From Coriobacteriia bacterium (GTDB lineage: Bacteria > Actinomycetota > Coriobacteriia > Anaerosomatales > Anaerosomataceae): a stretch of DNA of 64,000 bases. Position numbers and translations under genes: made by a program. Below the pieces are notes generated by a model. The model ran no database searches. It was not told where the DNA came from and saw only the letters and a list, made by a program, of their open reading frames with translations. This document shows positions 1-64,000 of this stretch, in pieces (the stretch's first letter is position 1; the number at the start of each line of letters is the position of its first letter). The stretch lies in NCBI GenBank assembly GCA_030651765.1, contig JAUSBY010000006.1:1-64000 (forward strand). Direction: 5' to 3'.

Positions 1-603
1 GCTGCCATCGCCGCGGGTGAACTCGCGTGCACGGCGTGCCACGGTGAGGACGCAGGCGATCACCTCGCGCTCCACGACTCCGCGCTATCGCCGTTCTGCG
101 CCACATGCCACGAGCCCAACCTCGTGGACGAGCACGACGGCTACGACTGCGCAACCTGCCACGGTAGCACGGACCCGGCGGTTGTCGCTGCCATCGCCGC
201 GGGTGAACTGGAGTGCCTGGCGTGTCACGGCGAGGATGCCGGCGATCACCTCGCGCTCCATGACTCCGATCTCTCAGCCTTCTGCGCCGACTGCCACGAG
301 CCCAACTTGATCGACGAGCACGACGGCTACGACTGCGCGGCGTGCCATTCGAGCACCGAGCAGGATGTGGTCGACGCCATCGCTGCGGGGGACCTGGCGT
401 GCACCGCGTGCCACGATGCGGACGCCGGCGACCACCTCGCGCTCCACGACTCGACGCTCGATCCGGCGTGCGCGGCATGCCACGAGCCGAACCTCGTCGA
501 CGAGCACGAGGGGCTCGACTGCGCAACCTGCCACGGCAGCACGGACCCGACGGTTGTCGCTGCCATCGCCGCGGGTGAACTCGCGTGCACGGCGTGCCAC
601 GAC
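1..603 (+). repeat. 186-bp tandem coding repeats in the cytochrome gene
   Basis: The segment encoding AAIAAGEL recurs at 1, 187, 373 and 559, a spacing of exactly 186 bp (62 codons) each time. Three full units are visible. The fourth diverges after about 45 bp, and the array continues upstream of the window. Units are near-identical at the DNA level, which suggests recent duplication or homogenisation by recombination. Each unit carries three CxxCH motifs. Confidence 0.95.
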
Positions 604-1206
604 CTCGCTGAGCACCCCTATGTGGTTGAACTGCACACCGCCACGGTGGGCGCGGAGCAGATCTCCGGCACGCTTATCGATGAGTTGGGCGTCCCGTTCA
701 CGCGTTACGACGGTTCAACGCAGACCTACGGTGGCCAGACATGCGGTGCGTGCCACTCCATGGACCTGGCGGAGGAGCATACCAAGCCGTCGTCCTCGGT
801 CGCCGCAGACGGCTGCGCGGCGTGCCACCCGTCGCCGCGCGACGAGTTCGAGACGTGGGATGGGACCTGTCTCCAGAGCGGCTGCCACGCGGCGGCCACG
901 CTGCACGACGATATGCCACTGAAGCACTCGTGGTCGGCGTGGTCCACCTCCGGCCAGGCGGCGACCTGCGGGTACGTGTCGTCCGGGTCCGGTAGGGGGT
1001 GCCACGTGGGTGAGTGGACGCTCGACCTCGCCGCGGTCCACGAGGAGGCCACGCACTTCGGGACCGTCTTCGTCGACACGAGCGGCTACCCGGACGGCTG
1101 TGCGTTCTGCCACAGCTCGAACACGGCCGTACCCGTCACTCCCACCGCCTGCACCGACTGCCATGGCAGCGCAGGCAGCCGTCACAATCCGGTGCCGCTC
1201 CCGTAG
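1..1206 (+). CDS. multiheme c-type cytochrome, 3' part
   Basis: The reading frame is open from the first base, so the start lies outside the window. The visible 401 residues hold 14 canonical CxxCH heme-binding motifs. There are also two longer candidates, CLQSGCH (CX4CH) and a CX10CH near residue 322-334. Most motifs sit in a 62-residue repeat with three CxxCH each; the last third is not repeated. There is no C-terminal membrane anchor or wall-binding module. Proteins of this kind are exported, loaded with heme outside the membrane and used as electron conduits, for example in extracellular electron transfer or respiration. That role is inferred here because no partner gene is visible downstream. 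The gene ends 44 bp before a toxin-antitoxin pair with its own promoter. Confidence 0.9.
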   Translation, partial: AAIAAGELACTACHGEDAGDHLALHDSALSPFCATCHEPNLVDEHDGYDCATCHGSTDPAVVAAIAAGELECLACHGEDAGDHLALHDSDLSAFCADCHEPNLIDEHDGYDCAACHSSTEQDVVDAIAAGDLACTACHDADAGDHLALHDSTLDPACAACHEPNLVDEHEGLDCATCHGSTDPTVVAAIAAGELACTACHDLAEHPYVVELHTATVGAEQISGTLIDELGVPFTRYDGSTQTYGGQTCGACHSMDLAEEHTKPSSSVAADGCAACHPSPRDEFETWDGTCLQSGCHAAATLHDDMPLKHSWSAWSTSGQAATCGYVSSGSGRGCHVGEWTLDLAAVHEEATHFGTVFVDTSGYPDGCAFCHSSNTAVPVTPTACTDCHGSAGSRHNPVPLP

Positions 1207-1215
1207 GTCCGGCAT

Positions 1216-1250
1216 TTCCTGTAGATTCCTATAGGTGCTAGTATAAGCCT
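1216..1250 (+). promoter_or_regulatory. promoter and candidate operator of mntA-hepT
   Basis: An extended -10, TGC-TAGTAT, ends at 1244, six bases before the ATG at 1251, and no Shine-Dalgarno is visible. A leaderless transcript is therefore likely. A perfect 8-bp palindrome CCTATAGG lies at 1228-1235 between the presumed -35 and -10, and a related half-site (GCCTAT) abuts the start codon. An operator bound by the antitoxin's own HTH domain is a reasonable inference. Confidence 0.5.
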
Positions 1251-1760
1251 ATGGACGACCTTCTCGACATCGCAACTGTCGCGCGCCATCTGGGCGTGTC
1301 GGAGCGCACCGTCTACAACCGCGTTCGCGCGGGCGACCTGCCGGCGCTCAAGATCGGTCGCCTGTGGCGGGTTCGGGCGCGCGATCTTGAGCGGTGGCTT
1401 GCGTCGTCCAGCCACACGGTGGATCAGCACGACACGAAAGCGGGGCACGCGGCCGGCCGGCGCCTTCTCGAGCGGCATCGCGGTGAGATCGAGGCGGCAT
1501 GCATCCGCCACCACGTGAAGCGCCTCGACGCATTTGGGTCGGTCCTGCGTGACGACTTCACTCCTGAGAGCGATATCGACTTCCTGGTTGATTTCCTGCC
1601 CGTGGATGCGCGTGGGTTCAGCCACCCGTACTGGTCGCTTGCCGATGAGCTCGAGTTCATCTTCGGTCGCTCTATCGACCTCGTCATGGTCAGTGCGGTG
1701 ACCAACCCGTACCTTACTGACGAACTCGAGTCATCTCGGGAGACGCTCTATGCGGCGTAG
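1251..1760 (+). CDS. mntA: MntA-type nucleotidyltransferase antitoxin with N-terminal HTH domain
   Basis: This 169-residue protein has two parts. Residues about 1-50 are an excisionase/MerR-like helix-turn-helix (DIATVARHLGVSERTVYNR, then KIGRLWRVRARDLERWL). Residues about 75-169 are a minimal nucleotidyltransferase with the signature GS-x10-DID (G99, S100, then D111 and D113 region). In the HepT-MntA family the antitoxin silences HepT by adding AMP to a tyrosine near its RNase motif. Most MntA proteins are the nucleotidyltransferase domain alone, so the fused DNA-binding domain is unusual and suggests autoregulation. The gene overlaps hepT by 11 bp. Confidence 0.85.
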   Translation: MDDLLDIATVARHLGVSERTVYNRVRAGDLPALKIGRLWRVRARDLERWLASSSHTVDQHDTKAGHAAGRRLLERHRGEIEAACIRHHVKRLDAFGSVLRDDFTPESDIDFLVDFLPVDARGFSHPYWSLADELEFIFGRSIDLVMVSAVTNPYLTDELESSRETLYAA

Positions 1761-2094
1761 TGCGTCAGTCCTGCTTCGTGACGCGATCGAGGCCGCGGAT
1801 TCGATCAGGTCCATCGTCGCCAGTACGACGATGGACGAGTACCTGACGACCCGCATGCTGCGTTCAGCCGTCGAACGCGAGTTCTTGATCATCGGTGAGG
1901 TGCTCAATGCACTGGACGGTCTCGGCCCCGACGCCCGCCAGCACGTCACCGACCTCGGCCGGATCGTCGGGCTTCGCAACCGTCTCGCACACGGTTACGA
2001 CACGATCGACGACGCGATGGTGTGGTCTGTCGCGCTCGACCACATCCCGCCTCTGCTCGCCGAGCTCCGCTCCTGGCTCGCGGAAGCGATCTGA
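1750..2094 (+). CDS. hepT: HepT-like ribonuclease toxin (DUF86)
   Basis: This 114-residue helical protein carries the HEPN/HepT catalytic signature R-x4-H-x-Y as RNRLAHGY near residues 77-84. In the family the Arg and His form the RNase site, and the Tyr is the residue AMPylated by MntA. The start codon overlaps the 3' end of mntA by 11 bp, the normal coupled arrangement for this toxin-antitoxin type. I see no degeneration, so the toxin should be active if released. Family assignment is firm; the target RNA is unknown. Confidence 0.88.
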   Translation: MRRSASVLLRDAIEAADSIRSIVASTTMDEYLTTRMLRSAVEREFLIIGEVLNALDGLGPDARQHVTDLGRIVGLRNRLAHGYDTIDDAMVWSVALDHIPPLLAELRSWLAEAI

Positions 2095-2121
2095 CCGCTC
2101 ACTTCGTTCGGTCTGCTGCGT

Positions 2122-2127
2122 TACACT
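2122..2127 (+). promoter_or_regulatory. candidate -10 element for ilvE
   Basis: TACACT lies 37 bases upstream of the ilvE ATG, with a GAGGGGAG ribosome-binding site between them. No good -35 is seen at the expected distance, so support is moderate. Confidence 0.35.
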
Positions 2128-2163
2128 ATCCCGATACTGCGCACCGCACGAGGGGAGACGGTC

Positions 2164-3078
2164 ATGGCACTGCCCGAGGTGGAATTCATCTGGATGGACG
2201 GCGCGCTCGTGCCCTGGGCCGATGCCAAGGTCCACGTCCTCACGCACGCACTCCACTACGGTTCCGGTGTCTTCGAAGGCATACGCTGCTATGCCACCGA
2301 TGACGGCCCGGCGGTCTTCCGGCTGACCGAGCACATGGAGCGCTTCGAGCGCTCGGCCAAGATGCTCTTCATGGACCTCGGCTACCCGGTGGAGGAGATG
2401 GTCGCCTCGGTCAAGGAGACCATCCGCGCCAACAAGCTGCCGGCGTGCTACATCCGGCCACTCGCGTTCCGTGGCTACGGCGTCATGGGACTCGATCCGA
2501 TCCCCGCGCCGGTGAACGTCACGATCGCGGTCTGGCCCTGGGAGACGTACATGGGTGAAGAAGCGCTCGTCCACGGCGTGGACGTGGGCGTGTCGTCGTG
2601 GCGCCAGCGCGGCATCAACTCGCTGCCGCCGGCGATCAAGGCCACCGGCAACTACCTCAACTCCTCGCTCGCGCGCATCGAGGCCAATCGCCACGGCTAC
2701 AACGAGGCGATCCTTCTGAACGAGGAGGGCAGGGTCTGCGAGGGCACCGGGGAGAACCTCTTCATCGTCCGCGACGGCGTGATATCCACGCCGCCCGTGT
2801 CCGACGGTCTGCTGGAGGGCATCACCCGCGACTCGATCATGGTGATCGCCGATAACATGGACATCCCCGTGATCGAAGAGTCGCTGGTGCGCACCGACCT
2901 CTATACGGCCGACGAGATGTTCATGACCGGATCGGCGGCCGAGATCGTCCCCGTGCGCTCGGTGGACGGCCGCGTGCTTGGCGATGCCGGTCCGATCACA
3001 CTCGAGCTTCAGCGCACGTACTTCGATGTCGTGCACGGACGGGTGTCCGAGTACGAGGAGTGGCTGGAGCGGGTCTAG
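2164..3078 (+). CDS. ilvE: branched-chain amino acid aminotransferase
   Basis: This 304-residue class IV PLP aminotransferase catalyses the last step of leucine, isoleucine and valine synthesis, using glutamate as amino donor. The PLP lysine is K159 in PPAIKATGNYLN, and the EGTGENLF and TGSAAEIVPV segments typical of IlvE follow. The ATG is preceded by GAGGGGAG at a good distance. Length matches the family. It stands alone here, but citramalate synthase, which feeds the isoleucine pathway, is one gene further on. Confidence 0.95.
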   Translation: MALPEVEFIWMDGALVPWADAKVHVLTHALHYGSGVFEGIRCYATDDGPAVFRLTEHMERFERSAKMLFMDLGYPVEEMVASVKETIRANKLPACYIRPLAFRGYGVMGLDPIPAPVNVTIAVWPWETYMGEEALVHGVDVGVSSWRQRGINSLPPAIKATGNYLNSSLARIEANRHGYNEAILLNEEGRVCEGTGENLFIVRDGVISTPPVSDGLLEGITRDSIMVIADNMDIPVIEESLVRTDLYTADEMFMTGSAAEIVPVRSVDGRVLGDAGPITLELQRTYFDVVHGRVSEYEEWLERV

Positions 3079-3148
3079 CCACTCACCCGGGCACGGTGTT
3101 TGCACGAAACGATTCATCACGCCGTTGCGACGTCTGGAGCGAATCACG

Positions 3149-5146
3149 GTGAGTAGTAGGCAGCGCGCCATCAGGGTGCTTTCCTCGGTCCTGATCGTGC
3201 TGACCGTCTTCCTCGTGATACTTCTGGCGTTATCCGCTGCGCTCGTGGTCCTCTCGGGCAGGCTTCCCGACCTCAGTGCTGACTCGGGAGAACTCGGGAT
3301 CGCCGAGACGTCCATCGTCTACGCTGCCGACGGCAGTGTGCTGGCCGAGTGGTACGACGAACAGGACCGGGTCGTCGTCGCCAACGACGTCATACCCCTC
3401 CATCTCAAGCAAGCAGCCGTTGCGATCGAGGACAAGCGCTTCTACGAGCACGGGGGTGTCGATCCACAGGCGATCGGGCGTGCGCTTTCAGTCAACTCGC
3501 AGGCCGGCGAGGTTCGCCAGGGTGGCTCGACCATCACCCAACAGACGGTGAAGATGCTGTTCACCGACGGTGAGCGTACGTTGACGCGCAAGATCGAGGA
3601 GGCTTTGCTCGCGCTCTCGCTCGAGACGCGGGCGGAGAAGGAGGACGTGCTCGGGGTCTACCTCAACACGGTCTACTTCGGGCGTGGCGCCTACGGTGTC
3701 GAGAGCGCCGCGCGCCGCTTCTTCGGGGCGAGGACGCAGGACCTGACGCTCTCGCAGTGCGCGCTTCTTGCCGGATGCATCCAGTCGCCGACGCGGTACG
3801 ACCCGTTCGTGAATCCTGCGCCCGCCCTCGAGCGTCGCAACGTCGTTCTGAGGGAGATGCGCGAGCAGGGGTACGTCACGCCGGAGGTCGCGGCGGCGGC
3901 TTCAGCCGAACCGCTTGGGCTCAAGGAGGACGCCCCGGCCACGACGCCGTTCGCCCCCTACTTCGTGGAGTACGTCAGGCGCGACCTGCTCGAGCGTCTC
4001 GGCTCCGAGCGGCTCTACCACGGCGGGCTCCGCATCTACACGACGCTCGATCCGGACGCGCAGCGTGCGGCCGAGGCAGCAGCCCGGGCGGTCCTGCCGG
4101 ATGCGGACGACCCCGAGGTTGCGATCGCGGCGGTGCGTTGGAGCGACGGGGCCGTCGTGGCCCTCGTCGGAGGGCGGGACTTCCAGGCCGAGCAGTTCGA
4201 CCTCGCGACGCAGGGTAAACGGCAGACCGGCTCGGCGTTCAAGCCCTTCGTGTTGGCTGCGGCGCTCGAGCAGGGCCACACGCTCGACTCGGTGTGGGAC
4301 GCATCCCCCTTCTCGACACCGGTCAAGGATGAGGTCTGGCACGTGGAGAACTACGAGAACAGCATCACGTCGGGGACCTACACGCTCGAGACCGCTACCA
4401 TCTGGTCCATCAACACCATCTACGCGCGCCTGATCACGGCTGTCGGTCCAGACAAGGTCGTGGACGTGGCGCACCGCATGGGCATCACATCGCCGCTCGA
4501 CCCGGACCCCGCCATCGCCCTGGGAGGGCTGAAGACGGGTGTCTGCCCGCTCGAGATGGCCTCGGCGTTTGGCACCATCGCGAACAAAGGAGTGGCGATC
4601 GTCCCGTCGGGCGTCGATTGCGTGACCGACGATGCGGGTGACCTCGTCTACGCTCCCGATCGAACGGGTTCGCGGGCGATCTCCGAGCCCGTTGCCGCCA
4701 CCCTCGCCGGAGTCCTGAACTCCGTGTACGCGCGGGGAACCGGCAGCGGTGCGGACTTCGGTCAGTGGGCGGCGGTGAAGACGGGGACCGCCCAGTCGTG
4801 GAGAGACGCGTGGCTCGTGGGATACTCAGGCGATCTCAGCGCGGCGGTCTGGGTCGGCTACCCCAAGGCCCAGGTTGCGATGGACAACGTGCACGGGATC
4901 CGGGTCACGGGTGGAAGCTTCCCGGCGCAGGTGTGGAAGGGCTTCATGCAGGTCGCCTCGGCGGGTCCGATCCAGCCCGAACCGGCAACCGACGCGGAGG
5001 GCGACGTCGGACCCGGGCCGGCGAACCAGGTCTACACGCTGTGCGCTGGCTCACTCAAGATCGCACGTCCGGACTGCCCGGAGCCGATGGAACTCGCGTT
5101 CCCTCCGGGCGCCATCTCGGAGGAGCTGTGCACGCTGGAGCACTGA
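3149..5146 (+). CDS. class A penicillin-binding protein (transglycosylase/transpeptidase)
   Basis: Bifunctional peptidoglycan synthase of 665 residues. One N-terminal membrane helix (about residues 8-32) is followed by a GT51 glycosyltransferase domain with catalytic E94 in EDKRFYEHGG and the GGSTITQQ motif. A transpeptidase domain follows with SAFK (S362, K365), SIN (S420) and KTGT (K544). I chose the GTG at 3149 because GGAG lies 9 bases upstream and the membrane helix then begins properly; the frame is open further 5' but that part overlaps ilvE. It polymerises and cross-links peptidoglycan at the outer face of the membrane. The C-terminal tail is short, without PASTA repeats. Confidence 0.93.
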   Translation: MSSRQRAIRVLSSVLIVLTVFLVILLALSAALVVLSGRLPDLSADSGELGIAETSIVYAADGSVLAEWYDEQDRVVVANDVIPLHLKQAAVAIEDKRFYEHGGVDPQAIGRALSVNSQAGEVRQGGSTITQQTVKMLFTDGERTLTRKIEEALLALSLETRAEKEDVLGVYLNTVYFGRGAYGVESAARRFFGARTQDLTLSQCALLAGCIQSPTRYDPFVNPAPALERRNVVLREMREQGYVTPEVAAAASAEPLGLKEDAPATTPFAPYFVEYVRRDLLERLGSERLYHGGLRIYTTLDPDAQRAAEAAARAVLPDADDPEVAIAAVRWSDGAVVALVGGRDFQAEQFDLATQGKRQTGSAFKPFVLAAALEQGHTLDSVWDASPFSTPVKDEVWHVENYENSITSGTYTLETATIWSINTIYARLITAVGPDKVVDVAHRMGITSPLDPDPAIALGGLKTGVCPLEMASAFGTIANKGVAIVPSGVDCVTDDAGDLVYAPDRTGSRAISEPVAATLAGVLNSVYARGTGSGADFGQWAAVKTGTAQSWRDAWLVGYSGDLSAAVWVGYPKAQVAMDNVHGIRVTGGSFPAQVWKGFMQVASAGPIQPEPATDAEGDVGPGPANQVYTLCAGSLKIARPDCPEPMELAFPPGAISEELCTLEH

Positions 5147-5190
5147 TGGCGTCGCTCTCCCCGGCTCGCCGCCGCCACGGCTCGGTCGGT

Positions 5191-5196
5191 TACAAT
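5191..5196 (+). promoter_or_regulatory. -10 element for cimA
   Basis: TACAAT sits 38 bases upstream of the cimA ATG, in the gap after the penicillin-binding protein gene. The -35 region is not convincing. Confidence 0.45.
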
Positions 5197-5234
5197 GGGC
5201 CATCGCAGGTCACAGCAGCGAAAGGCCGTGTCCG

Positions 5235-6806
5235 ATGGTCACCCTCTACGACACAACGCTCCGTGACGGCACCCAGCGCGAGGGGCTGTCGTTATCGGTG
5301 GATGACAAACTGCGCATCGCCATGCGCCTCGACGACCTCGGCGTGCACTACATCGAGGGTGGATTTCCGGGCTCGAATCCCAAGGACAGCGAGTTCTTCG
5401 AGCGCGCGCGCGACCTCAAGCTCGAGACTGCGGTGATCTCGGCGTTCGGGGCCACGTGCCGCAAGGGCGTCGCGGCCGCCGATGACGAGGGCCTGCGTGC
5501 GCTGCTCGAGACGGGCTGCGAGGCGCTGTGCGTCTTCGGCAAGGCGTGGGACCTGCACGTGACCGAGACGCTTCATGCCGCGCTCGAGGAGAACGTGCGC
5601 ATGGTTCGCGACACCGTGGAGCACCTGAAGGCGGCCGGTCGCACGGTGTTCTTCGATGCCGAGCACTTCTTCGACGGCTACGCGGCCAACGCCGCCTACG
5701 CGCTCGAGGTATGTCGTGCCGCTGCAACAGCAGGCGCGGATGCGGTGGTACTGTGCGACACCAACGGCGGCACGTTGCCGCACGTCGTGGCGAAGGTGGT
5801 TCGCGAGATGGCCGAGGCGCTGCCGGGCGTGACCCTCGGCATCCACGCGCACAACGACAACGCTTGCGCGGTGGCCAACTCCCTTGTGGCTGTCGACGCG
5901 GGCTGCACGCACGTGCAGGGCACCGCCAACGGCTACGGTGAGCGGGCGGGCAACGCGGACCTTTTCTCGATCGTGCCGGCGCTCGTCATCAAGATGGGGC
6001 GCGAGTGCATCTCGGCCGAGCAACTCAAGCTTCTGACCGAGGTGTCGCACTTCGTGGCCGAGACCGCCAATATCGCGCCCGATACACACCAGCCGTATGT
6101 GGGCGCCAGTGCGTTCGCGCACAAGGGCGGCGTCCACGCGAGCGCTGCCGCGCGCCTGCCCGAGGCCTACGAGCACGTCGATCCGGCTGCCGTCGGTAAC
6201 TTCGCGCGCGTGGTGGTGAGCGAGCTCGCCGGCAGGGCGTCGCTCACGATGAAGGCGGCCGAGCTCGGCATCGACCTTTCCGCCGATCAGGCGACCGTCG
6301 CTCGCGTGCTCGACGGCATCAAGGAGCTGGAGCACCGCGGATACAGCTTCGAGACCGCCGACGCCTCGCTCGAGGTCATGCTCAAGAAGGAGATCGGCAC
6401 GTACGAGCGATTCTTCACACTCGAGAGCTTCCGCTGTCTCATGGAGAAGCGCGAAGACGGCCGGGTGATGACCGAGGCAACCATCAAGGTTCATGTGGGC
6501 GGTCACCGCTATATCGCCACGGCCGAGGGTAACGGTCCCGTGAACGCGCTCGACGGTGCGCTCAGGCTTGCCATCGGCCGGTTCTACCCGGCGCTCACCG
6601 ACATCGAGCTCACCGACTTCAAGGTTCGCGTGCTCGACGAGAAGAAGGGCACCGGCGCGGTCACGCGCGTGCTCATCGAGTCGGGTGACGGCGAAAAGAG
6701 CTGGGGAACGGTGGGCGTCTCGGAGAACATCATCGAGGCGTCCTGGGAGGCGCTCGTCGACGCGGTGGAGTACGGCCTGGCGCACCCGAGAACGGCTGCC
6801 GAATAG
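5235..6806 (+). CDS. cimA: (R)-citramalate synthase
   Basis: This 523-residue enzyme condenses pyruvate with acetyl-CoA, the threonine-independent entry to isoleucine. The N-terminal HMGL-like TIM barrel begins MVTLYDTTLRDGTQREG and has the metal-binding HxH in GIHAHNDN near residue 203. The C-terminal LeuA-type regulatory domain (about 395-520) contains HRYIATAEGNGPVNALDGAL. The long middle and overall size fit the CimA/LeuA-related group of about 520 residues rather than homocitrate synthase. The start was set at the ATG with AAAGG 9 bases upstream; the upstream open frame overlaps the previous gene. LeuA-like activity cannot be excluded from sequence alone. Confidence 0.88.
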   Translation: MVTLYDTTLRDGTQREGLSLSVDDKLRIAMRLDDLGVHYIEGGFPGSNPKDSEFFERARDLKLETAVISAFGATCRKGVAAADDEGLRALLETGCEALCVFGKAWDLHVTETLHAALEENVRMVRDTVEHLKAAGRTVFFDAEHFFDGYAANAAYALEVCRAAATAGADAVVLCDTNGGTLPHVVAKVVREMAEALPGVTLGIHAHNDNACAVANSLVAVDAGCTHVQGTANGYGERAGNADLFSIVPALVIKMGRECISAEQLKLLTEVSHFVAETANIAPDTHQPYVGASAFAHKGGVHASAAARLPEAYEHVDPAAVGNFARVVVSELAGRASLTMKAAELGIDLSADQATVARVLDGIKELEHRGYSFETADASLEVMLKKEIGTYERFFTLESFRCLMEKREDGRVMTEATIKVHVGGHRYIATAEGNGPVNALDGALRLAIGRFYPALTDIELTDFKVRVLDEKKGTGAVTRVLIESGDGEKSWGTVGVSENIIEASWEALVDAVEYGLAHPRTAAE

Positions 6807-6808
6807 CC

Positions 6809-6893
6809 GGCTCGCGCCGGTTGGCTCGCGCCGTATACTTCACGCATCGGTTGGAGTAATATCCTGCATTCGGTAGGCCTCGCGCGCCTACCG
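6809..6893 (+). promoter_or_regulatory. direct repeat, -10 element and leader hairpin before the MFS gene
   Basis: GGCTCGCGCCG occurs twice, at 6809-6819 and 6823-6833. It is followed at once by TATACT (6834-6839), a good -10. A hairpin CGGTAGGC / GCCTACCG (6871-6878 with 6886-6893, 7-nt loop) then lies in the presumed untranslated leader. It has no T-tract, so I do not call it a terminator of cimA. The repeats may be an activator or repressor site. Confidence 0.4.
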
Positions 6894-6921
6894 GTCCTTC
6901 CGATTCGTCCTGGGGTCACAC

Positions 6922-8154
6922 ATGCTCCGCAGCAACCGCAACCTCGCGCTGGTCGTCCTCGCGCGATTCGTATCACGCCTCGGCGGCAGCGCCGTGTGGT
7001 TCATCGGCGTGTGGGGCACCGCCGCGTACACGCTCGGTGCGTCGCCGACGCAGCTGGCCCTCATGTCGGCCGCAAACGGCGTTGCCGCTATCATCGGTTC
7101 GCTCGTCGCCGGCGTACTCATCGACCGCTTCGGCCCCCGCAAGGTCATGATCGGTGCCGAGATCCTCTGCGTGCCACCGCTGGTGGCGATGCTGTTCGTC
7201 ACGTCGTTCCCCACGTTCGTGGCGTGTGCCGCCGTCTTCACGCTCTTCGGCGTGCCGACGTGGACCGCCGGTGCGTCGTTCGCGCCCTACATCGTCGAGG
7301 GTCGCAAACCCCTCGAGCGCGCCAACGCCTACATCGAAGGTGGCGGGTCGCTCGGCTTCGTGCTCGGCCCGGCTGCCGGCGCCCTGGTTTCAGCTGCATT
7401 CGGCATCCCCTCGGTCTTCGTGATCATGATCGTCGCGGCCGTACTCGCTGCCACCGCTGCGTGGTTCACGCGGATCGATGAGAATCCGCGCCCGCATATC
7501 TCGGGCAACGCATGGACCGACTTCACCCAGGGCCTGCGGCTCGCGTACACGACACGGTCGATCCGCTACTTCATCTTCCTCGGCTCGGCGGTGTGGTTCG
7601 GGTTTGGGGCGTTCTCCGCTCTCGAGCCGCTGTTCTACCGCGATGTCGTGGGCGTGGGTGTGGAATGGATCGGCTGGATGAACACCGCGTTCGGCGTCGG
7701 GCTGATCTCCGGCGCGGCGATGCTGCCGCGGCTGCCGCAGAAGCTCGTCTCGGCACGTGGCCTGACGGCTCTTACGGTGCTCACGGGGCTCGGGACCATG
7801 CTCTACGTCGGCTCGACCGACCTTCGCCTGATCGCCGTCGGCGCGCTGATCTGGGGTTCGTTCATCGGTGCGTTCGAGCCGTTGCTTCGCACACTGTTGC
7901 ACCTCGACTCACCGCACGAGTACGTCGGGCGCATCGTCGGCACGGCCCAGTGGCATCGCAGTGCCGGTGAACTCATCCCGCTGGCGTTCGTGCCCGGCCT
8001 TGCCGTCCTGATCGGCATACAGGAGACGCTCATCGCCGGCGGCGTTCTCGTCGCCATCGCGGCCGTTCTCGGTGTGCGCACGGCCTCGCGTATCGACCGC
8101 GACAGGCCGCCGCTCGAGGCCGAGCCCCTCGTTGCGGTGACTGAGGCCGTCTGA
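6922..8154 (+). CDS. MFS transporter (MFS_3-like exporter)
   Basis: A 410-residue integral membrane protein with about 12 hydrophobic segments. It carries the major facilitator loop motif between helices 2 and 3 (VLIDRFGPRKVMIGAE). The overall pattern resembles the MFS_3/enterobactin-exporter-like group of drug or metabolite efflux proteins. The substrate cannot be told from sequence or context. The leader contains a hairpin and a -10 element, so it is probably its own transcription unit. Confidence 0.85.
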   Translation: MLRSNRNLALVVLARFVSRLGGSAVWFIGVWGTAAYTLGASPTQLALMSAANGVAAIIGSLVAGVLIDRFGPRKVMIGAEILCVPPLVAMLFVTSFPTFVACAAVFTLFGVPTWTAGASFAPYIVEGRKPLERANAYIEGGGSLGFVLGPAAGALVSAAFGIPSVFVIMIVAAVLAATAAWFTRIDENPRPHISGNAWTDFTQGLRLAYTTRSIRYFIFLGSAVWFGFGAFSALEPLFYRDVVGVGVEWIGWMNTAFGVGLISGAAMLPRLPQKLVSARGLTALTVLTGLGTMLYVGSTDLRLIAVGALIWGSFIGAFEPLLRTLLHLDSPHEYVGRIVGTAQWHRSAGELIPLAFVPGLAVLIGIQETLIAGGVLVAIAAVLGVRTASRIDRDRPPLEAEPLVAVTEAV

Positions 8155-8241
8155 GCCGTGATGGTGTGGGTGCAGGACTCCGACCCCTTCATGTGGAACC
8201 TAACCAACGAACGGCTGTGACCCGGAAGGGGGCAAGCCCGC

Positions 8242-8991
8242 GTGCGCGTCGTGCGCGTCTTTCAGGACGAGGACGTGAGGTACGGCCTGGCCGACGAGAG
8301 TTCGGTCACGCTCATCTCCGACGAGCCTTTCGCGGCATGGGAGCCCGAGGGCGTGGTGTCGCTACCCCACGCTCAACTGCTCGCCCCGGTGGTGCCGACC
8401 AAGGTGGTCTGCGCCGGGATCAACTACCGCGAGCACGCCCGCGAGATGGGGCATGCGATCCCCGACGAGCCGGTGATCTTCTTGAAGCCGCCGACCTCGG
8501 TCATCGGCCACGGCGCCGAGATCCGCATACCGCCCGGACTCGAGAGTGTCGATTACGAGGCCGAGCTTGCGGTCGTCTTGGGCAGGCGAACGCACTGCGC
8601 CAGTCCCGCCGAGGTGAGTGCGCACGTACTCGGCTACCTGTGCGCCAACGACGTCACGAGCCGCGTGCTCCAGCGCAAGGACGGTCAGTGGACGAGAGCG
8701 AAGGGCTTCGATACCTTCTGTCCGCTCGGGCCGTGGGTCGAGACGGACATCGATCCGCTCGACGTGCGCATCCAGAGTCTCGTCAACGGGGAGGTTCGGC
8801 AGGACGCGCGGACCTCGGACATGATCTTCAACCCCTTCGAGCTCGTGAGCTTCGTGAGCCACGTGATGACGCTGCTTCCCGGGGACGTCGTGCTGACGGG
8901 CACGCCTGCGGGCATCGGCGCGGTCGTCGCTGGTGACGTGGTCGAAGTCCGCATCGAGGGCATCGGCAGCCTGATCAATCGCGTGGTGTAG
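8242..8991 (+). CDS. fumarylacetoacetate hydrolase family protein
   Basis: This 249-residue FAH-fold protein has the metal-binding pattern of the family: YEAELAVVLG in the centre, KGFDTFCPLGPW, and the C-terminal GDVVLTGTPAGIG. The short form without the long N-terminal SH3-like domain matches acylpyruvases, oxaloacetate decarboxylases and 5-carboxymethyl-2-hydroxymuconate isomerases. A housekeeping role such as acylpyruvate hydrolysis or oxaloacetate clean-up is most likely, as no aromatic degradation genes are nearby. The GTG start has GGAAGGGGG about 8 bases upstream. Confidence 0.85.
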   Translation: MRVVRVFQDEDVRYGLADESSVTLISDEPFAAWEPEGVVSLPHAQLLAPVVPTKVVCAGINYREHAREMGHAIPDEPVIFLKPPTSVIGHGAEIRIPPGLESVDYEAELAVVLGRRTHCASPAEVSAHVLGYLCANDVTSRVLQRKDGQWTRAKGFDTFCPLGPWVETDIDPLDVRIQSLVNGEVRQDARTSDMIFNPFELVSFVSHVMTLLPGDVVLTGTPAGIGAVVAGDVVEVRIEGIGSLINRVV

Positions 8992-9080
8992 CCGGCGCGT
9001 CCGGGCGCCTGCGCGAGTCGACCGCCTGTCGGAAACGTCGCGCCGCCCGCCACGGGGCACCCCATCATCTCGCGTGCCGG

Positions 9081-9089
9081 TGCTAGTAT
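9081..9089 (+). promoter_or_regulatory. extended -10 promoter of the yerC/hisR gene
   Basis: TGC-TAGTAT is identical to the mntA promoter core. Transcription should start near 9096, leaving a short leader with AAGGGGG before the ATG at 9139. Confidence 0.5.
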
Positions 9090-9138
9090 GGGTACACCAT
9101 CTTGCGATTCCGGCCCGCCGAAGGGGGATGCTAAAGCG

Positions 9139-9456
9139 ATGTCGCCAGACCGTCTCCGCACCCCCGAGCTCGACGCCCTGCTCGCCGCGCTCGGCTCTCT
9201 CGGTACCGACGAGGAGCGCTATGCGTTCCTGCAAGATGTGGCCACCATCCGCGAGATCAAGGACATGGCGCAGCGCCTCGCGGTCGCGCGCATGCTTGCA
9301 GCCGGTGTGCACTACACCGATATCCAGGCAGCCACGGGCGCGTCGTCGACGACGATCAGCCGCGTGAGCCGGAGCCTCAACTACGGCGCGGGGGGTTACC
9401 GCGCGGTCGTAGACGCGCTCGGCCCGCTCGGTGACGCGCAAGGTGGCGACCTGTAG
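9139..9456 (+). CDS. hisR: YerC/YecD-family TrpR-superfamily regulator, probable histidine repressor
   Basis: A 105-residue all-helical protein of the TrpR superfamily. Residues about 50-80 form the helix-turn-helix (AAGVHYTDIQAATGASSTTISRVSRSLNYG). This family has been proposed from comparative genomics as a histidine-responsive repressor (HisR) in Gram-positive bacteria. That fits here: the histidine operon begins one gene downstream, with a 7-bp inverted repeat on its promoter. The ATG at 9139 has AAGGGGG upstream. The in-frame ATG at 9088 falls inside the -10 element and is unlikely to be used. It ends 3 bp before dnaE. The ligand and operator are inferences. Confidence 0.75.
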   Translation: MSPDRLRTPELDALLAALGSLGTDEERYAFLQDVATIREIKDMAQRLAVARMLAAGVHYTDIQAATGASSTTISRVSRSLNYGAGGYRAVVDALGPLGDAQGGDL

Positions 9457-9459
9457 CAG

Positions 9460-12400
9460 ATGTCCGGGTTCGTACACCTGCACACACACTCGGAGTACTC
9501 GCTCCTCGACGGGGCTGCCCGGATCGACGGACTCGTCGAACGTGCTGCCGAGCTCGAGATGCCCGCGCTCGCGCTCACCGATCACGGCTACATGTACGGT
9601 GCGATCGACTTCCATCGCGCGGCGCGAAAGAAGGGCATCAAGCCGATCATCGGCTGCGAGGTCTACTTCACGCCCGAGCGGCAGCTCACCGGCGGCAAGC
9701 CGGCGCTCTACCACCTGCTGCTGCTCGCCAAGGACGCCGCGGGCTACCGTAACCTCATGACCCTCGTCTCCGACGCCGCGACCGCCGGGTTCTACTACAA
9801 GCCACAGGTCGATGTGGCGCTTCTCGAGCGGTACGCCGAGGGGCTCATCGCCACGTCGGCGTGCATGAGCGGCATCCTCAGCAAGTCGATCGAGCTCGGG
9901 GACCCGGCGGCCGCACGTGTGTGGGCCGAGCGGTTCGCGGGCATCTTCGCGCCGGGCGACTTCTACGTCGAGCTTCAGGACCAGGGGATCGCCGGCGCCG
10001 GTGGCGTGACGCAGCGCGAGATCAATCGCGAGCTCGTATCGATCGCGTCCGAACTCGGCCTTGGCACGGTGGCCACCAACGACATCCACTACCTCGCGCG
10101 CGCCGATGCGGTCACGCAAGACCTCCTGTTGTGCATCGGCACCGGCTCCAAGGTCGACGATCCCGATCGCATGCGCTTCTCCTGCGACGAGTTCTTCATG
10201 AAGTCGTACGAGGAGATGGCAGCGGCACTGCCCGAGTACCCCGAGGCGCTCGCCACCACGCTCGAGGTCGCCGAGAAGTGCGATCTCGTCTTCGATCACG
10301 ACCGGATCATCTTGCCGAAGTTCCCGCTTCCCGAGGGCCACACGGCCGAGTCGCTGCTCGCCGAGCGGGTCGGCGAGGGGATGAAGCGCCGGTACGGCGA
10401 CCCGGTCCCGGACGATGCGGCCGAGCGGATGCGCACCGAGCTCGACGTCATCAGCAAGCAGGGCTTCGCGGCCTACTTCCTCATAGTCTCCGACTTCACC
10501 CGGTGGGCGAAGGAGCAGGGCATCGGCGTGGGGCCCGGTCGCGGCTCGGCAGCCGGCTCGATCGTCTCGTACTCGCTCGGCATCACCAACCTCGATCCGC
10601 TGGCCAACGGCCTGCTCTTCGAGCGGTTCCTCTCCACCGAGCGCACCGAGATGCCCGATATCGACATGGACTTCGACGACGAGCGCCGCGGTGAGGTCAT
10701 CGACTACGTTCGCCGGATGTACGGTGCCGAGAAGGTCGCGCAGATCATCACCTTCGGCACCCTCAAGGCGCGGCAGGCCATCAAAGACGCGGGGCGCGTG
10801 CTCGGGTACCCGTACGGCGTGCCGGACCGCATCAGCAAGATGATCCCGTCGATGCCGCTCGACATCACCGTCGCGGAAGCCCTGCGGGGCAACAGCGACC
10901 CCAAGCGCAAGGTCGCGCCGAGCCCCGACCTCGTGGCCGACTACGAGGCCAATCCCGACACCCGGCGCATCATCGACGCCGCCATGGGGCTCAACGGCAT
11001 CAAGCGCAACGAGGGCGTGCACGCAGCGGGAGTGGTGATCTGCCCGACGCCGCTTTCCGAGCACCTGCCGGTGAAGCGCGACACCAAGGGCGGCGCGATC
11101 ATCACGCAGTACGACGGCCCGACCGTGGCCGACCTCGGGCTGCTCAAGATGGACTTCCTCGGCCTGCGCACGCTTACGGTCATCGCCAAGGCCGTTGCCG
11201 CGGTCGGCGCGCATCACGGCGTGACCATCGACGTGGATGTCCTGCCGATGGATGACGCGGCCACATGGTCGCTGCTGCAGCGCGCCGATACCGACGGCGT
11301 GTTCCAGGTGGAGTCGGCCGGCATGAAACGCGTGCTCCGGGATCTCAAGCCGACGTGCTACGCGGACCTCGTGGCGGTGGTGGCGCTGTTCCGGCCCGGT
11401 CCGATGGACTCGATCGACGATTTCGTCGCCCGTAAGCACGGGCGCGCGCCCATCACCTACTACGACGACCGGCTGCGCTACATCCTCGAGGAGACGTACG
11501 GCGCCATCGTCTACCAGGAACAGGTCATGCGGATCTCCATGGAGATGGCGGGCTTCCCGGCTGCCAAGGCCGAGAAGTTGCGCAAGGCCATGGGCAAGAA
11601 GATCCAGGAGGTCATGGACGCGCTCTATCCCGAGTTCATCGAGGGTTCGGTCGCACGCGGCTACGACAAGCGGGTCACCGAGCAGGTCTGGCGCGACATC
11701 GCCAAGTTCGCCGAGTACGCCTTCAACAAGAGCCACGCGGCGGCGTACGGCATGCTCGCTTACCAGACGGCGTACCTCAAGGCCCACTATCCGCTCGAGT
11801 TCATGGCGGCCACACTCACCAGCTACACGGGCAAGACGGACACGATCGTGAAGTACGTGGCGGCGTGTAACGCGGCGGGCATGAAGGTGCTGCCGCCGGA
11901 TGTGAACTCGTCGGGACGCGACTTCACCGCCACGGGTGACGCGATCACCTTCGGTCTGGCCGGCATCAGAGGCGTCGGTGAGGGCGTGGTGGATACGATC
12001 GTCGCCGTGCGCGCAGCGGGCGGACCGTTCACGTCGCTCCAGGACTTCTGCGCGCGCGTGGACATGCGGCAGGCCAACAAGAAGACGCTCGAGGCGCTCA
12101 TCAAGGCCGGCGCCTTCGACTCCACGGGCTACACGCGCAAGCACCTCTTCTCGATGATGGACGGGTGCGTGGACGCGGCGATCAAGCGTCAACGCGATGC
12201 CGAGGCCGGTCAGACGTGCCTGTTCGATGTCTTCGACGCAGCCGAGCACGGTCTGGACGACGAGGCGCCGCCGCCCGACGGCGACGAGTGGGAGAAGGGC
12301 GTGAAGCTCGCGTTCGAGAAGGAGATGCTCGGCATCTACGTCTCGGACCACCCGCTGCGCGACATCGCGGGTCTGATCACCGCAGCGCGAACACTCTCGC

Positions 12401-12936
12401 TCGGTGGAGCCGACGAGTTCCGCGAGGGTCAGTCGGGATGGTTCGCAGGCATCGTGTCGTCGTTCGAGCGGCGTGCGACGAAGGCCGGCAAGCTCATGGC
12501 CAGCTTCGTGCTCGAAGACCTCGAGGGCACCATCGAAGCGACCATGTTCCCGCAGATCTACGACAAGTATCGCGAGATCATCGGTGTCGACGTGATCGTG
12601 CGCGTGCGCGCCAAAGTCGAGCGCGCCGATCGGTCGAGCAAGCTCATCGTCCACGAGGTGCAGCCCCTTACCGGCGAGGGCAGGTTCGAGCGGCCGCCCA
12701 CCACGCTCATGGTCCGGGCCCCGCTCGAGCTGCTCGGCAATGGGGGCGGGACGCGGTTCAAGGAGATCCTGTCTCGGTATCCCGGGCGCGATTCGGTCGT
12801 CGTCGAGCTCGTCAACGGGGGAACGGCGCCCAAGCGCGTGAAGATGGGGGAGGAACACACGGTGGACTGCGCGTCGGCCGGGCTTCACGCAGAGCTCAAG
12901 GAGCTCCTCGGCGAGACCGCGGTCTGGGAGGCCTGA
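9460..12936 (+). CDS. dnaE: DNA polymerase III alpha subunit
   Basis: Replicative polymerase, 1158 residues. The N-terminal PHP domain begins FVHLHTHSEYSLLDG. The other metal ligands of an intact PHP site appear present (TDHGYMYG, IIGCEVYF, TSACMSG, TNDIHYLAR), so a PHP proofreading exonuclease is possible. The palm carries PDIDMDFDD (about D399, D401) and KMDFLGLRTL (about D565), the three catalytic aspartates. Helix-hairpin-helix and C-terminal OB-fold regions follow. Length is typical of DnaE1. It follows the regulator gene by 3 bp and may be co-transcribed with it. Confidence 0.97.
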   Translation: MSGFVHLHTHSEYSLLDGAARIDGLVERAAELEMPALALTDHGYMYGAIDFHRAARKKGIKPIIGCEVYFTPERQLTGGKPALYHLLLLAKDAAGYRNLMTLVSDAATAGFYYKPQVDVALLERYAEGLIATSACMSGILSKSIELGDPAAARVWAERFAGIFAPGDFYVELQDQGIAGAGGVTQREINRELVSIASELGLGTVATNDIHYLARADAVTQDLLLCIGTGSKVDDPDRMRFSCDEFFMKSYEEMAAALPEYPEALATTLEVAEKCDLVFDHDRIILPKFPLPEGHTAESLLAERVGEGMKRRYGDPVPDDAAERMRTELDVISKQGFAAYFLIVSDFTRWAKEQGIGVGPGRGSAAGSIVSYSLGITNLDPLANGLLFERFLSTERTEMPDIDMDFDDERRGEVIDYVRRMYGAEKVAQIITFGTLKARQAIKDAGRVLGYPYGVPDRISKMIPSMPLDITVAEALRGNSDPKRKVAPSPDLVADYEANPDTRRIIDAAMGLNGIKRNEGVHAAGVVICPTPLSEHLPVKRDTKGGAIITQYDGPTVADLGLLKMDFLGLRTLTVIAKAVAAVGAHHGVTIDVDVLPMDDAATWSLLQRADTDGVFQVESAGMKRVLRDLKPTCYADLVAVVALFRPGPMDSIDDFVARKHGRAPITYYDDRLRYILEETYGAIVYQEQVMRISMEMAGFPAAKAEKLRKAMGKKIQEVMDALYPEFIEGSVARGYDKRVTEQVWRDIAKFAEYAFNKSHAAAYGMLAYQTAYLKAHYPLEFMAATLTSYTGKTDTIVKYVAACNAAGMKVLPPDVNSSGRDFTATGDAITFGLAGIRGVGEGVVDTIVAVRAAGGPFTSLQDFCARVDMRQANKKTLEALIKAGAFDSTGYTRKHLFSMMDGCVDAAIKRQRDAEAGQTCLFDVFDAAEHGLDDEAPPPDGDEWEKGVKLAFEKEMLGIYVSDHPLRDIAGLITAARTLSLGGADEFREGQSGWFAGIVSSFERRATKAGKLMASFVLEDLEGTIEATMFPQIYDKYREIIGVDVIVRVRAKVERADRSSKLIVHEVQPLTGEGRFERPPTTLMVRAPLELLGNGGGTRFKEILSRYPGRDSVVVELVNGGTAPKRVKMGEEHTVDCASAGLHAELKELLGETAVWEA

Positions 12937-12944
12937 CGGCGCGC

Positions 12945-12973
12945 TTGACGCACGGAGGATCCCGTGTGATACT
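12945..12973 (+). promoter_or_regulatory. promoter of the histidine operon
   Basis: TTGACG (12945-12950) and GATACT (12968-12973) are separated by 17 bp, just downstream of the dnaE stop codon. Transcription should begin near 12980, about 44 bases before the hisZ start. Confidence 0.7.
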
Positions 12974-12988
12974 GCGGTACTGTATCAC
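12966..12988 (+). promoter_or_regulatory. candidate HisR operator
   Basis: A perfect 7-bp inverted repeat GTGATAC / GTATCAC with a 9-bp centre overlaps the -10 element and the expected start point. A bound repressor would block initiation. Its position on the his operon promoter and the nearby TrpR-superfamily gene support a histidine-responsive operator. This is an inference from arrangement. Confidence 0.55.
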
Positions 12989-13023
12989 TCTACTGTGCTA
13001 AAGTGACCGGAGGTGGACCCACC

Positions 13024-14295
13024 GTGCAGCCCGTGACGCCGCGAGGATTTCGCGACGTGCTGTTCGACGAAGCACGCGAGCGGGAGATCGTGGCAGCCGC
13101 CATCACCGATGCGTTCGGCGCGTGGGGTTACGAGCCGGTAGAGACTCCCGTCGTCGAGGAGTACGAGACGCTGCGCGCCGCCACCGGCGGGGATCTGGAC
13201 CGCACGGCATTCCGCCTGTTCGACCTCGACGGGTCGCTGCTCGCACTCAGACCGGAGATGACCGTGCCGATCGCCCGGGTCGTGGCCTCACGGCTGACGG
13301 ACACGCCGGGACCGCATCGCATCCGCTACGTCGCTGACGTCTTCCGCGAGCACGCTTCGCTCCGCGGCCAGGCGCGTCAGTTCACGCAGGTGGGCGTCGA
13401 ACTCGTCGGCACGCGCGGGCCTGCCGCCGACGTCGAGGTCGTCTTGCTGCTGATCGCGGCGCTGGAGGTCGCAGGGCTGTCGTCGTACCTCGTCGGCATC
13501 GGCACCGCTGAGGTGCTCCGCGCACTGGTCGAGCGTGCGGGCGGACCTGCCGAGTGGCGCGACGCCGCGATCGCCGCCGCGCAAAGCCGCAACCTGGTCG
13601 AACTCGATCGTCTCGCCGGTCGTGAGGACCTCACCCCCGCACTGTCGACCGCCCTTCGCGAGGTGCCGCGCATCCGCGGTGGTCGTGAGGCGCTCGATCG
13701 GTGCGACGCGCTCGCTTCGGCGTGCGACTGTGAGGGCGTCGTGTGCGAGCTGCGACAGGTGTGGACGACGCTCGAGGAACTCGGTGCGACCGCCAACGTG
13801 CAGCTCGACTTCGGCATCATGCGGTCGTTCGGCTACTACACCGGCATGCAGCTCGAGGCGTATGCGCCCGGACTCGGTCTGCCGCTTGCGGGAGGCGGCC
13901 GTTACGACGGTCCGCTGGCCGCATTTGACCGGCCCGCACCGGCAGCGGGATTCGCGCTCGGCCTGGAGCGGCTGATGATCGCGCTTGCCGAGCAGGAGCG
14001 CACGCCGCGTCTCGAGCCGCTCGACGCGGTCATCGGCGGCACCGAGTCGGCGGGCGTCTTCCGGGCCGCTGCCCGGTTGCGTGACGCGGGTTGGCGCGTG
14101 CGTGTCGCCCCCGGCCGTACAGGGATGGCGCTCGTGCGCGACGCCGATGGCGCCCGCGCGATCGAGGCGCTCGTCGCCGACGGTGCGTCGGTCAGCCGTC
14201 TCGACCGGACCGGCGGCGTTGCGACGCCACTCGGCGATCCGGTGCCCGAGCCGCCGCGGCTCACCTGGGCCGCACGTGGGGGTGATGAGCGATGA
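13024..14295 (+). CDS. hisZ: ATP phosphoribosyltransferase regulatory subunit
   Basis: A 423-residue paralogue of histidyl-tRNA synthetase. It starts VQPVTPRGFRDVLFDEA and keeps the class II core (FDLDGSLLALRPEMT, GGGRYDGPLAAF) but lacks a clear anticodon-binding domain. With the short HisG it forms the hetero-octameric ATP phosphoribosyltransferase and gives feedback control by histidine. I chose the GTG at 13024 because GGAGGTGG lies 8 bases upstream; the GTG at 13003 precedes this site. It overlaps hisG by four bases (ATGA). Confidence 0.92.
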   Translation: MQPVTPRGFRDVLFDEAREREIVAAAITDAFGAWGYEPVETPVVEEYETLRAATGGDLDRTAFRLFDLDGSLLALRPEMTVPIARVVASRLTDTPGPHRIRYVADVFREHASLRGQARQFTQVGVELVGTRGPAADVEVVLLLIAALEVAGLSSYLVGIGTAEVLRALVERAGGPAEWRDAAIAAAQSRNLVELDRLAGREDLTPALSTALREVPRIRGGREALDRCDALASACDCEGVVCELRQVWTTLEELGATANVQLDFGIMRSFGYYTGMQLEAYAPGLGLPLAGGGRYDGPLAAFDRPAPAAGFALGLERLMIALAEQERTPRLEPLDAVIGGTESAGVFRAAARLRDAGWRVRVAPGRTGMALVRDADGARAIEALVADGASVSRLDRTGGVATPLGDPVPEPPRLTWAARGGDER

Positions 14296-14969
14296 TCGCG
14301 CGCCGCGGAACGGGAGACCGCCTGTTGCGCATGGCGCTGCCCAAGGGCGCTCTGTACGCCGAGTCGGTCGCGCTGCTGGCGCGCGCCGGCCTCGACGTCG
14401 GGGCACTCGCCGACCCGGGACGGCAGCTCACGGTGCGTGCCGGCGACATCGAGTACATCATCGGCAAGCCGACCGACATCCCGGTCTACGTCGCGTACGG
14501 CGGGGTGGACGTGGCCATCGCGGGCAAGGACGTGCTCATCGAGTCGGACCTCGATGTCGTGGAGATGGCCGATCTGCACTTCGGCGGGTGCCGCTTCGTG
14601 GTGGCCGAGCGGGCAGACGCGCCCCGGAGCGTGGCAGAGATCTACCGGCACCTCGGGGTGATCCGCGTGGCGACCAAGTACCCGCGCATCACCGAGGCCC
14701 ACTACGCCTCGCGGGGCCTGCAGGTGGAACTCGTGAAGCTTTCGGGCAATATCGAACTGGCGCCGCTCATCGGCCTGGCCGACCAGGTGGTGGACATCAC
14801 CGCCACCGGGCGCACACTGGCCGAGAATCGGCTGAGGATCGTGGACGAGGTGCTCGCATCGACCGCGCGGTTCGTCGCCAACCCCGTGAGCCTCAAGACG
14901 GACAGTGACCGGGTGACCGGGCTTGCGGCCGCGCTGGCCGCAGCTGCAGCACCCGCAGAGGAAGGATGA
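14292..14969 (+). CDS. hisG: ATP phosphoribosyltransferase, short form
   Basis: This 225-residue catalytic subunit performs the first committed step of histidine synthesis, joining ATP and PRPP. It is the short form, without the C-terminal regulatory ACT-like domain, so it needs HisZ. Motifs include the start RMALPKGALYAESV, the KPTDIPVYVAYGGVDVAIAG segment and the phosphate-binding VDITATGRTL near residue 157. The gene is translationally coupled to hisZ. Confidence 0.95.
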   Translation: MIARRGTGDRLLRMALPKGALYAESVALLARAGLDVGALADPGRQLTVRAGDIEYIIGKPTDIPVYVAYGGVDVAIAGKDVLIESDLDVVEMADLHFGGCRFVVAERADAPRSVAEIYRHLGVIRVATKYPRITEAHYASRGLQVELVKLSGNIELAPLIGLADQVVDITATGRTLAENRLRIVDEVLASTARFVANPVSLKTDSDRVTGLAAALAAAAAPAEEG

Positions 14970-14974
14970 TCGAC

Positions 14975-16282
14975 ATGATGCGCCGGATCGACCTCGCGCC
15001 CGGACAGAGCCTCACCCCCGCCGATGTCCCGCGCACCAGCGGGATCGACGCCGAGGTGCTCGGCGTCGCGCAGCGGATCATCGACGACGTGCGCGCTCGC
15101 GGCGACGAGGCACTCATCGAGCTCACCGCGCAGTTCGACCACGCCAAACTCGAGGACCTGCGTGTGACCGAGGCCGAGATCGAGGCTGCGCTGGCCGAGG
15201 TGGGCGATGAGTTCCTGGCCGCCATTTCCACCGCGGTTATGGCGATCGAGGAGTTCCATGTGCGCCAGGTACGGCAGTCGTGGTTCACGACCCTCGAGGG
15301 AGGTGTCTTTCTCGGGCAGAAGGTCACCCCGATCGCGCGGGTGGGCATCTACGTGCCCGGCGGACGCGCGTGCTACCCCTCGTCGGTGCTCATGAACGCG
15401 ATCCCCGCGATCGTGGCCGGCGTGGCCGAGATCGCCATGGTCGTTCCGCCGGACGCCGACGGGCGCGTGAATTCCTACACGCTCGCTGCGGCCGCCGAGC
15501 TGGGACTGGACGAGATCTACAAGATCGGCGGCGCGCAGGCCATCGCGGCGCTTGCGTACGGCACGGCCACCGTGCCGCGCGTCGACAAGATCACCGGCCC
15601 GGGCAACGCATACGTGACCGCCGCCAAGAAACTCGTGATGGGCGACGTGGGCATCGACATGCTCGCCGGTCCCTCGGAAGTGTTGATCCTCGCCGATGAG
15701 ACCGCCGAGCCCGCCTTCGTCGCGATCGATCTCATGGCGCAGGCCGAGCACGACCCGAGGGCGGCGACGTACCTCGTGACCACCGACAGCACGCTTCCAG
15801 GCGATGTCGAACTGGCGCTTCGCGAGCTGCTCTCCACCTCGCCGCGCGCCGAGGTCATCGAACGTTCGCTCACCGACAACGGCGTCGTGATCGTCTGTTC
15901 CGATGTGAATGTCGCGCTCGATGCGGCCAATCTCATCGCTCCCGAACACCTCGAGGTCATGATGGCCGAGCCGCTCGAACTGCTCGGCTCCATCGACAAC
16001 GCCGGGGCTATCTTCCTCGGCCCGTGGACGCCGGAGAGCGTGGGCGACTATGTGGCGGGGCCCAACCACGTCCTTCCCACCGGCGGGACGGCGCGCTTCT
16101 CGAGTCCGCTCTCGGTGGACGACTTCCAGAAGCGCTCCTCCGTGCTGAGCTACTCGCTCGAGGGGCTCGAGGCGGACGGACCCGCGGTGATAACGATCGC
16201 ACAGGCTGAAGGGCTCGAGGCGCACGCCAGAGCCGTGGAGCTCAGGCTGGCGATGGCCGACGGGCTGGAGGATGAGGCATAG
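14975..16282 (+). CDS. hisD: histidinol dehydrogenase
   Basis: This 435-residue zinc enzyme oxidises histidinol to histidine in two NAD-dependent steps. Seen are YVPGGRACYPSSVLMN, KITGPGNAYVTAAK, the catalytic stretch LIAPEHLEVM and the closing zinc segment GPNHVLPTGGTARFSS. I prefer the ATG at 14975 because GAGGAAGG ends 9 bases upstream. The ATG at 14966, overlapping the hisG stop, would leave no room between the ribosome-binding site and start. Confidence 0.95.
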   Translation: MMRRIDLAPGQSLTPADVPRTSGIDAEVLGVAQRIIDDVRARGDEALIELTAQFDHAKLEDLRVTEAEIEAALAEVGDEFLAAISTAVMAIEEFHVRQVRQSWFTTLEGGVFLGQKVTPIARVGIYVPGGRACYPSSVLMNAIPAIVAGVAEIAMVVPPDADGRVNSYTLAAAAELGLDEIYKIGGAQAIAALAYGTATVPRVDKITGPGNAYVTAAKKLVMGDVGIDMLAGPSEVLILADETAEPAFVAIDLMAQAEHDPRAATYLVTTDSTLPGDVELALRELLSTSPRAEVIERSLTDNGVVIVCSDVNVALDAANLIAPEHLEVMMAEPLELLGSIDNAGAIFLGPWTPESVGDYVAGPNHVLPTGGTARFSSPLSVDDFQKRSSVLSYSLEGLEADGPAVITIAQAEGLEAHARAVELRLAMADGLEDEA

Positions 16283-17419
16283 GTGGACCGTCTAAGAGCC
16301 CCCCGACCCGAACTCGAGGACCTGACGCCGTACGACGCCAGGGACGTGCATGCCGACATCGTGCTCGCGGCCAACGAGAGCCCGCACAACCTCCCGGGCG
16401 AGATCCTCGACAGGCTGGGCGACCACGTGCGCGAGCAGATCCCGTTCAATCGGTATCCCGATCCGCTGGCGACGAGGCTCCGCACGATGATCGCCGAGGC
16501 CAACGGGCTCGAGGCTGACAACGTTCTTGTCGGTAACGGCGGAGACGAGATCATCCTCGACATCGTGCTTGCCTGGGGCGGTCCGGGCCGGACGCTCGTG
16601 GACCTGCCACCCACCTTCGCGATGTACGGTGTCGACGCGCGCATGACGGGAACGGGTGTGATCGAGATCCCGCGGCTGGCGGACTTCTCGGTGGACGGCC
16701 CGGCACTGTTCGCGACCATAGCCGAGCACGACCCCGATATCATCGTCGTGGCCAACCCCAACAACCCGACGGGCTCGATGGCGCCCGAGACGCTGCTCAT
16801 CGACCTGCTGAACGCCACCGACGCGCTCGTGCTCGTCGACGAGGCGTACTTCGAGTTCAGCCGTCAGACGATGCGACCGCACATGGAGCGGCACCCGAAC
16901 CTCGCGATCCTCCGCACGTTTTCCAAGGCGTTCTCGCTCGCGGGACTGCGCGCGGGCTACCTGCTCGCGCACGAGGATCTCATCCGGGAGCTCACCAAGG
17001 TGCGGCAGCCGTACTCGGTCAACCGCTTCACGCAGGTGGCGGCGGCACTCGCGTTCCGCGAGCGTGTGGTGTTCGAGGCGGGCGTCCGCGAGACGATGCG
17101 TAACCGGGACGCCCTGTTGCACGGGCTCGACGCGATCGAGGGCGTCGAGGTGTTCCCCTCGGAGGCCAACTTCGTGCTCTTCCGGATGGAACACGCCTCG
17201 GCCGTCTGGCGCGACCTGCTCCACGACCACTCGATCCTCGTGCGCGACCTGTCGCGTGCCCCGGGCCTCGAGGACTGCCTGCGGGTGACCGTCGGCACCG
17301 CCGAGGAGATCGCCCGGTTCTTGAGCGCGATGGATGAGATCATGGCGTCGAAACGCATGGCAGCGCACTTCGGCCTGGCCGCGACGGCGTCTCGGCACCT
17401 CGAGAGGGACGGTGAGTGA
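16283..17419 (+). CDS. hisC: histidinol-phosphate aminotransferase
   Basis: A 378-residue fold-type I PLP enzyme that transfers the amino group from glutamate to imidazole acetol phosphate. The PLP lysine is K215 in [25 protein letters not shown] and DEAYFEFS are the usual cofactor-contact segments. The GTG start directly abuts the hisD stop, with GGAGG inside the end of hisD. Membership of the his operon makes HisC the best reading over related aromatic aminotransferases. Confidence 0.94.
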
Positions 17420-17420
17420 C

Positions 17421-18008
17421 ATGGGGCGCAGCGCGACGATCGAGCGCCAGACATCGGAGACCGACATCACACTGACGCTCGGCCTGGATGGCGACGGTTC
17501 CGCGTCGGTGGAAACTGGCGTCCCGTTCTTCGACCACATGCTCGACGCGTTCGGCCGGCACGGCCTGTTCGCCCTCACCGTGGCCGCGACCGGTGATCTC
17601 GATGTTGACGCGCACCACACGGTGGAGGACGTGGGCATCTGTCTCGGCTCGGCCCTGAGCGAAGCGCTCGGCGACAGGCGCGGCATCCGGCGGTTCGGCT
17701 CGGCGGTCGTGCCGATGGACGAGGCTCTTGTGCTCGTCGCCGTGGACATCTCGGGCCGCGGGCAGCTGCACTACGCCGTCGATCTGCCCATCGAGATCAT
17801 CGGGACGTTCGACACGACGCTTGCCCGGGAGTTCATGGTCGCGCTCACCACGAGTGCCGGCATCACCCTGCACGTGCGCAGTCTCGCCGGCGACAACGCG
17901 CACCACATCATCGAGGCGGCGTTCAAGGCGCTCGCTCGCGCACTGGCCGAGGCGGTTTCGCTCGACCCGCGCGTGACCGGCGTGCCATCGACGAAAGGCG
18001 CGCTGTGA
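17421..18008 (+). CDS. hisB: imidazoleglycerol-phosphate dehydratase
   Basis: This 195-residue protein contains only the dehydratase domain, without the phosphatase domain of enterobacterial HisB. The metal-binding signatures [27 protein letters not shown] and the mirrored [18 protein letters not shown] are present. It begins 1 bp after the hisC stop. The operon contains no recognisable histidinol-phosphate phosphatase, so that step must be encoded elsewhere. Confidence 0.96.
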
Positions 18009-18628
18009 TCGCGATCGTCGACTACGGGATGGGCAACCTGCGGAGCGTCGAGAAGGGCTTCGAGCACGCCGGTGTGGCCGACATCGCGATCACCGGCGAC
18101 TCGGATGTGGTCGCCACGGCCGACGGCATCGTGCTTCCCGGCGTGGGCGCGTTTCGCGATGCGGCCGCGCACCTGCGCAACGGCGGGCTGCGTGAGGTGA
18201 TCCTCGCGCGCATCGAGGCGGGTGTCCCGTTCCTCGGCATCTGCCTGGGCATGCAGCTTCTCGCCGACGTGGGGCTCGAGGACGGCGAGTGGGAGGGACT
18301 CGGGGTCTTGGGCGGCACGTGCGAACGCCTGCCCGGCGGCGTGAAGGTGCCGCACATCGGGTGGAACACGGTCGAATACCCGCGCGAGAGTCCGCTGTTC
18401 GCCGGTATCCCGGCCGGAACCGCCTTCTACTTCGTCCACTCGTACCATCTCAAGCCGGCCGACCCGTCCTGTATCATCGGCGTGACGAGCCACGGTATCG
18501 ACTTCGCGGCGGCGGTGGGCACGGGCAACGTCTACGCGGTGCAGTTCCACCCCGAGAAGTCCTCCACCGCAGGTCTCGCGCTGCTCGGCAACTTCGGTTC
18601 CATCGTGAGAGAGAGTGCCAGCCGATGA
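18005..18628 (+). CDS. hisH: imidazole glycerol phosphate synthase, glutaminase subunit
   Basis: This 207-residue class I glutamine amidotransferase supplies ammonia to HisF. The catalytic triad is C80 in [10 protein letters not shown] with H182 and E184 in VQFHPEKSS. The GTG start overlaps the hisB stop (GTGA). Confidence 0.96.
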
Positions 18629-19350
18629 TCATCTTCCCGGCTATCGACATCCTGGACGGGCGTGCCGTCCGTCTCATGCAGGGCCGTCTTGACGCGGTGA
18701 CGGTCTACAACGAGCGTCCCGTCGATCAGGCACGTCAGTTCATAGACGCCGGTGCCGAGTGGATCCACGTGGTCGATCTCGACGGTGCCGTGCTCGGAAC
18801 GCCAGCCAACATCGATCTGGTGCATCGCATCGCGGCGCTCGGCGTGCCGGTGCAGACCGGCGGCGGGATCCGTTCGATGGACACGATCGAGCGCATGTTC
18901 GACGCGGGGGTCAAGCGCGTGGTGCTCGGCACCGCGCTCGTCCGCGAACCGGGGCTCGTGGCCGAGGCGTGCGATCGGTACGACGGCATCGTCGCCGGCA
19001 TCGATGCACGCGACGGCAAGGTCGCCATCGAGGGATGGCGCGAGGGCACCGACCACGGTGTGCTGGAGCTCATCCGCGAACTCGAGCTTCTCGGCGTCAA
19101 GCGGCTTGCCTACACGGACATCTCCAAAGACGGGATGCAGACCGGCGTGAACTACGGCGCCTACCGGGCGCTCGTCTCCCAGATCGACATCCCGGTCGTG
19201 GCCTCGGGCGGCGTCTCCACGCTCGACGACATCCGTGACCTGGTCACACTCGGCGCGCAGCTCGAGGGCGTCATCGTCGGCCGCGCCCTTTACGAGAACT
19301 CCTTCACGCTCGCAGACGCGATCGGCGTCGGCCGCGACGGGGAGGACTGA
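18625..19350 (+). CDS. hisA: phosphoribosylformimino-5-aminoimidazole carboxamide ribotide isomerase
   Basis: A 241-residue TIM barrel beginning [17 protein letters not shown], with the paired catalytic aspartates in AIDILDGR and [10 protein letters not shown]. It performs the Amadori rearrangement that feeds HisF. The ATG overlaps the hisH stop by four bases; the longer open frame upstream lies inside hisH and was ignored. A dual HisA/TrpF (PriA) role is not needed, because a separate trpF is present at 32390. Confidence 0.95.
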
Positions 19351-19357
19351 GGCCGGC

Positions 19358-20125
19358 ATGCTCACCAAGCGCGTCATCCCCTGTCTCGATGTGCACGAGG
19401 GCCGGGTCGTCAAGGGCGTCAACTTCGTGAACCTGCGCGACGCGGGCGATCCCGTGGAGCTTGCCGCCATCTACGACCGCGAGGGAGCCGACGAGGTCGT
19501 GTTCCTCGACATCACCGCCACGCACGAGGAGCGACCGTCGATGCTCGACGTCGCCACGCGCACGGCCGAGGAGGTCTTCATCCCGTACACGGTGGGCGGC
19601 GGCATGCGTACCTCGGCCGACATCAGGGCGATGCTCGCCGCAGGGGCCGACAAGATCTCGATGAACTCGGCGGCGGTCACCGACCCGGCGCTGATCACGA
19701 CCACCTCGCAGCAGTTCGGCTCGCAGTGCATCGTCGTGGCGATCGACGCGCGGCGCGTGCGCGGCTCGAGCCCGGCGCGGTGGGAGGTCTTCGTGGCGGG
19801 CGGACGCACCAATACGGGGCTCGACGCGGTGGCGTGGGCCGCCGAGGCCGAGCGTCGGGGATCGGGAGAGATCCTGCTCACGAGCATGGACTGCGACGGC
19901 ACCAAGGACGGCTACGACATCGACCTGACCCGGGCGGTCACGCACGCGATCAACATTCCGGTCATCGCGAGCGGCGGGGCCGGCGAGCTCGACCATTTCG
20001 CCGAGGTCGTGGTCGAGGCCGACGCCGATGCGGTGCTCGCCGCGAGCGTCTTCCACTTCGGCGAGTTCTCGATCAAGCAGGTCAAAGAAGCGATGGCCGC
20101 CCACGGCGTGCCGATGCGGCTCTAG
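19358..20125 (+). CDS. hisF: imidazole glycerol phosphate synthase, cyclase subunit
   Basis: A 255-residue TIM barrel starting [20 protein letters not shown], with the catalytic aspartates in PCLDV and [15 protein letters not shown]. It uses ammonia from HisH to make imidazole glycerol phosphate and AICAR. The ATG has GGGGAGG about 12 bases upstream, inside the end of hisA. Confidence 0.96.
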
Positions 20126-20135
20126 AGGGGCGACG

Positions 20136-20618
20136 GTGCGGGCGATGCGCAAAGCGAGGGATCGGATGCCGGCGGCCGAGTGCGAGGCGCTGCTCGAGCG
20201 CGCTCGGGTCCTCAGGCTGGGGATCGCCGACGCCGACGGTCCGTACGTGGTGCCGGTGAACTTCGGGTACGAGGACGGGCGACTGTACGTGCACGGTCCG
20301 CTCGAGGGGCGCCGGATCGACGCGGTGCGCGCCGACCCGCGCGTGTGCTTCGAGGCTGACGAGGGGGAGGTCGTGCGTGCGGAGCGCCCGTGCGGATTCA
20401 CCGCCCGGTTCGCGAGCGTCATCGGGTACGGGACGGCGCGCCTGCTCGAGTCGGCCGACGACAGGCGGCGCGGCCTTGACGCGATCATGCGTCACTACGA
20501 CGGTCCCACAGGGGATATGCCCGAGGAGACAGTCGCCCGCACGAGCGTCATGGAGATCGTGATCGAGTCGATGGACGGGAAATGGCATCTCGTCGCGCCG
20601 GGATCAGGGGGCGCGTGA
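20136..20618 (+). CDS. pyridoxamine 5'-phosphate oxidase-like flavin-binding protein
   Basis: This 160-residue split-barrel protein resembles the PF12900/NimA-like group (ADADGPYVVPVNFGYEDGRLYVHGP, then DPRVCFEAD). These proteins bind FMN, F420 or heme, and some reduce nitroimidazoles. It lies between hisF and hisIE in the same orientation, 10 bp after hisF, so it is transcribed with the his genes. No role in histidine synthesis is known to me. The GTG at 20136 has AGAGGGG 5 bases upstream; an ATG at 20145 is the alternative. Confidence 0.8.
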   Translation: MRAMRKARDRMPAAECEALLERARVLRLGIADADGPYVVPVNFGYEDGRLYVHGPLEGRRIDAVRADPRVCFEADEGEVVRAERPCGFTARFASVIGYGTARLLESADDRRRGLDAIMRHYDGPTGDMPEETVARTSVMEIVIESMDGKWHLVAPGSGGA

Positions 20619-20620
20619 AC

Positions 20621-21055
20621 ATGAGCGCACGTCCGGGGAGGATGGTCTCTTCCATCGCAGCGGGGGCTGCGTTTCCGACGCTAGCGCTGGCACTCGCCGC
20701 GTCGGCGCCGCTAGTGAATAACCGCTTCATCACGCCGATCGACGGTCGGATCCTGGTGATCACGTGGTGGTTCGTGGTGCCGCTCGGTGTTGCGCTCGCG
20801 GTGCTCCGCAGCAGGCGCCTGTGGCCGGGGGTGGTCGTCGGCGCGTGGTCGGCGGTCGCGTTCCAGCTGTCGCTGATGCTCGTGACGCCTGCAGCCGATC
20901 GCCCCGATGTGATGTTGTCGCCCACGTCGCTGCTCGGCGCGGTCGCCGTGCTCGCCGCACCGTGGGCGATCGGCATGATACTCGGCTGGAACTCGGTCAC
21001 CCGGCGGCCGATGCGGCGCGATGGCGTGCCGCGCGATGGCGAGTCATCCGGATGA
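20621..21055 (+). CDS. small integral membrane protein of unknown function
   Basis: A 144-residue protein with about four hydrophobic segments (near residues 8-28, 36-55, 60-82 and 95-118) and a polar, arginine-rich C-terminus. I do not recognise the family. It starts 2 bp after the PNPOx-like gene and ends 46 bp before hisIE, so it belongs to the same transcribed block. The ATG at 20621 fits the CAGGGGG ribosome-binding site better than the upstream ATG at 20582, which overlaps the previous gene. Confidence 0.65.
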
Positions 21056-21063
21056 GCGCCCGC

Positions 21064-21069
21064 TACAAT
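21064..21069 (+). promoter_or_regulatory. candidate internal -10 before hisIE
   Basis: TACAAT lies 32 bases before the hisIE start and may give extra expression of the last his gene. No clear -35 accompanies it. Confidence 0.4.
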
Positions 21070-21101
21070 ACTCGTTGACCCGCCGTGAGCCGGAGGTGTA
21101 C

Positions 21102-21764
21102 GTGGACCGCGAACGTGACTCGCTCGACATCGAGGACCTGAAGTACGACGACAGCGGGCTCATCCCCGCCATCGTCCAGCAACACGACACGGGCGAGATA
21201 CTCATGCTCGCGTACATGAACGCCGCCTCGCTCGCCAAGACGGTGGAGACCGGCTACACGTGGTTCTGGAGCCGCTCGCGGCAGAAGTACTGGCAGAAGG
21301 GCGAGAGCTCGGGACACGTGCAGGCGGTGCGCGAGATCCGCTACGACTGCGATGCCGATACGCTGCTCGTCACCGTCGACCAGGTCGGGCCGGGTGCGTG
21401 TCACACCGGTGAGCGCAGCTGCTTCTACCGAACGCTCTGGACCGCGCCATCTGACGTGGCCGGGTCTGGCGCCGCGCCGGATCTCGGCGACGTACTCACG
21501 GCGCTTTTCGGCGTGCTCGAGCAGCGCAAGCGCGACATGCCCGAGGGCAGCTACACGGCGAAGCTACTTGCCGGCCCCGAGGACTCGCTGCTCAAGAAGA
21601 TCGCCGAGGAGTCCGGCGAGGTGATCATGGCGGCCAAGGACGCCGATGTGGATCACCTGCGATACGAGATAGCCGACCTCGTCTACCACCTGCTCGTGGT
21701 GATGACGCGTCATGGCATCGCACTCGGCGATCTGGCCGCCGAGCTCGACGGCCGCAGCAAGTAG
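21102..21764 (+). CDS. hisIE: bifunctional phosphoribosyl-AMP cyclohydrolase / phosphoribosyl-ATP pyrophosphatase
   Basis: A 220-residue fusion. The N-terminal HisI domain has [22 protein letters not shown], the metal-binding [10 protein letters not shown] and the [10 protein letters not shown] zinc cysteines. The C-terminal HisE domain (about 125-220) has [24 protein letters not shown] and LVYHLLVVM. Together they carry out steps 2 and 3 of histidine synthesis. The GTG at 21102 has GGAGG 5 bases upstream. It is separated from hisF by two unrelated genes. Confidence 0.95.
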
Positions 21765-21772
21765 CGGCGACG

Positions 21773-22930
21773 ATGCGACCGCGGCCATCGCCGACGCTTG
21801 CCAACGCGGTCGCATCCGGCGTGCGCGTGGCGCACATCGAGCCACTACAGCGCAGGATCGAGCGGAACCGGCTGCGGTTCGTGGCGTTCATGGTGCTGTT
21901 CACCACAGCGGTCGCTCTCGGATTCGCCGTGACCGCGACGGTCGCGTACCTGTTCGTCGCGTTGCTCCTGTTCGGCGAGGTGAATCGCTTCGTTCACTTC
22001 TCCGACGGCGCCGCCGCCACGCTGCTCGTCATCGTGCCCGTGGTTGCGTTCGCGCTCGGGCTCTTCGGCTCCCTCGGCTGGGCGCTCGTCCAGCTTTCCC
22101 GCTCGGAGACGGTTCTCATCCGCCGCCTCGATGCCCGCATGCCGAAAGGCGGCACGCTGCTTGCCACCAAGAGCGTGCTTCGCGACATAGCGATCGCCGC
22201 CGGGCTGCCCAAGACTCCGCCGTTTTACGTGATCGACACGTCGAAGGTGAACGCGTTCGTCGTCGGCAGGACGCCGGAGCGCGCGCGCATCGGCGTGACG
22301 CGCGGGATGCTGGAGAAGATCCCCGTCGACGAGCAGCGCGCGGTATTCGCCAACCTCATGGCGCGCGTGCTGTCGGGCGACACGCTGTGGGCCACCGCAG
22401 TCTCGGCGATCATGGGACCGATCTGGGCGGTGCGCGAGCACGATCTGCGGCAAGACCGCACGAGCGTCGACGAGCTTGTGAGGTCCGATGCGAATGCGGC
22501 CGCGGGAAGCCGCGGCGATTGGCGGCTTGCGGTGCTCGTGTTCTACGGCGCGCTCGTTGTCGTCACCGAGCTCTTCGCGTGGTATCACTGCGAAGCTGCA
22601 TGGAAGGCCGCCGAGAAGGCCGACGCCGAGGGCATGATGCTGCTCAAGGATCCGCGTTCGATGCTGCGCGCCATAGAGCGCGTGCTCGAGCGCGACAACT
22701 ACGTGCCCACCGCCGGCGACGCCTATTCGCAGCTCTTCTTCTGTTGGGCGGGTTTCGGCTTCGCTCCCGAGGATGACCCGGAGATGCGGCGGGTCGCCCG
22801 GCTGCGCGAAACACTCGGCGCTGAAGGGGCGGCCTACGTACCCCGTCCGAACGTACCGGGTTGGCCGATCGCCCCGCCACCGCCGCGACTGGACTATGCC
22901 GATGATGTGGAGGAGCGCGGTGGTTCGTGA
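21773..22930 (+). CDS. M48/HtpX-like membrane protein with degenerate zinc site
   Basis: A 385-residue protein with two N-terminal membrane helices (about residues 35-60 and 80-105), a soluble domain, and a third hydrophobic stretch near 245-265. The segment GLPKTPPFYVIDTSKVNAFVVGRTPE and the following VTRGMLEKIPVDEQRAVFANL align well with HtpX-type M48 peptidases. The HExxH zinc motif expected after this is replaced by NLMAR, and the third-ligand region (AAEKADAEG) is also altered. It is therefore probably not a peptidase and may be a scaffold or sensor. The C-terminus is proline-rich. Its end overlaps the next gene, an exported S1C protease, by 11 bp. Confidence 0.72.
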   Translation: MRPRPSPTLANAVASGVRVAHIEPLQRRIERNRLRFVAFMVLFTTAVALGFAVTATVAYLFVALLLFGEVNRFVHFSDGAAATLLVIVPVVAFALGLFGSLGWALVQLSRSETVLIRRLDARMPKGGTLLATKSVLRDIAIAAGLPKTPPFYVIDTSKVNAFVVGRTPERARIGVTRGMLEKIPVDEQRAVFANLMARVLSGDTLWATAVSAIMGPIWAVREHDLRQDRTSVDELVRSDANAAAGSRGDWRLAVLVFYGALVVVTELFAWYHCEAAWKAAEKADAEGMMLLKDPRSMLRAIERVLERDNYVPTAGDAYSQLFFCWAGFGFAPEDDPEMRRVARLRETLGAEGAAYVPRPNVPGWPIAPPPPRLDYADDVEERGGS

Positions 22931-24092
22931 GTCGCTGACAGCAGCGCGCGGAGTCTCCGGCCGCCTCCGCGGTGCTGCCGTGGTCGTCCTCCTCGCCGTG
23001 CTCCTGGCGCCCGCTTCCGCGAGTGCGGTCACCTCGTCGCTGGAGCGTGCGGTGGACTCGGTGGTCGCCATCACGTCGGGCGCGGAGCGCATCGGCACGG
23101 GCGTGGTCGTAGCCGAAGACCGTGTCCTGACAGCGGCGCACGTGATCGATGTCGCATCGGGAACGCCCGCGTACCTGCTCGCCGGCGACGCCATGCTCGG
23201 CTACCGGGTCATCGCGATCGACCGGCAGCGTGACCTCGCGCTGCTCGAGGTCGACCTGCCTGACGGGCAGCCGGCGATAGTCTGGGCGGATAGCGCCGAG
23301 CTCACGCGTGGCCAGGAGGTCCTGGCGCTCGGCTTTCCCATCGGACTGACGTCGGTCAGCCTCACCAGAGGTGTGGTCTCCTCGCCGCTCCAGACCTACC
23401 AGGGCGTCACGTTCGTGCAGACCGACGCTGCCATCAACCCGGGAAACTCGGGAGGTCCGCTCGTGGACCTGCAGGGACGGCTCGTCGGCATGAGCGTGGC
23501 CAAGATCGCGCAGGTCGACGTGGACGCGGTCGGGTTCGCGGTCCCCGTGGCCGACATGCTCGGCTTCCTCGCCCGCGAGGCTCCGGATATCCACGTGCTC
23601 ATGGACACGTCGGCCGGTGATCAGCCTGCCGAGGCCGAACCGGTGCGCCCGGGCGCGGGCGCCGCAGTAACATCGTGGCCGTTGGCCGTGCTTGCTGCAG
23701 TGGCCATGGCGGCACTGGGGGTCTTCGCGGTGAGGCGCCGGCGGGGTACGCGGTCGGGCGGTGGCGCACCCGGACCGTCAACTCCCGGACGTACGATCCG
23801 CCGCGCCGTCTTCCGCGTGAGTTCCCCGGGACGCGATGAGGAGTTCGACCTCCGGCTTCCCTCGGTCGCGGGCAGCGCTCCTAACGCCGACATACCGCTG
23901 CCGGCTCCCGGCAACGCGGCGTACAGGATAAGGTTCTCCGCAGCCCCGGGTGGCGTGACCGCGCTCGACCTTGCCGACGAACGGGGTATGTATTGCGGCG
24001 ACGCCTGCGTGAAGACCGCATCGCTGGCGGTCGGGCAGAGCGTCCGAGCCGGCGAGACCACGATCACGTTCGTGCGGGGATACGACGCCTGA
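22920..24092 (+). CDS. S1C (HtrA-like) serine protease with C-terminal membrane segment and FHA-like domain
   Basis: This 390-residue protein has a signal peptide or anchor (residues about 15-35, cleavage after ASA). The trypsin-like domain has the triad H in TAAHVID, D in RDLALLEV and S in NPGNSGGPL. A linker and a second hydrophobic segment (about 258-277) follow. The C-terminal domain (about 300-390) has the length and GSAPNADIPLP-type start of an FHA fold but lacks the phosphothreonine-binding residues. There is no PDZ domain. The GTG at 22920 has GGAGGAG 6 bases upstream. It overlaps both neighbours, so the three genes form a unit, probably acting at the envelope. Confidence 0.82.
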   Translation: MVRESLTAARGVSGRLRGAAVVVLLAVLLAPASASAVTSSLERAVDSVVAITSGAERIGTGVVVAEDRVLTAAHVIDVASGTPAYLLAGDAMLGYRVIAIDRQRDLALLEVDLPDGQPAIVWADSAELTRGQEVLALGFPIGLTSVSLTRGVVSSPLQTYQGVTFVQTDAAINPGNSGGPLVDLQGRLVGMSVAKIAQVDVDAVGFAVPVADMLGFLAREAPDIHVLMDTSAGDQPAEAEPVRPGAGAAVTSWPLAVLAAVAMAALGVFAVRRRRGTRSGGGAPGPSTPGRTIRRAVFRVSSPGRDEEFDLRLPSVAGSAPNADIPLPAPGNAAYRIRFSAAPGGVTALDLADERGMYCGDACVKTASLAVGQSVRAGETTITFVRGYDA

Positions 24093-25765
24093 TGGGCGCT
24101 TCGCCGAAGGGCAGAATCGACGGACCGGAGCGGGACGAAGGGATGGCCGGGGTGCGCATACGGCTGGTCGTGCTCGGAGCGGTCGTCTCGCTTGCTATTG
24201 TCGGATGCACGCCGGTGACCCAGGACGTGCCGCCGGCCGTCACGCGGCCCGAGATCCCATCGCTCCTGCCTACCGTCACCGTCACGCTGCCCGAGCCGAC
24301 GGGGCCGAACCCGTACACGGACGGGATCAAGGTCGCGAGTTTCCTCGGCAACGAGACGCGCCGCTTCCACGGTCTCGGTCCTGTGCCCGAGACGCTCGAG
24401 GTCATCTGGCGGGCGCACATCGGCAGCGGCACCACCGGCGGCACGGCCTCATCGGCCGGTCCGGTGACGTGGTCCGGGACCGGGTGGACGGGGCAGCCGG
24501 CACTCGTTCGAGACGGTGGCAAACTCTACCTGCTCGTGGGCGGCCTGGACCACAACCTCGTGAAGATCGACGCAGCCACCGGCGAGGAGCTGTGGGCCTA
24601 CGAGTTCGACGACGTCATCAAGGGGAGTCCGACCGTCTTCAAGATGCCGGGCACCGGGAAGCTCGCCGTGGTGTGCGGCTCGAGGCGCGGGTTCCCGCGG
24701 GCGATGGGCGATGCGTCGATAGCGCCGGTGCGGTGTGTGGACTTCGAGACGGGTGAGGAGCTGTGGCGACTCACCGCGCCGCGTACGAAGAGCTACAGCA
24801 GGGACGCGGACTCCAGTCCGATCATGGTCGGTGACACGCTCTATGTTGCGATCGAGACGGGGCACGTCTACGCGGTCGACCCCACCGTGACCGAGGAGCG
24901 CGGCGGCCACCGCTGGCCGAAGATCAAGGCCGAGCGGCTGCTGTTGGGTGACTCGCGTGCATCCTCGCACGGTGGAAACCTCGTGCTCGAGAGCTCACCG
25001 TCGGTCATCGGCGACACGCTGTACCTCGCGTCGGGCGCCGGGCATGTGTACGGCCTGAAGCTCGAGACGCTCGAGGTCGTCTGGGACTACTGGATCGGCT
25101 CGGATCTCGACGGCTCGCCGGTCACGACCGAGGACGGCTACATCCTGCAGGCTGTGGAGAAGCAGTACATCTCTGCCAACGGGGGCGTGCTCAAGCTCGA
25201 TCCGCGCAAGGATCCCGATGAGGCACTCGTCTGGTTCTTCCCGACCGCCAACCGCGGCCTGGCCGACTGGCTCGGCGGGGTGATCGGCTCGGTCACCGTG
25301 AATGACGAGTACGGCAGCGCGCTCGTGCGCCCCGCGCTTGCCGCGTTCACCGCGATCGACGGCAACCTGTACGTCGTCTCGCAAGACGAGACGGAGGGCA
25401 CCGCCACGAGCCCGCAAGGGACGGCCGGCGTGCCCAAGCCGAAGCTCGTATACCAGGCTGCCGTGGGCGGGGGCATCTCGACACCTATCATGGTCGACGA
25501 CTACATCATCCAGGCCGGTTATGGGGCGGCCGTGAACGTCTACAAGATCGACTACGAGGCGGCCGACGGCGTGGTGCTCAAGGACCGCTCGGGCAAGGAG
25601 TGGACCGTGGGCGTGACCCGCGTGGCGCGGTTTGAGGGCGCGGGCAGCTACGAGTCGACGCCGATCGTCTGGCAAGGGCGCATCTACGTCGGATCGCGCG
25701 ACGGGTTCTTGTACTGTCTCGGCGATCCGGACTTCGAGCAGCCGACGATGCCGGCTGCGCCGTAG
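24092..25765 (+). CDS. PQQ-like beta-propeller lipoprotein
   Basis: A secreted lipoprotein of about 557 residues. A hydrophobic helix ends in the lipobox LAIVGC. The mature part consists of repeated blades of the pyrrolo-quinoline-quinone/BamB type (DAATGEELWAYEFDD, DFETGEELWRL, LYLASGAGHVYGLKLETL). It would sit on the outer face of the membrane and act in protein-protein contacts; no enzyme motif is visible. The ATG at 24092 overlaps the preceding stop, but ATG 24143 or GTG 24152, next to GACGAAGGG, give a more normal signal peptide. It is coupled to the S1C protease and the HtpX-like protein. Confidence 0.8.
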   Translation: MGASPKGRIDGPERDEGMAGVRIRLVVLGAVVSLAIVGCTPVTQDVPPAVTRPEIPSLLPTVTVTLPEPTGPNPYTDGIKVASFLGNETRRFHGLGPVPETLEVIWRAHIGSGTTGGTASSAGPVTWSGTGWTGQPALVRDGGKLYLLVGGLDHNLVKIDAATGEELWAYEFDDVIKGSPTVFKMPGTGKLAVVCGSRRGFPRAMGDASIAPVRCVDFETGEELWRLTAPRTKSYSRDADSSPIMVGDTLYVAIETGHVYAVDPTVTEERGGHRWPKIKAERLLLGDSRASSHGGNLVLESSPSVIGDTLYLASGAGHVYGLKLETLEVVWDYWIGSDLDGSPVTTEDGYILQAVEKQYISANGGVLKLDPRKDPDEALVWFFPTANRGLADWLGGVIGSVTVNDEYGSALVRPALAAFTAIDGNLYVVSQDETEGTATSPQGTAGVPKPKLVYQAAVGGGISTPIMVDDYIIQAGYGAAVNVYKIDYEAADGVVLKDRSGKEWTVGVTRVARFEGAGSYESTPIVWQGRIYVGSRDGFLYCLGDPDFEQPTMPAAP

Positions 25766-25776
25766 GCAGCCGCCCC

Positions 25777-25827
25777 TTGACGCAGTCTGCCGACGGTCAT
25801 ACCATCAGTACGAACAGCGGTATGACC
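25777..25827 (+). promoter_or_regulatory. vapBC promoter and autoregulatory operator
   Basis: TTGACG (25777-25782) and TACCAT (25800-25805) are spaced by 17 bp. A perfect 9-bp inverted repeat GGTCATACC / GGTATGACC (25795-25803 with 25819-25827, 15-bp centre) covers the -10 and start point. This is the usual place for a VapB-VapC repressor complex to bind. Confidence 0.7.
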
Positions 25828-25840
25828 AAGGAGCCGTTTC

Positions 25841-26152
25841 ATGACTGCGAAGGTGACGATCTCGCTGCCGGATGATCTGCTGAGCCGCCTCGATGCCGAG
25901 GCCGGTGAACTCGGCGTGGCGCGGAGCGAACTCGTCCAGGAGTCGCTCGCTGCATATCTCGGCAAGACCGCCGAGGAGCGGCAGACCGAGGCGCGACGGG
26001 CGCGGATGATGTGGGCGCTCGAGGGGATGCGGACCTTCGAAGATCGTCACCCGGTCGTCTACGATGACAGACCCACTCTTGAGATTCTGCGGGCGATACG
26101 GGAGACCGACGATTCAGCGCCGCTGCGTGGCAGGTCAGACGGCGACAAGTGA
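25841..26152 (+). CDS. vapB: VapB-like ribbon-helix-helix antitoxin
   Basis: A 103-residue protein whose N-terminus (MTAKVTISLPDDLLSRLDAEA, then ARSELVQESLAAYL) is a ribbon-helix-helix DNA-binding domain. The charged C-terminal half would wrap the toxin. The ATG has AAGGAG about 8 bases upstream. The gene overlaps vapC by four bases (GTGA). It should repress its own promoter through the inverted repeat just upstream. Confidence 0.82.
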   Translation: MTAKVTISLPDDLLSRLDAEAGELGVARSELVQESLAAYLGKTAEERQTEARRARMMWALEGMRTFEDRHPVVYDDRPTLEILRAIRETDDSAPLRGRSDGDK

Positions 26153-26562
26153 GCCAACCCCCGCGATACGTTCTTGACGCCTCGGTGGGTGTCAAGTGGT
26201 TCAGACAGGAGGACGGCTCCACCTCCGCCCGTCTCCTCCAGCAGCGATTCATAGTTGGAGAGGCCTGGCTGGCGGCGCCCACGCACTTCGTCCACGAGGT
26301 GCTCGCGACGGTCAAACGTGAGAAGCGTCCGGATGCCGTCCTCGATGCGTGGCGGATCATCCAGGCTTCCGGCATCACGATCATCTCGCTGTCTGACGAG
26401 GTGATCGTTGAGGCTGTCCGCCAGTGCGAGGCGCTCGGTTGCTCGTTCTACGACTCGCTCGCGCCTGCGTGCGCGTCGCTGCTGGGCGCCACGCTTGCAA
26501 GCGCGGATGCGCGCGCACACGGTGCCTACCCGGGCGTGCACATGATCGGTGCCGAGGAGTGA
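26149..26562 (+). CDS. vapC: VapC-like PIN-domain toxin
   Basis: This 137-residue PIN-domain ribonuclease has the first acidic residue in YVLDASVGVKWF, a mid-protein acidic residue in HFVHEVLATV, and the late pair in CSFYDSLAPA and ASADARAHG. VapC toxins cleave tRNA or rRNA in a Mg-dependent manner until bound by VapB. The GTG start overlaps the vapB stop. All acidic positions expected for activity appear present. The target is unknown. Confidence 0.82.
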   Translation: MSQPPRYVLDASVGVKWFRQEDGSTSARLLQQRFIVGEAWLAAPTHFVHEVLATVKREKRPDAVLDAWRIIQASGITIISLSDEVIVEAVRQCEALGCSFYDSLAPACASLLGATLASADARAHGAYPGVHMIGAEE

Positions 26563-26579
26563 TGTCCCGGCCTCCGGAC

Positions 26580-26609
26580 TTGCGTGCGCCCGCGTCCGGC
26601 TGCTAGAGT
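26580..26609 (+). promoter_or_regulatory. promoter of the trp operon
   Basis: TTGCGT (26580-26585) and TAGAGT (26604-26609) are spaced by 18 bp, with the TGC extension before the -10. A perfect 12-bp palindrome CCACATATGTGG (26619-26630) lies at the expected transcription start and could be an additional protein-binding site. Confidence 0.6.
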
Positions 26610-26630
26610 GCTCCGCAACCACATATGTGG

Positions 26631-26914
26631 CCTGTGACGGGGAGTAGTACTCCGGTCGGCACGGCATAGAGAGTCGGGGACGGTGGAATCCCGACGCGGG
26701 CGACCGGTAGGAATGGACCCTCGAGGCTCCGGGACAACAGCGCGATGCGCTTACTAGCCCCGGCGGACGCCCACCGATAGCGGGGACCGGGTATGAACGG
26801 CGGAAGGCGCGCCGGAGTACTGCAGGACGAGTGGCCGAACGGTCAAGAGCCGTCGGCAACAAGGGTGGTACCGCGGGAGCGTAGCTCTCGTCCCTTAGAG
26901 GACGAGGGCTTTTT
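26631..26914 (+). ncRNA. tryptophan T-box riboswitch (leader of trpE)
   Basis: The leader shows the T-box hallmarks in order. AGAGAG (26668-26673) and the stem I distal hairpin around GACGGTGGAA come first. The likely specifier UGG (Trp) follows at 26714-26716 within GAATGGACC. The conserved T-box AACAAGGGTGGTACCGCG starts at 26858, and an intrinsic terminator closes the element. Uncharged tRNA-Trp would pair with the specifier and the T-box bulge, form the antiterminator and allow transcription of the trp operon. The 5' boundary is approximate. The T-box call is firm; the specifier assignment is inferred from position and the downstream genes. Confidence 0.9.
26885..26914 (+). terminator. 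T-box regulated intrinsic terminator
   Basis: A 9-bp hairpin CTCTCGTCC / GGACGAGGG with a 6-nt loop is followed by CTTTTT. Its left arm directly follows the T-box antiterminator region, so the two structures can exclude each other. Confidence 0.88.
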
Positions 26915-26940
26915 GCGTTTTCTGCGGACCGGAAGGTGAG

Positions 26941-28545
26941 ATGCACGTGATAGTGCCGGGCAAAGACGAGTTCGTGCGGCTGGCGGCCGACCACGACGTG
27001 GTGCCGGTGGCGCGCGAGGTCTACGCGGACCTCACCACGCCGATCTCGGCGTTCATGGCGCTTGCCGAGGGAGCCGAGCACGCGTTCTTACTCGAGAGCG
27101 TCGTCGGCGGGGAGCGGCTCGGCCGCTACAGCTTCCTCGGCGTCGGGGACAGCGAGGTCGTGACCGCGCGCGGCAGCGAGGTCGTTGTGGAGAACGGCGG
27201 CGTGCACGGCGTCCGCGCCGACGATCCGCTCACGGTGGTGGCCGAGAGGCTGGCGGCCGGGCGTGTGGCGCGGGTGGCCGGACTGCCGCTGTTCGTCGGC
27301 GGAGCGGTCGGCTTCGTCGGCTACGAGGCCACGAGCGGATTCGAGCGCGTGCCCCGGCACGGCAACGACGAACTCGGCGTGCCGGACATGGTGTTCATGA
27401 CCGCCGACATGGTGGTGGCGTTCGACCACGCACGACGGGTGATGCAGGTGATCGCCCCGGTGCGTCCGGGCGGTGCGCCCGAACTCGCGTACGAGGCGGC
27501 GCTCAAGCGTATCGACTCGTGCCTCAGGCGGATCGACGAGGGGCCGCGTGGAGCAGAGCTCGGAGCGGTGGGTGTCACGCGTGAGGTTCCGCTGACCGAG
27601 CACACGTCGCGCGACGAGTTCATCGCGAGCGTTTCGGTCGCCAGGGAGCACATCGCTGCCGGCGACATCTTCCAGGTGGTGCTCTCGCAGCGGTTCAGCG
27701 CGCCGTACGAAGGCGACGGCCTCGACCTGTACCGCGTGCTGCGCGCCGTGAACCCGAGCCCGTACATGTTCTATGTCCGCACCCGCGACGTCACCCTCGT
27801 CGGCTCGAGCCCCGAGCCGCTCGTGCGCGTAGAGGGCGACGAGGTGCTCACGCGTCCGCTCGCCGGCACGCGTCCGCGTGGTGAAGACTCAGCCGAGGAC
27901 GGCCGGCTGCGAGCCGATCTGCTGGCCGACGAGAAGGAGCGTGCCGAGCACGTCATGCTCGTCGACCTCGGCCGCAACGACCTCGGGCGCGTCAGCGCTC
28001 CGGGCAGCGTGACCGTCGACGAGCTCATGGAGGTCGAGTACTACTCGCACGTGATGCATATCGTGAGCAACGTGACCGGCACCCTCGCTCCGGGCAAGGA
28101 CGCGTTCGACGCGTTGCGTGCGACGTTCCCGGCCGGTACGGTCTCCGGCGCACCCAAGGTCCGCGCGATGGAGATCATCGCCGACCTCGAGCCGGCCGCC
28201 CGTGGTCCGTACGCGGGGACGGTGGGCTACTTCGGTCTCGATGGCGCGATGGACATGTGCATCACGATCCGTACGTTCGTGCTCGCACACGGGCACGCAT
28301 ACCTGCAAAGCGGCGCGGGGATCGTGGCCGACAGCGATCCCGCGCGCGAATACGATGAGTGCCTGCACAAGGCTCGTGCGCTCCACCATGCGCTCGAGCT
28401 CGCGGCCGGGATGTCTGCGGGGGTGGCGGACTCCTCAAGGCGGACCGTTTCGCAGGCGGGGGAGCCGCGAAGCGGCGAGGGGCCCCGCCGAGTGATGTCC
28501 GCCGAGGAGTCCGCCACCCCCGCAGACCGGGGGGCCGGACGATGA
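26941..28545 (+). CDS. trpE: anthranilate synthase component I
   Basis: A 534-residue chorismate-utilising enzyme. The N-terminal part carries the feedback-binding LLESV (residues about 48-52, LESVVGGERLGRYSF). The catalytic part has IFQVVLSQRFSAP, RPLAGTRPRGE, the AGTVSGAPKVRAMEII block and GAGIVADSDPAREYDEC. TrpG is encoded as the N-terminal part of the next gene. The normal protein would end near residue 490 (HHALELAA). The last 44 residues are low-complexity and are encoded by a large palindromic element (28413-28527) that appears to have inserted in frame. The ATG follows GGAAGG. It overlaps trpGD by four bases. Confidence 0.95.
   Translation: MHVIVPGKDEFVRLAADHDVVPVAREVYADLTTPISAFMALAEGAEHAFLLESVVGGERLGRYSFLGVGDSEVVTARGSEVVVENGGVHGVRADDPLTVVAERLAAGRVARVAGLPLFVGGAVGFVGYEATSGFERVPRHGNDELGVPDMVFMTADMVVAFDHARRVMQVIAPVRPGGAPELAYEAALKRIDSCLRRIDEGPRGAELGAVGVTREVPLTEHTSRDEFIASVSVAREHIAAGDIFQVVLSQRFSAPYEGDGLDLYRVLRAVNPSPYMFYVRTRDVTLVGSSPEPLVRVEGDEVLTRPLAGTRPRGEDSAEDGRLRADLLADEKERAEHVMLVDLGRNDLGRVSAPGSVTVDELMEVEYYSHVMHIVSNVTGTLAPGKDAFDALRATFPAGTVSGAPKVRAMEIIADLEPAARGPYAGTVGYFGLDGAMDMCITIRTFVLAHGHAYLQSGAGIVADSDPAREYDECLHKARALHHALELAAGMSAGVADSSRRTVSQAGEPRSGEGPRRVMSAEESATPADRGAGR
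28413..28527. repeat. palindromic element inside the 3' end of trpE
   Basis: A perfect 24-bp inverted repeat pairs 28413-28436 with 28504-28527. After a 2-nt AA bulge the pairing continues for 7 bp (GGCGGAC 28439-28445 with GTCCGCC 28497-28503). Inside are GGCGGGG / CCCCGCC (28455-28461 with 28483-28489) and GCCGC-GAA-GCGGC (28464-28476). The whole 115 bp can fold into one long nested hairpin. It remains in frame with trpE and encodes its extra C-terminus. It resembles in-frame palindromic elements or a REP/MITE-like insertion. Confidence 0.85.
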
Positions 28546-30239
28546 TCCTCGTCATCGACAACTACGACTCGTTTACGTACAACCTGGTGCAACTCTTGGC
28601 GGCACTCGGTGCGGAAGTGAAGGTAGAGCGCAACGACGCGCTCTCGGCCGAGGACGTGCTCGCGCTCGGGCCCGCCGGCATCGTCATCTCGCCCGGCCCG
28701 GGAACGCCGGCCGACGCCGGCATCTCGGCCGACGTCGTGCGCGCCGCGGTCGAGGCGAGCGTGCCGGTACTCGGCGTCTGCCTCGGCCATCAGGTGATCG
28801 CCGAGGTCTTTGGCGGCACGGTGTGCCGCGCGCCGAAGCCGGTGCACGGCAAGACGGACGAGATCGTCCACGACGGGGTCGCGCTCTTCGCCGGTATCCC
28901 GAGCCCGTTCACGGCGACGCGCTATCACTCGTTGTGCGTCGAGGCCGATACCACCGCCGAGCCGATCGTCGTGCAGGCACGCAGCGCCGACGGCGTCATC
29001 CAGGGTGTGCGCCACCGCGATCTCCCGGTCTTCGGCGTGCAGTTCCACCCCGAGAGCGTGCTCACCCCCGAGGGCGCAAAGCTTCTCGCGAACTTCCTCG
29101 ATGTCTGTGGCGAGGTCCCGCTCGGTCGTGCTGCCGAGGAGGCGCCTGCCGCCATCGCCGCTATGGGTGGGACCGCGCGCTCATCGGCACGACTCGCCGA
29201 GGTCGTCACGATCGGCGGTGCCATCAGTCGGGTGACGCAGGGTGACGCGCTTGCCGAGGGCGAGGCCAGACTCGTGATGGGCCTGATCATGGACGGTGAG
29301 GCCACGCCCGCGCAGATATCGGCGCTCGTCGTCGGCATGCGGATGAAGGGCGAGACGGTCGACGAGATCGTGGGATTCGCCCGGGCGATGCGCGAGCGCG
29401 CTACGCCGGTGCGGCCGACCGTGGCGCGCTACATCGACACGTGCGGCACCGGAGGCGACGGGCTGCACACCTTCAATGTCTCGACGACCACGGCGCTCGT
29501 GGTGGCAGGCGCGGGTGTGCCGGTTGCCAAGCACGGCAACCGCGCGGTGTCCTCCTCGGCGGGTAGCGCCGACGTGCTCGAGGCGCTCGGTGTGGACATC
29601 ACACTCGACGCCGCCGGCATGGCGCGCTGCATCGACGAGTGCGGCATCGGGTTTCTGTTCGCGCAGTCGCTGCACGCGTCCATGCGTCACGCCGGCGTCC
29701 CGCGCCGGGAGATCGGCATCCGCACGGTCTTCAACATCTTGGGCCCGCTCACGAACCCGGCCGGCGCGTCGCGACAGCTCCTCGGCGTCTACGATGCGCG
29801 TCTCGCGCCGGTGATGGCCGAGGTGGCCGGGAGGCTCGGTGCCGAGCGTGTGCTCGTCGTCAACGGTCATCCGGGCATGGACGAGGTCTCGGCAAGCGGG
29901 CCGACCACCGTTGCGGACTACGATGCGGCCGTCGGCGATGTTCGCACCTACGAGATAGCGCCCGAGGAGGTCGGCATCGCGCGCTCGACGATCGCCGAGA
30001 TCGCGGGCGGGGACGCGCAGGCCAATGCGGCGCTCGTGCGTGCGGTGCTTGCGGGAGAGCATGGCGCGCGTCGCGATGTGGTGCTCATGAACGCCGCTGC
30101 GGCGCTGCTCGTCGCAGGCGAGGTCGCGGACCTCGCTGCGGGTGTCGTTCTGGCTCGGGAATCGATCGACTCGGAGCGTGCGCTCCAAACGCTCGAGCAG
30201 CTCGTTGTCGTGAGCAGACGCCTGGGGAGCGCGTCATGA
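28542..30239 (+). CDS. trpGD: anthranilate synthase glutaminase / anthranilate phosphoribosyltransferase fusion
   Basis: A 565-residue fusion. Residues 1-190 are TrpG, a class I glutamine amidotransferase with C80 in LGVCLGHQVI and the His-Glu pair in VQFHPESV. After a short alanine-rich linker, residues about 215-565 are TrpD, with YIDTCGTGGDG, NVSTTTALV, KHGNRAVSSSAGSADVLEALG and FNILGPLTNPA. The two activities supply ammonia to TrpE and attach phosphoribose to anthranilate. The ATG overlaps the trpE stop. Fusions of this order are known in several phyla. Confidence 0.95.
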   Translation: MILVIDNYDSFTYNLVQLLAALGAEVKVERNDALSAEDVLALGPAGIVISPGPGTPADAGISADVVRAAVEASVPVLGVCLGHQVIAEVFGGTVCRAPKPVHGKTDEIVHDGVALFAGIPSPFTATRYHSLCVEADTTAEPIVVQARSADGVIQGVRHRDLPVFGVQFHPESVLTPEGAKLLANFLDVCGEVPLGRAAEEAPAAIAAMGGTARSSARLAEVVTIGGAISRVTQGDALAEGEARLVMGLIMDGEATPAQISALVVGMRMKGETVDEIVGFARAMRERATPVRPTVARYIDTCGTGGDGLHTFNVSTTTALVVAGAGVPVAKHGNRAVSSSAGSADVLEALGVDITLDAAGMARCIDECGIGFLFAQSLHASMRHAGVPRREIGIRTVFNILGPLTNPAGASRQLLGVYDARLAPVMAEVAGRLGAERVLVVNGHPGMDEVSASGPTTVADYDAAVGDVRTYEIAPEEVGIARSTIAEIAGGDAQANAALVRAVLAGEHGARRDVVLMNAAAALLVAGEVADLAAGVVLARESIDSERALQTLEQLVVVSRRLGSAS

Positions 30240-31033
30240 ACTTCCTCGAGACGATGATGGCGCGCAGGCGCGAGCGCATCGCAGCCGAGTACGGCGGCCT
30301 CTCGGCGGCCGACCGGGAGCGGCTCGCATGCTGCGCCAGGCCGCCGCGCGACTTCCCGGCAGCGTTGCGTGACCGGCTCGATGTCGCCGTGATCGCCGAG
30401 GTCAAGAAGGCGTCGCCGAGTGCGGGCCCGATCGCGCCCGACTGCGACGCGTCCACACAGGCGCTGCACTACCAGGACGGCGGAGCGGCCGCGATCTCGG
30501 TGCTCACCGAGCCCGAGTACTTCGGTGGCTCGTTCACCGACCTTTCGGATGTGGCCGACGCCGTTGACGTGCCGGTGCTCTGCAAGGACTTCATCGTCGA
30601 CCCCGTGCAGCTGTTCGTGGCGCGCGGTCACGGCGCGGATGCGGTCCTGCTCATGGTGAGCGTACTCGGGCACCTTACGGGGGACTTTGCGGACACTGCC
30701 GAGACCCTCGGGCTCACGCCGCTCGTGGAGGTGGCCACCGCCGAGGAACTGACGATCGCGCTCGGCGTCCGATCCGGTGTCATCGCGGTCAACAGCCGCG
30801 ACCTGCGCACGCTCGAGGTAGACCCGGCGCGAGCCGCCGGGGTGCTCGAAGAGGCGCGTCGGTTCGATGCGACGCTCGTTGCGGCAAGCGGTATGAAGAC
30901 CCGTGCCGATGTGGAGGCTGCGGCGGACGCGGGTGCGGATGCGGTGCTCGTCGGCGAGACGCTCATGCGCTCGCCGTTTCCTGAAGACGTACTGGCAGAT
31001 CTGACCGGTGTGAGGAAAGGGGTACGGAAATGA
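30236..31033 (+). CDS. trpC: indole-3-glycerol phosphate synthase
   Basis: A 265-residue TIM barrel. Catalytic residues sit in VIAEVKKASPS, LTEPEYFGGS, VLCKDFIVDPVQ and AVNSRDLRTLEVD. It closes the indole ring by decarboxylating the anthranilate-derived ribulotide. The ATG overlaps the trpGD stop by four bases; the open frame further upstream belongs to the overlapping trpGD region. Confidence 0.95.
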   Translation: MNFLETMMARRRERIAAEYGGLSAADRERLACCARPPRDFPAALRDRLDVAVIAEVKKASPSAGPIAPDCDASTQALHYQDGGAAAISVLTEPEYFGGSFTDLSDVADAVDVPVLCKDFIVDPVQLFVARGHGADAVLLMVSVLGHLTGDFADTAETLGLTPLVEVATAEELTIALGVRSGVIAVNSRDLRTLEVDPARAAGVLEEARRFDATLVAASGMKTRADVEAAADAGADAVLVGETLMRSPFPEDVLADLTGVRKGVRK

Positions 31034-32388
31034 GCGACAAGACGAGGTTTGGACTGGACGAGACCAGGATCCCTGAGGCCTGGTACAACATCATGCCCGA
31101 TCTCAAGAACCCGCCGGCGCCGCCCAAGGTGGTCGCGCCCGACGGCACCGAGCTCACCATGGATCAGATCGGCGAGCGGCTCGCCATGATCTTCCCGATG
31201 GAGTGCATCAAACAGGAGATGTCACCGGATCGCTGGATCGACATCCCCGGCGCCGTCATCGACGTCTACAAGACGTATCGCCCGTCGCCGCTGCTTCGTG
31301 CACGGCAACTCGAGCGCGTCTTGGGTCTGCCCGCGGGCGTCAAGATCTTCTACAAGTACGAGGGCGTGAGCCCGGCTGGCTCGCACAAGCCCAACACCGC
31401 GATCCCGCAGGCCTACTACAACAAGCAGGAGGGCATCACCAAGATCTCCACCGAGACGGGCGCGGGCCAGTGGGGTAGCGCGCTTTCAATCGCCGGCGCG
31501 CTGTACGGCATCGACGTCGAGGTCTTCATGGTCGGCGTCAGCTACGACCAGAAGCCGTACCGCCGCATCCTCATGGAGACCTACGGCGGCACGGTGCACA
31601 AGTCACCGAGCAACCTCACCGACGCCGGGCGTCACGTGCTGGCGATGGACCCGGACTCCACCGGTTCGCTCGGTATCGCGATCTCCGAGGCCGTCGAGGT
31701 CGCGATCAAGGATCCGGGCACGCACTACTCGCTCGGCAGCGTGCTCAACCACGTGTGCCTGCACCAGACCATCATCGGCCAGGAGTCCATCGAGCAGATG
31801 GCACTCGCCGAGGAGGAGCCCGACGTCGTCATCGGGTGCGTTGGCGGCGGTTCGAACTTCGCCGGCATCGCCTTCCCGTACTACCACCGCAAGCTCGAGG
31901 GCAAGAGCAACGCGCGCCTGCTGGCGGTCGAGCCAAAGGCGTGCCCGACGCTCACCGCCGGCGAGTACCGCTACGACCTGGGCGACGAGGCTGGCATGAC
32001 GCCGCAGATGCTCATGTACACGCTCGGTCATGACTTCGTCCCGGCCGGTATTCACGCGGGTGGCCTGCGCTACCACGGCGATTCGCCGCTGGTATCGCAG
32101 CTTGTACACGAGGGCGAGGTCGAGGCCGTTGCCGTCGACCAGACCGCATGCTTCGATGCTGCCGTGCAGTTCGCACGTGCCGAGGGCATTCTGCCCGCGC
32201 CGGAGAGCAGCCATGCGATTCTCGCGGCAATCAACGAGGCCAAGGCCGCCCAGGCGGCAGGCGAGGACAAGGTCATCCTGTTCAACCTCTCCGGTCACGG
32301 GCACTTCGATCTCGCCGCCTACGAGGCGTACAACGCTGGCGATCTCGTGGACTACGACTTCGCCGCCGGCACGACCCTCGAGGAGTAG
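31030..32388 (+). CDS. trpB2: tryptophan synthase beta chain 2 (TrpB2 type)
   Basis: A 452-residue PLP enzyme of the TrpB2 group, longer than TrpB1 at the N-terminus. It starts with RFGLDETRIPEAWYNIMPDL, and the PLP lysine is K120 in GSHKPNTAIPQ. TrpB2 proteins make tryptophan from indole and serine (or phosphoserine in some archaea) and interact poorly with TrpA. The same operon also has a conventional trpB next to trpA, so this copy may salvage free indole. Its start overlaps the trpC stop. Confidence 0.92.
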   Translation: MSDKTRFGLDETRIPEAWYNIMPDLKNPPAPPKVVAPDGTELTMDQIGERLAMIFPMECIKQEMSPDRWIDIPGAVIDVYKTYRPSPLLRARQLERVLGLPAGVKIFYKYEGVSPAGSHKPNTAIPQAYYNKQEGITKISTETGAGQWGSALSIAGALYGIDVEVFMVGVSYDQKPYRRILMETYGGTVHKSPSNLTDAGRHVLAMDPDSTGSLGIAISEAVEVAIKDPGTHYSLGSVLNHVCLHQTIIGQESIEQMALAEEEPDVVIGCVGGGSNFAGIAFPYYHRKLEGKSNARLLAVEPKACPTLTAGEYRYDLGDEAGMTPQMLMYTLGHDFVPAGIHAGGLRYHGDSPLVSQLVHEGEVEAVAVDQTACFDAAVQFARAEGILPAPESSHAILAAINEAKAAQAAGEDKVILFNLSGHGHFDLAAYEAYNAGDLVDYDFAAGTTLEE

Positions 32389-32389
32389 C

Positions 32390-33029
32390 ATGCGTCGCAC
32401 GCGCATCAAGATCTGCGGGCTCACGAGGCCGGAGGATACCGCCGCCGCGGTGTCCTCCGGCGCTGACGCTCTCGGCGTGCTCCTGGCGCCGTCCAAGCGG
32501 CGGCTGACGCTCGAGCAGGCGGAAGCGGTCTTCGCCGACGTGCCGCCACTTGTGGCGCGCATCGGGGTGTTCCGCGATGCCACCGCAGATGAGGTGTGGG
32601 AGGCGGTCGCGCGCCTGGGTCTCACGGCCGTGCAGTTCCACGGCGACGAGGCGCCGGAGACCTGCGTCGCTGCCCCGGTGCCGGTCGTCAAGACGGTCGG
32701 TATCGGGCCGCCTGATGGGCCGCTGGCCGATCTGGATCGGTACCGCGGGTCGGTGGCGGCGTTCCTGCTCGACACCGTTGTAGGTGGCGCGAGCGGTGGC
32801 ACCGGCGTCACCTTCGACTGGTACGATGTGGCCGGCCGTCTGCCGGACTGGGCGCCGGTGATCGTCGCCGGGGGCCTGGGCCCGCACAATGTTGCCGAGG
32901 CGATCCGCGTGCTCACGCCGTATGCGGTGGATGTGTGCAGCGGTGTGGAGATCTCACCCGGAGTCAAGGACCACGCGATGATCGATTCGTTGTGTGCGGC
33001 CGTTCGTGCTGCCGACCTGGAGGTTGCCG

Positions 33030-33037
<8 letters not shown>
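32390..33037 (+). CDS. trpF: phosphoribosylanthranilate isomerase
   Basis: A 215-residue TIM barrel with the catalytic cysteine in [12 protein letters not shown] and the VQFHGDE and [11 protein letters not shown]-type strand motifs (here [16 protein letters not shown]). The Amadori product feeds TrpC. The ATG follows GAGGAG inside the end of trpB2. It overlaps trpB by 8 bp. Confidence 0.95.
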
Positions 33038-34257
<1,220 letters not shown>

Positions 34258-34265
<8 letters not shown>

Positions 34266-35055
34266 CACACCCTCTCGCCTTGCGGACGCGTTTCCGGCAG
34301 ACCGGGCAGCCCTCATCACGTACCTGATGGCGGGGTATCCGGACCGCGCGACATCGCTGGCGTCGCTTCGCGCAGCTGCGGGCGCGGGTGCCGACGTGAT
34401 CGAGCTCGGCGTGCCCTACGGCGATCCGCTCGCCGACGGGCCGGTGATCGCCGAGGCGGCGAAGGTCGCGCGCGAGCAGTCCGGCGGCTTCGGGCTTGCC
34501 GAGTCGATCGCGCTGGCCGCCGAGTTCATCGGCCCGGACGAGGCGGGCGCCATGCCGCCCGTCGTCCTGATGACCTATCTCAACCCGATGATGCGGTTCG
34601 GCCTGCCCGGGGCGGCCGATGAGATGCGCCGCGCGGGCGTCGCGGGCGTCATCGTCCCCGACATGCCGCCGGAGGCCGCCCGCGCGTGGCTGACGGTTTC
34701 CTCCGGGATCGACACAGTGTTCCTTGCCGCGCCCACATCCACCGACGAACGTCTCGCGGTCGTGGCGGGCGCGTCGGGGGGCTTCGTGTACTGCGTGAGC
34801 AGCACCGGGGTGACCGGCGAGCGTGCCGAGATCGCATCAGGCCTGGGCGAGTTGGTGGGGCGCATCCGCGCGCACACGGCCCTGCCGGTGGCCGTCGGCT
34901 TCGGGGTGAGCACCCCTGAGCAGGCCGCCGAGGTCGCGCGCATCGCCGATGGTGTCATCGTCGGCAGCGCGATCGTGAAGCGGCAGCGGGACGCGGCTGC
35001 GGTTGCCGAGCTGGTCGGCGAGCTCCGTAGCGCGGTCGGTGGCGGCGAAGCCTGA
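34258..35055 (+). CDS. trpA: tryptophan synthase alpha chain
   Basis: A 265-residue TIM barrel with catalytic glutamate and aspartate in [18 protein letters not shown] and the loop [11 protein letters not shown]. It releases indole from indole-3-glycerol phosphate into the TrpB tunnel. The GTG at 34258 overlaps trpB. This is the last gene of the trp operon; the next genes are on the opposite strand and no obvious terminator hairpin was seen in the 17-bp gap. Confidence 0.95.
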
Positions 35056-35072
35056 ACCGGACCAGACCCCCG

Positions 35073-35738
35073 TCAGTCGAGACCGAACCAGGCTCTCCAG
35101 ACCGCGAGGTTCGGATCGCGCGCCGCGCTCGGTGAGTCGACAGCCAGCTCCCGCGCGACCCGGTCTCCGAGGCCGAACAGCACCGCGTATGCGAGGTAGG
35201 GACCCCAGAGCTCGATCGCGAGCGTGGGTTCGTCGTCAAGTGTCCCGAAGTCCTTGAGGAACCGCTGGAAGGCCGCGTGCTCGCGTCGGGCTGTGGCGCC
35301 TGCCGGCGTGAGCGCCCCGTCGCGCATCAGGCCGAGCGTCTCAGCGCGGGAGCCGACTGCCCGTTGCCAGTCGGCGACACCGGCCCTGAACCACCGTGGG
35401 CGCTTCCTGATGGCCGCCTGCAGGTCGGGAAGCGACAGCGCGCCGGGGCCGCCCGGTGCACCGAATAGCAGAGCAATCAGTCCCTGGTCGAGCGGGTCGA
35501 GCCCCTCCCAGCGCTCGGGCACGGGTCGGAGTTCGAGCACGCCGATATCGTGCGCCGATGCGATCGTGGTCACCCGGCGCGTGCTGCTGCGCGCTACCAG
35601 GGCTCCGTCCGCCACAAGAAGCAGTACGCTGGCGAGGATCTCTCGCGCACCGATGCGGCCGCGGCGGGCGAGGCATCCGACGACGGCCGGGTGCAGGTCA
35701 GGGGGTTCCCTCAGGTAGCGCGGGGCGCTGGTGGCCAT
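35073..35738 (-). CDS. DUF2207-like C-terminal domain protein
   Basis: A 221-residue protein beginning MATSAPRYLREPPDLHPAV. The start matches the segment that follows the second membrane helix in DUF2207 membrane proteins (a Leu-rich entry, then a winged-helix-like domain, here ILASVLLLVADGALVARSS). The N-terminal extracellular domain and both membrane helices of that family are absent, and I see no transmembrane segment. It is either a truncated relative or a free-standing soluble version. It lies 17 bp after the upstream minus-strand gene, with which it is probably transcribed. Function unknown. Confidence 0.6.
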   Translation of the reverse strand: MATSAPRYLREPPDLHPAVVGCLARRGRIGAREILASVLLLVADGALVARSSTRRVTTIASAHDIGVLELRPVPERWEGLDPLDQGLIALLFGAPGGPGALSLPDLQAAIRKRPRWFRAGVADWQRAVGSRAETLGLMRDGALTPAGATARREHAAFQRFLKDFGTLDDEPTLAIELWGPYLAYAVLFGLGDRVARELAVDSPSAARDPNLAVWRAWFGLD

Positions 35739-35755
35739 CGGTCGCAGCCGGCCTC

Positions 35756-36370
35756 TCAGTCGTCGTCGTTGTCGATCTCTCGCTTGACCTCTTTGGCGAA
35801 CATGAGGTTCTTTCGCGCCAGCGCCCAGTCGGGTCTGGCGTGCGTGCGCTGCCAGGCCTCCCAGACCTCCGGCAGCCACGCCTCCGTGAGATACGTGAGC
35901 CACTCGGCGTTCCACACGTTGCCGTGCGCAGCGTACCGTCCGCGAGTGAGGATGCCCGCCTCGACGAACTCGGCGGAGACGTTGTCGAGGAAGGCGACGA
36001 ATGGCGCGGTGTCGGCTGGCAGCAGACGGCTTGCCAGCGAGGGCAGATCCGCGTCCACCCATCCGGTCGCCTCAAGGAATCGGCCTGAGAGTCCCGGTGC
36101 GCCGGAGTATACGGCGCGCACCATGATCACCTGTTGGTTCGCGAAGCCGATCTTGCGTGAGTCCTGCCACAGCTGCGCGTAGTTGTTCGCCTCGAGCCAG
36201 TCCAGCGTGCAGCCGAGGATCCCCGGCGCCAGCTCGCGGTGGTCGACCAGGTGGCTCTGGGGCGAGGGATAGCCGTACATGATGCCTGCCTTCGGCAGCA
36301 GCCGACCCGCGCACAGGTACGTTTTCGCTCCGATCGAGAACTCGAAACCGTTCGGCGTCTCGACGGCCAT
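35756..36370 (-). CDS. uncharacterised protein, possibly LemA/DUF2207-associated
   Basis: This 204-residue soluble protein starts MAVETPNGFEFSIGAKTYLC, has a tryptophan- and alanine-rich middle, and ends in an acidic tail (KREIDNDDD). I do not recognise the family. GGGGGG lies 4 bases before the ATG. It is the first gene of a two-gene minus-strand unit with the DUF2207-like gene and has a TACAAT -10 element about 27 bases upstream. The association with LemA-type systems is only a guess from the partner gene. Confidence 0.55.
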   Translation of the reverse strand: MAVETPNGFEFSIGAKTYLCAGRLLPKAGIMYGYPSPQSHLVDHRELAPGILGCTLDWLEANNYAQLWQDSRKIGFANQQVIMVRAVYSGAPGLSGRFLEATGWVDADLPSLASRLLPADTAPFVAFLDNVSAEFVEAGILTRGRYAAHGNVWNAEWLTYLTEAWLPEVWEAWQRTHARPDWALARKNLMFAKEVKREIDNDDD

Positions 36371-36396
36371 GGCGCCCCCCTTCATCGCTCGTGGGG

Positions 36397-36402
36397 ATTG
36401 TA
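36397..36402 (-). promoter_or_regulatory. -10 element for the minus-strand pair
   Basis: Read on the minus strand this is TACAAT, inside a short palindrome GTGGG / CCCAC (36391-36407). The -35 region is unclear. Confidence 0.4.
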
Positions 36403-36613
36403 CCCACAAGGCTGGGCGCGGGGCGGATGCTGACCGCGCGTCGCCCCCCAGCCGCCGCTCGTCGGGACCGCATTGTCGGCCAGCCAGCACCAGGAGTAGC
36501 GTGAGGGCTGTCCGTTCGCGCGGTGACGATATCTGTCCGCAGCCTTCGTCGTCCCACCCTCGCAGCCATCCGCGCGCACGAGACCGTACTCGGCGATGGG
36601 GTTGTGCGGTTTG

Positions 36614-36631
36614 TGGCGCTCTTCAGCGCCA
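36614..36631 (+). promoter_or_regulatory. leader hairpin before the giant surface protease gene
   Basis: A perfect 7-bp stem TGGCGCT / AGCGCCA closes a CTTC tetraloop, a stable fold, immediately before the GAGAGGGGGAGG ribosome-binding site. It could protect the mRNA or modulate translation. The rest of 36408-36613 holds no gene or clear promoter that I can support. Confidence 0.45.
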
Positions 36632-36649
36632 GGCGAGAGGGGGAGGCGC

Positions 36650-39600
36650 ATGCGCGGGCAGCGGTCGCTCACGAGGTTCTTCGCCGTGCTGGTTGCCACG
36701 GCACTCATCGTGTCGATAGCAGGGATCGGGCCTGCCGGTGCGGCGCCAGGCGAGCGCGGAGTGCCGCCCAAACCGCCCACGAGCGTGACATCGGGCTCGC
36801 TCGAACTCGCGGACGCGAAGCTCGACTCCAGCCTGGCTGAGATGGTCTCCAAGGCGGGTCGGACCGGTGCGGCCGCCGATGCGGTCGTCGAGGTCGCTGT
36901 GCTGGCAGACAAAGACACCGCGGCACCCTCGGCGATGATCCAGCCGCTCAAGATGACACTGCGCGGCGACCCGGAGAACGACCTCTGGGTAGGCACCGCG
37001 AAGGTTGGCAAGCTGCTGAAGCTCGCGTCGTCCAAGGGTGTCGTGTTCGTGTTCGAGAACGGGCGCCGTGAGCCGCCGCGGGTACCGGACAGTGGTGGCG
37101 GCGGACCGGAGCTGACCGGCTCCGAGAAGAAGGCCGCATCGGCCAAGGTGAAGGCGCGGCTCGAGTCCGCGCGTGATGCGGGGGCGCCCGAGGCGTTCCG
37201 CGATCAGTTCGATGCCGACGGCGTCCTGGTCAAGCCCGCAGCGGCGGACCCCATCGACTACGATGGCGGAGCGGCGACCGGTTGGTTCGACGTCAGCCCG
37301 GTCGGCCATGACTCGATGGGCGCGTGGGACCAGGGTTATCGGGGTGAAGGCGTGAAGGTCGCCGTTGCCGATGACAGCTGCGACTTCGCACACCCGGACC
37401 TTCAGGACACCTACGCGGTGATCGACGATCCGGCCTCGCCGTACGACGGCTGGCCGCAGGCGTTCGATCCGTTCTCGCTGCTGCTCTACGCATATGACTC
37501 GTTCTACGACACCGGTTACATCCCTGGTGACAACACCTGGGATGGCAGGGGTTCTTCGTGGTTCTCGGACACCTCAGCCACCATCACCGAGGGCGATCCC
37601 GAGTTCAACGGCGCGTCGCTGACGACGCCGGGCACGAGCCTCTCGGGCACGTACCACGTGGGATATCTGTGGGACGAGAACTACTTCGCGTACTTCGGCC
37701 TCGGTGAATTCCCGATCGTGCTGGTCGCCGACGAGAACGTGGTGGGTGTCTACGACACGGTCTACGTGGATCTGGACGCCGACTGGGACTTCTCATGGGA
37801 CAAGCCGTGCACGAAGGATTCGCCCATCTCGTACGCGGATCTTTGGGACTACGACTACAACTGGGGACCTGATGGCTTCGCGGACATCTCGGGCGGCATG
37901 ATCTACTGGATCGCCGACGGGGCGAACCAGCCGCCGGGCGCCGAGTTCATGTTCGGGAGCGGGTTCCCCACCACGCCCGGCTCCGGTGACCTCGTGTGCT
38001 TCATGGGCGCACTCAATGTCGACGAGGACCACGGCACGCTCTGCTCGTCCAACGTAGTGGGCCAGGGCATGACCGACGCGCCGTCGATCTGGGGTGACTA
38101 TCCGTCGTTCAAGACGCCCGATCCGGGCACCGGCAACGGTATCGTGCAGGGCGCCGCTCCGGGGGCGGGGCTCGTGGCCATCGCCGACATCTACTGGAAC
38201 CACTTCGCTTCGACGCTCGCCGCCTACGATTACGCGGCGTTCGGTCTCGACGAAGAGACCCACACTGGTGATGACATCCAGATCGTGTCAAACAGCTACG
38301 GCGACTCCGAGGAGGATGCCGACGGCTGGGACTACCGGTCGCGGTACGTCACGTTCCTCAACACCGAGTACAACAACGAGGTGTCGTACCTCTTCTCCAC
38401 CGGCAACGGCGCTCCCGGCTACGGCACAACCGCGCCGCCCGCACCGGCTACCGGCATCGGCGTGGGCGCTTCGACCCAGATGGGGGCCTGTGGTGGTTGG
38501 GACTCGATCTACGATGCCTACCAGGTGACCGCGGGGGACGTGATCCCCTGGTCGAACCGCGGCCCGAACGCATCGGGTGGCCTGTCTCCGGATATCGTCG
38601 CCGACGGTGCGTACTCCTCGGGTGCGGTTCCCACGAACATGTACTGGTACGAGGGCTCGAGCTCCTGGGATATCTGGGGCGGCACCAGCCGCAGCTGCCC
38701 CGTGGCAGCCGGCAATCTGGCCCTCATCTTCCAGGCGTACAAGGACCGGACCGGGTTCTGGCCCAACAATGAGATGGCCAAGGACTTGATCATGAACGGC
38801 GCGCGTGACCTGAACTACGACACGCTCGTGCAGGGTGCCGGGTCTGTGGATGCGAACCGCTCGGTGAGCATCGCGGCCGGCAACGGGGGCGTGCTCGTCC
38901 AGCCGAGTTCGTGGAGCCCGGGAGACTACCTGGGCGATCGGTTCCTCTCGTTCCCGAGCGTGGTGCACCCCGGCGAGTCGTACGAGTTGTCGCTGCGTTT
39001 GGAGAACACCGGTACAGATAGCGCGCTCTTCAGCGCATCTGACGGCTGGTATGAGTACAACGGCGGAACCTCGTTCGGCGTCAAGCTCGAGGCTGGGAAT
39101 CTCGATGCGTATGACTTCAGCCGTCCCGACTGGCTCATGGACATCACGGACATGATCCCGGACGGTACCGATCTTGTGGTCATCCGCACCACGCAGTGGG
39201 CCGAGGACTTTGCACCGACGGGCGCGTTCGACACCAGCTCCTCCACGCACAACGTAACGCGGCCGCTCGTCTACAACTGGCAGGACCAGGACGCGGACGG
39301 CAAGCTGTGGGACGACTCCAACGCCAACTCGTTCGTCAACACAGGTGAGATCGACGAGGGCGAGTTCATGCGCTTCACCTACCACAACAACTTCGCCAAC
39401 ACCCACGAGTTGCGCGTGCAGACCCCGAAGGAACGGATGCACGATGGCGTGTTCCTCGGTCTGCAGTGGGCTACGCGCGCCGACGGCGCGGAGGAAACGC
39501 AGCTCCTCGTGGATATCGCCCTCTGGAACCGGATCGACTGCGACTGGCTTACGACCGACTTCTCCGGCGTCATCGACGGTGGTCAGCAGATCGCCAGGAG

Positions 39601-42061
39601 CGTCTATCTCGACGTCCCGGCCGACGCGCCTGTCGGCATTCACGAGGCCCAGGTCCGCCTGGACATCGACGGGAATGTGACCGTCGTGCCGGTGGTGATC
39701 AATGTCGCTGCGGATGACTACGCCTTCGAGTTCGGCAACGTGCCCGAAGCGCGGTCCGCGCTGATGGAGAACAACACCGTGTTTGGCGCGCAGGACTGGA
39801 GATGGCGTGCCGAGTCGGGCGACTGGCGGTTCTTCTGGACCGACGGATCGGCGGCGGATGAGCTTCCGCCGGGTGCGTCCTGGCTGGTGCACACGGGATG
39901 GCAGGACGCCGACGCTCCGGATGGCTTGAAGACCGACCTCGATACGTTGGTCTTCGGACCGGAGATGGATGACTTCTCGCAGTACTTGCCCGACACGTTC
40001 GGGCCTCACGGCATGGGCCTCAAGGGCGGTTCTGCCAATACCAACATCGGCGCCGGCATCTGGACGTTTGCGACCAACACCGGCACCACCGAGGAGTGGG
40101 TGGCCGCGCCGCTCGAGGCAGGGCTCAGCCAGATCATGATCCACAACGTCCTGTACGGCGGGCACGACCTGGGCACCCGGTTCCTGGGCGAGACCGGAGT
40201 GATCTCGGTCGATCCGAGCAGGCTCGACGTCGTCAGTGCCGCTGACAGTGGGGCCGAGCAGGTTGAGTTCACCACCTACGACCTCGCGCTGAGCGGCGCG
40301 ACCGCTCAGGCCTACGGCCTGAGTAAGCGCGTGCACGAGTCGGACTCCATCGAGACCGATGAGAGCTGGTATCACGTACTCAACCTCGAGGACGCGGCCT
40401 ACCTCGACATCCAGACCGCGTGTCCGGGCCAGGACATCGACCTGTACCTCTACTACTGGAACGGGGTCGGCTTCGAGTTCGTCGGCGCATCGGAAACCTC
40501 CAGCGATGAGGAGCAGATCCGTCTGAGCCTGCCCAGGGATGGTGAGTACTGGATAGAGGTCTATGGCTATAGCGTCTCGGGTAGCCAGCCGTTCGACCTC
40601 TTCGTGTCAGCCCCGATGGGCGATGACCTTGTGCTCAGCGGCATTCCAGCAGTTGGTATCGGTGCCGGTGAGGGCTTCACGCTCGATGTCGATTGGACCA
40701 AGGTGCGCAGTGGAGCTCTAGCGGATCGCGAAGGCGAGTTTGAAGGCGTTATCTTGCTTGGACCCACGGAGGCGCCGAGCGCGGTCGAGGTCCCGGTCAC
40801 GCTGCGCTACCCCTTCGAGATCGAGTCATCGACTCCGGCCTACAACGCGACGGGCGTTCCGGTCGACACGACGATCGACGTCACGTTCACGAAGCGGGTG
40901 GACGAGGCAACCCTCGACTCCTCCACGTTCTATCTGATGAAGGGGATGAGCATCATCCCCGGCACGATCGACTACGATCCGGACACCGCGACGGCGGAGT
41001 TCACGCCCGCCGTCCCGCTGTTGGAGTCGACCGGGTACGAGTTCGTCATCAAAGGCGTCGTGTCACTTGATGGCGACAGCCTCTCGGCCGACATCCCGTT
41101 CAGGACCGATGGCCTGGTTCTCGATCGGATCGCTGGCACGGACCGTATCGACACTGCACTCAAGATCTCACAGGAGACGTTCGCTGCCGGCAGCTCGGAG
41201 TACGTGATCATCGCCACGGCGTACAACTGGCCCGACGCACTCGGAGGCGCTGCACTCGCGGGCGCGCTCGACTGTCCGATCCTGCTCACGCAGGTCAACG
41301 CTTTGCCATCGGCCGTGGCTGCTGAGATCGGTCGTCTCGGTGCGACCAAGGCGATCATCCTTGGTGGTACCGCGGCGGTGGGCACTGCGGTCGAGTCTGC
41401 ACTCGATACGAAGCTCGGCGGGACCAACGTGGACCGTGTCGACGGCGCCACGCGCTACGAGACCGCGCGAGCAATCGCCGCACGCACGGTCGATGAACTT
41501 GGCCCCAGCTTTGACGGGACCGCCTTCATCGCCACCGGCGCGAACTTCCCGGACGCACTCGGTGCGTCACCGCTTGCGGCGGCTCAGGGATGGCCGATCT
41601 ACCTGGTGAATCCGGCTGTCGGTGCGGACACCGTCCTCATCAACGCGATGAAGGCCGACGGTGTCACGAGCGCACGTGTCCTCGGCGGCACGGCGGCGAT
41701 CTCCGACGCGATCAAGAACGATCTGACGACCAAGGTGCCGTGCGCCACGCAGCGGCTCTGGGGTGCCGACCGGTACCAGACGGCGGCGGTGGTCGCGACG
41801 TATGGCGTGGATCATGCCGGCCTCGCATGGGATATGCTGGCGATCGCCACGGGCGAGAACTTCCCCGACGCGCTCGCCGGCGGGGTCATGCAGGGCAGGG
41901 ACGGTTCCGTGATGCTACTCACGCGGAGCACCGCGCTCGACCCGGCCGTGCGCACCATCCTCGAGGACAACACAGACGTGATCTGGACGGTCCGCTTCCT
42001 CGGCGGTACGCAGGCCGTGAGCACTGCGGTTGAAAGCGCGGTGATGCAAGCCCTTCAGTAG
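36650..42061 (+). CDS. secreted subtilisin-like (S8) protease with Big_5 domain and three cell-wall-binding repeats
   Basis: An exported protein of 1803 residues. A signal peptide (about 1-31, ending AGAA) is followed by a divergent subtilisin domain. Its D is in VAVADDSCDFAHPDL (about 241), its H in EDHGTLCSSN (about 461) and its S in WGGTSRSCPVAAG (about 680). Large beta-rich regions follow. A Big_5-like Ig domain (about 1395-1485) contains SSTPAYNATGVPVDTTIDV. Three CWB2 repeats (about 1490-1803) begin RIAGTDRIDTAL. CWB2 repeats anchor proteins non-covalently to wall polymers. The family is clear but the substrate is not. The H motif HGTLCSSN departs from the usual HGTHVAG. The ATG follows GAGAGGGGGAGG. 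Confidence 0.9.
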   Translation: MRGQRSLTRFFAVLVATALIVSIAGIGPAGAAPGERGVPPKPPTSVTSGSLELADAKLDSSLAEMVSKAGRTGAAADAVVEVAVLADKDTAAPSAMIQPLKMTLRGDPENDLWVGTAKVGKLLKLASSKGVVFVFENGRREPPRVPDSGGGGPELTGSEKKAASAKVKARLESARDAGAPEAFRDQFDADGVLVKPAAADPIDYDGGAATGWFDVSPVGHDSMGAWDQGYRGEGVKVAVADDSCDFAHPDLQDTYAVIDDPASPYDGWPQAFDPFSLLLYAYDSFYDTGYIPGDNTWDGRGSSWFSDTSATITEGDPEFNGASLTTPGTSLSGTYHVGYLWDENYFAYFGLGEFPIVLVADENVVGVYDTVYVDLDADWDFSWDKPCTKDSPISYADLWDYDYNWGPDGFADISGGMIYWIADGANQPPGAEFMFGSGFPTTPGSGDLVCFMGALNVDEDHGTLCSSNVVGQGMTDAPSIWGDYPSFKTPDPGTGNGIVQGAAPGAGLVAIADIYWNHFASTLAAYDYAAFGLDEETHTGDDIQIVSNSYGDSEEDADGWDYRSRYVTFLNTEYNNEVSYLFSTGNGAPGYGTTAPPAPATGIGVGASTQMGACGGWDSIYDAYQVTAGDVIPWSNRGPNASGGLSPDIVADGAYSSGAVPTNMYWYEGSSSWDIWGGTSRSCPVAAGNLALIFQAYKDRTGFWPNNEMAKDLIMNGARDLNYDTLVQGAGSVDANRSVSIAAGNGGVLVQPSSWSPGDYLGDRFLSFPSVVHPGESYELSLRLENTGTDSALFSASDGWYEYNGGTSFGVKLEAGNLDAYDFSRPDWLMDITDMIPDGTDLVVIRTTQWAEDFAPTGAFDTSSSTHNVTRPLVYNWQDQDADGKLWDDSNANSFVNTGEIDEGEFMRFTYHNNFANTHELRVQTPKERMHDGVFLGLQWATRADGAEETQLLVDIALWNRIDCDWLTTDFSGVIDGGQQIARSVYLDVPADAPVGIHEAQVRLDIDGNVTVVPVVINVAADDYAFEFGNVPEARSALMENNTVFGAQDWRWRAESGDWRFFWTDGSAADELPPGASWLVHTGWQDADAPDGLKTDLDTLVFGPEMDDFSQYLPDTFGPHGMGLKGGSANTNIGAGIWTFATNTGTTEEWVAAPLEAGLSQIMIHNVLYGGHDLGTRFLGETGVISVDPSRLDVVSAADSGAEQVEFTTYDLALSGATAQAYGLSKRVHESDSIETDESWYHVLNLEDAAYLDIQTACPGQDIDLYLYYWNGVGFEFVGASETSSDEEQIRLSLPRDGEYWIEVYGYSVSGSQPFDLFVSAPMGDDLVLSGIPAVGIGAGEGFTLDVDWTKVRSGALADREGEFEGVILLGPTEAPSAVEVPVTLRYPFEIESSTPAYNATGVPVDTTIDVTFTKRVDEATLDSSTFYLMKGMSIIPGTIDYDPDTATAEFTPAVPLLESTGYEFVIKGVVSLDGDSLSADIPFRTDGLVLDRIAGTDRIDTALKISQETFAAGSSEYVIIATAYNWPDALGGAALAGALDCPILLTQVNALPSAVAAEIGRLGATKAIILGGTAAVGTAVESALDTKLGGTNVDRVDGATRYETARAIAARTVDELGPSFDGTAFIATGANFPDALGASPLAAAQGWPIYLVNPAVGADTVLINAMKADGVTSARVLGGTAAISDAIKNDLTTKVPCATQRLWGADRYQTAAVVATYGVDHAGLAWDMLAIATGENFPDALAGGVMQGRDGSVMLLTRSTALDPAVRTILEDNTDVIWTVRFLGGTQAVSTAVESAVMQALQ

Positions 42062-42082
42062 TGACGGTGTTGCGCGGTATGT

Positions 42083-42114
42083 GGGAAGGGGCGCCCGCTT
42101 GGGCGCCCCTTCCC
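42083..42114 (+). terminator. strong GC hairpin after the surface protease gene
   Basis: A perfect 14-bp stem GGGAAGGGGCGCCC / GGGCGCCCCTTCCC with a GCTT loop lies 21 bp after the stop codon. There is no T-tract, as is common for terminators in high-GC genomes. Confidence 0.75.
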
Positions 42115-42134
42115 CGTCGCCGTCCGCGGATCAC

Positions 42135-42164
42135 CGGACACCGGCGGGGAGCGTACGCTAGACT
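42135..42164 (+). promoter_or_regulatory. candidate nadE promoter
   Basis: CGGACA (42135-42140) and TAGACT (42159-42164) are spaced by 18 bp. The -10 hexamer is identical to that of the ANTAR leader at 57119. Confidence 0.45.
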
Positions 42165-42191
42165 TGCACCGACGCCGATGGAGGCACACTC

Positions 42192-43802
42192 ATGCGCATC
42201 GCGCTTGCACAGGTCAACGTGACGGTCGGGGACATCGAGGGCAACCTCGAGCGCTGCCTCGCGGCCGTCGAGACCGCGGCGAGCGCCGCCGCGGATCTGG
42301 TCCTGCTGCCCGAGCTCGCGCTCACCGGCTACCCGCCCGAGGACCTGCTGGGTAAGACGCACTTCGTCACTGCGGCCGGGAAGGCGCTCGAAGACTTCGC
42401 GTCGCGCGCGGCGGCGCCGGCCGTCGTCGGCTTCGTGACCCGCGATGCGGGTGGGCTCCGGAACGCGGCCGCGCTCGTGGCCGACGGGCAGGTCGTGCAC
42501 GTCTACTACAAGCGCGAGCTGCCCAACTACGGCGTCTTCGACGAGGAGCGCTACTTCGAGCCAGGCGAGAATGACACCATCTTTGACTTCGGCGGGGTAC
42601 CCACCGCGCTCACCGTCTGCGAAGACGTCTGGGTCGCGGCTACCGTCGAGCGCCTGGCCGCGGCGGGGGCCCGTCTCGTGCTCAACATCTCGGCGTCGCC
42701 CTTCCACACGGGCAAGGGACCCGAGCGAGAGCGCATGCTCCGCGCACGCGCGCGCGACAACGGCGTATGGCTGGCGTACTGCAACCTTGTCGGCGGCCAG
42801 GACGAACTGGTCTTCGACGGCCGCTCGCTTCTTGTCTCACCCGATGGCACGCCCGTCGCGCGCGGCGCGTCGTTTGCCGAGGGCATCACGGTCGCGAGCT
42901 TCGAGCCCGACGCGGCGGTGGCCACCGGGAGCGGCGACGTGTCCCCGATGGCATCTGCCGACGACGAGATCTACGCCGCACTTGTACTCGGCCTCGGCGA
43001 CTACGTGCGCAAGAACGGTTTCACGGACGTGACCCTCGGGCTCTCCGGCGGTATCGACTCGGCACTCGTCGCCACACTCGCCGCCGATGCGCTCGGTCCC
43101 GGGCACGTCCACGGCGTCCTCATGCCCGGCCCGTACTCGAGCGAGGGGAGCGTCACCGATGCGCGAGCGCTTGCCGCCGGCCTCGGCATAGATGCGCTCG
43201 AGTTGCCGATCGGGGATGCGTACGAAGCGCTGCTCGGCACGTTGGCGCCAACCTTCGGGGACCGGCTGCCCGACGTGACCGAGGAGAACCTGCAGGCACG
43301 CACGCGTGGCGCGTTGCTGATGGCGCTCTCGAACAAGTTCGGTTGGCTCGTGCTCGCCACCGGAAACAAGAGCGAGCTCTCGGTGGGGTACTCGACGCTC
43401 TACGGCGATATGTCGGGTGGATTCTCGCCGATCAAAGACGTGTTCAAGACGAAGGCCTACGATCTCGCGCGGTGGCGAAACGCCCGCGCCGCGGTGCCGG
43501 TGATTCCCGAGGCCACGCTCGCCAAACCGCCCTCGGCCGAGCTCCGTCCCGACCAGACCGACCAGGACTCGCTGCCGCCCTACGAGGTGCTCGACGCGAT
43601 TCTTGCCGGGTACGTCGAGCAGGATCGCTCGGTCGCCGATCTCGTCGCCGCGGGTCACGACGAGGCGACGGTCGAGGCGGTGGTGCGCATGGTCGACCGC
43701 GCCGAGTACAAGCGGCGGCAGGGGGCACCGGGCACGCGCGTGACGCCCAAGGCGTTCGGGCGGGATCGGCGCATGCCGATCACGAACCGGTTCAGGGGCT
43801 GA
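42192..43802 (+). CDS. nadE: glutamine-dependent NAD+ synthetase
   Basis: A 536-residue two-domain enzyme that amidates deamido-NAD with glutamine-derived ammonia. Residues 1-260 are a nitrilase-fold glutaminase with the Glu-Lys-Cys triad (PELALTGYPPED, YKRELPNYGVFDEERYF, TVCEDVW). Residues about 265-536 are the synthetase with the PP-loop LGLSGGIDSAL and ATGNKSELSVGYSTLYGDM. GGAGG lies upstream of the ATG. Size fits the bacterial glutaminase-fused form. Confidence 0.95.
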   Translation: MRIALAQVNVTVGDIEGNLERCLAAVETAASAAADLVLLPELALTGYPPEDLLGKTHFVTAAGKALEDFASRAAAPAVVGFVTRDAGGLRNAAALVADGQVVHVYYKRELPNYGVFDEERYFEPGENDTIFDFGGVPTALTVCEDVWVAATVERLAAAGARLVLNISASPFHTGKGPERERMLRARARDNGVWLAYCNLVGGQDELVFDGRSLLVSPDGTPVARGASFAEGITVASFEPDAAVATGSGDVSPMASADDEIYAALVLGLGDYVRKNGFTDVTLGLSGGIDSALVATLAADALGPGHVHGVLMPGPYSSEGSVTDARALAAGLGIDALELPIGDAYEALLGTLAPTFGDRLPDVTEENLQARTRGALLMALSNKFGWLVLATGNKSELSVGYSTLYGDMSGGFSPIKDVFKTKAYDLARWRNARAAVPVIPEATLAKPPSAELRPDQTDQDSLPPYEVLDAILAGYVEQDRSVADLVAAGHDEATVEAVVRMVDRAEYKRRQGAPGTRVTPKAFGRDRRMPITNRFRG

Positions 43803-43805
43803 CGC

Positions 43806-44276
43806 GTGGTCGCCGCCGAGTTCGTGTGGATCGCCGCGACCGATCCGCGTATGGCCGAGGTGCATGCTCTGCGTCACGAGGTGCTGTTTGCACCGTTCGG
43901 CCTCCCGCGCGACGATGATTGGGACGACGAGGGCGCCGACCGCCGTCATCTCGTGGCGCTCGCGGGCGGCCGGGTCGTAGGCTACCTGAACATGATCGTC
44001 GAACCCGCGGGTTCGGGACACGTGCGGCAGGTGAGCGTGAGTGGGGCGTTCCAGGGTACCGGCATCGGGCGCGCGCTCATGCTCGAGGCCGAGGCCGAGG
44101 CGACGCGGATCGGGCTGTCGCTCGTGTGGCTGAACGCACGCGTCAGCGCCGAGGGGTTCTACCATCGGCTCGGCTACCGGACGACGAGCGCCGAGCCGTT
44201 CCCGTCCGGGCGAACGAGGGTTCCGCACGTGCGCATGGAGCGTGCGCTTTTATCCGATACGCCCCGGAAGCGGTAG
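43806..44276 (+). CDS. GNAT-family N-acetyltransferase (ElaA-like)
   Basis: This 156-residue protein has the acetyl-CoA-binding segment VRQVSVSGAFQGTGIGRALM and the following FYHRLGYRTTS strand typical of GNAT enzymes. The opening VHALRHEVLFAPFGLP resembles the ElaA-like subgroup. It starts 3 bp after nadE with a GTG and an AGGGG site, so the two are co-transcribed. Substrate unknown. Confidence 0.82.
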   Translation: MVAAEFVWIAATDPRMAEVHALRHEVLFAPFGLPRDDDWDDEGADRRHLVALAGGRVVGYLNMIVEPAGSGHVRQVSVSGAFQGTGIGRALMLEAEAEATRIGLSLVWLNARVSAEGFYHRLGYRTTSAEPFPSGRTRVPHVRMERALLSDTPRKR

Positions 44277-44378
44277 CGCTTGCCCCCCGCGTGGCATAAC
44301 CTATGACAGTGGGCGCGCAACCCGATCGGGTCATCGTCGCGCCTGGGGAGCGTTTCGAACGATCACGAGGAGGATTCC

Positions 44379-45338
44379 ATGCCCAGCATCACCCGTGAAG
44401 AGGTCCGCGTGCCAGTCGATGTGCCGGCCGGGGCCCGCGAGACTTACGTCGACAACTACATGGCTGCGACCCATGGCACCGGCAGGCTCATGCTGTTCGC
44501 TTGCGACCAGAAGATCGAGCATCTGAACGACGACTTCTACGGCGAGGGTATCTCGATCGAGGACGCCGAGCCTGAGCATCTCTTCCGCATCGGCAGCCAG
44601 GGCGTCTGTGGCGTGATGGCGGGCCAGCGCGGTCTCATCGCGCAGTACGCGGCCGACTACCCCGACATCAACTACCTGGTGAAGATGAACTCCAAGACGC
44701 ACCTGGTCAAGACGTCGGCCAAGGATCCTGCCAAGCACCAGGACGACCCCTATTCGCCGCAGCTCTACGACATCCAGACCGTGCTCGACCTGCGCGAAGG
44801 CGGCGTGAACGTCGTCGGCATCGGCTACACGATCTACCTCGGCAGCGAGTACGAGTCGCAGATGATGATGGAGGCAGGTCAGCTGATCGCAGACGCGCAC
44901 TCGGTGGGCCTCATCGTGGTGCTGTGGATCTACCCCCGCGGGCGTGCGGTGCTCGATGAGAAGGATCCGCACCTGATCGCCGGCGCCGCCGGCGCCGCGG
45001 TCTGCCTCGGCTCGGACTTCGTCAAGGTCAACCCGCCCAAGGGTACCGACGAGAAGTCCTCTGCCGAGTTGCTCAAAGAGGCGTCGATGGCCGCGGGCCG
45101 CACCGGCCTCGTATGTGCCGGAGGATCTACCGTCGACGCGCCGACGTTCCTTGCCCAGCTCTGGGAGCAGATCCACGTCGGTGGTGCGAGTGGCAACGCC
45201 ACGGGCCGCAACATCCACCAGCGCTCGCTCGATGAGGCCGTGCGCCTGACCAAGGCCATCTCGGCCATCACGCTCGCCGACTATTCGGCCGATGACGCAC
45301 TCGCCGTCTTCGAGGGCGAGAAGGAGTTCTCGCTCTAG
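44379..45338 (+). CDS. class I fructose-bisphosphate aldolase, DhnA/archaeal type
   Basis: This 319-residue TIM barrel is related to DhnA and LsrF rather than to eukaryotic class I aldolase. The Schiff-base lysine is K216 in GSDFVKVNPPKG. Other segments are FACDQKIEHLNDDFYG at the start and CAGGSTVDAPTFL near the phosphate site. It would cleave or form fructose-1,6-bisphosphate. A PPi-type phosphofructokinase lies three genes downstream, so the window holds two central glycolytic steps. GAGGAGG lies 7 bases before the ATG. Confidence 0.88.
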   Translation: MPSITREEVRVPVDVPAGARETYVDNYMAATHGTGRLMLFACDQKIEHLNDDFYGEGISIEDAEPEHLFRIGSQGVCGVMAGQRGLIAQYAADYPDINYLVKMNSKTHLVKTSAKDPAKHQDDPYSPQLYDIQTVLDLREGGVNVVGIGYTIYLGSEYESQMMMEAGQLIADAHSVGLIVVLWIYPRGRAVLDEKDPHLIAGAAGAAVCLGSDFVKVNPPKGTDEKSSAELLKEASMAAGRTGLVCAGGSTVDAPTFLAQLWEQIHVGGASGNATGRNIHQRSLDEAVRLTKAISAITLADYSADDALAVFEGEKEFSL

Positions 45339-45436
45339 GGACCGCGGGACATCGCTCTTCGAGCGCGGCATCGCACAGGTTGCGGTGCCGCGCTATCATA
45401 GCCACCTGATGTGTCCGCCCGGAGTCGTGGAGTCGC

Positions 45437-46306
45437 ATGCCAATCAACGACTGGTTCAAGCAGCGGGAGAGCCGGCGCTACACCGTGACATCGGGAAGTG
45501 GCGCCGACCTGCCCGATGGCGTGTGGCGCACGTGTCCCGAGTGCCGCAAGACGCTCTACCAGGGCGACGTGGCTAGGAGTCTCTCGGTCTGCCCGCACTG
45601 CGCACACCATTTCGAGCTCATCGCGGCAGACCGGATCGAGGCCCTTGTCGATCCGGGCAGCTTCGAGGAGACGAATGCCTCCGTCGGTTCGGTGGATCCC
45701 TTGCGCTTCTCGGCGGTGAAGCCGTACACGGAGAGCCTGGCGGCCGCCCGCGAGTCGTGCGGGCTTGCCGAGGCGGCGATCACCGGACGGGCGAGAATCG
45801 GCGACAGGGCGGTGGCCATCGGCGCGCTGGACTTCCGGTTCGTTGGCGCTTCGATGGGCTCGGCGGTCGGCGAGAAGGTGACGCGGCTGTTCGAGCTTGC
45901 TATCGCCGAGCGGCGCGCGGTCGTGCTCGTCGTCGCTTCGGGCGGTGCCCGGATGCAAGAGGGCATGCTCTCGCTCATGCAGATGGCCAAGACCGCGGCC
46001 GCCGCCGAGCGGCTCGCGCGTGCCGGGTTGCCATACGTATCTGTCCTCGTAAACCCCACGTACGGGGGCGTCACCGCGAGCTTCGCGGTGCTTGCCGACA
46101 TGATCTTCGCCGAGCCGGGCGCGCTCGTCGGCTTTGCCGGTCCGCGGCTCGTGGAACAGACGATCCGACGTTCGCTACCCAAGGGCTTCCAGAGCGCCGA
46201 GTCGCTCGTGGACCACGGGATGATCGACGGCGTGGTGCCGCGGGCGGAGATGCGGGGGCGCGTGGCCGCCGTACTCGGCTACCTTGTGCCGGGCGGTGAT
46301 GTCTGA
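45437..46306 (+). CDS. accD: acetyl-CoA carboxylase carboxyltransferase beta subunit
   Basis: A 289-residue protein. The N-terminal zinc ribbon has four cysteines in CPECRK and CPHCAHHF. The carboxyltransferase core has VLVVASGGARMQEGMLSL and the NPTYGGVTASFAVLAD and LVGFAGPRLVEQTI motifs. With AccA it transfers carbon dioxide from biotin to acetyl-CoA to make malonyl-CoA. The stop overlaps the accA start by one base. No accB or accC is in the window. Confidence 0.95.
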   Translation: MPINDWFKQRESRRYTVTSGSGADLPDGVWRTCPECRKTLYQGDVARSLSVCPHCAHHFELIAADRIEALVDPGSFEETNASVGSVDPLRFSAVKPYTESLAAARESCGLAEAAITGRARIGDRAVAIGALDFRFVGASMGSAVGEKVTRLFELAIAERRAVVLVVASGGARMQEGMLSLMQMAKTAAAAERLARAGLPYVSVLVNPTYGGVTASFAVLADMIFAEPGALVGFAGPRLVEQTIRRSLPKGFQSAESLVDHGMIDGVVPRAEMRGRVAAVLGYLVPGGDV

Positions 46307-47271
46307 TGGCCCGCTTCGTGATGGAGTTCGAGCGTCCGCTCGTCGAGCTTGAGGATAAGCTCGACGAACTCAAGGCGCTCGACGTCGCCTCACTGCCCGA
46401 ACTCGCAGCCGAGATCGAGGATCTCGAGCGGGAGGTCGAACGACTGCGGGAGACGCTGTACGCCGCACTCTCGCCCTGGGAGCGCGTGCAGGTCAGTCGT
46501 CACCCCGCGCGCCCCAAGACTGATGACTACGTCGCCGAGTTGTTCACCGACGTCGTCGAGCTACGAGGCGACCGTGCGTACGGCGACGACGAGGCGGTCT
46601 TCACGGCGCTTGCCACGCTCGGCGCTCGGCGCGTCGTGGTGATCGGGCATCGCAAGGGCCGCACGACCAAGGAGAACGTCCGTCGCAACTTCGGCAGCCC
46701 GCATCCTGAAGGGTTCCGCAAGGCTCGCCGCGCGATGCGTCTGGCCGAGAAGTTCTCGCTGCCCGTCGTGACCTTCCTCGATACCGCGGGCGCGTATCCG
46801 GGACTCGAGGACGAGGAGCGCGGTCAGGCCTGGGCTATCGCCGAGTGCTTGGCCACGCTCTCGGACCTGCCGGTTCCGGTGGTCGTGGTCGGCATCGGCG
46901 AGGGCGGCAGCGGCGGTGCGCTCGCCATCGGCTTCGGCGACCGCCTCATCATGCTCGAGAACGCGTACTACTCGGTCATCAGTCCCGAGATGTGCGCGAT
47001 GATCCTGTACAAGGACACCGCGCGGGCCGCCGAGAGTGCCTCGGCGCTTGCGCTCACAGCAGACGACCTCATGCGCCTCGGCATCGCCGACGAGGTGGTG
47101 CCCGAGCCGCTGGGCGGAGCGCACCGCGACCCTGCGCCGGTGATCGTCGCAGTCGGGGAGCGCATCACCTCTGCGCTCGAGGCGCTGTCCGCCGAGGATA
47201 CCGGCGCGCTGCTCGAGAATCGCTACGGGCGGCTGCGCGCCATCGGTGTCTTCGCCGAGGGCGACGGGTAA
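46306..47271 (+). CDS. accA: acetyl-CoA carboxylase carboxyltransferase alpha subunit
   Basis: A 321-residue partner of AccD. The N-terminal coiled-coil (residues about 8-45) is followed by SRHPARPKTDDYVAELF. The conserved core has NFGSPHPEGFRKARRAM, FLDTAGAYPG and GEGGSGGALAIGFGD. It directly follows accD and is translationally coupled to it. Confidence 0.95.
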   Translation: MARFVMEFERPLVELEDKLDELKALDVASLPELAAEIEDLEREVERLRETLYAALSPWERVQVSRHPARPKTDDYVAELFTDVVELRGDRAYGDDEAVFTALATLGARRVVVIGHRKGRTTKENVRRNFGSPHPEGFRKARRAMRLAEKFSLPVVTFLDTAGAYPGLEDEERGQAWAIAECLATLSDLPVPVVVVGIGEGGSGGALAIGFGDRLIMLENAYYSVISPEMCAMILYKDTARAAESASALALTADDLMRLGIADEVVPEPLGGAHRDPAPVIVAVGERITSALEALSAEDTGALLENRYGRLRAIGVFAEGDG

Positions 47272-47313
47272 GACCACCAGAGACATCCATGGTTCAGACA
47301 GGGGAGTGATCTC

Positions 47314-48555
47314 GTGAGCGACGCGTCCGCGATCCGGCGGGTCGGCATACTGTTCAGCGGTGGTCCGGCTCCGGCCGCTAACGCAGTCATCTCGGCCGCC
47401 GCACTGTCCTTCCTGAACTGCGGCATCGAGGTCTTCGGCTTCTACGACGGCTACGAGGGTCTCGAGAACTACTCGGCCGACAGTCCGCTGGTAGAGGGCC
47501 GCAACTACATTCGTCTGACGCGCGACCACGTGTCGGCTATCCGCAATCGCAAGGACATCATCCTCCGGACCTCGCGCGCCAACCCGGGCAAACCCGTCGG
47601 CTCGCTCGACGAACTTGCCGACGAGCGGCGCAACACCAAGCTGCGCGCCGTGTACGCGGCGTTCGATGCCTGCGAGATCGACGCGCTGGTCTCAATCGGC
47701 GGCGACGACACGCTCAAGACCGCGAACTACCTCAAGGAGCTGCAGAACGTCGTGGCGGGCCTGAGGCCGATACGCATCGTGCATCTGCCTAAGACCATCG
47801 ACAACGACTACTACGGCATCGACTGGACCTTCGGCTTCTTCTCGGCGGCTCACTTCGCCGCGACCCAGATTCGCAACCTCGGCGCCGACGCGCGCTCGAC
47901 CCAGGTGTGGTACGTGCTCGAGATCATGGGACGCAAGGCGGGTTGGCTCACGTACGCGTCAGGCATCGCGGGCGAGGCCACGCGGATGCTTTCGGTGGAG
48001 GACTTCGGCGACACGTTCGATGCCCGCGCCGAGGCCGAGAAGCTCGTCGACCTCATGCTTAGGCGGGAGGCCGACGGGCGGAGCTACGGTATCGTGTGCA
48101 TCGCCGAGGGTCTCGCCGACCATTTGCCCGAAGACCAGCGTCCCGGCACGCAGGACGAACACGGAAACGTCAAGCTCGGCGACGCACAGGTCGGCCGCGT
48201 GCTGGCAAACCAGATGGAGCGCGTCTACCACGAGCGCACCGGCATGAAGATCAAGGTGCGCAGCAAGCAGATCGGCTACGAGGCCCGCTGCGCCGAGCCG
48301 AGTGCCTTCGACGTGCTGCTCGGCACGCAGCTGGGAGTGGGCGCGTATCGGGCGCTCGTGGAGAAGGGCCTCACCGGAGTCATGGTCAGCGTGGAGGATC
48401 AGCTCTCATTGAAGTACGTGCCGTTTGGCATGCTGATCGATCCGGAGACCATGAAGACCCGGGTGCGCTTCATAGACACGGACAGCGACTTCTACCGCCT
48501 CGCGCGTGCCCTCGAGTACCAGGGCATGCTCTCCGGCGACGTGCACGAGGAGTAG
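47314..48555 (+). CDS. 6-phosphofructokinase, probably PPi-dependent
   Basis: This 413-residue PfkA-superfamily enzyme starts IRRVGILFSGGPAPAANAV. The family uses the residue after GGD to choose phosphoryl donor. Here it is GGDDT (D131-D132) with PKTIDND (K160), where ATP enzymes have GGDG and PGTIDND. This is the pattern of pyrophosphate-dependent enzymes, which can work reversibly. It starts with GTG and has GGGGAG 8 bases upstream. It lies 42 bp after accA and 2 bp before a class II aldolase gene. Confidence 0.88.
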   Translation: MSDASAIRRVGILFSGGPAPAANAVISAAALSFLNCGIEVFGFYDGYEGLENYSADSPLVEGRNYIRLTRDHVSAIRNRKDIILRTSRANPGKPVGSLDELADERRNTKLRAVYAAFDACEIDALVSIGGDDTLKTANYLKELQNVVAGLRPIRIVHLPKTIDNDYYGIDWTFGFFSAAHFAATQIRNLGADARSTQVWYVLEIMGRKAGWLTYASGIAGEATRMLSVEDFGDTFDARAEAEKLVDLMLRREADGRSYGIVCIAEGLADHLPEDQRPGTQDEHGNVKLGDAQVGRVLANQMERVYHERTGMKIKVRSKQIGYEARCAEPSAFDVLLGTQLGVGAYRALVEKGLTGVMVSVEDQLSLKYVPFGMLIDPETMKTRVRFIDTDSDFYRLARALEYQGMLSGDVHEE

Positions 48556-48557
48556 CG

Positions 48558-49112
48558 ATGATCGACCGGGAGACCATTCGGCTGTGCCGAGACATCGGCC
48601 GCGACATCTACCTCGGCGGTCTCACCACGAGCCACGGCGGCAACATGAGCGTCCGTGGCGGGGACAGCATCGTCATCACACGCCGGGGCTCGATGCTCGG
48701 GCGCCTTACCGACGACGACATCATCGAGACCGGCACGGAGCCATGTGACGCCGACGAGCGCTGCAGCCGTGAGATCGTCGTGCATCGGGCGATCTACGCC
48801 GCCACCGACGCGCAGGCGATCGTGCACGCACATCCGCCGCACACCGTGGCGAGGAGCTTCGCGCATGACACGATCACGCCGGTCGACTCCGAGGGCCTCT
48901 ACGTGCTCGGCGAGGTGCCTGTGGTGGAGGCAGCGACCACCATCGCCTCGGCCGAGGCCGCAGACGTGCTCGCCCGGGCGCTCACCGGCGCCCCGGTGGC
49001 CGTCTTGCGGACGCACGGGCCGTTCGCGACGGGCGCGTCACTCGAGGAGGCGTTCATGCACGTGAGCGTTCTCGAGGCGAGCGCCGTGATCCTGGACCTG
49101 CTCGGCAGATAG
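48558..49112 (+). CDS. class II aldolase/adducin-family protein (fuculose-phosphate aldolase-like)
   Basis: A 184-residue short class II aldolase. The zinc ligands appear as HAHPPH (about residues 94-99) with a later His in LRTHGPFATG. The N-terminal GNMSVRGGDSIVITRRGSML binds phosphate in this family. Related enzymes cleave L-fuculose-, rhamnulose- or 5-deoxyribulose-phosphate, or act in methylthioribose salvage. The substrate is undetermined. The start lies 2 bp after the phosphofructokinase stop, so they share a transcript. Confidence 0.85.
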   Translation: MIDRETIRLCRDIGRDIYLGGLTTSHGGNMSVRGGDSIVITRRGSMLGRLTDDDIIETGTEPCDADERCSREIVVHRAIYAATDAQAIVHAHPPHTVARSFAHDTITPVDSEGLYVLGEVPVVEAATTIASAEAADVLARALTGAPVAVLRTHGPFATGASLEEAFMHVSVLEASAVILDLLGR

Positions 49113-49143
49113 CGCCGCTGCGTTACAGACCCCCCGCGTCGCC

Positions 49144-51222
49144 TCACTCCCACATCGCGCGGGCCGCGGCGCGGATGTCGGCGGTTGTGGTGACGACGGG
49201 GGCACCCGGAAGCTCGCCGTCGGAAGCGCCCGCCTGGATCTCGGCGAACAACGCTCGCAGACGGTCGGGAATGAAGCGCGTGCGCTGCGCGTAGCCGTAC
49301 GCGTCGGAGCGTCCGCGTCCGGCCGCGTAGTAGCGAAGCGGATGCGTCACGTACAGCACATCCTTGGACCGCGTGCACGCCACATAGAACAGCCTGCGCT
49401 CCTCCTCGACCTCCTCCACGCTGCCGGTTGCCATATCCGACGGGATGTTGCCGTCCGCGGCGTGGATGACGTAGACCACCTTGAATTCGAGCCCCTTGGC
49501 CGAGTGCATCGTCGAGAGCACGAGGTAGTCCTCGTCTAAGAGCGGCGGCCCGGCGAAGTCTCCGGTCCACTGCGGCGCGTCGAGCGTGAGATCGGTCAGG
49601 AACCGGGTGCGGTCCGCGAAGCGCGAGCCCAGCATCTCGATCTGCTCGAGGTCGGCGGTCCGTGCGGGCACATTGTCGTAGCGCTCGGCCAGAAGCGGGG
49701 TGTAGAACGCTCGGGCTGCGTGAAGCTGGGCGGCCACGTCGCCTACAGGTGCGTGTGCGAGCGCACGCATCAGAGCGACGAAGTCGGGCCAGGTCTCCGA
49801 GGTGGCTTCCGGCACGCCATGGCCCGCCCACGTCTCGAAGTCACCACCTGCCGCCGCGAGTGACTCAGCCAGCGCGGCCGCGGTCCGTGGCCCGATCCCG
49901 GGCAGCAGCTCGAGGACGCGCAGCGCGGCGATCTGGTCGCGCGGGTTCTCGGCAAGGCGCAGGTACGCGACGAGGTCCTTGACGTGCGCCATCTCAACGA
50001 ACTTCAGGCCCCCGTACTTCACGAACGGCACGTTGCGGCGCTGCAGCTCGAGTTCGAGCGCGAGCGAGTGATGTGCCGCGCGGAACAGGACCGCCTGCTG
50101 CTTGAGCTCGATGCTCTCCTCGCGATGGCCGAGGATGCGCTCGACGACGTAGGCTACCTGCTCGTGCTCGTCGCGGCAGGTCACGAGCGCCGGTCTGCCG
50201 CCGCCCTCGCGCTCCGTCACGAGTGACTTGTCGTAGCGCTCGGCCGCCTCGGCGATGATCGCGTTGGTCGCATCCAGGATCGGCGCGGTCGAGCGGTAGT
50301 TTCGCTCGAGGGTGAGCACCGTGGCGCCCTCAAAGCGCGTGGGGAACTCCAGGATGTTGCGCACGGTCGCCGCGCGGAAGCCGTAGATCGCCTGTGCGTC
50401 GTCGCCAACTGCGGTGACGCCGGTGCCGTCCGGCCGTAGGAGCGCCACGATGTCGGCCTGCAGCGCATTGGTGTCCTGGTACTCATCGACGAGCACCGCA
50501 TCGAAACGGTCGCGGATGACGGGTCCGAGCGCCGGGTCGACGAGCATACCACGCCAGAACAGCAGCAGGTCATCGTAGTCGAGGACGTGGTGGCTCTCCT
50601 TGCGGTCCACGTACGTGCCGAAGAGTCGCTTCAGCTCTTCGGCATCGTCCACGCACCACGGGAAGCGCGTCTTGAGCACGTGTTCGAGCGGTTCGGCGGC
50701 GTTCACGCAGCGGGAGTAGATGTCGAGACACGTGGCCTTCTGCGGGAAGCGCCGGCCGCGCGAGCCGAGGTCGAGTGTGGTCCGCGCGGCGTGCATGAGG
50801 TCCTCGGCATCGCTCCGGTCGAGGATCGTGAAGCCCGGTGGCAGTCCGATCGACTCGCCGTGGAGGCGCAGCAGGCGGGTGGCGATCGCGTGGAAGGTCC
50901 CGCCCCACGCGCGGGACCCGGTGGGCGGACGGCCGGCCGACGTGCGCGCGAGGATCGCGTCGGTCCGCCGCAACATCTCCTCGGCAGCGCGTCGCGTGAA
51001 CGTGAGCAGCACGATCCGACCCGGCGGCGTGCCACGCGCCACGAGATGTGCGACCCGGTGGGCGAGGGTGGTCGTCTTGCCGGTGCCGGCGCCGGCCACG
51101 ATGAGCAGCGGCCCGTCGCCGTGGGAGGCGGCCGCGCGCTGCTGCGGGTTCAGGTCGCGGCAGATGGCGTCGGCGGACCCGGCGGGGTCCGGCGCGGTGG
51201 TGCGGGTACTCGGTGCGCCCAT
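49144..51222 (-). CDS. UvrD/Rep-like superfamily 1 DNA helicase
   Basis: A 692-residue 3'-5' helicase. Walker A is GAGTGKTTT, motif II is VDEYQDTNALQ, motif III is GDDAQAIYGFR, motif IV is LERNYRST and motif V/VI includes TMHSAKGLEFKVVYV and RRLFYVACTRSKD. Size is a little shorter than PcrA/UvrD (about 720), and the C-terminus is short and lacks the usual RNA-polymerase-interacting tail. I chose the ATG at 51222, which has CGGAG 7 bases upstream. Role in repair or fork restart is inferred. Confidence 0.92.
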   Translation of the reverse strand: MGAPSTRTTAPDPAGSADAICRDLNPQQRAAASHGDGPLLIVAGAGTGKTTTLAHRVAHLVARGTPPGRIVLLTFTRRAAEEMLRRTDAILARTSAGRPPTGSRAWGGTFHAIATRLLRLHGESIGLPPGFTILDRSDAEDLMHAARTTLDLGSRGRRFPQKATCLDIYSRCVNAAEPLEHVLKTRFPWCVDDAEELKRLFGTYVDRKESHHVLDYDDLLLFWRGMLVDPALGPVIRDRFDAVLVDEYQDTNALQADIVALLRPDGTGVTAVGDDAQAIYGFRAATVRNILEFPTRFEGATVLTLERNYRSTAPILDATNAIIAEAAERYDKSLVTEREGGGRPALVTCRDEHEQVAYVVERILGHREESIELKQQAVLFRAAHHSLALELELQRRNVPFVKYGGLKFVEMAHVKDLVAYLRLAENPRDQIAALRVLELLPGIGPRTAAALAESLAAAGGDFETWAGHGVPEATSETWPDFVALMRALAHAPVGDVAAQLHAARAFYTPLLAERYDNVPARTADLEQIEMLGSRFADRTRFLTDLTLDAPQWTGDFAGPPLLDEDYLVLSTMHSAKGLEFKVVYVIHAADGNIPSDMATGSVEEVEEERRLFYVACTRSKDVLYVTHPLRYYAAGRGRSDAYGYAQRTRFIPDRLRALFAEIQAGASDGELPGAPVVTTTADIRAAARAMWE

Positions 51223-51325
51223 GCGTGTCTCCGATGCGAACGGGTGTTCGTATCGGAGTGTAGCGCGCGGGTGCGACACTGTCGAACACGCGTTCGTCGC
51301 AGGACGCGGACAGGCGTCGTGCTGG

Positions 51326-52342
51326 TCAGACGGACGCCCGGTACGCGTGGACCTCGGCGATGTACGTCGCCTTGTCGGCGTCGTCCAGGAACGAAGCGGA
51401 AAACGACGCCTCGGCGAGCGTCACGAGGTCGTCGCGTGTGAGTCCGAGCGCGACGGCTGCGGCCACGTAGTTGTCCACGAGGTACCCGCCGAAGTAGGCG
51501 GGATCGTCCGAGTTGACGGTCACCACGATGCCCGCGTCCATGAGCCGCCTGAGCGGGTGCGCGTCCATCGAGGGCACCACGCGGAGGCGCACGTTGGACA
51601 GCGGACAGACCGTGAGCGGCACGCGCCCGGCGACCAGTCGGGACACGAGAGCCGGATCCTCCAGGCAGCGCAAACCGTGATCGATCCGCTCGGCGCCGAG
51701 GGCGTCGAGCGCGCCCGTGATGTAGGACGGCGGTCCTTCCTCGCCGGCGTGCGCCACGATGCGGTAGCCGCGCAGTCGCGCCTCGGCGAACACGTCGGCG
51801 AAGTCCTCGGGAGGGTGCCCCAGCTCGGCCGAGTCGAGTCCCACGCCGCAGATGAGTTCGCCGTACCCGCGCGCGGACTCGAGCGCGAGGGCAGCGCTTT
51901 GGTCCGGCAGGTCGCGCAGGAACGACATGATGAGGCGGGAGGACACGCCGAGGGTGGCCCGAGCCTCCGTCAGCGCGCCGATGATGCCGTCTGTGACCGT
52001 CTCGAAAGCCACGCCGCGCGTCGTGTGGGTCTGAGGGTCGAAGAACACTTCGGCGTGACGGATACCCTCGTCGGCGGCACGCGTGAGGTACGCCCACGTG
52101 AGGTCGTAGAAGTCCTGCTCGGTCAAGAGCACGTCGCACCCGCCGTAGTACAGGTCGAGGAACGACTGCAGATCGGTGAAGTCGTAGGCGGCGCGCACCG
52201 CCTCGGCGGACGCGTACGGCAGTGTCACGCGGTTGCGCTCGGCGAGGCTGAGCATGAGCTCCGGCTCGAGAGTGCCCTCAAGGTGCAGGTGCAGTTCGGC
52301 CTTGGGAAGGCCGCGCACGAAGTCCCGCAGTCCGTCGGTCAC
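51326..52342 (-). CDS. adenine/adenosine deaminase
   Basis: This 338-residue zinc amidohydrolase has HLHLEG (residues about 17-22), AHAGEEGPPSYI, DHGLRCLEDP and VTVNSDDPAYFGGY. The SAELGHPPEDFA segment and the SLAERNRVTLPYAS start are more like the adenine deaminase (Aah1-type) subgroup than true adenosine deaminase. It converts adenine to hypoxanthine, or adenosine to inosine, in purine salvage. It is encoded upstream of the helicase on the same strand, 103 bp apart. Confidence 0.88.
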   Translation of the reverse strand: MTDGLRDFVRGLPKAELHLHLEGTLEPELMLSLAERNRVTLPYASAEAVRAAYDFTDLQSFLDLYYGGCDVLLTEQDFYDLTWAYLTRAADEGIRHAEVFFDPQTHTTRGVAFETVTDGIIGALTEARATLGVSSRLIMSFLRDLPDQSAALALESARGYGELICGVGLDSAELGHPPEDFADVFAEARLRGYRIVAHAGEEGPPSYITGALDALGAERIDHGLRCLEDPALVSRLVAGRVPLTVCPLSNVRLRVVPSMDAHPLRRLMDAGIVVTVNSDDPAYFGGYLVDNYVAAAVALGLTRDDLVTLAEASFSASFLDDADKATYIAEVHAYRASV

Positions 52343-52359
52343 GTAGGCTCCTGCCGGGT

Positions 52360-54066
52360 TCAGGGACGACTCACGAGCATCACGCTGTTGTCGAGGATCG
52401 CCATCGTCGATGTCTCGATCGCGGCGGGTCCACCGAAGATGAGGCCATGCTCGAACGGCGTCGTGGGATAGATGGTGTGGTAGTCCGAGACCCAGTCGGT
52501 GTCACCCGGCGGCAGGGCGCCGTCGTGCTCGGCGGCGATGTACCCGTACGGGTTGGCTTTGCGCGTCAGGAGTATCGGACTGCCGATCAGTCCGCAGGCC
52601 GAGCCGCCTGACAACGCATCGGGGAAGTTCTCTCCGCTTGCGATGCCGAAGTGCCGGGCGCGCAGGGGCGCCATCAGGTTCGGAGACCCGGGCGTGCCGA
52701 TCCAGTTGTCACCACGGGAACCCGGGCCGGTGAGGTCGCATGCCCACGATGCGAACATCTTGGCGGTCTCGTACCGGTCCTTCCCGCCGATCCGCAGGAC
52801 GTGCGTGCTGCCGAGGATGGCCTTCAGCTGATTCTCCACCGCGGTTGAGACGACATCGGACCCGCCCACGATCACGACATCGGTCGTGCCGAGGTGGAAC
52901 AGCGCCTCCTCGGCGTTTTCGTTGAGCGTTGTCGGACCGGTGAGCAGGACCGGTACGTTGCGTGCGGCGGAGAGCGCTGTGGCCGCGAGCGCGTCCGGGA
53001 AGTTCCAGCCGTACGCGACGATCGCGAGATCCGACATCGACTCGATGTAGCCGGGCGCGTCCGACTGTGCCTGCAGCGCGATCTCGGATGCGGTCATGCA
53101 GCGGTCATCGCCCGCCACCCGGTACACGCCGATACCCGGATGGAGCGCCTGGATCTGGGAGAACACGCCGTCGCTCACCACATCGCTGCCGCCGACCACA
53201 TAGACGCGATTGGCGCCCAGGCGAAGGATCTCCTGACCTACTCCCGCGGACAGGATGCTGCCCGACGTGAGCAGGAGCGGGCCGTCGCTGATACCGGCGA
53301 GCACCGAGCCCGTGAGTGCATCCGGGTAATTGTATGCGTCCGCGACCACGACAGAGATGTTCAGCGTCGCGGGGGCGTTGGCCGCCGCGAACATCAACTG
53401 GCTCACAGCGATGGCGGTCTGTATGCGGTCGGCTCCCGCGATGCGCTGGAAGACACCTCGCTTCATGTGCAAGCGATACGGGCCCGCGTCTCCGCTGTAC
53501 GTGCCTGCGTTCGACCACGGTCGGATGCGCATGTAGTAGATGCCGGGCGCTGACGGCCGGAACAGCAGCGCGGAGTCGTGTGTGTAGGCGGCGCGCCAGA
53601 TGTCCTCGTCGTTGTATGCCACAGCGAGCGGATCACCGCTGTCCGCCAGGTGACCGGACGTATAGGAGGGCAACCCCGGTCCCGGCCCGTAGAGCTCGAT
53701 CACCGTATCGACCCCGGCCGCAGCGCTCTGGGTCCGGATCAGGAATGTCACCTGATCGAGGTTCACGTCGTCGGGAGTCACCGTGAACTTCACCCAGTCG
53801 CTGTCTCCACTCGTGCCATTGACGAGGTCGAGCGTGTGATTCTCGTACCAGTCTCCGCCGTGGTCCGCGATGTGGGCGGTGATGTCGCGCGCCAGTGCGG
53901 GGGTTCCATCGCCCATTCCGGCAGCATCGAACTCGTCGACCTCATAGGTGATGCCCGCGATGCCGACGGTCGCATCCCGATCCTCGGCCATCGCAAGGCC
54001 CGGGAAGAGCGCTGCGACCAGCGCTACGGCGAGTGCAGCCGCGAGTGCGGCTCTCGTTCGGTTCAT
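52360..54066 (-). CDS. cell-wall-binding repeat 2 surface protein with PPC-like domain
   Basis: A 568-residue secreted protein. The signal peptide (MNRTRAALAAALAVALVAA onward, ending AMA) is followed by a pre-peptidase-C-terminal-like beta domain (about 30-190). Three CWB2 repeats (about 215-568) carry RIAGADRIQTAIAVS, ANRVYVVGGSDVV and VVIVGGSDVVS. It is probably anchored to the cell wall. I placed the start at 54066 because GAGGGGGG lies 5 bases upstream and a signal peptide follows. The open frame extends 5' through the tRNA gene, which is an artefact. It is the only second CWB2 protein here; the other is the giant protease at 36650. Confidence 0.9.
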   Translation of the reverse strand: MNRTRAALAAALAVALVAALFPGLAMAEDRDATVGIAGITYEVDEFDAAGMGDGTPALARDITAHIADHGGDWYENHTLDLVNGTSGDSDWVKFTVTPDDVNLDQVTFLIRTQSAAAGVDTVIELYGPGPGLPSYTSGHLADSGDPLAVAYNDEDIWRAAYTHDSALLFRPSAPGIYYMRIRPWSNAGTYSGDAGPYRLHMKRGVFQRIAGADRIQTAIAVSQLMFAAANAPATLNISVVVADAYNYPDALTGSVLAGISDGPLLLTSGSILSAGVGQEILRLGANRVYVVGGSDVVSDGVFSQIQALHPGIGVYRVAGDDRCMTASEIALQAQSDAPGYIESMSDLAIVAYGWNFPDALAATALSAARNVPVLLTGPTTLNENAEEALFHLGTTDVVIVGGSDVVSTAVENQLKAILGSTHVLRIGGKDRYETAKMFASWACDLTGPGSRGDNWIGTPGSPNLMAPLRARHFGIASGENFPDALSGGSACGLIGSPILLTRKANPYGYIAAEHDGALPPGDTDWVSDYHTIYPTTPFEHGLIFGGPAAIETSTMAILDNSVMLVSRP

Positions 54067-54182
54067 GGTTCCCCCCTCAAGAGGTGGCGCCCCCGGCGCC
54101 GCGGTGCCGTACACGGGGGTCATTCCCACATGGGCGCGCGCGGTCACGGAAGTAGCGGGGGGAGAACGGCCAGTGGCGATGT

Positions 54183-54269
54183 GTGGTGCCCGGGGCGGGA
54201 ATCGAACCCGCACGACCTTTCGGCCAGAGGTTTTTGAGACCTCCGCGTCTGCCAATTCCGCCACCCGGG
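54183..54269 (-). tRNA. tRNA-Leu (anticodon CAA)
   Basis: Read on the minus strand, the acceptor arms GCCCGGG / CCCGGGC pair fully, followed by discriminator A and an encoded CCA. The long variable arm is typical of class II tRNAs, and the T-loop is GGTTCGATTCC. The anticodon loop CTCAAAA gives CAA, which reads the leucine codon TTG. It lies 117 bp upstream of the wall-binding protein gene on the same strand. Confidence 0.95.
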
Positions 54270-54328
54270 CACGGGGGCGCACTCGCGTGCGGATTATAGC
54301 ATCGCCCGGCGAGGATACGGGCCGCTTG

Positions 54329-54901
54329 CTACAGCAGGAAGTCGACCGCCGACAGGGTGTCGAGGCTGCTGATGACCGACCAGAGGTTCAGCAGCGTGAA
54401 GACGGCGACGAGCAAGAGAAGCGCTGCGCTCACGCCGAGGCGCAGACCGACACGCTGCAGCGCTTCCGGTGCGCGTCCGGACAGTCGCTCGGCGAGGTCC
54501 GAGGTGCCGCCGATCGCGCCTGACTCACGGATCCCGAGGATCGTGAGGAGGATGCTGGCGGCCGCGCACGCTACGGTGAACGCGATCCACCCGAGGTTGA
54601 CCGTCCGGGCGATGTCCGTGTTCCTCATGATCACCGTGCCGAGGAACATGCTGCCCACGATGTAGACGAGGGGGAGCAGCGTCGAGAGCTGCGTGTAGTC
54701 GATCAGGCGCTGGCCGTGACTCAGCACCGACGTGACCGTGCCGTTGGCGGCGGGAGCCGGCTCGGCGCGTGTCTGACGCGCGCGCGAGAGGCCGGTGCTG
54801 ACACGGAGTGCCGAGGCGACGAACGTGAAGCTTGCGACGAGGTACACGCACGCAAAGACGATGTACGCGTAGATATACGTGTTAGAAGCTCCGAACGACA
54901 T
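54329..54901 (-). CDS. integral membrane protein of unknown function
   Basis: A 190-residue protein with four hydrophobic helices (near residues 10-32, 70-92, 100-120 and 155-178), separated by a polar loop rich in Arg and Ala. I do not recognise the family. GGGAGGG lies 5 bases before the ATG. A possible -10 TATGAT on the minus strand (54940-54935) lies upstream. It is divergent from the histidine kinase gene. Confidence 0.6.
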   Translation of the reverse strand: MSFGASNTYIYAYIVFACVYLVASFTFVASALRVSTGLSRARQTRAEPAPAANGTVTSVLSHGQRLIDYTQLSTLLPLVYIVGSMFLGTVIMRNTDIARTVNLGWIAFTVACAAASILLTILGIRESGAIGGTSDLAERLSGRAPEALQRVGLRLGVSAALLLLVAVFTLLNLWSVISSLDTLSAVDFLL

Positions 54902-55048
54902 GCGGCCCTCCCATAAGTCCCCCCGCGCTCCCCAATCATACCTGATACGCGGCACGAGGGTGACTACGATGCGCTCATGATAGCGGTATTGCCAACGATG
55001 AACCAGCCTGAATATGCGGTGCAGACGAGCCGTTGCGCGCGACGCGGC

Positions 55049-55054
55049 TATAAT
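55049..55054 (+). promoter_or_regulatory. -10 element of the histidine kinase gene, leaderless
   Basis: A perfect TATAAT ends 7 bases before the ATG at 55062 and there is no Shine-Dalgarno. The mRNA probably begins at or next to the start codon. Confidence 0.6.
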
Positions 55055-55061
55055 CCTCGGC

Positions 55062-56477
55062 ATGGACACTACCGCCCACCTGCTCGCAGCGCTCGAGCTG
55101 TCAGCCCAGGTACATATCGGCAACGTGGCTGCGAACCTTCAGCTCGCCGCCGACCTGGGCTATGGAGACGTCGCGCTGCTCGTCCCCACGGATGGTTCGC
55201 TGGTCGTCGTCGCCGACGCGCGGCCCACCACGGCAGCCGCTGCCATACCGGTCACGCGCGCGGGGCAGGCCCTGCCGTACGGTGAGGAGCCCGAGGCCTA
55301 CGACTCGCTCGCCGGCGGAACCCTCGTGTGCGGTGCGCACCGGCGGACGAAGCGCGGCATCGCGTTCACCTCGACCGCGTACCCGGTGGGACCGCCCGAC
55401 CATCCGTACGCGGTGATCGTGCGCCATCTCGGCCAGAGCGTGGCCGAGGCGCCGGGCAAGATGGAAGTCGCGTTCATGCGCTTGGCCGATCGTGTCCTGG
55501 ATCGGCTGAGGGCCGGTCCCATAGGCGATCTCGATCTTGACGAGCCGTACGCAACCACACGGACCGCCGGCGACGGGGTGCTTGAGGTGTCGCTCGAGGG
55601 CACCGTCGTCTACGCGAGCCCGAACGCCGTCAACATCATGCGTGCCGCCGGGATGGAGGGCACGCCGCTCGGCGGGCCGGCCTCGGCGCTGCCCGGAGGC
55701 GCCACCGCGGTCGCGCCCGTGCTCGGCACCGACTCGGGGCGCAGCACGACGGTAGAGGTCGCGGGTCGCGTGCTCGCGTACCGGACGATCGGGCTTGTCG
55801 ACGGTGCGCTCGTCTTAGTCGAAGACGTCACCGACGCCCGACGGCGCGAGCAGGAACTTCGCGTGAAAGAGGCGACCATCCGTGAGGTGCACCATCGCGT
55901 GAAGAACAACCTGCAGACGATCGCCTCGCTGCTGCGCATCCAGGCACGGCGCTCCGAAAGCGACGAGGCAGCACGGGCACTCGCCGAGGCTGTCGAGCGC
56001 GTGTCCTCGATGGCGGTCGTCCACGAGATGCTTGCCGAGTCGGCCGACGAGTCGGTCGATCTCGCGTCGGCGGTGCGCACGGTCGTGGACATGGTGCGGC
56101 GTGGACTGGCCGGCGCCGAGAGCGGCGTGGCGGTGGTCGTCACCGGTGAGACGGGACTCGTACCTGCGCAGGCCGCGACCTCGCTCGCGCTCGTCGCCGC
56201 CGAGCTCGTCCACAACGCGATAGAGCACGGCATCGGCGAGCACGGGTCCGGCTCGGTCAGGGTCACCATGCGGCGTGTGGGCGACGACGTCGTTCTCGAG
56301 GTCCGCGACGACGGTCGTGGGCTGCCGGACGGCTTCTCGGTCGAGTCCTCGGCAAACCTGGGGCTGGCCATCGTGCGCACCGTCGTGGAAGACGACCTGC
56401 GCGGCACGCTGGCGTTCGGCGGCCGGCGCGGGACGACGGTCACGGTGCGCGTGCCGGTCTCCGAGCGGATGGAGTGA
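55062..56477 (+). CDS. HisKA_2 histidine kinase, PdtaS-like
   Basis: A 471-residue sensor kinase with no transmembrane segment. A GAF-like domain (about 1-150) and a PAS-like segment (about 165-255) precede the HisKA_2 dimerisation domain. The latter has the H-box EVHHRVKNNLQTIASLL (H277/H278). The HATPase domain has the N-box ELVHNAIEHG and the G-box DDGRGLPDG. HisKA_2 kinases pair with ANTAR regulators (PdtaS/PdtaR), and one is encoded 1 bp downstream. It should sense a cytoplasmic signal, perhaps redox or nitrogen state; the ligand is unknown. Confidence 0.88.
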   Translation: MDTTAHLLAALELSAQVHIGNVAANLQLAADLGYGDVALLVPTDGSLVVVADARPTTAAAAIPVTRAGQALPYGEEPEAYDSLAGGTLVCGAHRRTKRGIAFTSTAYPVGPPDHPYAVIVRHLGQSVAEAPGKMEVAFMRLADRVLDRLRAGPIGDLDLDEPYATTRTAGDGVLEVSLEGTVVYASPNAVNIMRAAGMEGTPLGGPASALPGGATAVAPVLGTDSGRSTTVEVAGRVLAYRTIGLVDGALVLVEDVTDARRREQELRVKEATIREVHHRVKNNLQTIASLLRIQARRSESDEAARALAEAVERVSSMAVVHEMLAESADESVDLASAVRTVVDMVRRGLAGAESGVAVVVTGETGLVPAQAATSLALVAAELVHNAIEHGIGEHGSGSVRVTMRRVGDDVVLEVRDDGRGLPDGFSVESSANLGLAIVRTVVEDDLRGTLAFGGRRGTTVTVRVPVSERME

Positions 56478-56478
56478 G

Positions 56479-57048
56479 ATGCGGGTACTGATAGCCGAGG
56501 ATGAGGCGCTCATCCGGATGGACTTGCGCGAGATGCTCGCTGAGGAGGGCCACGAGGTCGTCGGTGAGGCGCGCGACGGAGCCGAGGCGATCGCCCTGGC
56601 CCGTGAGCTGGCGCCCGACATCGTGTTCATGGACGTGAAGATGCCCGGTACCGACGGCATAGAGGCCGCGCGGGTCATCGGCGCCGAGCGCATCGCGCCT
56701 GTGGTGATGGTGACCGCGTTCTCGCAGCAGGGTTACGTGGATGAGGCGTCCGCCGCCGGCGCGATGGCCTACCTCGTCAAGCCGTTCACCAAGCGAGACG
56801 TGCTCCCGGCGATGACCGTTGCCACGTCGCGTTTTGCCGAGGCTCGCGCGCTCGAGACCGAGGTAGACGATCTGGCCGAGCGACTCGAGACCCGCAAGGC
56901 GCTCGACCGCGCCAAGGGGCTACTCATGGCCAAGGGCATGACCGAGCCAGAGGCGTTCAAGCGGCTACAGAAGCTCGCGATGGACCGCCGCATGTCCCTG
57001 AAGCAGGTCGCCGACGCGATCGTGCTCGCTGCCGAGGCCGAGGGGTAG
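56479..57048 (+). CDS. ANTAR-domain response regulator (PdtaR/AmiR-NasR type)
   Basis: A 189-residue protein. Residues 1-120 form a receiver domain with phospho-acceptor D52 in IVFMDVKMPG and the Lys of YLVKPFTKRD. Residues about 125-185 are the ANTAR RNA-binding helix bundle (ETRKALDRAKGLLMAKGMTE, then MDRRMSLKQVADAIV). When phosphorylated, ANTAR proteins bind dual hexaloop RNA hairpins and prevent terminator formation. Such a site lies 84 bp downstream. It is coupled to the HisKA_2 kinase gene. Confidence 0.93.
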   Translation: MRVLIAEDEALIRMDLREMLAEEGHEVVGEARDGAEAIALARELAPDIVFMDVKMPGTDGIEAARVIGAERIAPVVMVTAFSQQGYVDEASAAGAMAYLVKPFTKRDVLPAMTVATSRFAEARALETEVDDLAERLETRKALDRAKGLLMAKGMTEPEAFKRLQKLAMDRRMSLKQVADAIVLAAEAEG

Positions 57049-57095
57049 TCTGCCGCTGGCGAGTCTCCGCGGTTTCGTCCGGGTTTCGGCTTCGC

Positions 57096-57124
57096 TTCAC
57101 ATCCGGCACGGACCCTGCTAGACT
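57096..57124 (+). promoter_or_regulatory. promoter of the ANTAR-controlled glutamate synthase operon
   Basis: TTCACA (57096-57101) and TAGACT (57119-57124) are spaced by 17 bp, with TGC extending the -10. Transcription should start near 57131, directly before the first ANTAR hairpin. Confidence 0.72.
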
Positions 57125-57130
57125 ACCGCC

Positions 57131-57212
57131 ACCGGCTCAACGGCGAGCCGGGAACTGAAGAGACGAGCAATGGCGCTCACACGGACCATACCGGGTCCGG
57201 GTGGGCGTTTTT
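57131..57212 (+). ncRNA. ANTAR-responsive antiterminator leader RNA
   Basis: Two hairpins carry hexaloops of the known ANTAR form, A at position 1 and G at position 4. P1 is CCGGCTC-AACGGC-GAGCCGG (57132-57151). P2 is GAGC-AATGGC-GCTC (57165-57178). A 13-nt linker joins them. The 3' arm of P2 is also the left arm of an intrinsic terminator. An ANTAR protein holding P2 would block the terminator and let transcription reach the HdrBC-like and glutamate synthase genes. The motif, spacing and overlap all match the EutV/AmiR-NasR mechanism. Confidence 0.85.
57173..57212 (+). terminator. ANTAR-controlled intrinsic terminator
   Basis: Outer pairing of GCGCTCAC (57173-57180) with GTGGGCGT (57201-57208) encloses a perfect inner stem CGGACC / GGTCCG, followed by TTTTT. 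The left arm overlaps P2 of the ANTAR leader. Confidence 0.82.
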
Positions 57213-57241
57213 CGTTCTCTGCTCAAGAGAGGCGGCAGGCT

Positions 57242-58567
57242 ATGCGGGAGTTCGCGGTCTTCTGGGGATGCACCATCCCGGCGAGGTTCCCCATGATCGA
57301 GAAGGCGACGCGCCTGGTCATGAGCGACCTCGGCGCGACCGTGCATGAGCTTTCCGGCCACACGTGCTGCCCCGAGGGCACGCTCGTGAAGGCGAACGCT
57401 GAGGACGCCTTCTACACGGCAGCCGCGCGCAATCTCGCCATCATCGAGGGCGCCGGACTCGACGTCCTCACGCCGTGCAACGGCTGCTACTCGACGTTCA
57501 AGGAGGCCTCGAGTCACCTCAAGGCCGACTGGCGCGAGCGTGAGGAGATCAACGAGCGCCTTGCTGCCGAGGAGCTCCGCTACGACGGCATCACCAACAT
57601 CGTGCACTTCGCCGAGTGGCTTGCGGATCATGTCGGTGCGGGTACGCTTCGCTCGAAGGTCACCAACCCGCTGTGGGGCATGCGTATCGCGGTCCACTAC
57701 GGCTGCCACCTGCTCCGTCCGCAGCCGGCAGTGCGCTGGGACGACCCGCTCAATCCGACCAAGGTCGAGGAACTCGTGGCCGCTCTCGGCGCGAAGGTCG
57801 TGGACTACCCGTCCAAGATGCAGTGCTGCGGCGGTGCGCTCGATCGTGTCGGCGAGCGGGACAGTTCGCTTGCGTTCGCGCGGCGCAAACTCGGCGATCT
57901 CATGCGCGAAGAGGTCGACGCGCTCGTGGTCGTCTGTCCGTCGTGCTTCCAGCAGTTCGATCTCAACCAGGCAGCGCTCCAGCGCGCCAATGAGGACGTC
58001 AACGTGCCGGTGTTCTACCTCTCGGAACTCATCGCGCTCGCGATGGGACACGAGCCGGCCGAGATCGGCCTGGACATGCATCGCGTGAGCGTGGCGTCGT
58101 TCCTCGAGAAGTGGGGCACGCGCGCTGCCGACAAGGCGCGGCTGGCCGAGCACTTCGACGTGGCGCTGCTCGGCGCGTGCTACGCGTGCGGCGCGTGCAA
58201 GGACGACTGCCCGGTGTGCAAGGTCGATCCCACGTTCCAGCCTACCGAGGTCATCGGCGATCTGATCCGTGGCGACCTGGACGCTGTGATCGAGCGCGGC
58301 GAGCTGTGGAAGTGCCTCGAGTGCTACACGTGCCAGGAGCTCTGCCATAGCCGCATCGGCATGGCCGAGACCTTCCGGCAGCTCAAGGAGCTTGCCATGG
58401 AGGCAGGCAGCGGTCCGGAGTCGGTCTCGGCGGCCTATGCCGAGTTCCTCAAGACGGGCGCGCTCGGCAAGCCGCGCGAGTCGGCCCGCAAGAAGCTCGG
58501 ACTGGAACCGCTTCCCGAAGGCGGCGGCGATGCGGTCGCCCGCCTGTTGACGAACAGTGAGGAGTAG
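57242..58567 (+). CDS. HdrB-HdrC-like iron-sulfur fusion protein
   Basis: This 441-residue protein starts at the ATG with AGAGAGG upstream; an open frame from 57170 would overlap the leader RNA. Residues 1-290 are HdrB-like with two cysteine-rich CCG motifs (FWGCTIPAR, HTCCPEGT, PCNGCYST; HYGCHLLRP, QCCGGALD, CPSCFQQ). Such motifs bind non-cubane [4Fe-4S] clusters. Residues about 320-400 are HdrC-like with CYACGACKDDCPVCK and CLECYTCQELCHS. There is no HdrA. The protein lies upstream of a split glutamate synthase that lacks GltD. An electron-input role for it is inferred. Confidence 0.82.
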   Translation: MREFAVFWGCTIPARFPMIEKATRLVMSDLGATVHELSGHTCCPEGTLVKANAEDAFYTAAARNLAIIEGAGLDVLTPCNGCYSTFKEASSHLKADWREREEINERLAAEELRYDGITNIVHFAEWLADHVGAGTLRSKVTNPLWGMRIAVHYGCHLLRPQPAVRWDDPLNPTKVEELVAALGAKVVDYPSKMQCCGGALDRVGERDSSLAFARRKLGDLMREEVDALVVVCPSCFQQFDLNQAALQRANEDVNVPVFYLSELIALAMGHEPAEIGLDMHRVSVASFLEKWGTRAADKARLAEHFDVALLGACYACGACKDDCPVCKVDPTFQPTEVIGDLIRGDLDAVIERGELWKCLECYTCQELCHSRIGMAETFRQLKELAMEAGSGPESVSAAYAEFLKTGALGKPRESARKKLGLEPLPEGGGDAVARLLTNSEE

Positions 58568-58571
58568 GGTC

Positions 58572-59801
58572 ATGGCATACGATCTCGAGCGCTACGAGAG
58601 CTTCGGCGTCGAGCGCTACCGTGACGAGTCGCCGTTCAAGATCCACGGCGGCTGCGGTCTGGCAGGCATCTGCGACGAGAGCGGCACGCTCATGAGCGGT
58701 GAGATCGCCATCCAGGCGATGGCCGTGCAGCGCGATCGCGGCAACGGACTCGGCGGCGGCTTCGCCGGCTACGGCATCTACCCCGAGCTCTCCGAGCTCT
58801 TCGCGTTCCACATGATGTACCACGACACGGCCGCCAAAGAGGCCGCCGAGGCAGCGCTTTCCGAATCGTTCACTATCGAGGTGGCCGAGCCGATGCCGAC
58901 CCGTCCGGTGAAGGGCATCGTCGATGCGCCGCTCCTGTGGCGGTACTTCCTCTCGCCTCACCCTCACCTGCTCGAGGAGCGCGAGCTCTCCGCCGAGGAC
59001 TACGTCGTCCAGGTCGTCATGAACATCAACTCACGGGTGGACGGCGCGTTCGTGGCGTCCTCGGGCAAGAACATGGGCGCGTTCAAGGGCGTCGGCTTCC
59101 CCGAGGAGATCGGCCACTACTTCCGACTCGAGGAGTACGCCGGGCACACATGGGTGGCGCACAACCGCTTCCCGACCAACACGCCGGGCTGGTGGGGCGG
59201 GGCGCACCCGTTCACGCTGCTCGACTGGTCGATCGTGCACAACGGCGAGATCTCGAGCTACGGCATCAACGCGCGCTACCTGGAGCAGTTCGGTTACACG
59301 TGTTCGCTCGGCACCGATACCGAGGTCGCGGCGTACCTGTTCGACCTGTTGCTTCGCCGCCACAAACTCCCCATCGAGCTTGCCTGCAAGGCACTCGCCG
59401 CTCCGCTGTGGTCGGAGATCGACCGCATGCCCGCCGCCGAGCGCGCACTCATGACGTCGCTGCGTGCGGTGTACGGACCGGCCATGCTCAACGGCCCGTT
59501 CGCTCTCGTGCTCGGCTTCAACGGCGGGATGGTCGCCTTGAACGACCGCATCAAGCTGCGCCCGCTCGTGGCGGCGCGCAGCGGCACGACCGTGATGGTC
59601 GCTTCTGAGGAAGCCGCCATCCGCGAGGTCATGTCGGCCCCCGATCATGTGTGGGCGCCGAAGGCCGGCGAGCCGGTCATCGCGCGGGTGGAGGGCATGG
59701 AGTGGCCGATCCATGGCGAGCTGCACCTCGGGCCTGCCGAGATCAGTTGCGCCGTGACCGGTACCGAGCACTCCTGCGAGCCGGTGGAGGTGGCGGTCTA
59801 A
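58572..59801 (+). CDS. gltB1: glutamate synthase, glutaminase (class II amidotransferase) subunit, archaeal-type
   Basis: A 409-residue protein corresponding to the N-terminal glutaminase part of bacterial GltB. The nucleophile is C28 in HGGCGLAGICDESG, with HNRFPTNTPGWWGGAHPF, HNGEISSYG and GTDTEVAAYLFD. Class II amidotransferases need Cys as residue 1, so a 27-residue leader must be removed. It hydrolyses glutamine and passes ammonia to the FMN subunit. It begins 4 bp after the HdrBC-like gene. Confidence 0.88.
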   Translation: MAYDLERYESFGVERYRDESPFKIHGGCGLAGICDESGTLMSGEIAIQAMAVQRDRGNGLGGGFAGYGIYPELSELFAFHMMYHDTAAKEAAEAALSESFTIEVAEPMPTRPVKGIVDAPLLWRYFLSPHPHLLEERELSAEDYVVQVVMNINSRVDGAFVASSGKNMGAFKGVGFPEEIGHYFRLEEYAGHTWVAHNRFPTNTPGWWGGAHPFTLLDWSIVHNGEISSYGINARYLEQFGYTCSLGTDTEVAAYLFDLLLRRHKLPIELACKALAAPLWSEIDRMPAAERALMTSLRAVYGPAMLNGPFALVLGFNGGMVALNDRIKLRPLVAARSGTTVMVASEEAAIREVMSAPDHVWAPKAGEPVIARVEGMEWPIHGELHLGPAEISCAVTGTEHSCEPVEVAV

Positions 59802-59802
59802 C

Positions 59803-61314
59803 ATGCAGCAGACCTTCGTCCAGCCCGAGTTCAGGGTCAAGATCGACTACGACAAGTGCCACAAGTGCGGGCGCTGCGTGCAGCAGTGCGGTTGGGGCGT
59901 GTACGACTTCGCCGAGCGGCCGATCCCGCACGATGAGAAGTGTCGCGCGTGCCATCGCTGCGTGACGTTCTGCCCGGCGCGGTGCATCACCATCGAGAAG
60001 AACACACTCGCGTTCCGCGAGAACGACAACTGGTCGGTGGGTCTGCTCAAGGGTGTCTGGAAGCAGGCCGAGACCGGTGGCGTGCTGCTCACCTCGATGG
60101 GCAACCCGAAGCCTTACGAGCGCATCTTCGACCGGCTCGTGCTCGACGCCTGCCAGGTCACCAACCCGTCCATCGACCCGCTCCGCGAGCCGATGGAGCT
60201 CCGCACCTACCTCGGCCGCAAGCCGGATGGCGTGCAGGTGGCCTCGGACGGCGCCGGTGGCTTCACGCTTGCCGAGGGCGCGGGTATGGCCAACAACATC
60301 GAACTGGCAACCCCGATCATCTTCTCGCCGATGAGCTACGGCTCGGTCTCTTTGAACGTCCATCGTTCGCTTGCGATGGCCGCGGAGCGTCTCGGCATCC
60401 TGATGAACACCGGCGAGGGCGGGCTGCACGAGGACCTCTATCCGTACCAGGACCACATCATCTTGCAGGTGGCCTCCGGTCGGTTCGGCCTGAACCCCGA
60501 GGTTCTCGGCAGGGCAGCGGCACTCGAGATCAAGATCGGCCAGGGCGCCAAGCCGGGTATCGGCGGGCACCTGCCGGGCGAGAAGATCGACCGTGAGGTC
60601 TCGGCCACGCGGATGATCCCGCAGGGGACCGACGCGATCAGCCCGGCGCCGCACCACGACATCTACTCGATCGAGGACTTGCGCCAGCTCATCTACGCCA
60701 TCAAGGAAGCGAGCGGCTACAAGCCGGTCGGCGTGAAGATCGCGGCGGTGCACAACGTGGCGGCCATCGCGAGCGGCATCGTGCGCGCCGGCGCCGACTA
60801 CGTGTACCTCGACGGTTTTCGCGGGGGCACCGGCGCCGCGCCGGCGGTCATTCGCGATCACATCGGCATACCGATCGAGATCGCGATCGCGGCGGTCGAC
60901 CAGCGCCTGCGCGATGAGGGCATCCGCAACCAGGCCTCGATCGTGGCGGCGGGCTCGATCCGCTCCTCGGCCGACGCCGCGAAGGCCATCGCGCTCGGTG
61001 CGGATGTCGTGGCCATCGGCACCGCCACGCTGCTCGCGCTCGGCTGCCATCTGTGCCAGAGCTGCCACACCGGCTCGTGTTCGTGGGGTATCACGACGCA
61101 GAAGCCTGAGCTCACGCGCCGCATCGACCCCGAGTGGGGTGCCGAGCGGCTCACGAACCTCGTGCATGCGTGGAGCCACGAACTCCAGGAGATCCTAGGC
61201 GCACTCGGCGTGAATGCTGTCGAGAGCCTGCGCGGCAGCCGCGAGCGCCTGCGCGCCATCGGACTCGACGAGCAGACGTGCAAGATCCTCGGCGTCAAGC
61301 CGGCGGGCATGTGA
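59803..61314 (+). CDS. gltB2: glutamate synthase, ferredoxin-domain/FMN synthase subunit, archaeal-type
   Basis: A 503-residue protein. The N-terminus has two [4Fe-4S] motifs, CHKCGRCVQQC and CRACHRCVTFC. The FMN barrel has MSYGSVSLNVHRSLAM, NTGEGGLHEDLYPY, KIGQGAKPGIGGHLPGEK, DGFRGGTGAAP and GCHLCQSCHTGSC (the [3Fe-4S] site). It reduces the 2-oxoglutarate imine to glutamate. The extra ferredoxin domain replaces the input normally given by GltD. It overlaps no neighbour but starts 1 bp after gltB1. Confidence 0.9.
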   Translation: MQQTFVQPEFRVKIDYDKCHKCGRCVQQCGWGVYDFAERPIPHDEKCRACHRCVTFCPARCITIEKNTLAFRENDNWSVGLLKGVWKQAETGGVLLTSMGNPKPYERIFDRLVLDACQVTNPSIDPLREPMELRTYLGRKPDGVQVASDGAGGFTLAEGAGMANNIELATPIIFSPMSYGSVSLNVHRSLAMAAERLGILMNTGEGGLHEDLYPYQDHIILQVASGRFGLNPEVLGRAAALEIKIGQGAKPGIGGHLPGEKIDREVSATRMIPQGTDAISPAPHHDIYSIEDLRQLIYAIKEASGYKPVGVKIAAVHNVAAIASGIVRAGADYVYLDGFRGGTGAAPAVIRDHIGIPIEIAIAAVDQRLRDEGIRNQASIVAAGSIRSSADAAKAIALGADVVAIGTATLLALGCHLCQSCHTGSCSWGITTQKPELTRRIDPEWGAERLTNLVHAWSHELQEILGALGVNAVESLRGSRERLRAIGLDEQTCKILGVKPAGM

Positions 61315-61330
61315 GAAGGAGAGCGGACAG

Positions 61331-62164
61331 ATGATGAGAGCAGCCACCAGCGCCCCGCCGTCCGGCGTAGCCGAGGGGTACCGACGCGAGGTGCCCCCCG
61401 TCACCCGGGAAGGTGAGGTCGCCTCGATCGACGCGACCGGCGTGTACTACCAGCAGCTCAACGACGCGGTGCGCGACGCTATCGCGGCGGGCGCCACGAC
61501 CGTGCGCATCACCGGCATGAACGGCCAGCGCTACCTCGGCGCGGGACTGCGGGCCACCGGCGTCACGATCGAGGCGCACGGCTGCGCGGGCAACGACACC
61601 GCGATGTTTGCCGACGGGCCGGCGATCGAGGTGTTCGGCAACGCGCAGGATGGCGTGGGCAACACGATGAGCAGCGGTCGCGTCGTGGTGCATGGCGACG
61701 CCGGCGATGTACTCGGCTACGGCATGCGCGGCGGTCACGTCCTCGTGAAGGGCGACGTCGGCTATCGCGTGGGCATTCACATGAAGGCGTACGAGAAGCA
61801 CGTGCCGGTCGTCGTCTGCGGCGGCAAGGCGCGGGACTTCTTCGGTGAGTACATGGCGGGCGGCATTCTCGTGCTGCTCGGCGTGAGCACCCAGTTCCCC
61901 GAGCAGCCGCTCGTGGGCGGGTTCACCGGCGCGGGCATGCACGGCGGCGTGATCTACCTGCGCGGCACCGTCGAGCCGTGGCAGTGCGGTGCCGAGGTGG
62001 GCATCACCGAGGCGACCGCGGAGGACCTCTCGGCGCTGCGTCCGCACATCGAGGAGTGGGCGACCGCGTTTGGCGCTGACGTCGACGAGATCATGGCCGG
62101 TTCGTTCACCAAGCTTGCGCCGATGAGCCATCGCCCGTACGGCAAGCTCTATGCCTCGATCTAG
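61331..62164 (+). CDS. gltB3: glutamate synthase, GXGXG-domain subunit
   Basis: A 277-residue right-handed beta-helix protein with repeated G-x-G motifs (GAGLRATGVTIEAHGCAGND, GRVVVHGDAGDVLGYGM, GGHVLVKGDVG). This matches the C-terminal GltB module, which is structural and links the glutaminase and synthase domains. AAGGAG lies 9 bases upstream of the ATG. It completes the three-piece glutamate synthase. Confidence 0.88.
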   Translation: MMRAATSAPPSGVAEGYRREVPPVTREGEVASIDATGVYYQQLNDAVRDAIAAGATTVRITGMNGQRYLGAGLRATGVTIEAHGCAGNDTAMFADGPAIEVFGNAQDGVGNTMSSGRVVVHGDAGDVLGYGMRGGHVLVKGDVGYRVGIHMKAYEKHVPVVVCGGKARDFFGEYMAGGILVLLGVSTQFPEQPLVGGFTGAGMHGGVIYLRGTVEPWQCGAEVGITEATAEDLSALRPHIEEWATAFGADVDEIMAGSFTKLAPMSHRPYGKLYASI

Positions 62165-62165
62165 C

Positions 62166-62720
62166 TCAGGCGGCCGGGCCGTAGCGAGCGCGGAACTCGT
62201 CCTCGAGCATGTCGTAACAGATGTGGTCGTGGAAGCGCCCGCGCATGAAGGCGGCCTCGCGCTCGCGGCCCACCTCGACGAAACCGATCGAGGAGTACAG
62301 GTGCACGGCGCGGTCGTTCTCGGTGCTCGCCATGATGCTGATGCGGTGCAGGCCGAGCGCGTCGAAGCCGAAACGCAGCAGCGTGACGAGCGCATCGCGC
62401 CCGTAGCCGAGGTTCTGATGCTCGAGCGAGCCGATGAGGATGCCGATCTCGCCGTGACGGTGCAGCCGATCGACCTGCTCGATGCCGCAGATGCCGATGA
62501 ACCGGTCACCCTCGGCGGCGTGGATCTCGAGGCGATAGGCGGTGCCGGCGTTCCACGCCGACTCGGTTGCGGCGTAGAAGGACTCCTCCTGCTCGCGCGA
62601 GACCGGGAGCTGCCCGGAGAGGAGCCACTCGTTGACTGCCGGATCGTTGATCCAGCCGCGCGCCGTCTCGGCACTGGCCGCATCGAAGCGGGTCAGGTAG
62701 GTCTTCGAGCCCCTGATCAT
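62166..62720 (-). CDS. RimJ/RimL-like GNAT N-acetyltransferase
   Basis: This 184-residue protein has the acetyl-CoA site HQNLGYGRDALVTLLRFGFDAL and the RISIMASTENDRAVHLYSSIGFVEVGRER C-terminal part typical of ribosomal-protein or small-molecule acetyltransferases. GGGGGAG lies 7 bases before the ATG at 62720; the longer open frame beyond overlaps glnA. It is convergent with gltB3, ending 1 bp from its stop, and divergent from glnA. Substrate unknown. Confidence 0.83.
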   Translation of the reverse strand: MIRGSKTYLTRFDAASAETARGWINDPAVNEWLLSGQLPVSREQEESFYAATESAWNAGTAYRLEIHAAEGDRFIGICGIEQVDRLHRHGEIGILIGSLEHQNLGYGRDALVTLLRFGFDALGLHRISIMASTENDRAVHLYSSIGFVEVGREREAAFMRGRFHDHICYDMLEDEFRARYGPAA

Positions 62721-62802
62721 CGTCGTCTCCCCCGGATCGGATTCCAGGCATCGTCGCACAAAGGGCGGCGGCGCGGAAGGTTCTCTCAGTTCTCGCACGC
62801 CG

Positions 62803-62843
62803 GAAACACGGCCGAAACATGCCGGCCGTACCGTGGTTCGTAC
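62803..62843 (+). promoter_or_regulatory. candidate regulatory region before glnA
   Basis: GAAAC occurs at 62803-62807 and 62814-62818, spaced 11 bp, the period seen in actinobacterial GlnR boxes. ACGGCCG / CGGCCGT (62808-62814 with 62823-62829) forms a hairpin, and two GTAC half-sites follow at 62828 and 62840. No clear -10 is seen. Whether this species has GlnR is unknown. Confidence 0.3.
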
Positions 62844-62870
62844 CAAGTGACTGACCGAGGAGGCACTCCC

Positions 62871-64000
62871 ATGACCACACCGATCGACAAGGACTACGTA
62901 CTGACCACCATCGAGGAGCGCGGCGTACGTTTCGTCCGCTTCTGGTTCACCGACGTGCTCGGCTTCCTGAAGAGCTTCGCGGTGACCGACAGCGAACTCG
63001 AGAACGCGTTCGAGGAGGGCATGGGCTTTGACGGCTCCTCGATCGACGGCTTCACCCGCATCCAGGAGTCCGACATGGTCGCGTTCCCCGACCCGTCCAC
63101 CTTCCAGACGCTGCCGTGGCGCAGCAACGGTGACGGCGGCGGCACGGGCCGCATGTTCTGCGACGTCATGAACCCGGACGGGACCCCGTTCGAGGGCGAT
63201 CCCCGCTATGCGCTCAAGCGCATGCTCGCCAAGGCCGCCGACATGGGCTACACGATGTATGTCGGTCCCGAGCTCGAGTTCTTCTACTTCGCCGACAGCG
63301 AGGGTACGCAGGTACTCGACAAGGGCGGCTACTTCGATCTCACGCCACTTGATGTGGCGAGCGATCTGCGCCGCGAGACGGTGCTCACGCTCGAGAAGCT
63401 CGGCATCCCGGTCGAGTACTCGCACCACGAGGTCGCCCCGTCGCAGCACGAGATCGACCTTCGTTACGCCGACGCGCTCACCATGGCCGACAACGTCATG
63501 ACCTACCGCCTCACCGTCAAGGAGGTGGCGTACAAGAACGGCGTCTACGCCACGTTCATGCCGAAGCCGATCCAGGGCGAGAACGGCTCGGGCATGCACG
63601 TCCACCAGTCGCTGTTCAGCGACGCGGGCAACGCGTTTTTCGATGCCAACGATCCCGAGGGCTACAACCTCTCGCCGGTGGGCAAGAGCTACATCGCCGG
63701 CCTGCTGAAGTACGCGCCGGAGTTCTGTGCGGTCACCAACCAGTTCGTGAACTCCTACAAGCGGCTCGTCCCCGGCTACGAGGCACCCGTCTACATCACC
63801 TGGGCCCGCCGCAACCGCTCGGCCATGGTCCGCGTGCCGATGTACAAGCCGGGCAAAGAAGTCGCGACCCGCGTCGAGCTTCGCTCGCCGGACCCCTCGG
63901 CCAACCCGTACCTCGCCTTCGCGGTCATGCTGGGCGCCGGCCTGAAGGGCATCGAAGAGGGTCTGACGCTCATGCCGGAAGCCACGAACAACATCTTCCA
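62871..64000 (+). CDS. glnA: type I glutamine synthetase, 5' part
   Basis: The gene runs off the right end of the window; 376 residues are visible. Motifs include GMGFDGSSI, GPELEFFYF, HEVAPSQHEIDLRY, GSGMHVHQSLF, NSYKRLVPGYEAPVY and RRNRSAMVRVP. It condenses glutamate and ammonia using ATP, and its product is the substrate of the glutamate synthase encoded upstream. GAGGAGG lies 6 bases before the ATG. Whether it carries the adenylylation site cannot be judged, because the C-terminus is missing. Confidence 0.96.
   Translation, partial: MTTPIDKDYVLTTIEERGVRFVRFWFTDVLGFLKSFAVTDSELENAFEEGMGFDGSSIDGFTRIQESDMVAFPDPSTFQTLPWRSNGDGGGTGRMFCDVMNPDGTPFEGDPRYALKRMLAKAADMGYTMYVGPELEFFYFADSEGTQVLDKGGYFDLTPLDVASDLRRETVLTLEKLGIPVEYSHHEVAPSQHEIDLRYADALTMADNVMTYRLTVKEVAYKNGVYATFMPKPIQGENGSGMHVHQSLFSDAGNAFFDANDPEGYNLSPVGKSYIAGLLKYAPEFCAVTNQFVNSYKRLVPGYEAPVYITWARRNRSAMVRVPMYKPGKEVATRVELRSPDPSANPYLAFAVMLGAGLKGIEEGLTLMPEATNNIF

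Follow-up and report, generated by a model that had tools for sequence, protein, structure and literature searches.

Successive triheme domains within one polypeptide are known from the periplasmic nanowire cytochromes of Geobacter sulfurreducens, among which GSU1996 carries 12 haems in four triheme domains and GSU2210 carries 27 haems (PMC10138318). According to the available text of that source, GSU1996 forms a crescent of closely packed haems and has been proposed to act as an electron store. The cytochrome described here resembles both proteins in its succession of triheme domains in one polypeptide, an arrangement proposed to serve as a store or a wire (PMC10138318), but it is actinobacterial and its array comprises at least ten units of 61–63 aa. 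The two also differ in their ligands: each GSU1996 domain is described as holding one His-Met haem (PMC10138318), whereas the three full units in the window lack Met.

Two further systems share some of these features, as far as the available portions of their descriptions go. PgcA from G. sulfurreducens is extracellular and repetitive, and its haem number varies among homologues, but the repeated elements are short TPTx/APAx stretches, between which a single haem lies, and not triheme modules (PMC5732950). The multiheme cytochromes of Borg elements also contain tandem repeats inside genes; their repeats are said to make the protein locally disordered (PMC11208441), whereas here the haem motifs themselves are repeated. 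Closer in taxonomy are the Anaerosomatales species Anaerosoma tenue and Parvivirga hydrogeniphila, whose genomes each encode 17–18 multiheme cytochromes that are proposed to act in Fe(III) reduction (PMC9686372). They probably belong to the same order as the genome studied here, and the available sections of that paper make no mention of a tandem triheme array. In the literature searched, we found no description of an actinobacterial triheme array that recombines, and nothing on repeats within a protein was found in the accessible part of PMC2825233.

Here we analyzed a 64,000-nucleotide stretch of DNA from a Coriobacteriia bacterium (hereafter, the window), which corresponds to C9:1–64000 of a 15-contig genome (G000). 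We consider it quite probable that the start of the window encodes part of a large exported multiheme c-type cytochrome of an anaerobic actinobacterium, with at least ten tandem triheme modules that were amplified in this lineage and diversified by recombination, and with a likely role in carrying or storing electrons. The kind of protein is known; this example is unusually long and its gene recombines.

A tandem triheme array at two contig ends

Tandem repeat analysis (TRF) revealed an in-frame array at positions 1–601/603 with a period of 186, 3.2 copies, a score of 768, and 78% matches, values that make a chance origin of the array remote. The array consists of three full units and part of a fourth, followed by a degenerate haem region (Table 1). 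Each full unit contains three CXXCH motifs, as the original prediction had stated, with spacings of 23, 17, and 22 residues. The same prediction called the units near-identical, which they are not: the three pairs of units share 81.2%, 71.5%, and 83.9% of their bases (35, 53, and 30 differences of 186), and 21, 29, and 18 of these differences, respectively, fall at third codon positions. With only 72–84% identity, the array is not freshly slipped.

Table 1. Features of the cytochrome locus and its right-hand neighbors (window coordinates unless a contig is given)
Feature	Position	Strand	Details
Triheme unit 1	1..186	+	62 aa, three CXXCH; unit-profile score 120.2 bits
Triheme unit 2	187..372	+	62 aa, three CXXCH; unit-profile score 114.3 bits
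Triheme unit 3	373..558	+	62 aa, three CXXCH; 440–534 identical to the final 95 bp of contig C15
Partial fourth unit	559..603	+	45 bp, one CXXCH; 559–601 identical to 1–43
C-terminal degenerate haem region	604..1206	+	Four CXXCH (CGACH, CAACH, CAFCH, CTDCH), then stop codon
3' end of multiheme c-type cytochrome gene	1..1206	+	401 aa, open at contig edge
5' part of cytochrome gene	C15:65740-67905		722 aa, 32 CXXCH, GTG start; outside the window
HTH (excisionase-type) + MntA-like nucleotidyltransferase gene	1251..1760	+	TIGR01764 above cut-off
HepT-like HEPN gene, partner of MntA-like gene	1750..2094	+	35.7 bits
Right edge of segment absent from G001	2118	.	Collinearity resumes
ilvE-like branched-chain aminotransferase gene	2164..3078	+	100% aa identity to G001; right-hand syntenic anchor

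The window and contig C9 start at the same base, which makes the left edge of the window a contig end. Another contig, C15, terminates at base 67,905 inside the same kind of array, with its last unit cut. The C15 frame has an N-terminal hydrophobic segment, a stretch with eleven CXXCH motifs at irregular spacing, and seven units measuring 61–63 aa. These seven additional units bear out the expectation that the array runs past the left edge and that the protein is larger than its visible part. The exact period of 186 bp, predicted alongside, holds inside the window but not on C15, where the units measure 183 bp and one measures 189 bp.

Some possible haem sites outside the regular motifs were also noted. 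In the C-terminal region, a non-canonical CX4CH motif lies at residue 290 of the C9 frame (window 868–888) and a possible CX10CH at residue 323 (window 967–1005); at the latter position, inspection by eye revealed CX6CH in one relative (G034) and CX8CH in another (G039). Near the N-terminus of the C15 frame, a CXXCK motif was seen by eye at residues 59–63 (L009:7915-7929). CXXCK is a haem site in NrfA, according to the available text of PMC6976685.

Probable exchange of sequence between units

Identity and mosaic tests were performed on ten units over 159 ungapped columns, 86 of them polymorphic; the 45-bp partial unit of C9 was left out. The sum of squared shared fragments was 20,316, compared with 8,158±437 in column shuffles, none of which (0/3,000) reached the observed value. 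Third-codon sites alone gave 5,542 versus 3,407±224, again with 0/3,000 shuffles reaching the observation. Because conserved and variable positions cluster, a second test used alignments simulated along the tree of the units themselves, in which the rate of each site was retained. The simulations gave 10,329±1,196, and 0/500 reached 20,316; the longest run, 59 polymorphic sites, was likewise reached in 0/500 (simulated mean 21). These simulations used nucleotides without codon structure and therefore control only partly for selection on codon runs.

Individual units displayed the same mosaic character. The 5' half of C15 unit 7 is nearest to C15 unit 6, and its 3' half is identical to C9 unit 3. 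More generally, the nearest neighbor differs between the 5' and 3' halves of units, and exact tracts of 95 bp and 43 bp adjoin diverged stretches. The longer tract places C9:440–534 in exact agreement with C15:67811–67905, the last bases of that contig. Exchange between units is the best reading of these sequence patterns, in which gene conversion and unequal crossing-over would look alike, and there is good support for amplification through intragenic recombination in this lineage. The original prediction that the array changes length by recombination thus stands in part: the mosaic units, the differing counts between genomes, and the one-unit difference in a second cytochrome (see below) favor it, whereas the divergence of the units opposes very recent slippage.

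We propose that one triheme module of 61–63 aa was amplified in this lineage into at least ten copies and that recombination between units, by gene conversion and/or unequal crossing-over, diversifies the array, so that haem number evolves in steps of three. A bolder extension of this proposal, which we regard as doubtful, is that the locus is hypervariable in haem length: unequal exchange between units would keep altering haem number by threes within populations, the gap in the assembly would hide additional units, and one species would hold a natural length series of a single haem chain, tuned to the distance of the electron acceptor or to storage capacity.

A rival reading is a static, slowly diverging array, in which old duplications are fixed in number and their similarity is kept by selection on haem packing. 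The 72–84% identity of the window units and the invariant haem and His positions (see below) would fit such an array. It does not account for exact tracts beside diverged stretches or for unit halves with different nearest neighbors, and the observed clustering was reached neither in the rate-kept simulations nor in the third-codon shuffles. We therefore regard a static array as improbable and retain exchange between units as the preferred reading.

Probable continuity of the gene across contigs C15 and C9

The C15 open reading frame is open at its 3' end and that of C9 at its 5' end, and the two frames meet at a codon boundary. A genome search found no triheme unit on any contig of G000 other than these two. 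Both contig ends were compared with G001, a sister species and the only other genome of the genus compared. On the C15 side, 7,570 bp of the tail aligned to G001 at 93.1%, stopping where leuB ends; on the C9 side, the head aligned at 94.3% over 8,944 bp from window position 2118. Both alignments lie on one 300,903-bp contig of G001, 77 bp apart, with no cytochrome between them. The anchor genes, which we take to be leuB and ilvE, were named by recognition and not by a family call.

These comparisons suggest that C15 and C9 are neighbors that carry one cytochrome gene. As synteny puts both contig ends together, the gene would encode at least ~1,131 aa with 46 CXXCH motifs and ten triheme units. 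This minimum assumes that no unit is missing, in which case 24 bp join the contigs in frame (722+8+401 aa, 32+14 CXXCH), and the total of 46 excludes the one CX4CH and the one possible CX10CH motif. The assembly gap between the contigs may hide further units.

A rival reading is that of two separate cytochrome genes that share a repeat family, each broken at a contig end. No end-to-end overlap of C15 and C9 was found, and the first halves of the units differ, with PTTWDH in the 183-bp C15 units and DAGDH in the 186-bp C9 units, as separate genes might lead one to expect. Such genes are nevertheless very improbable, given that G001 is collinear with both ends across a 77-bp interval on one contig, that each frame is open toward the other and meets it at a codon boundary, and that the unit occurs on no other contig. 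An assembly artefact, in which the repeat was extended in error or collapsed where a contig stops, has barely any probability. The array does lie exactly at two contig ends, and an exact repeat of 162 bp would account for the break if the missing 24 bp are the same as C9:535–558. But more than half of the ungapped columns are polymorphic, the units remain in frame, and in other genomes of the order the same unit stands in tandem away from contig ends. An error of this kind would touch the missing middle and not the existence of the units.

The leuB–ilvE site in relatives

In addition to the single cytochrome gene that we favor, a pair of MntA/HepT-like genes appears to lie in the segment missing from G001. 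The scores of this pair against the NCBIfam equivalogs for MntA (33.9 bits) and HepT (35.7 bits), which form a type VII toxin–antitoxin pair, were both under the cut-off of 60. The cytochrome gene sits among amino-acid biosynthesis genes, outside any electron-transfer operon.

Eighteen genomes were searched for leuB and ilvE, and 14 relatives had both genes on one contig. The spacing between them was 63–173 bp in 10 of these 14 and 1.1–8.7 kb in the other four, none of which carried the window cytochrome between leuB and ilvE. Relatives of the MntA/HepT-like pair occur at the same site in two genomes, G005 and G006, with HEPN identities of 70% and 74%; the pair may therefore be ancestral and the cytochrome a later arrival beside it. 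Loss of the cytochrome in G001 is equally possible.

Within the family, this site resembles a hot spot for insertion (window 1–2117, L078, L079, L080, and L081). The insert of G021 (L081) contains a pair of open reading frames bearing 12 CXXCH apiece and another bearing 4, and is unlike the window gene.

Relatives of the unit across the order

A profile built from nine units was run against 69 genomes of the order (E≤1e-8), and 19 of them contained the unit. At this threshold, G000 had ten matches, no single gene elsewhere had more than four, and G005 and G009 were among the genomes with none. A scan of the class at E≤1e-12 gave matches in at least 4 of 396 genomes, all of the same order, and the corresponding phylum scan gave at least 1 of 396, G000 itself. 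Neither of these two scans scored more than 16 candidates in any genome, and the misses in both are therefore soft. Scans of genome contigs and viral contigs by short peptide patterns returned no relative, and such misses mean little.

A unit tree was constructed from profile matches that cover positions 9–52 at E<1e-4, contributed by 22 of the 30 proteins scanned. Arrays grouped by genome, with support values of 0.985 for four units of G032, 0.960 for five units of G048, and 0.970 for two units of G031. All ten G000 units formed a clade with support 0.41. Repeated lineage-specific amplification within the order is thus likely, but the tree alone does not prove the case of G000. The growth route for such proteins would be amplification and recombination of one module, apparently several independent times in one order.

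Several large or repetitive frames were noted in passing. On G048:C14 (L054:3035-8410, minus strand), a related module is repeated five times in tandem, each unit being 216 bp (72 aa) long; the first four are 79–90% identical in DNA, and the fifth is 58–68% identical to them. An open frame of 4,305 aa on G030:C40 (L049:675-13592) carries 68 CXXCH and runs off the end of its contig. A 4,960-aa frame on G051:C59 (L048) has at least 20 CXXCH, counted in part of the frame.

Haem ligands, attachment, and family assignment

Nine of the ten units, all except the truncated C15 unit 7, were aligned (alignment A1). Six His columns were invariant across these nine (H14, H21, H25, H37, H45, and H54), that is, three within CXXCH motifs and exactly three others (H21, H25, and H45) per unit. 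Each of the three window units contains six His and zero Met. The His totals are 33 for the 14 CXXCH and two non-canonical motifs of the C9 part, and 68 for the 32 CXXCH of the C15 part. With three extra invariant His for three CXXCH in each module and totals that fit, two His ligands per haem are probable, and the sequence suggests that every haem is probably bis-His ligated.

Haem-attachment machinery is likely encoded in the genome, which has five matches over the cut-off to PF01578 (Cytochrom_C_asm), a family that also matches in controls with other systems.

The array scored 45.3 bits against PF14522 (Cytochrome_C7), above the cut-off of 24.8. Shuffled controls that kept only the CXXCH positions also passed (4/4, 32.6–48.5 bits), so the PF14522 label is uninformative on fold. 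The cut-offs of PF09699 and PF14537 were each passed by one of the same four controls. All three labels can therefore be false for multiheme proteins, as CXXCH spacing alone suffices. After this control, Pfam c7 membership was dropped as evidence; the protein is built like a c7 polymer but is not filed as one. Four or more tandem triheme domains are present, with three full on C9 and seven on C15, and they form one chain only by synteny. The search for a match between the unit profile and solved c7-polymer chains found none.

AlphaFold2 gave no model usable for fold: mean pLDDT was 48.7 for the window array by itself (201 aa) and 53.1 for a 62-aa unit with a three-row alignment. Among solved structures, no convincing relative of P0002 was found. 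We gave no weight to the match of P0001 to a 'Cytochrome c7-like domain-containing protein' (E=0.0052) or to that of the unit profile to OmcA (E 1.1e-5), the latter consisting of scattered CXXCH stretches. Chance or composition was taken to account for a Choline_sulf_C match and for the NCBIfam hits of the cytochrome, every one of the latter below cut-off.

Likely role of the array

The most likely role, which we favor somewhat, is that of an extended haem chain carrying or storing electrons, for which GSU1996 is the nearest functional model. The chain would do so at the cell surface, as in the extracellular electron transfer proposed for Anaerosomatales. Surface location, function as a wire or capacitor, and any change of unit number in living populations are what we infer from this reading. 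Work on conduction and electron storage in multiheme proteins usually relies on engineered fragments or on unrelated proteins that differ in length. One triheme module in different copy numbers in related genomes would offer natural length variants for tests of charge transport and storage.

A second haem-repeat cytochrome

G000 encodes a second cytochrome with internal repeats, at C8:59478-61202 (L011:3479-5203, minus strand). This protein has 575 aa and 25 CXXCH, and its gene contains repeats of 222 bp and 117 bp. The G001 orthologue is shorter by one 39-aa block (117 bp, two haem motifs), a one-unit difference that could be an assembly collapse in G001; the orthologue contains a stretch of N, and its remaining differences were not interpreted. 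Orthologues in six further genomes carry 15–23 CXXCH.
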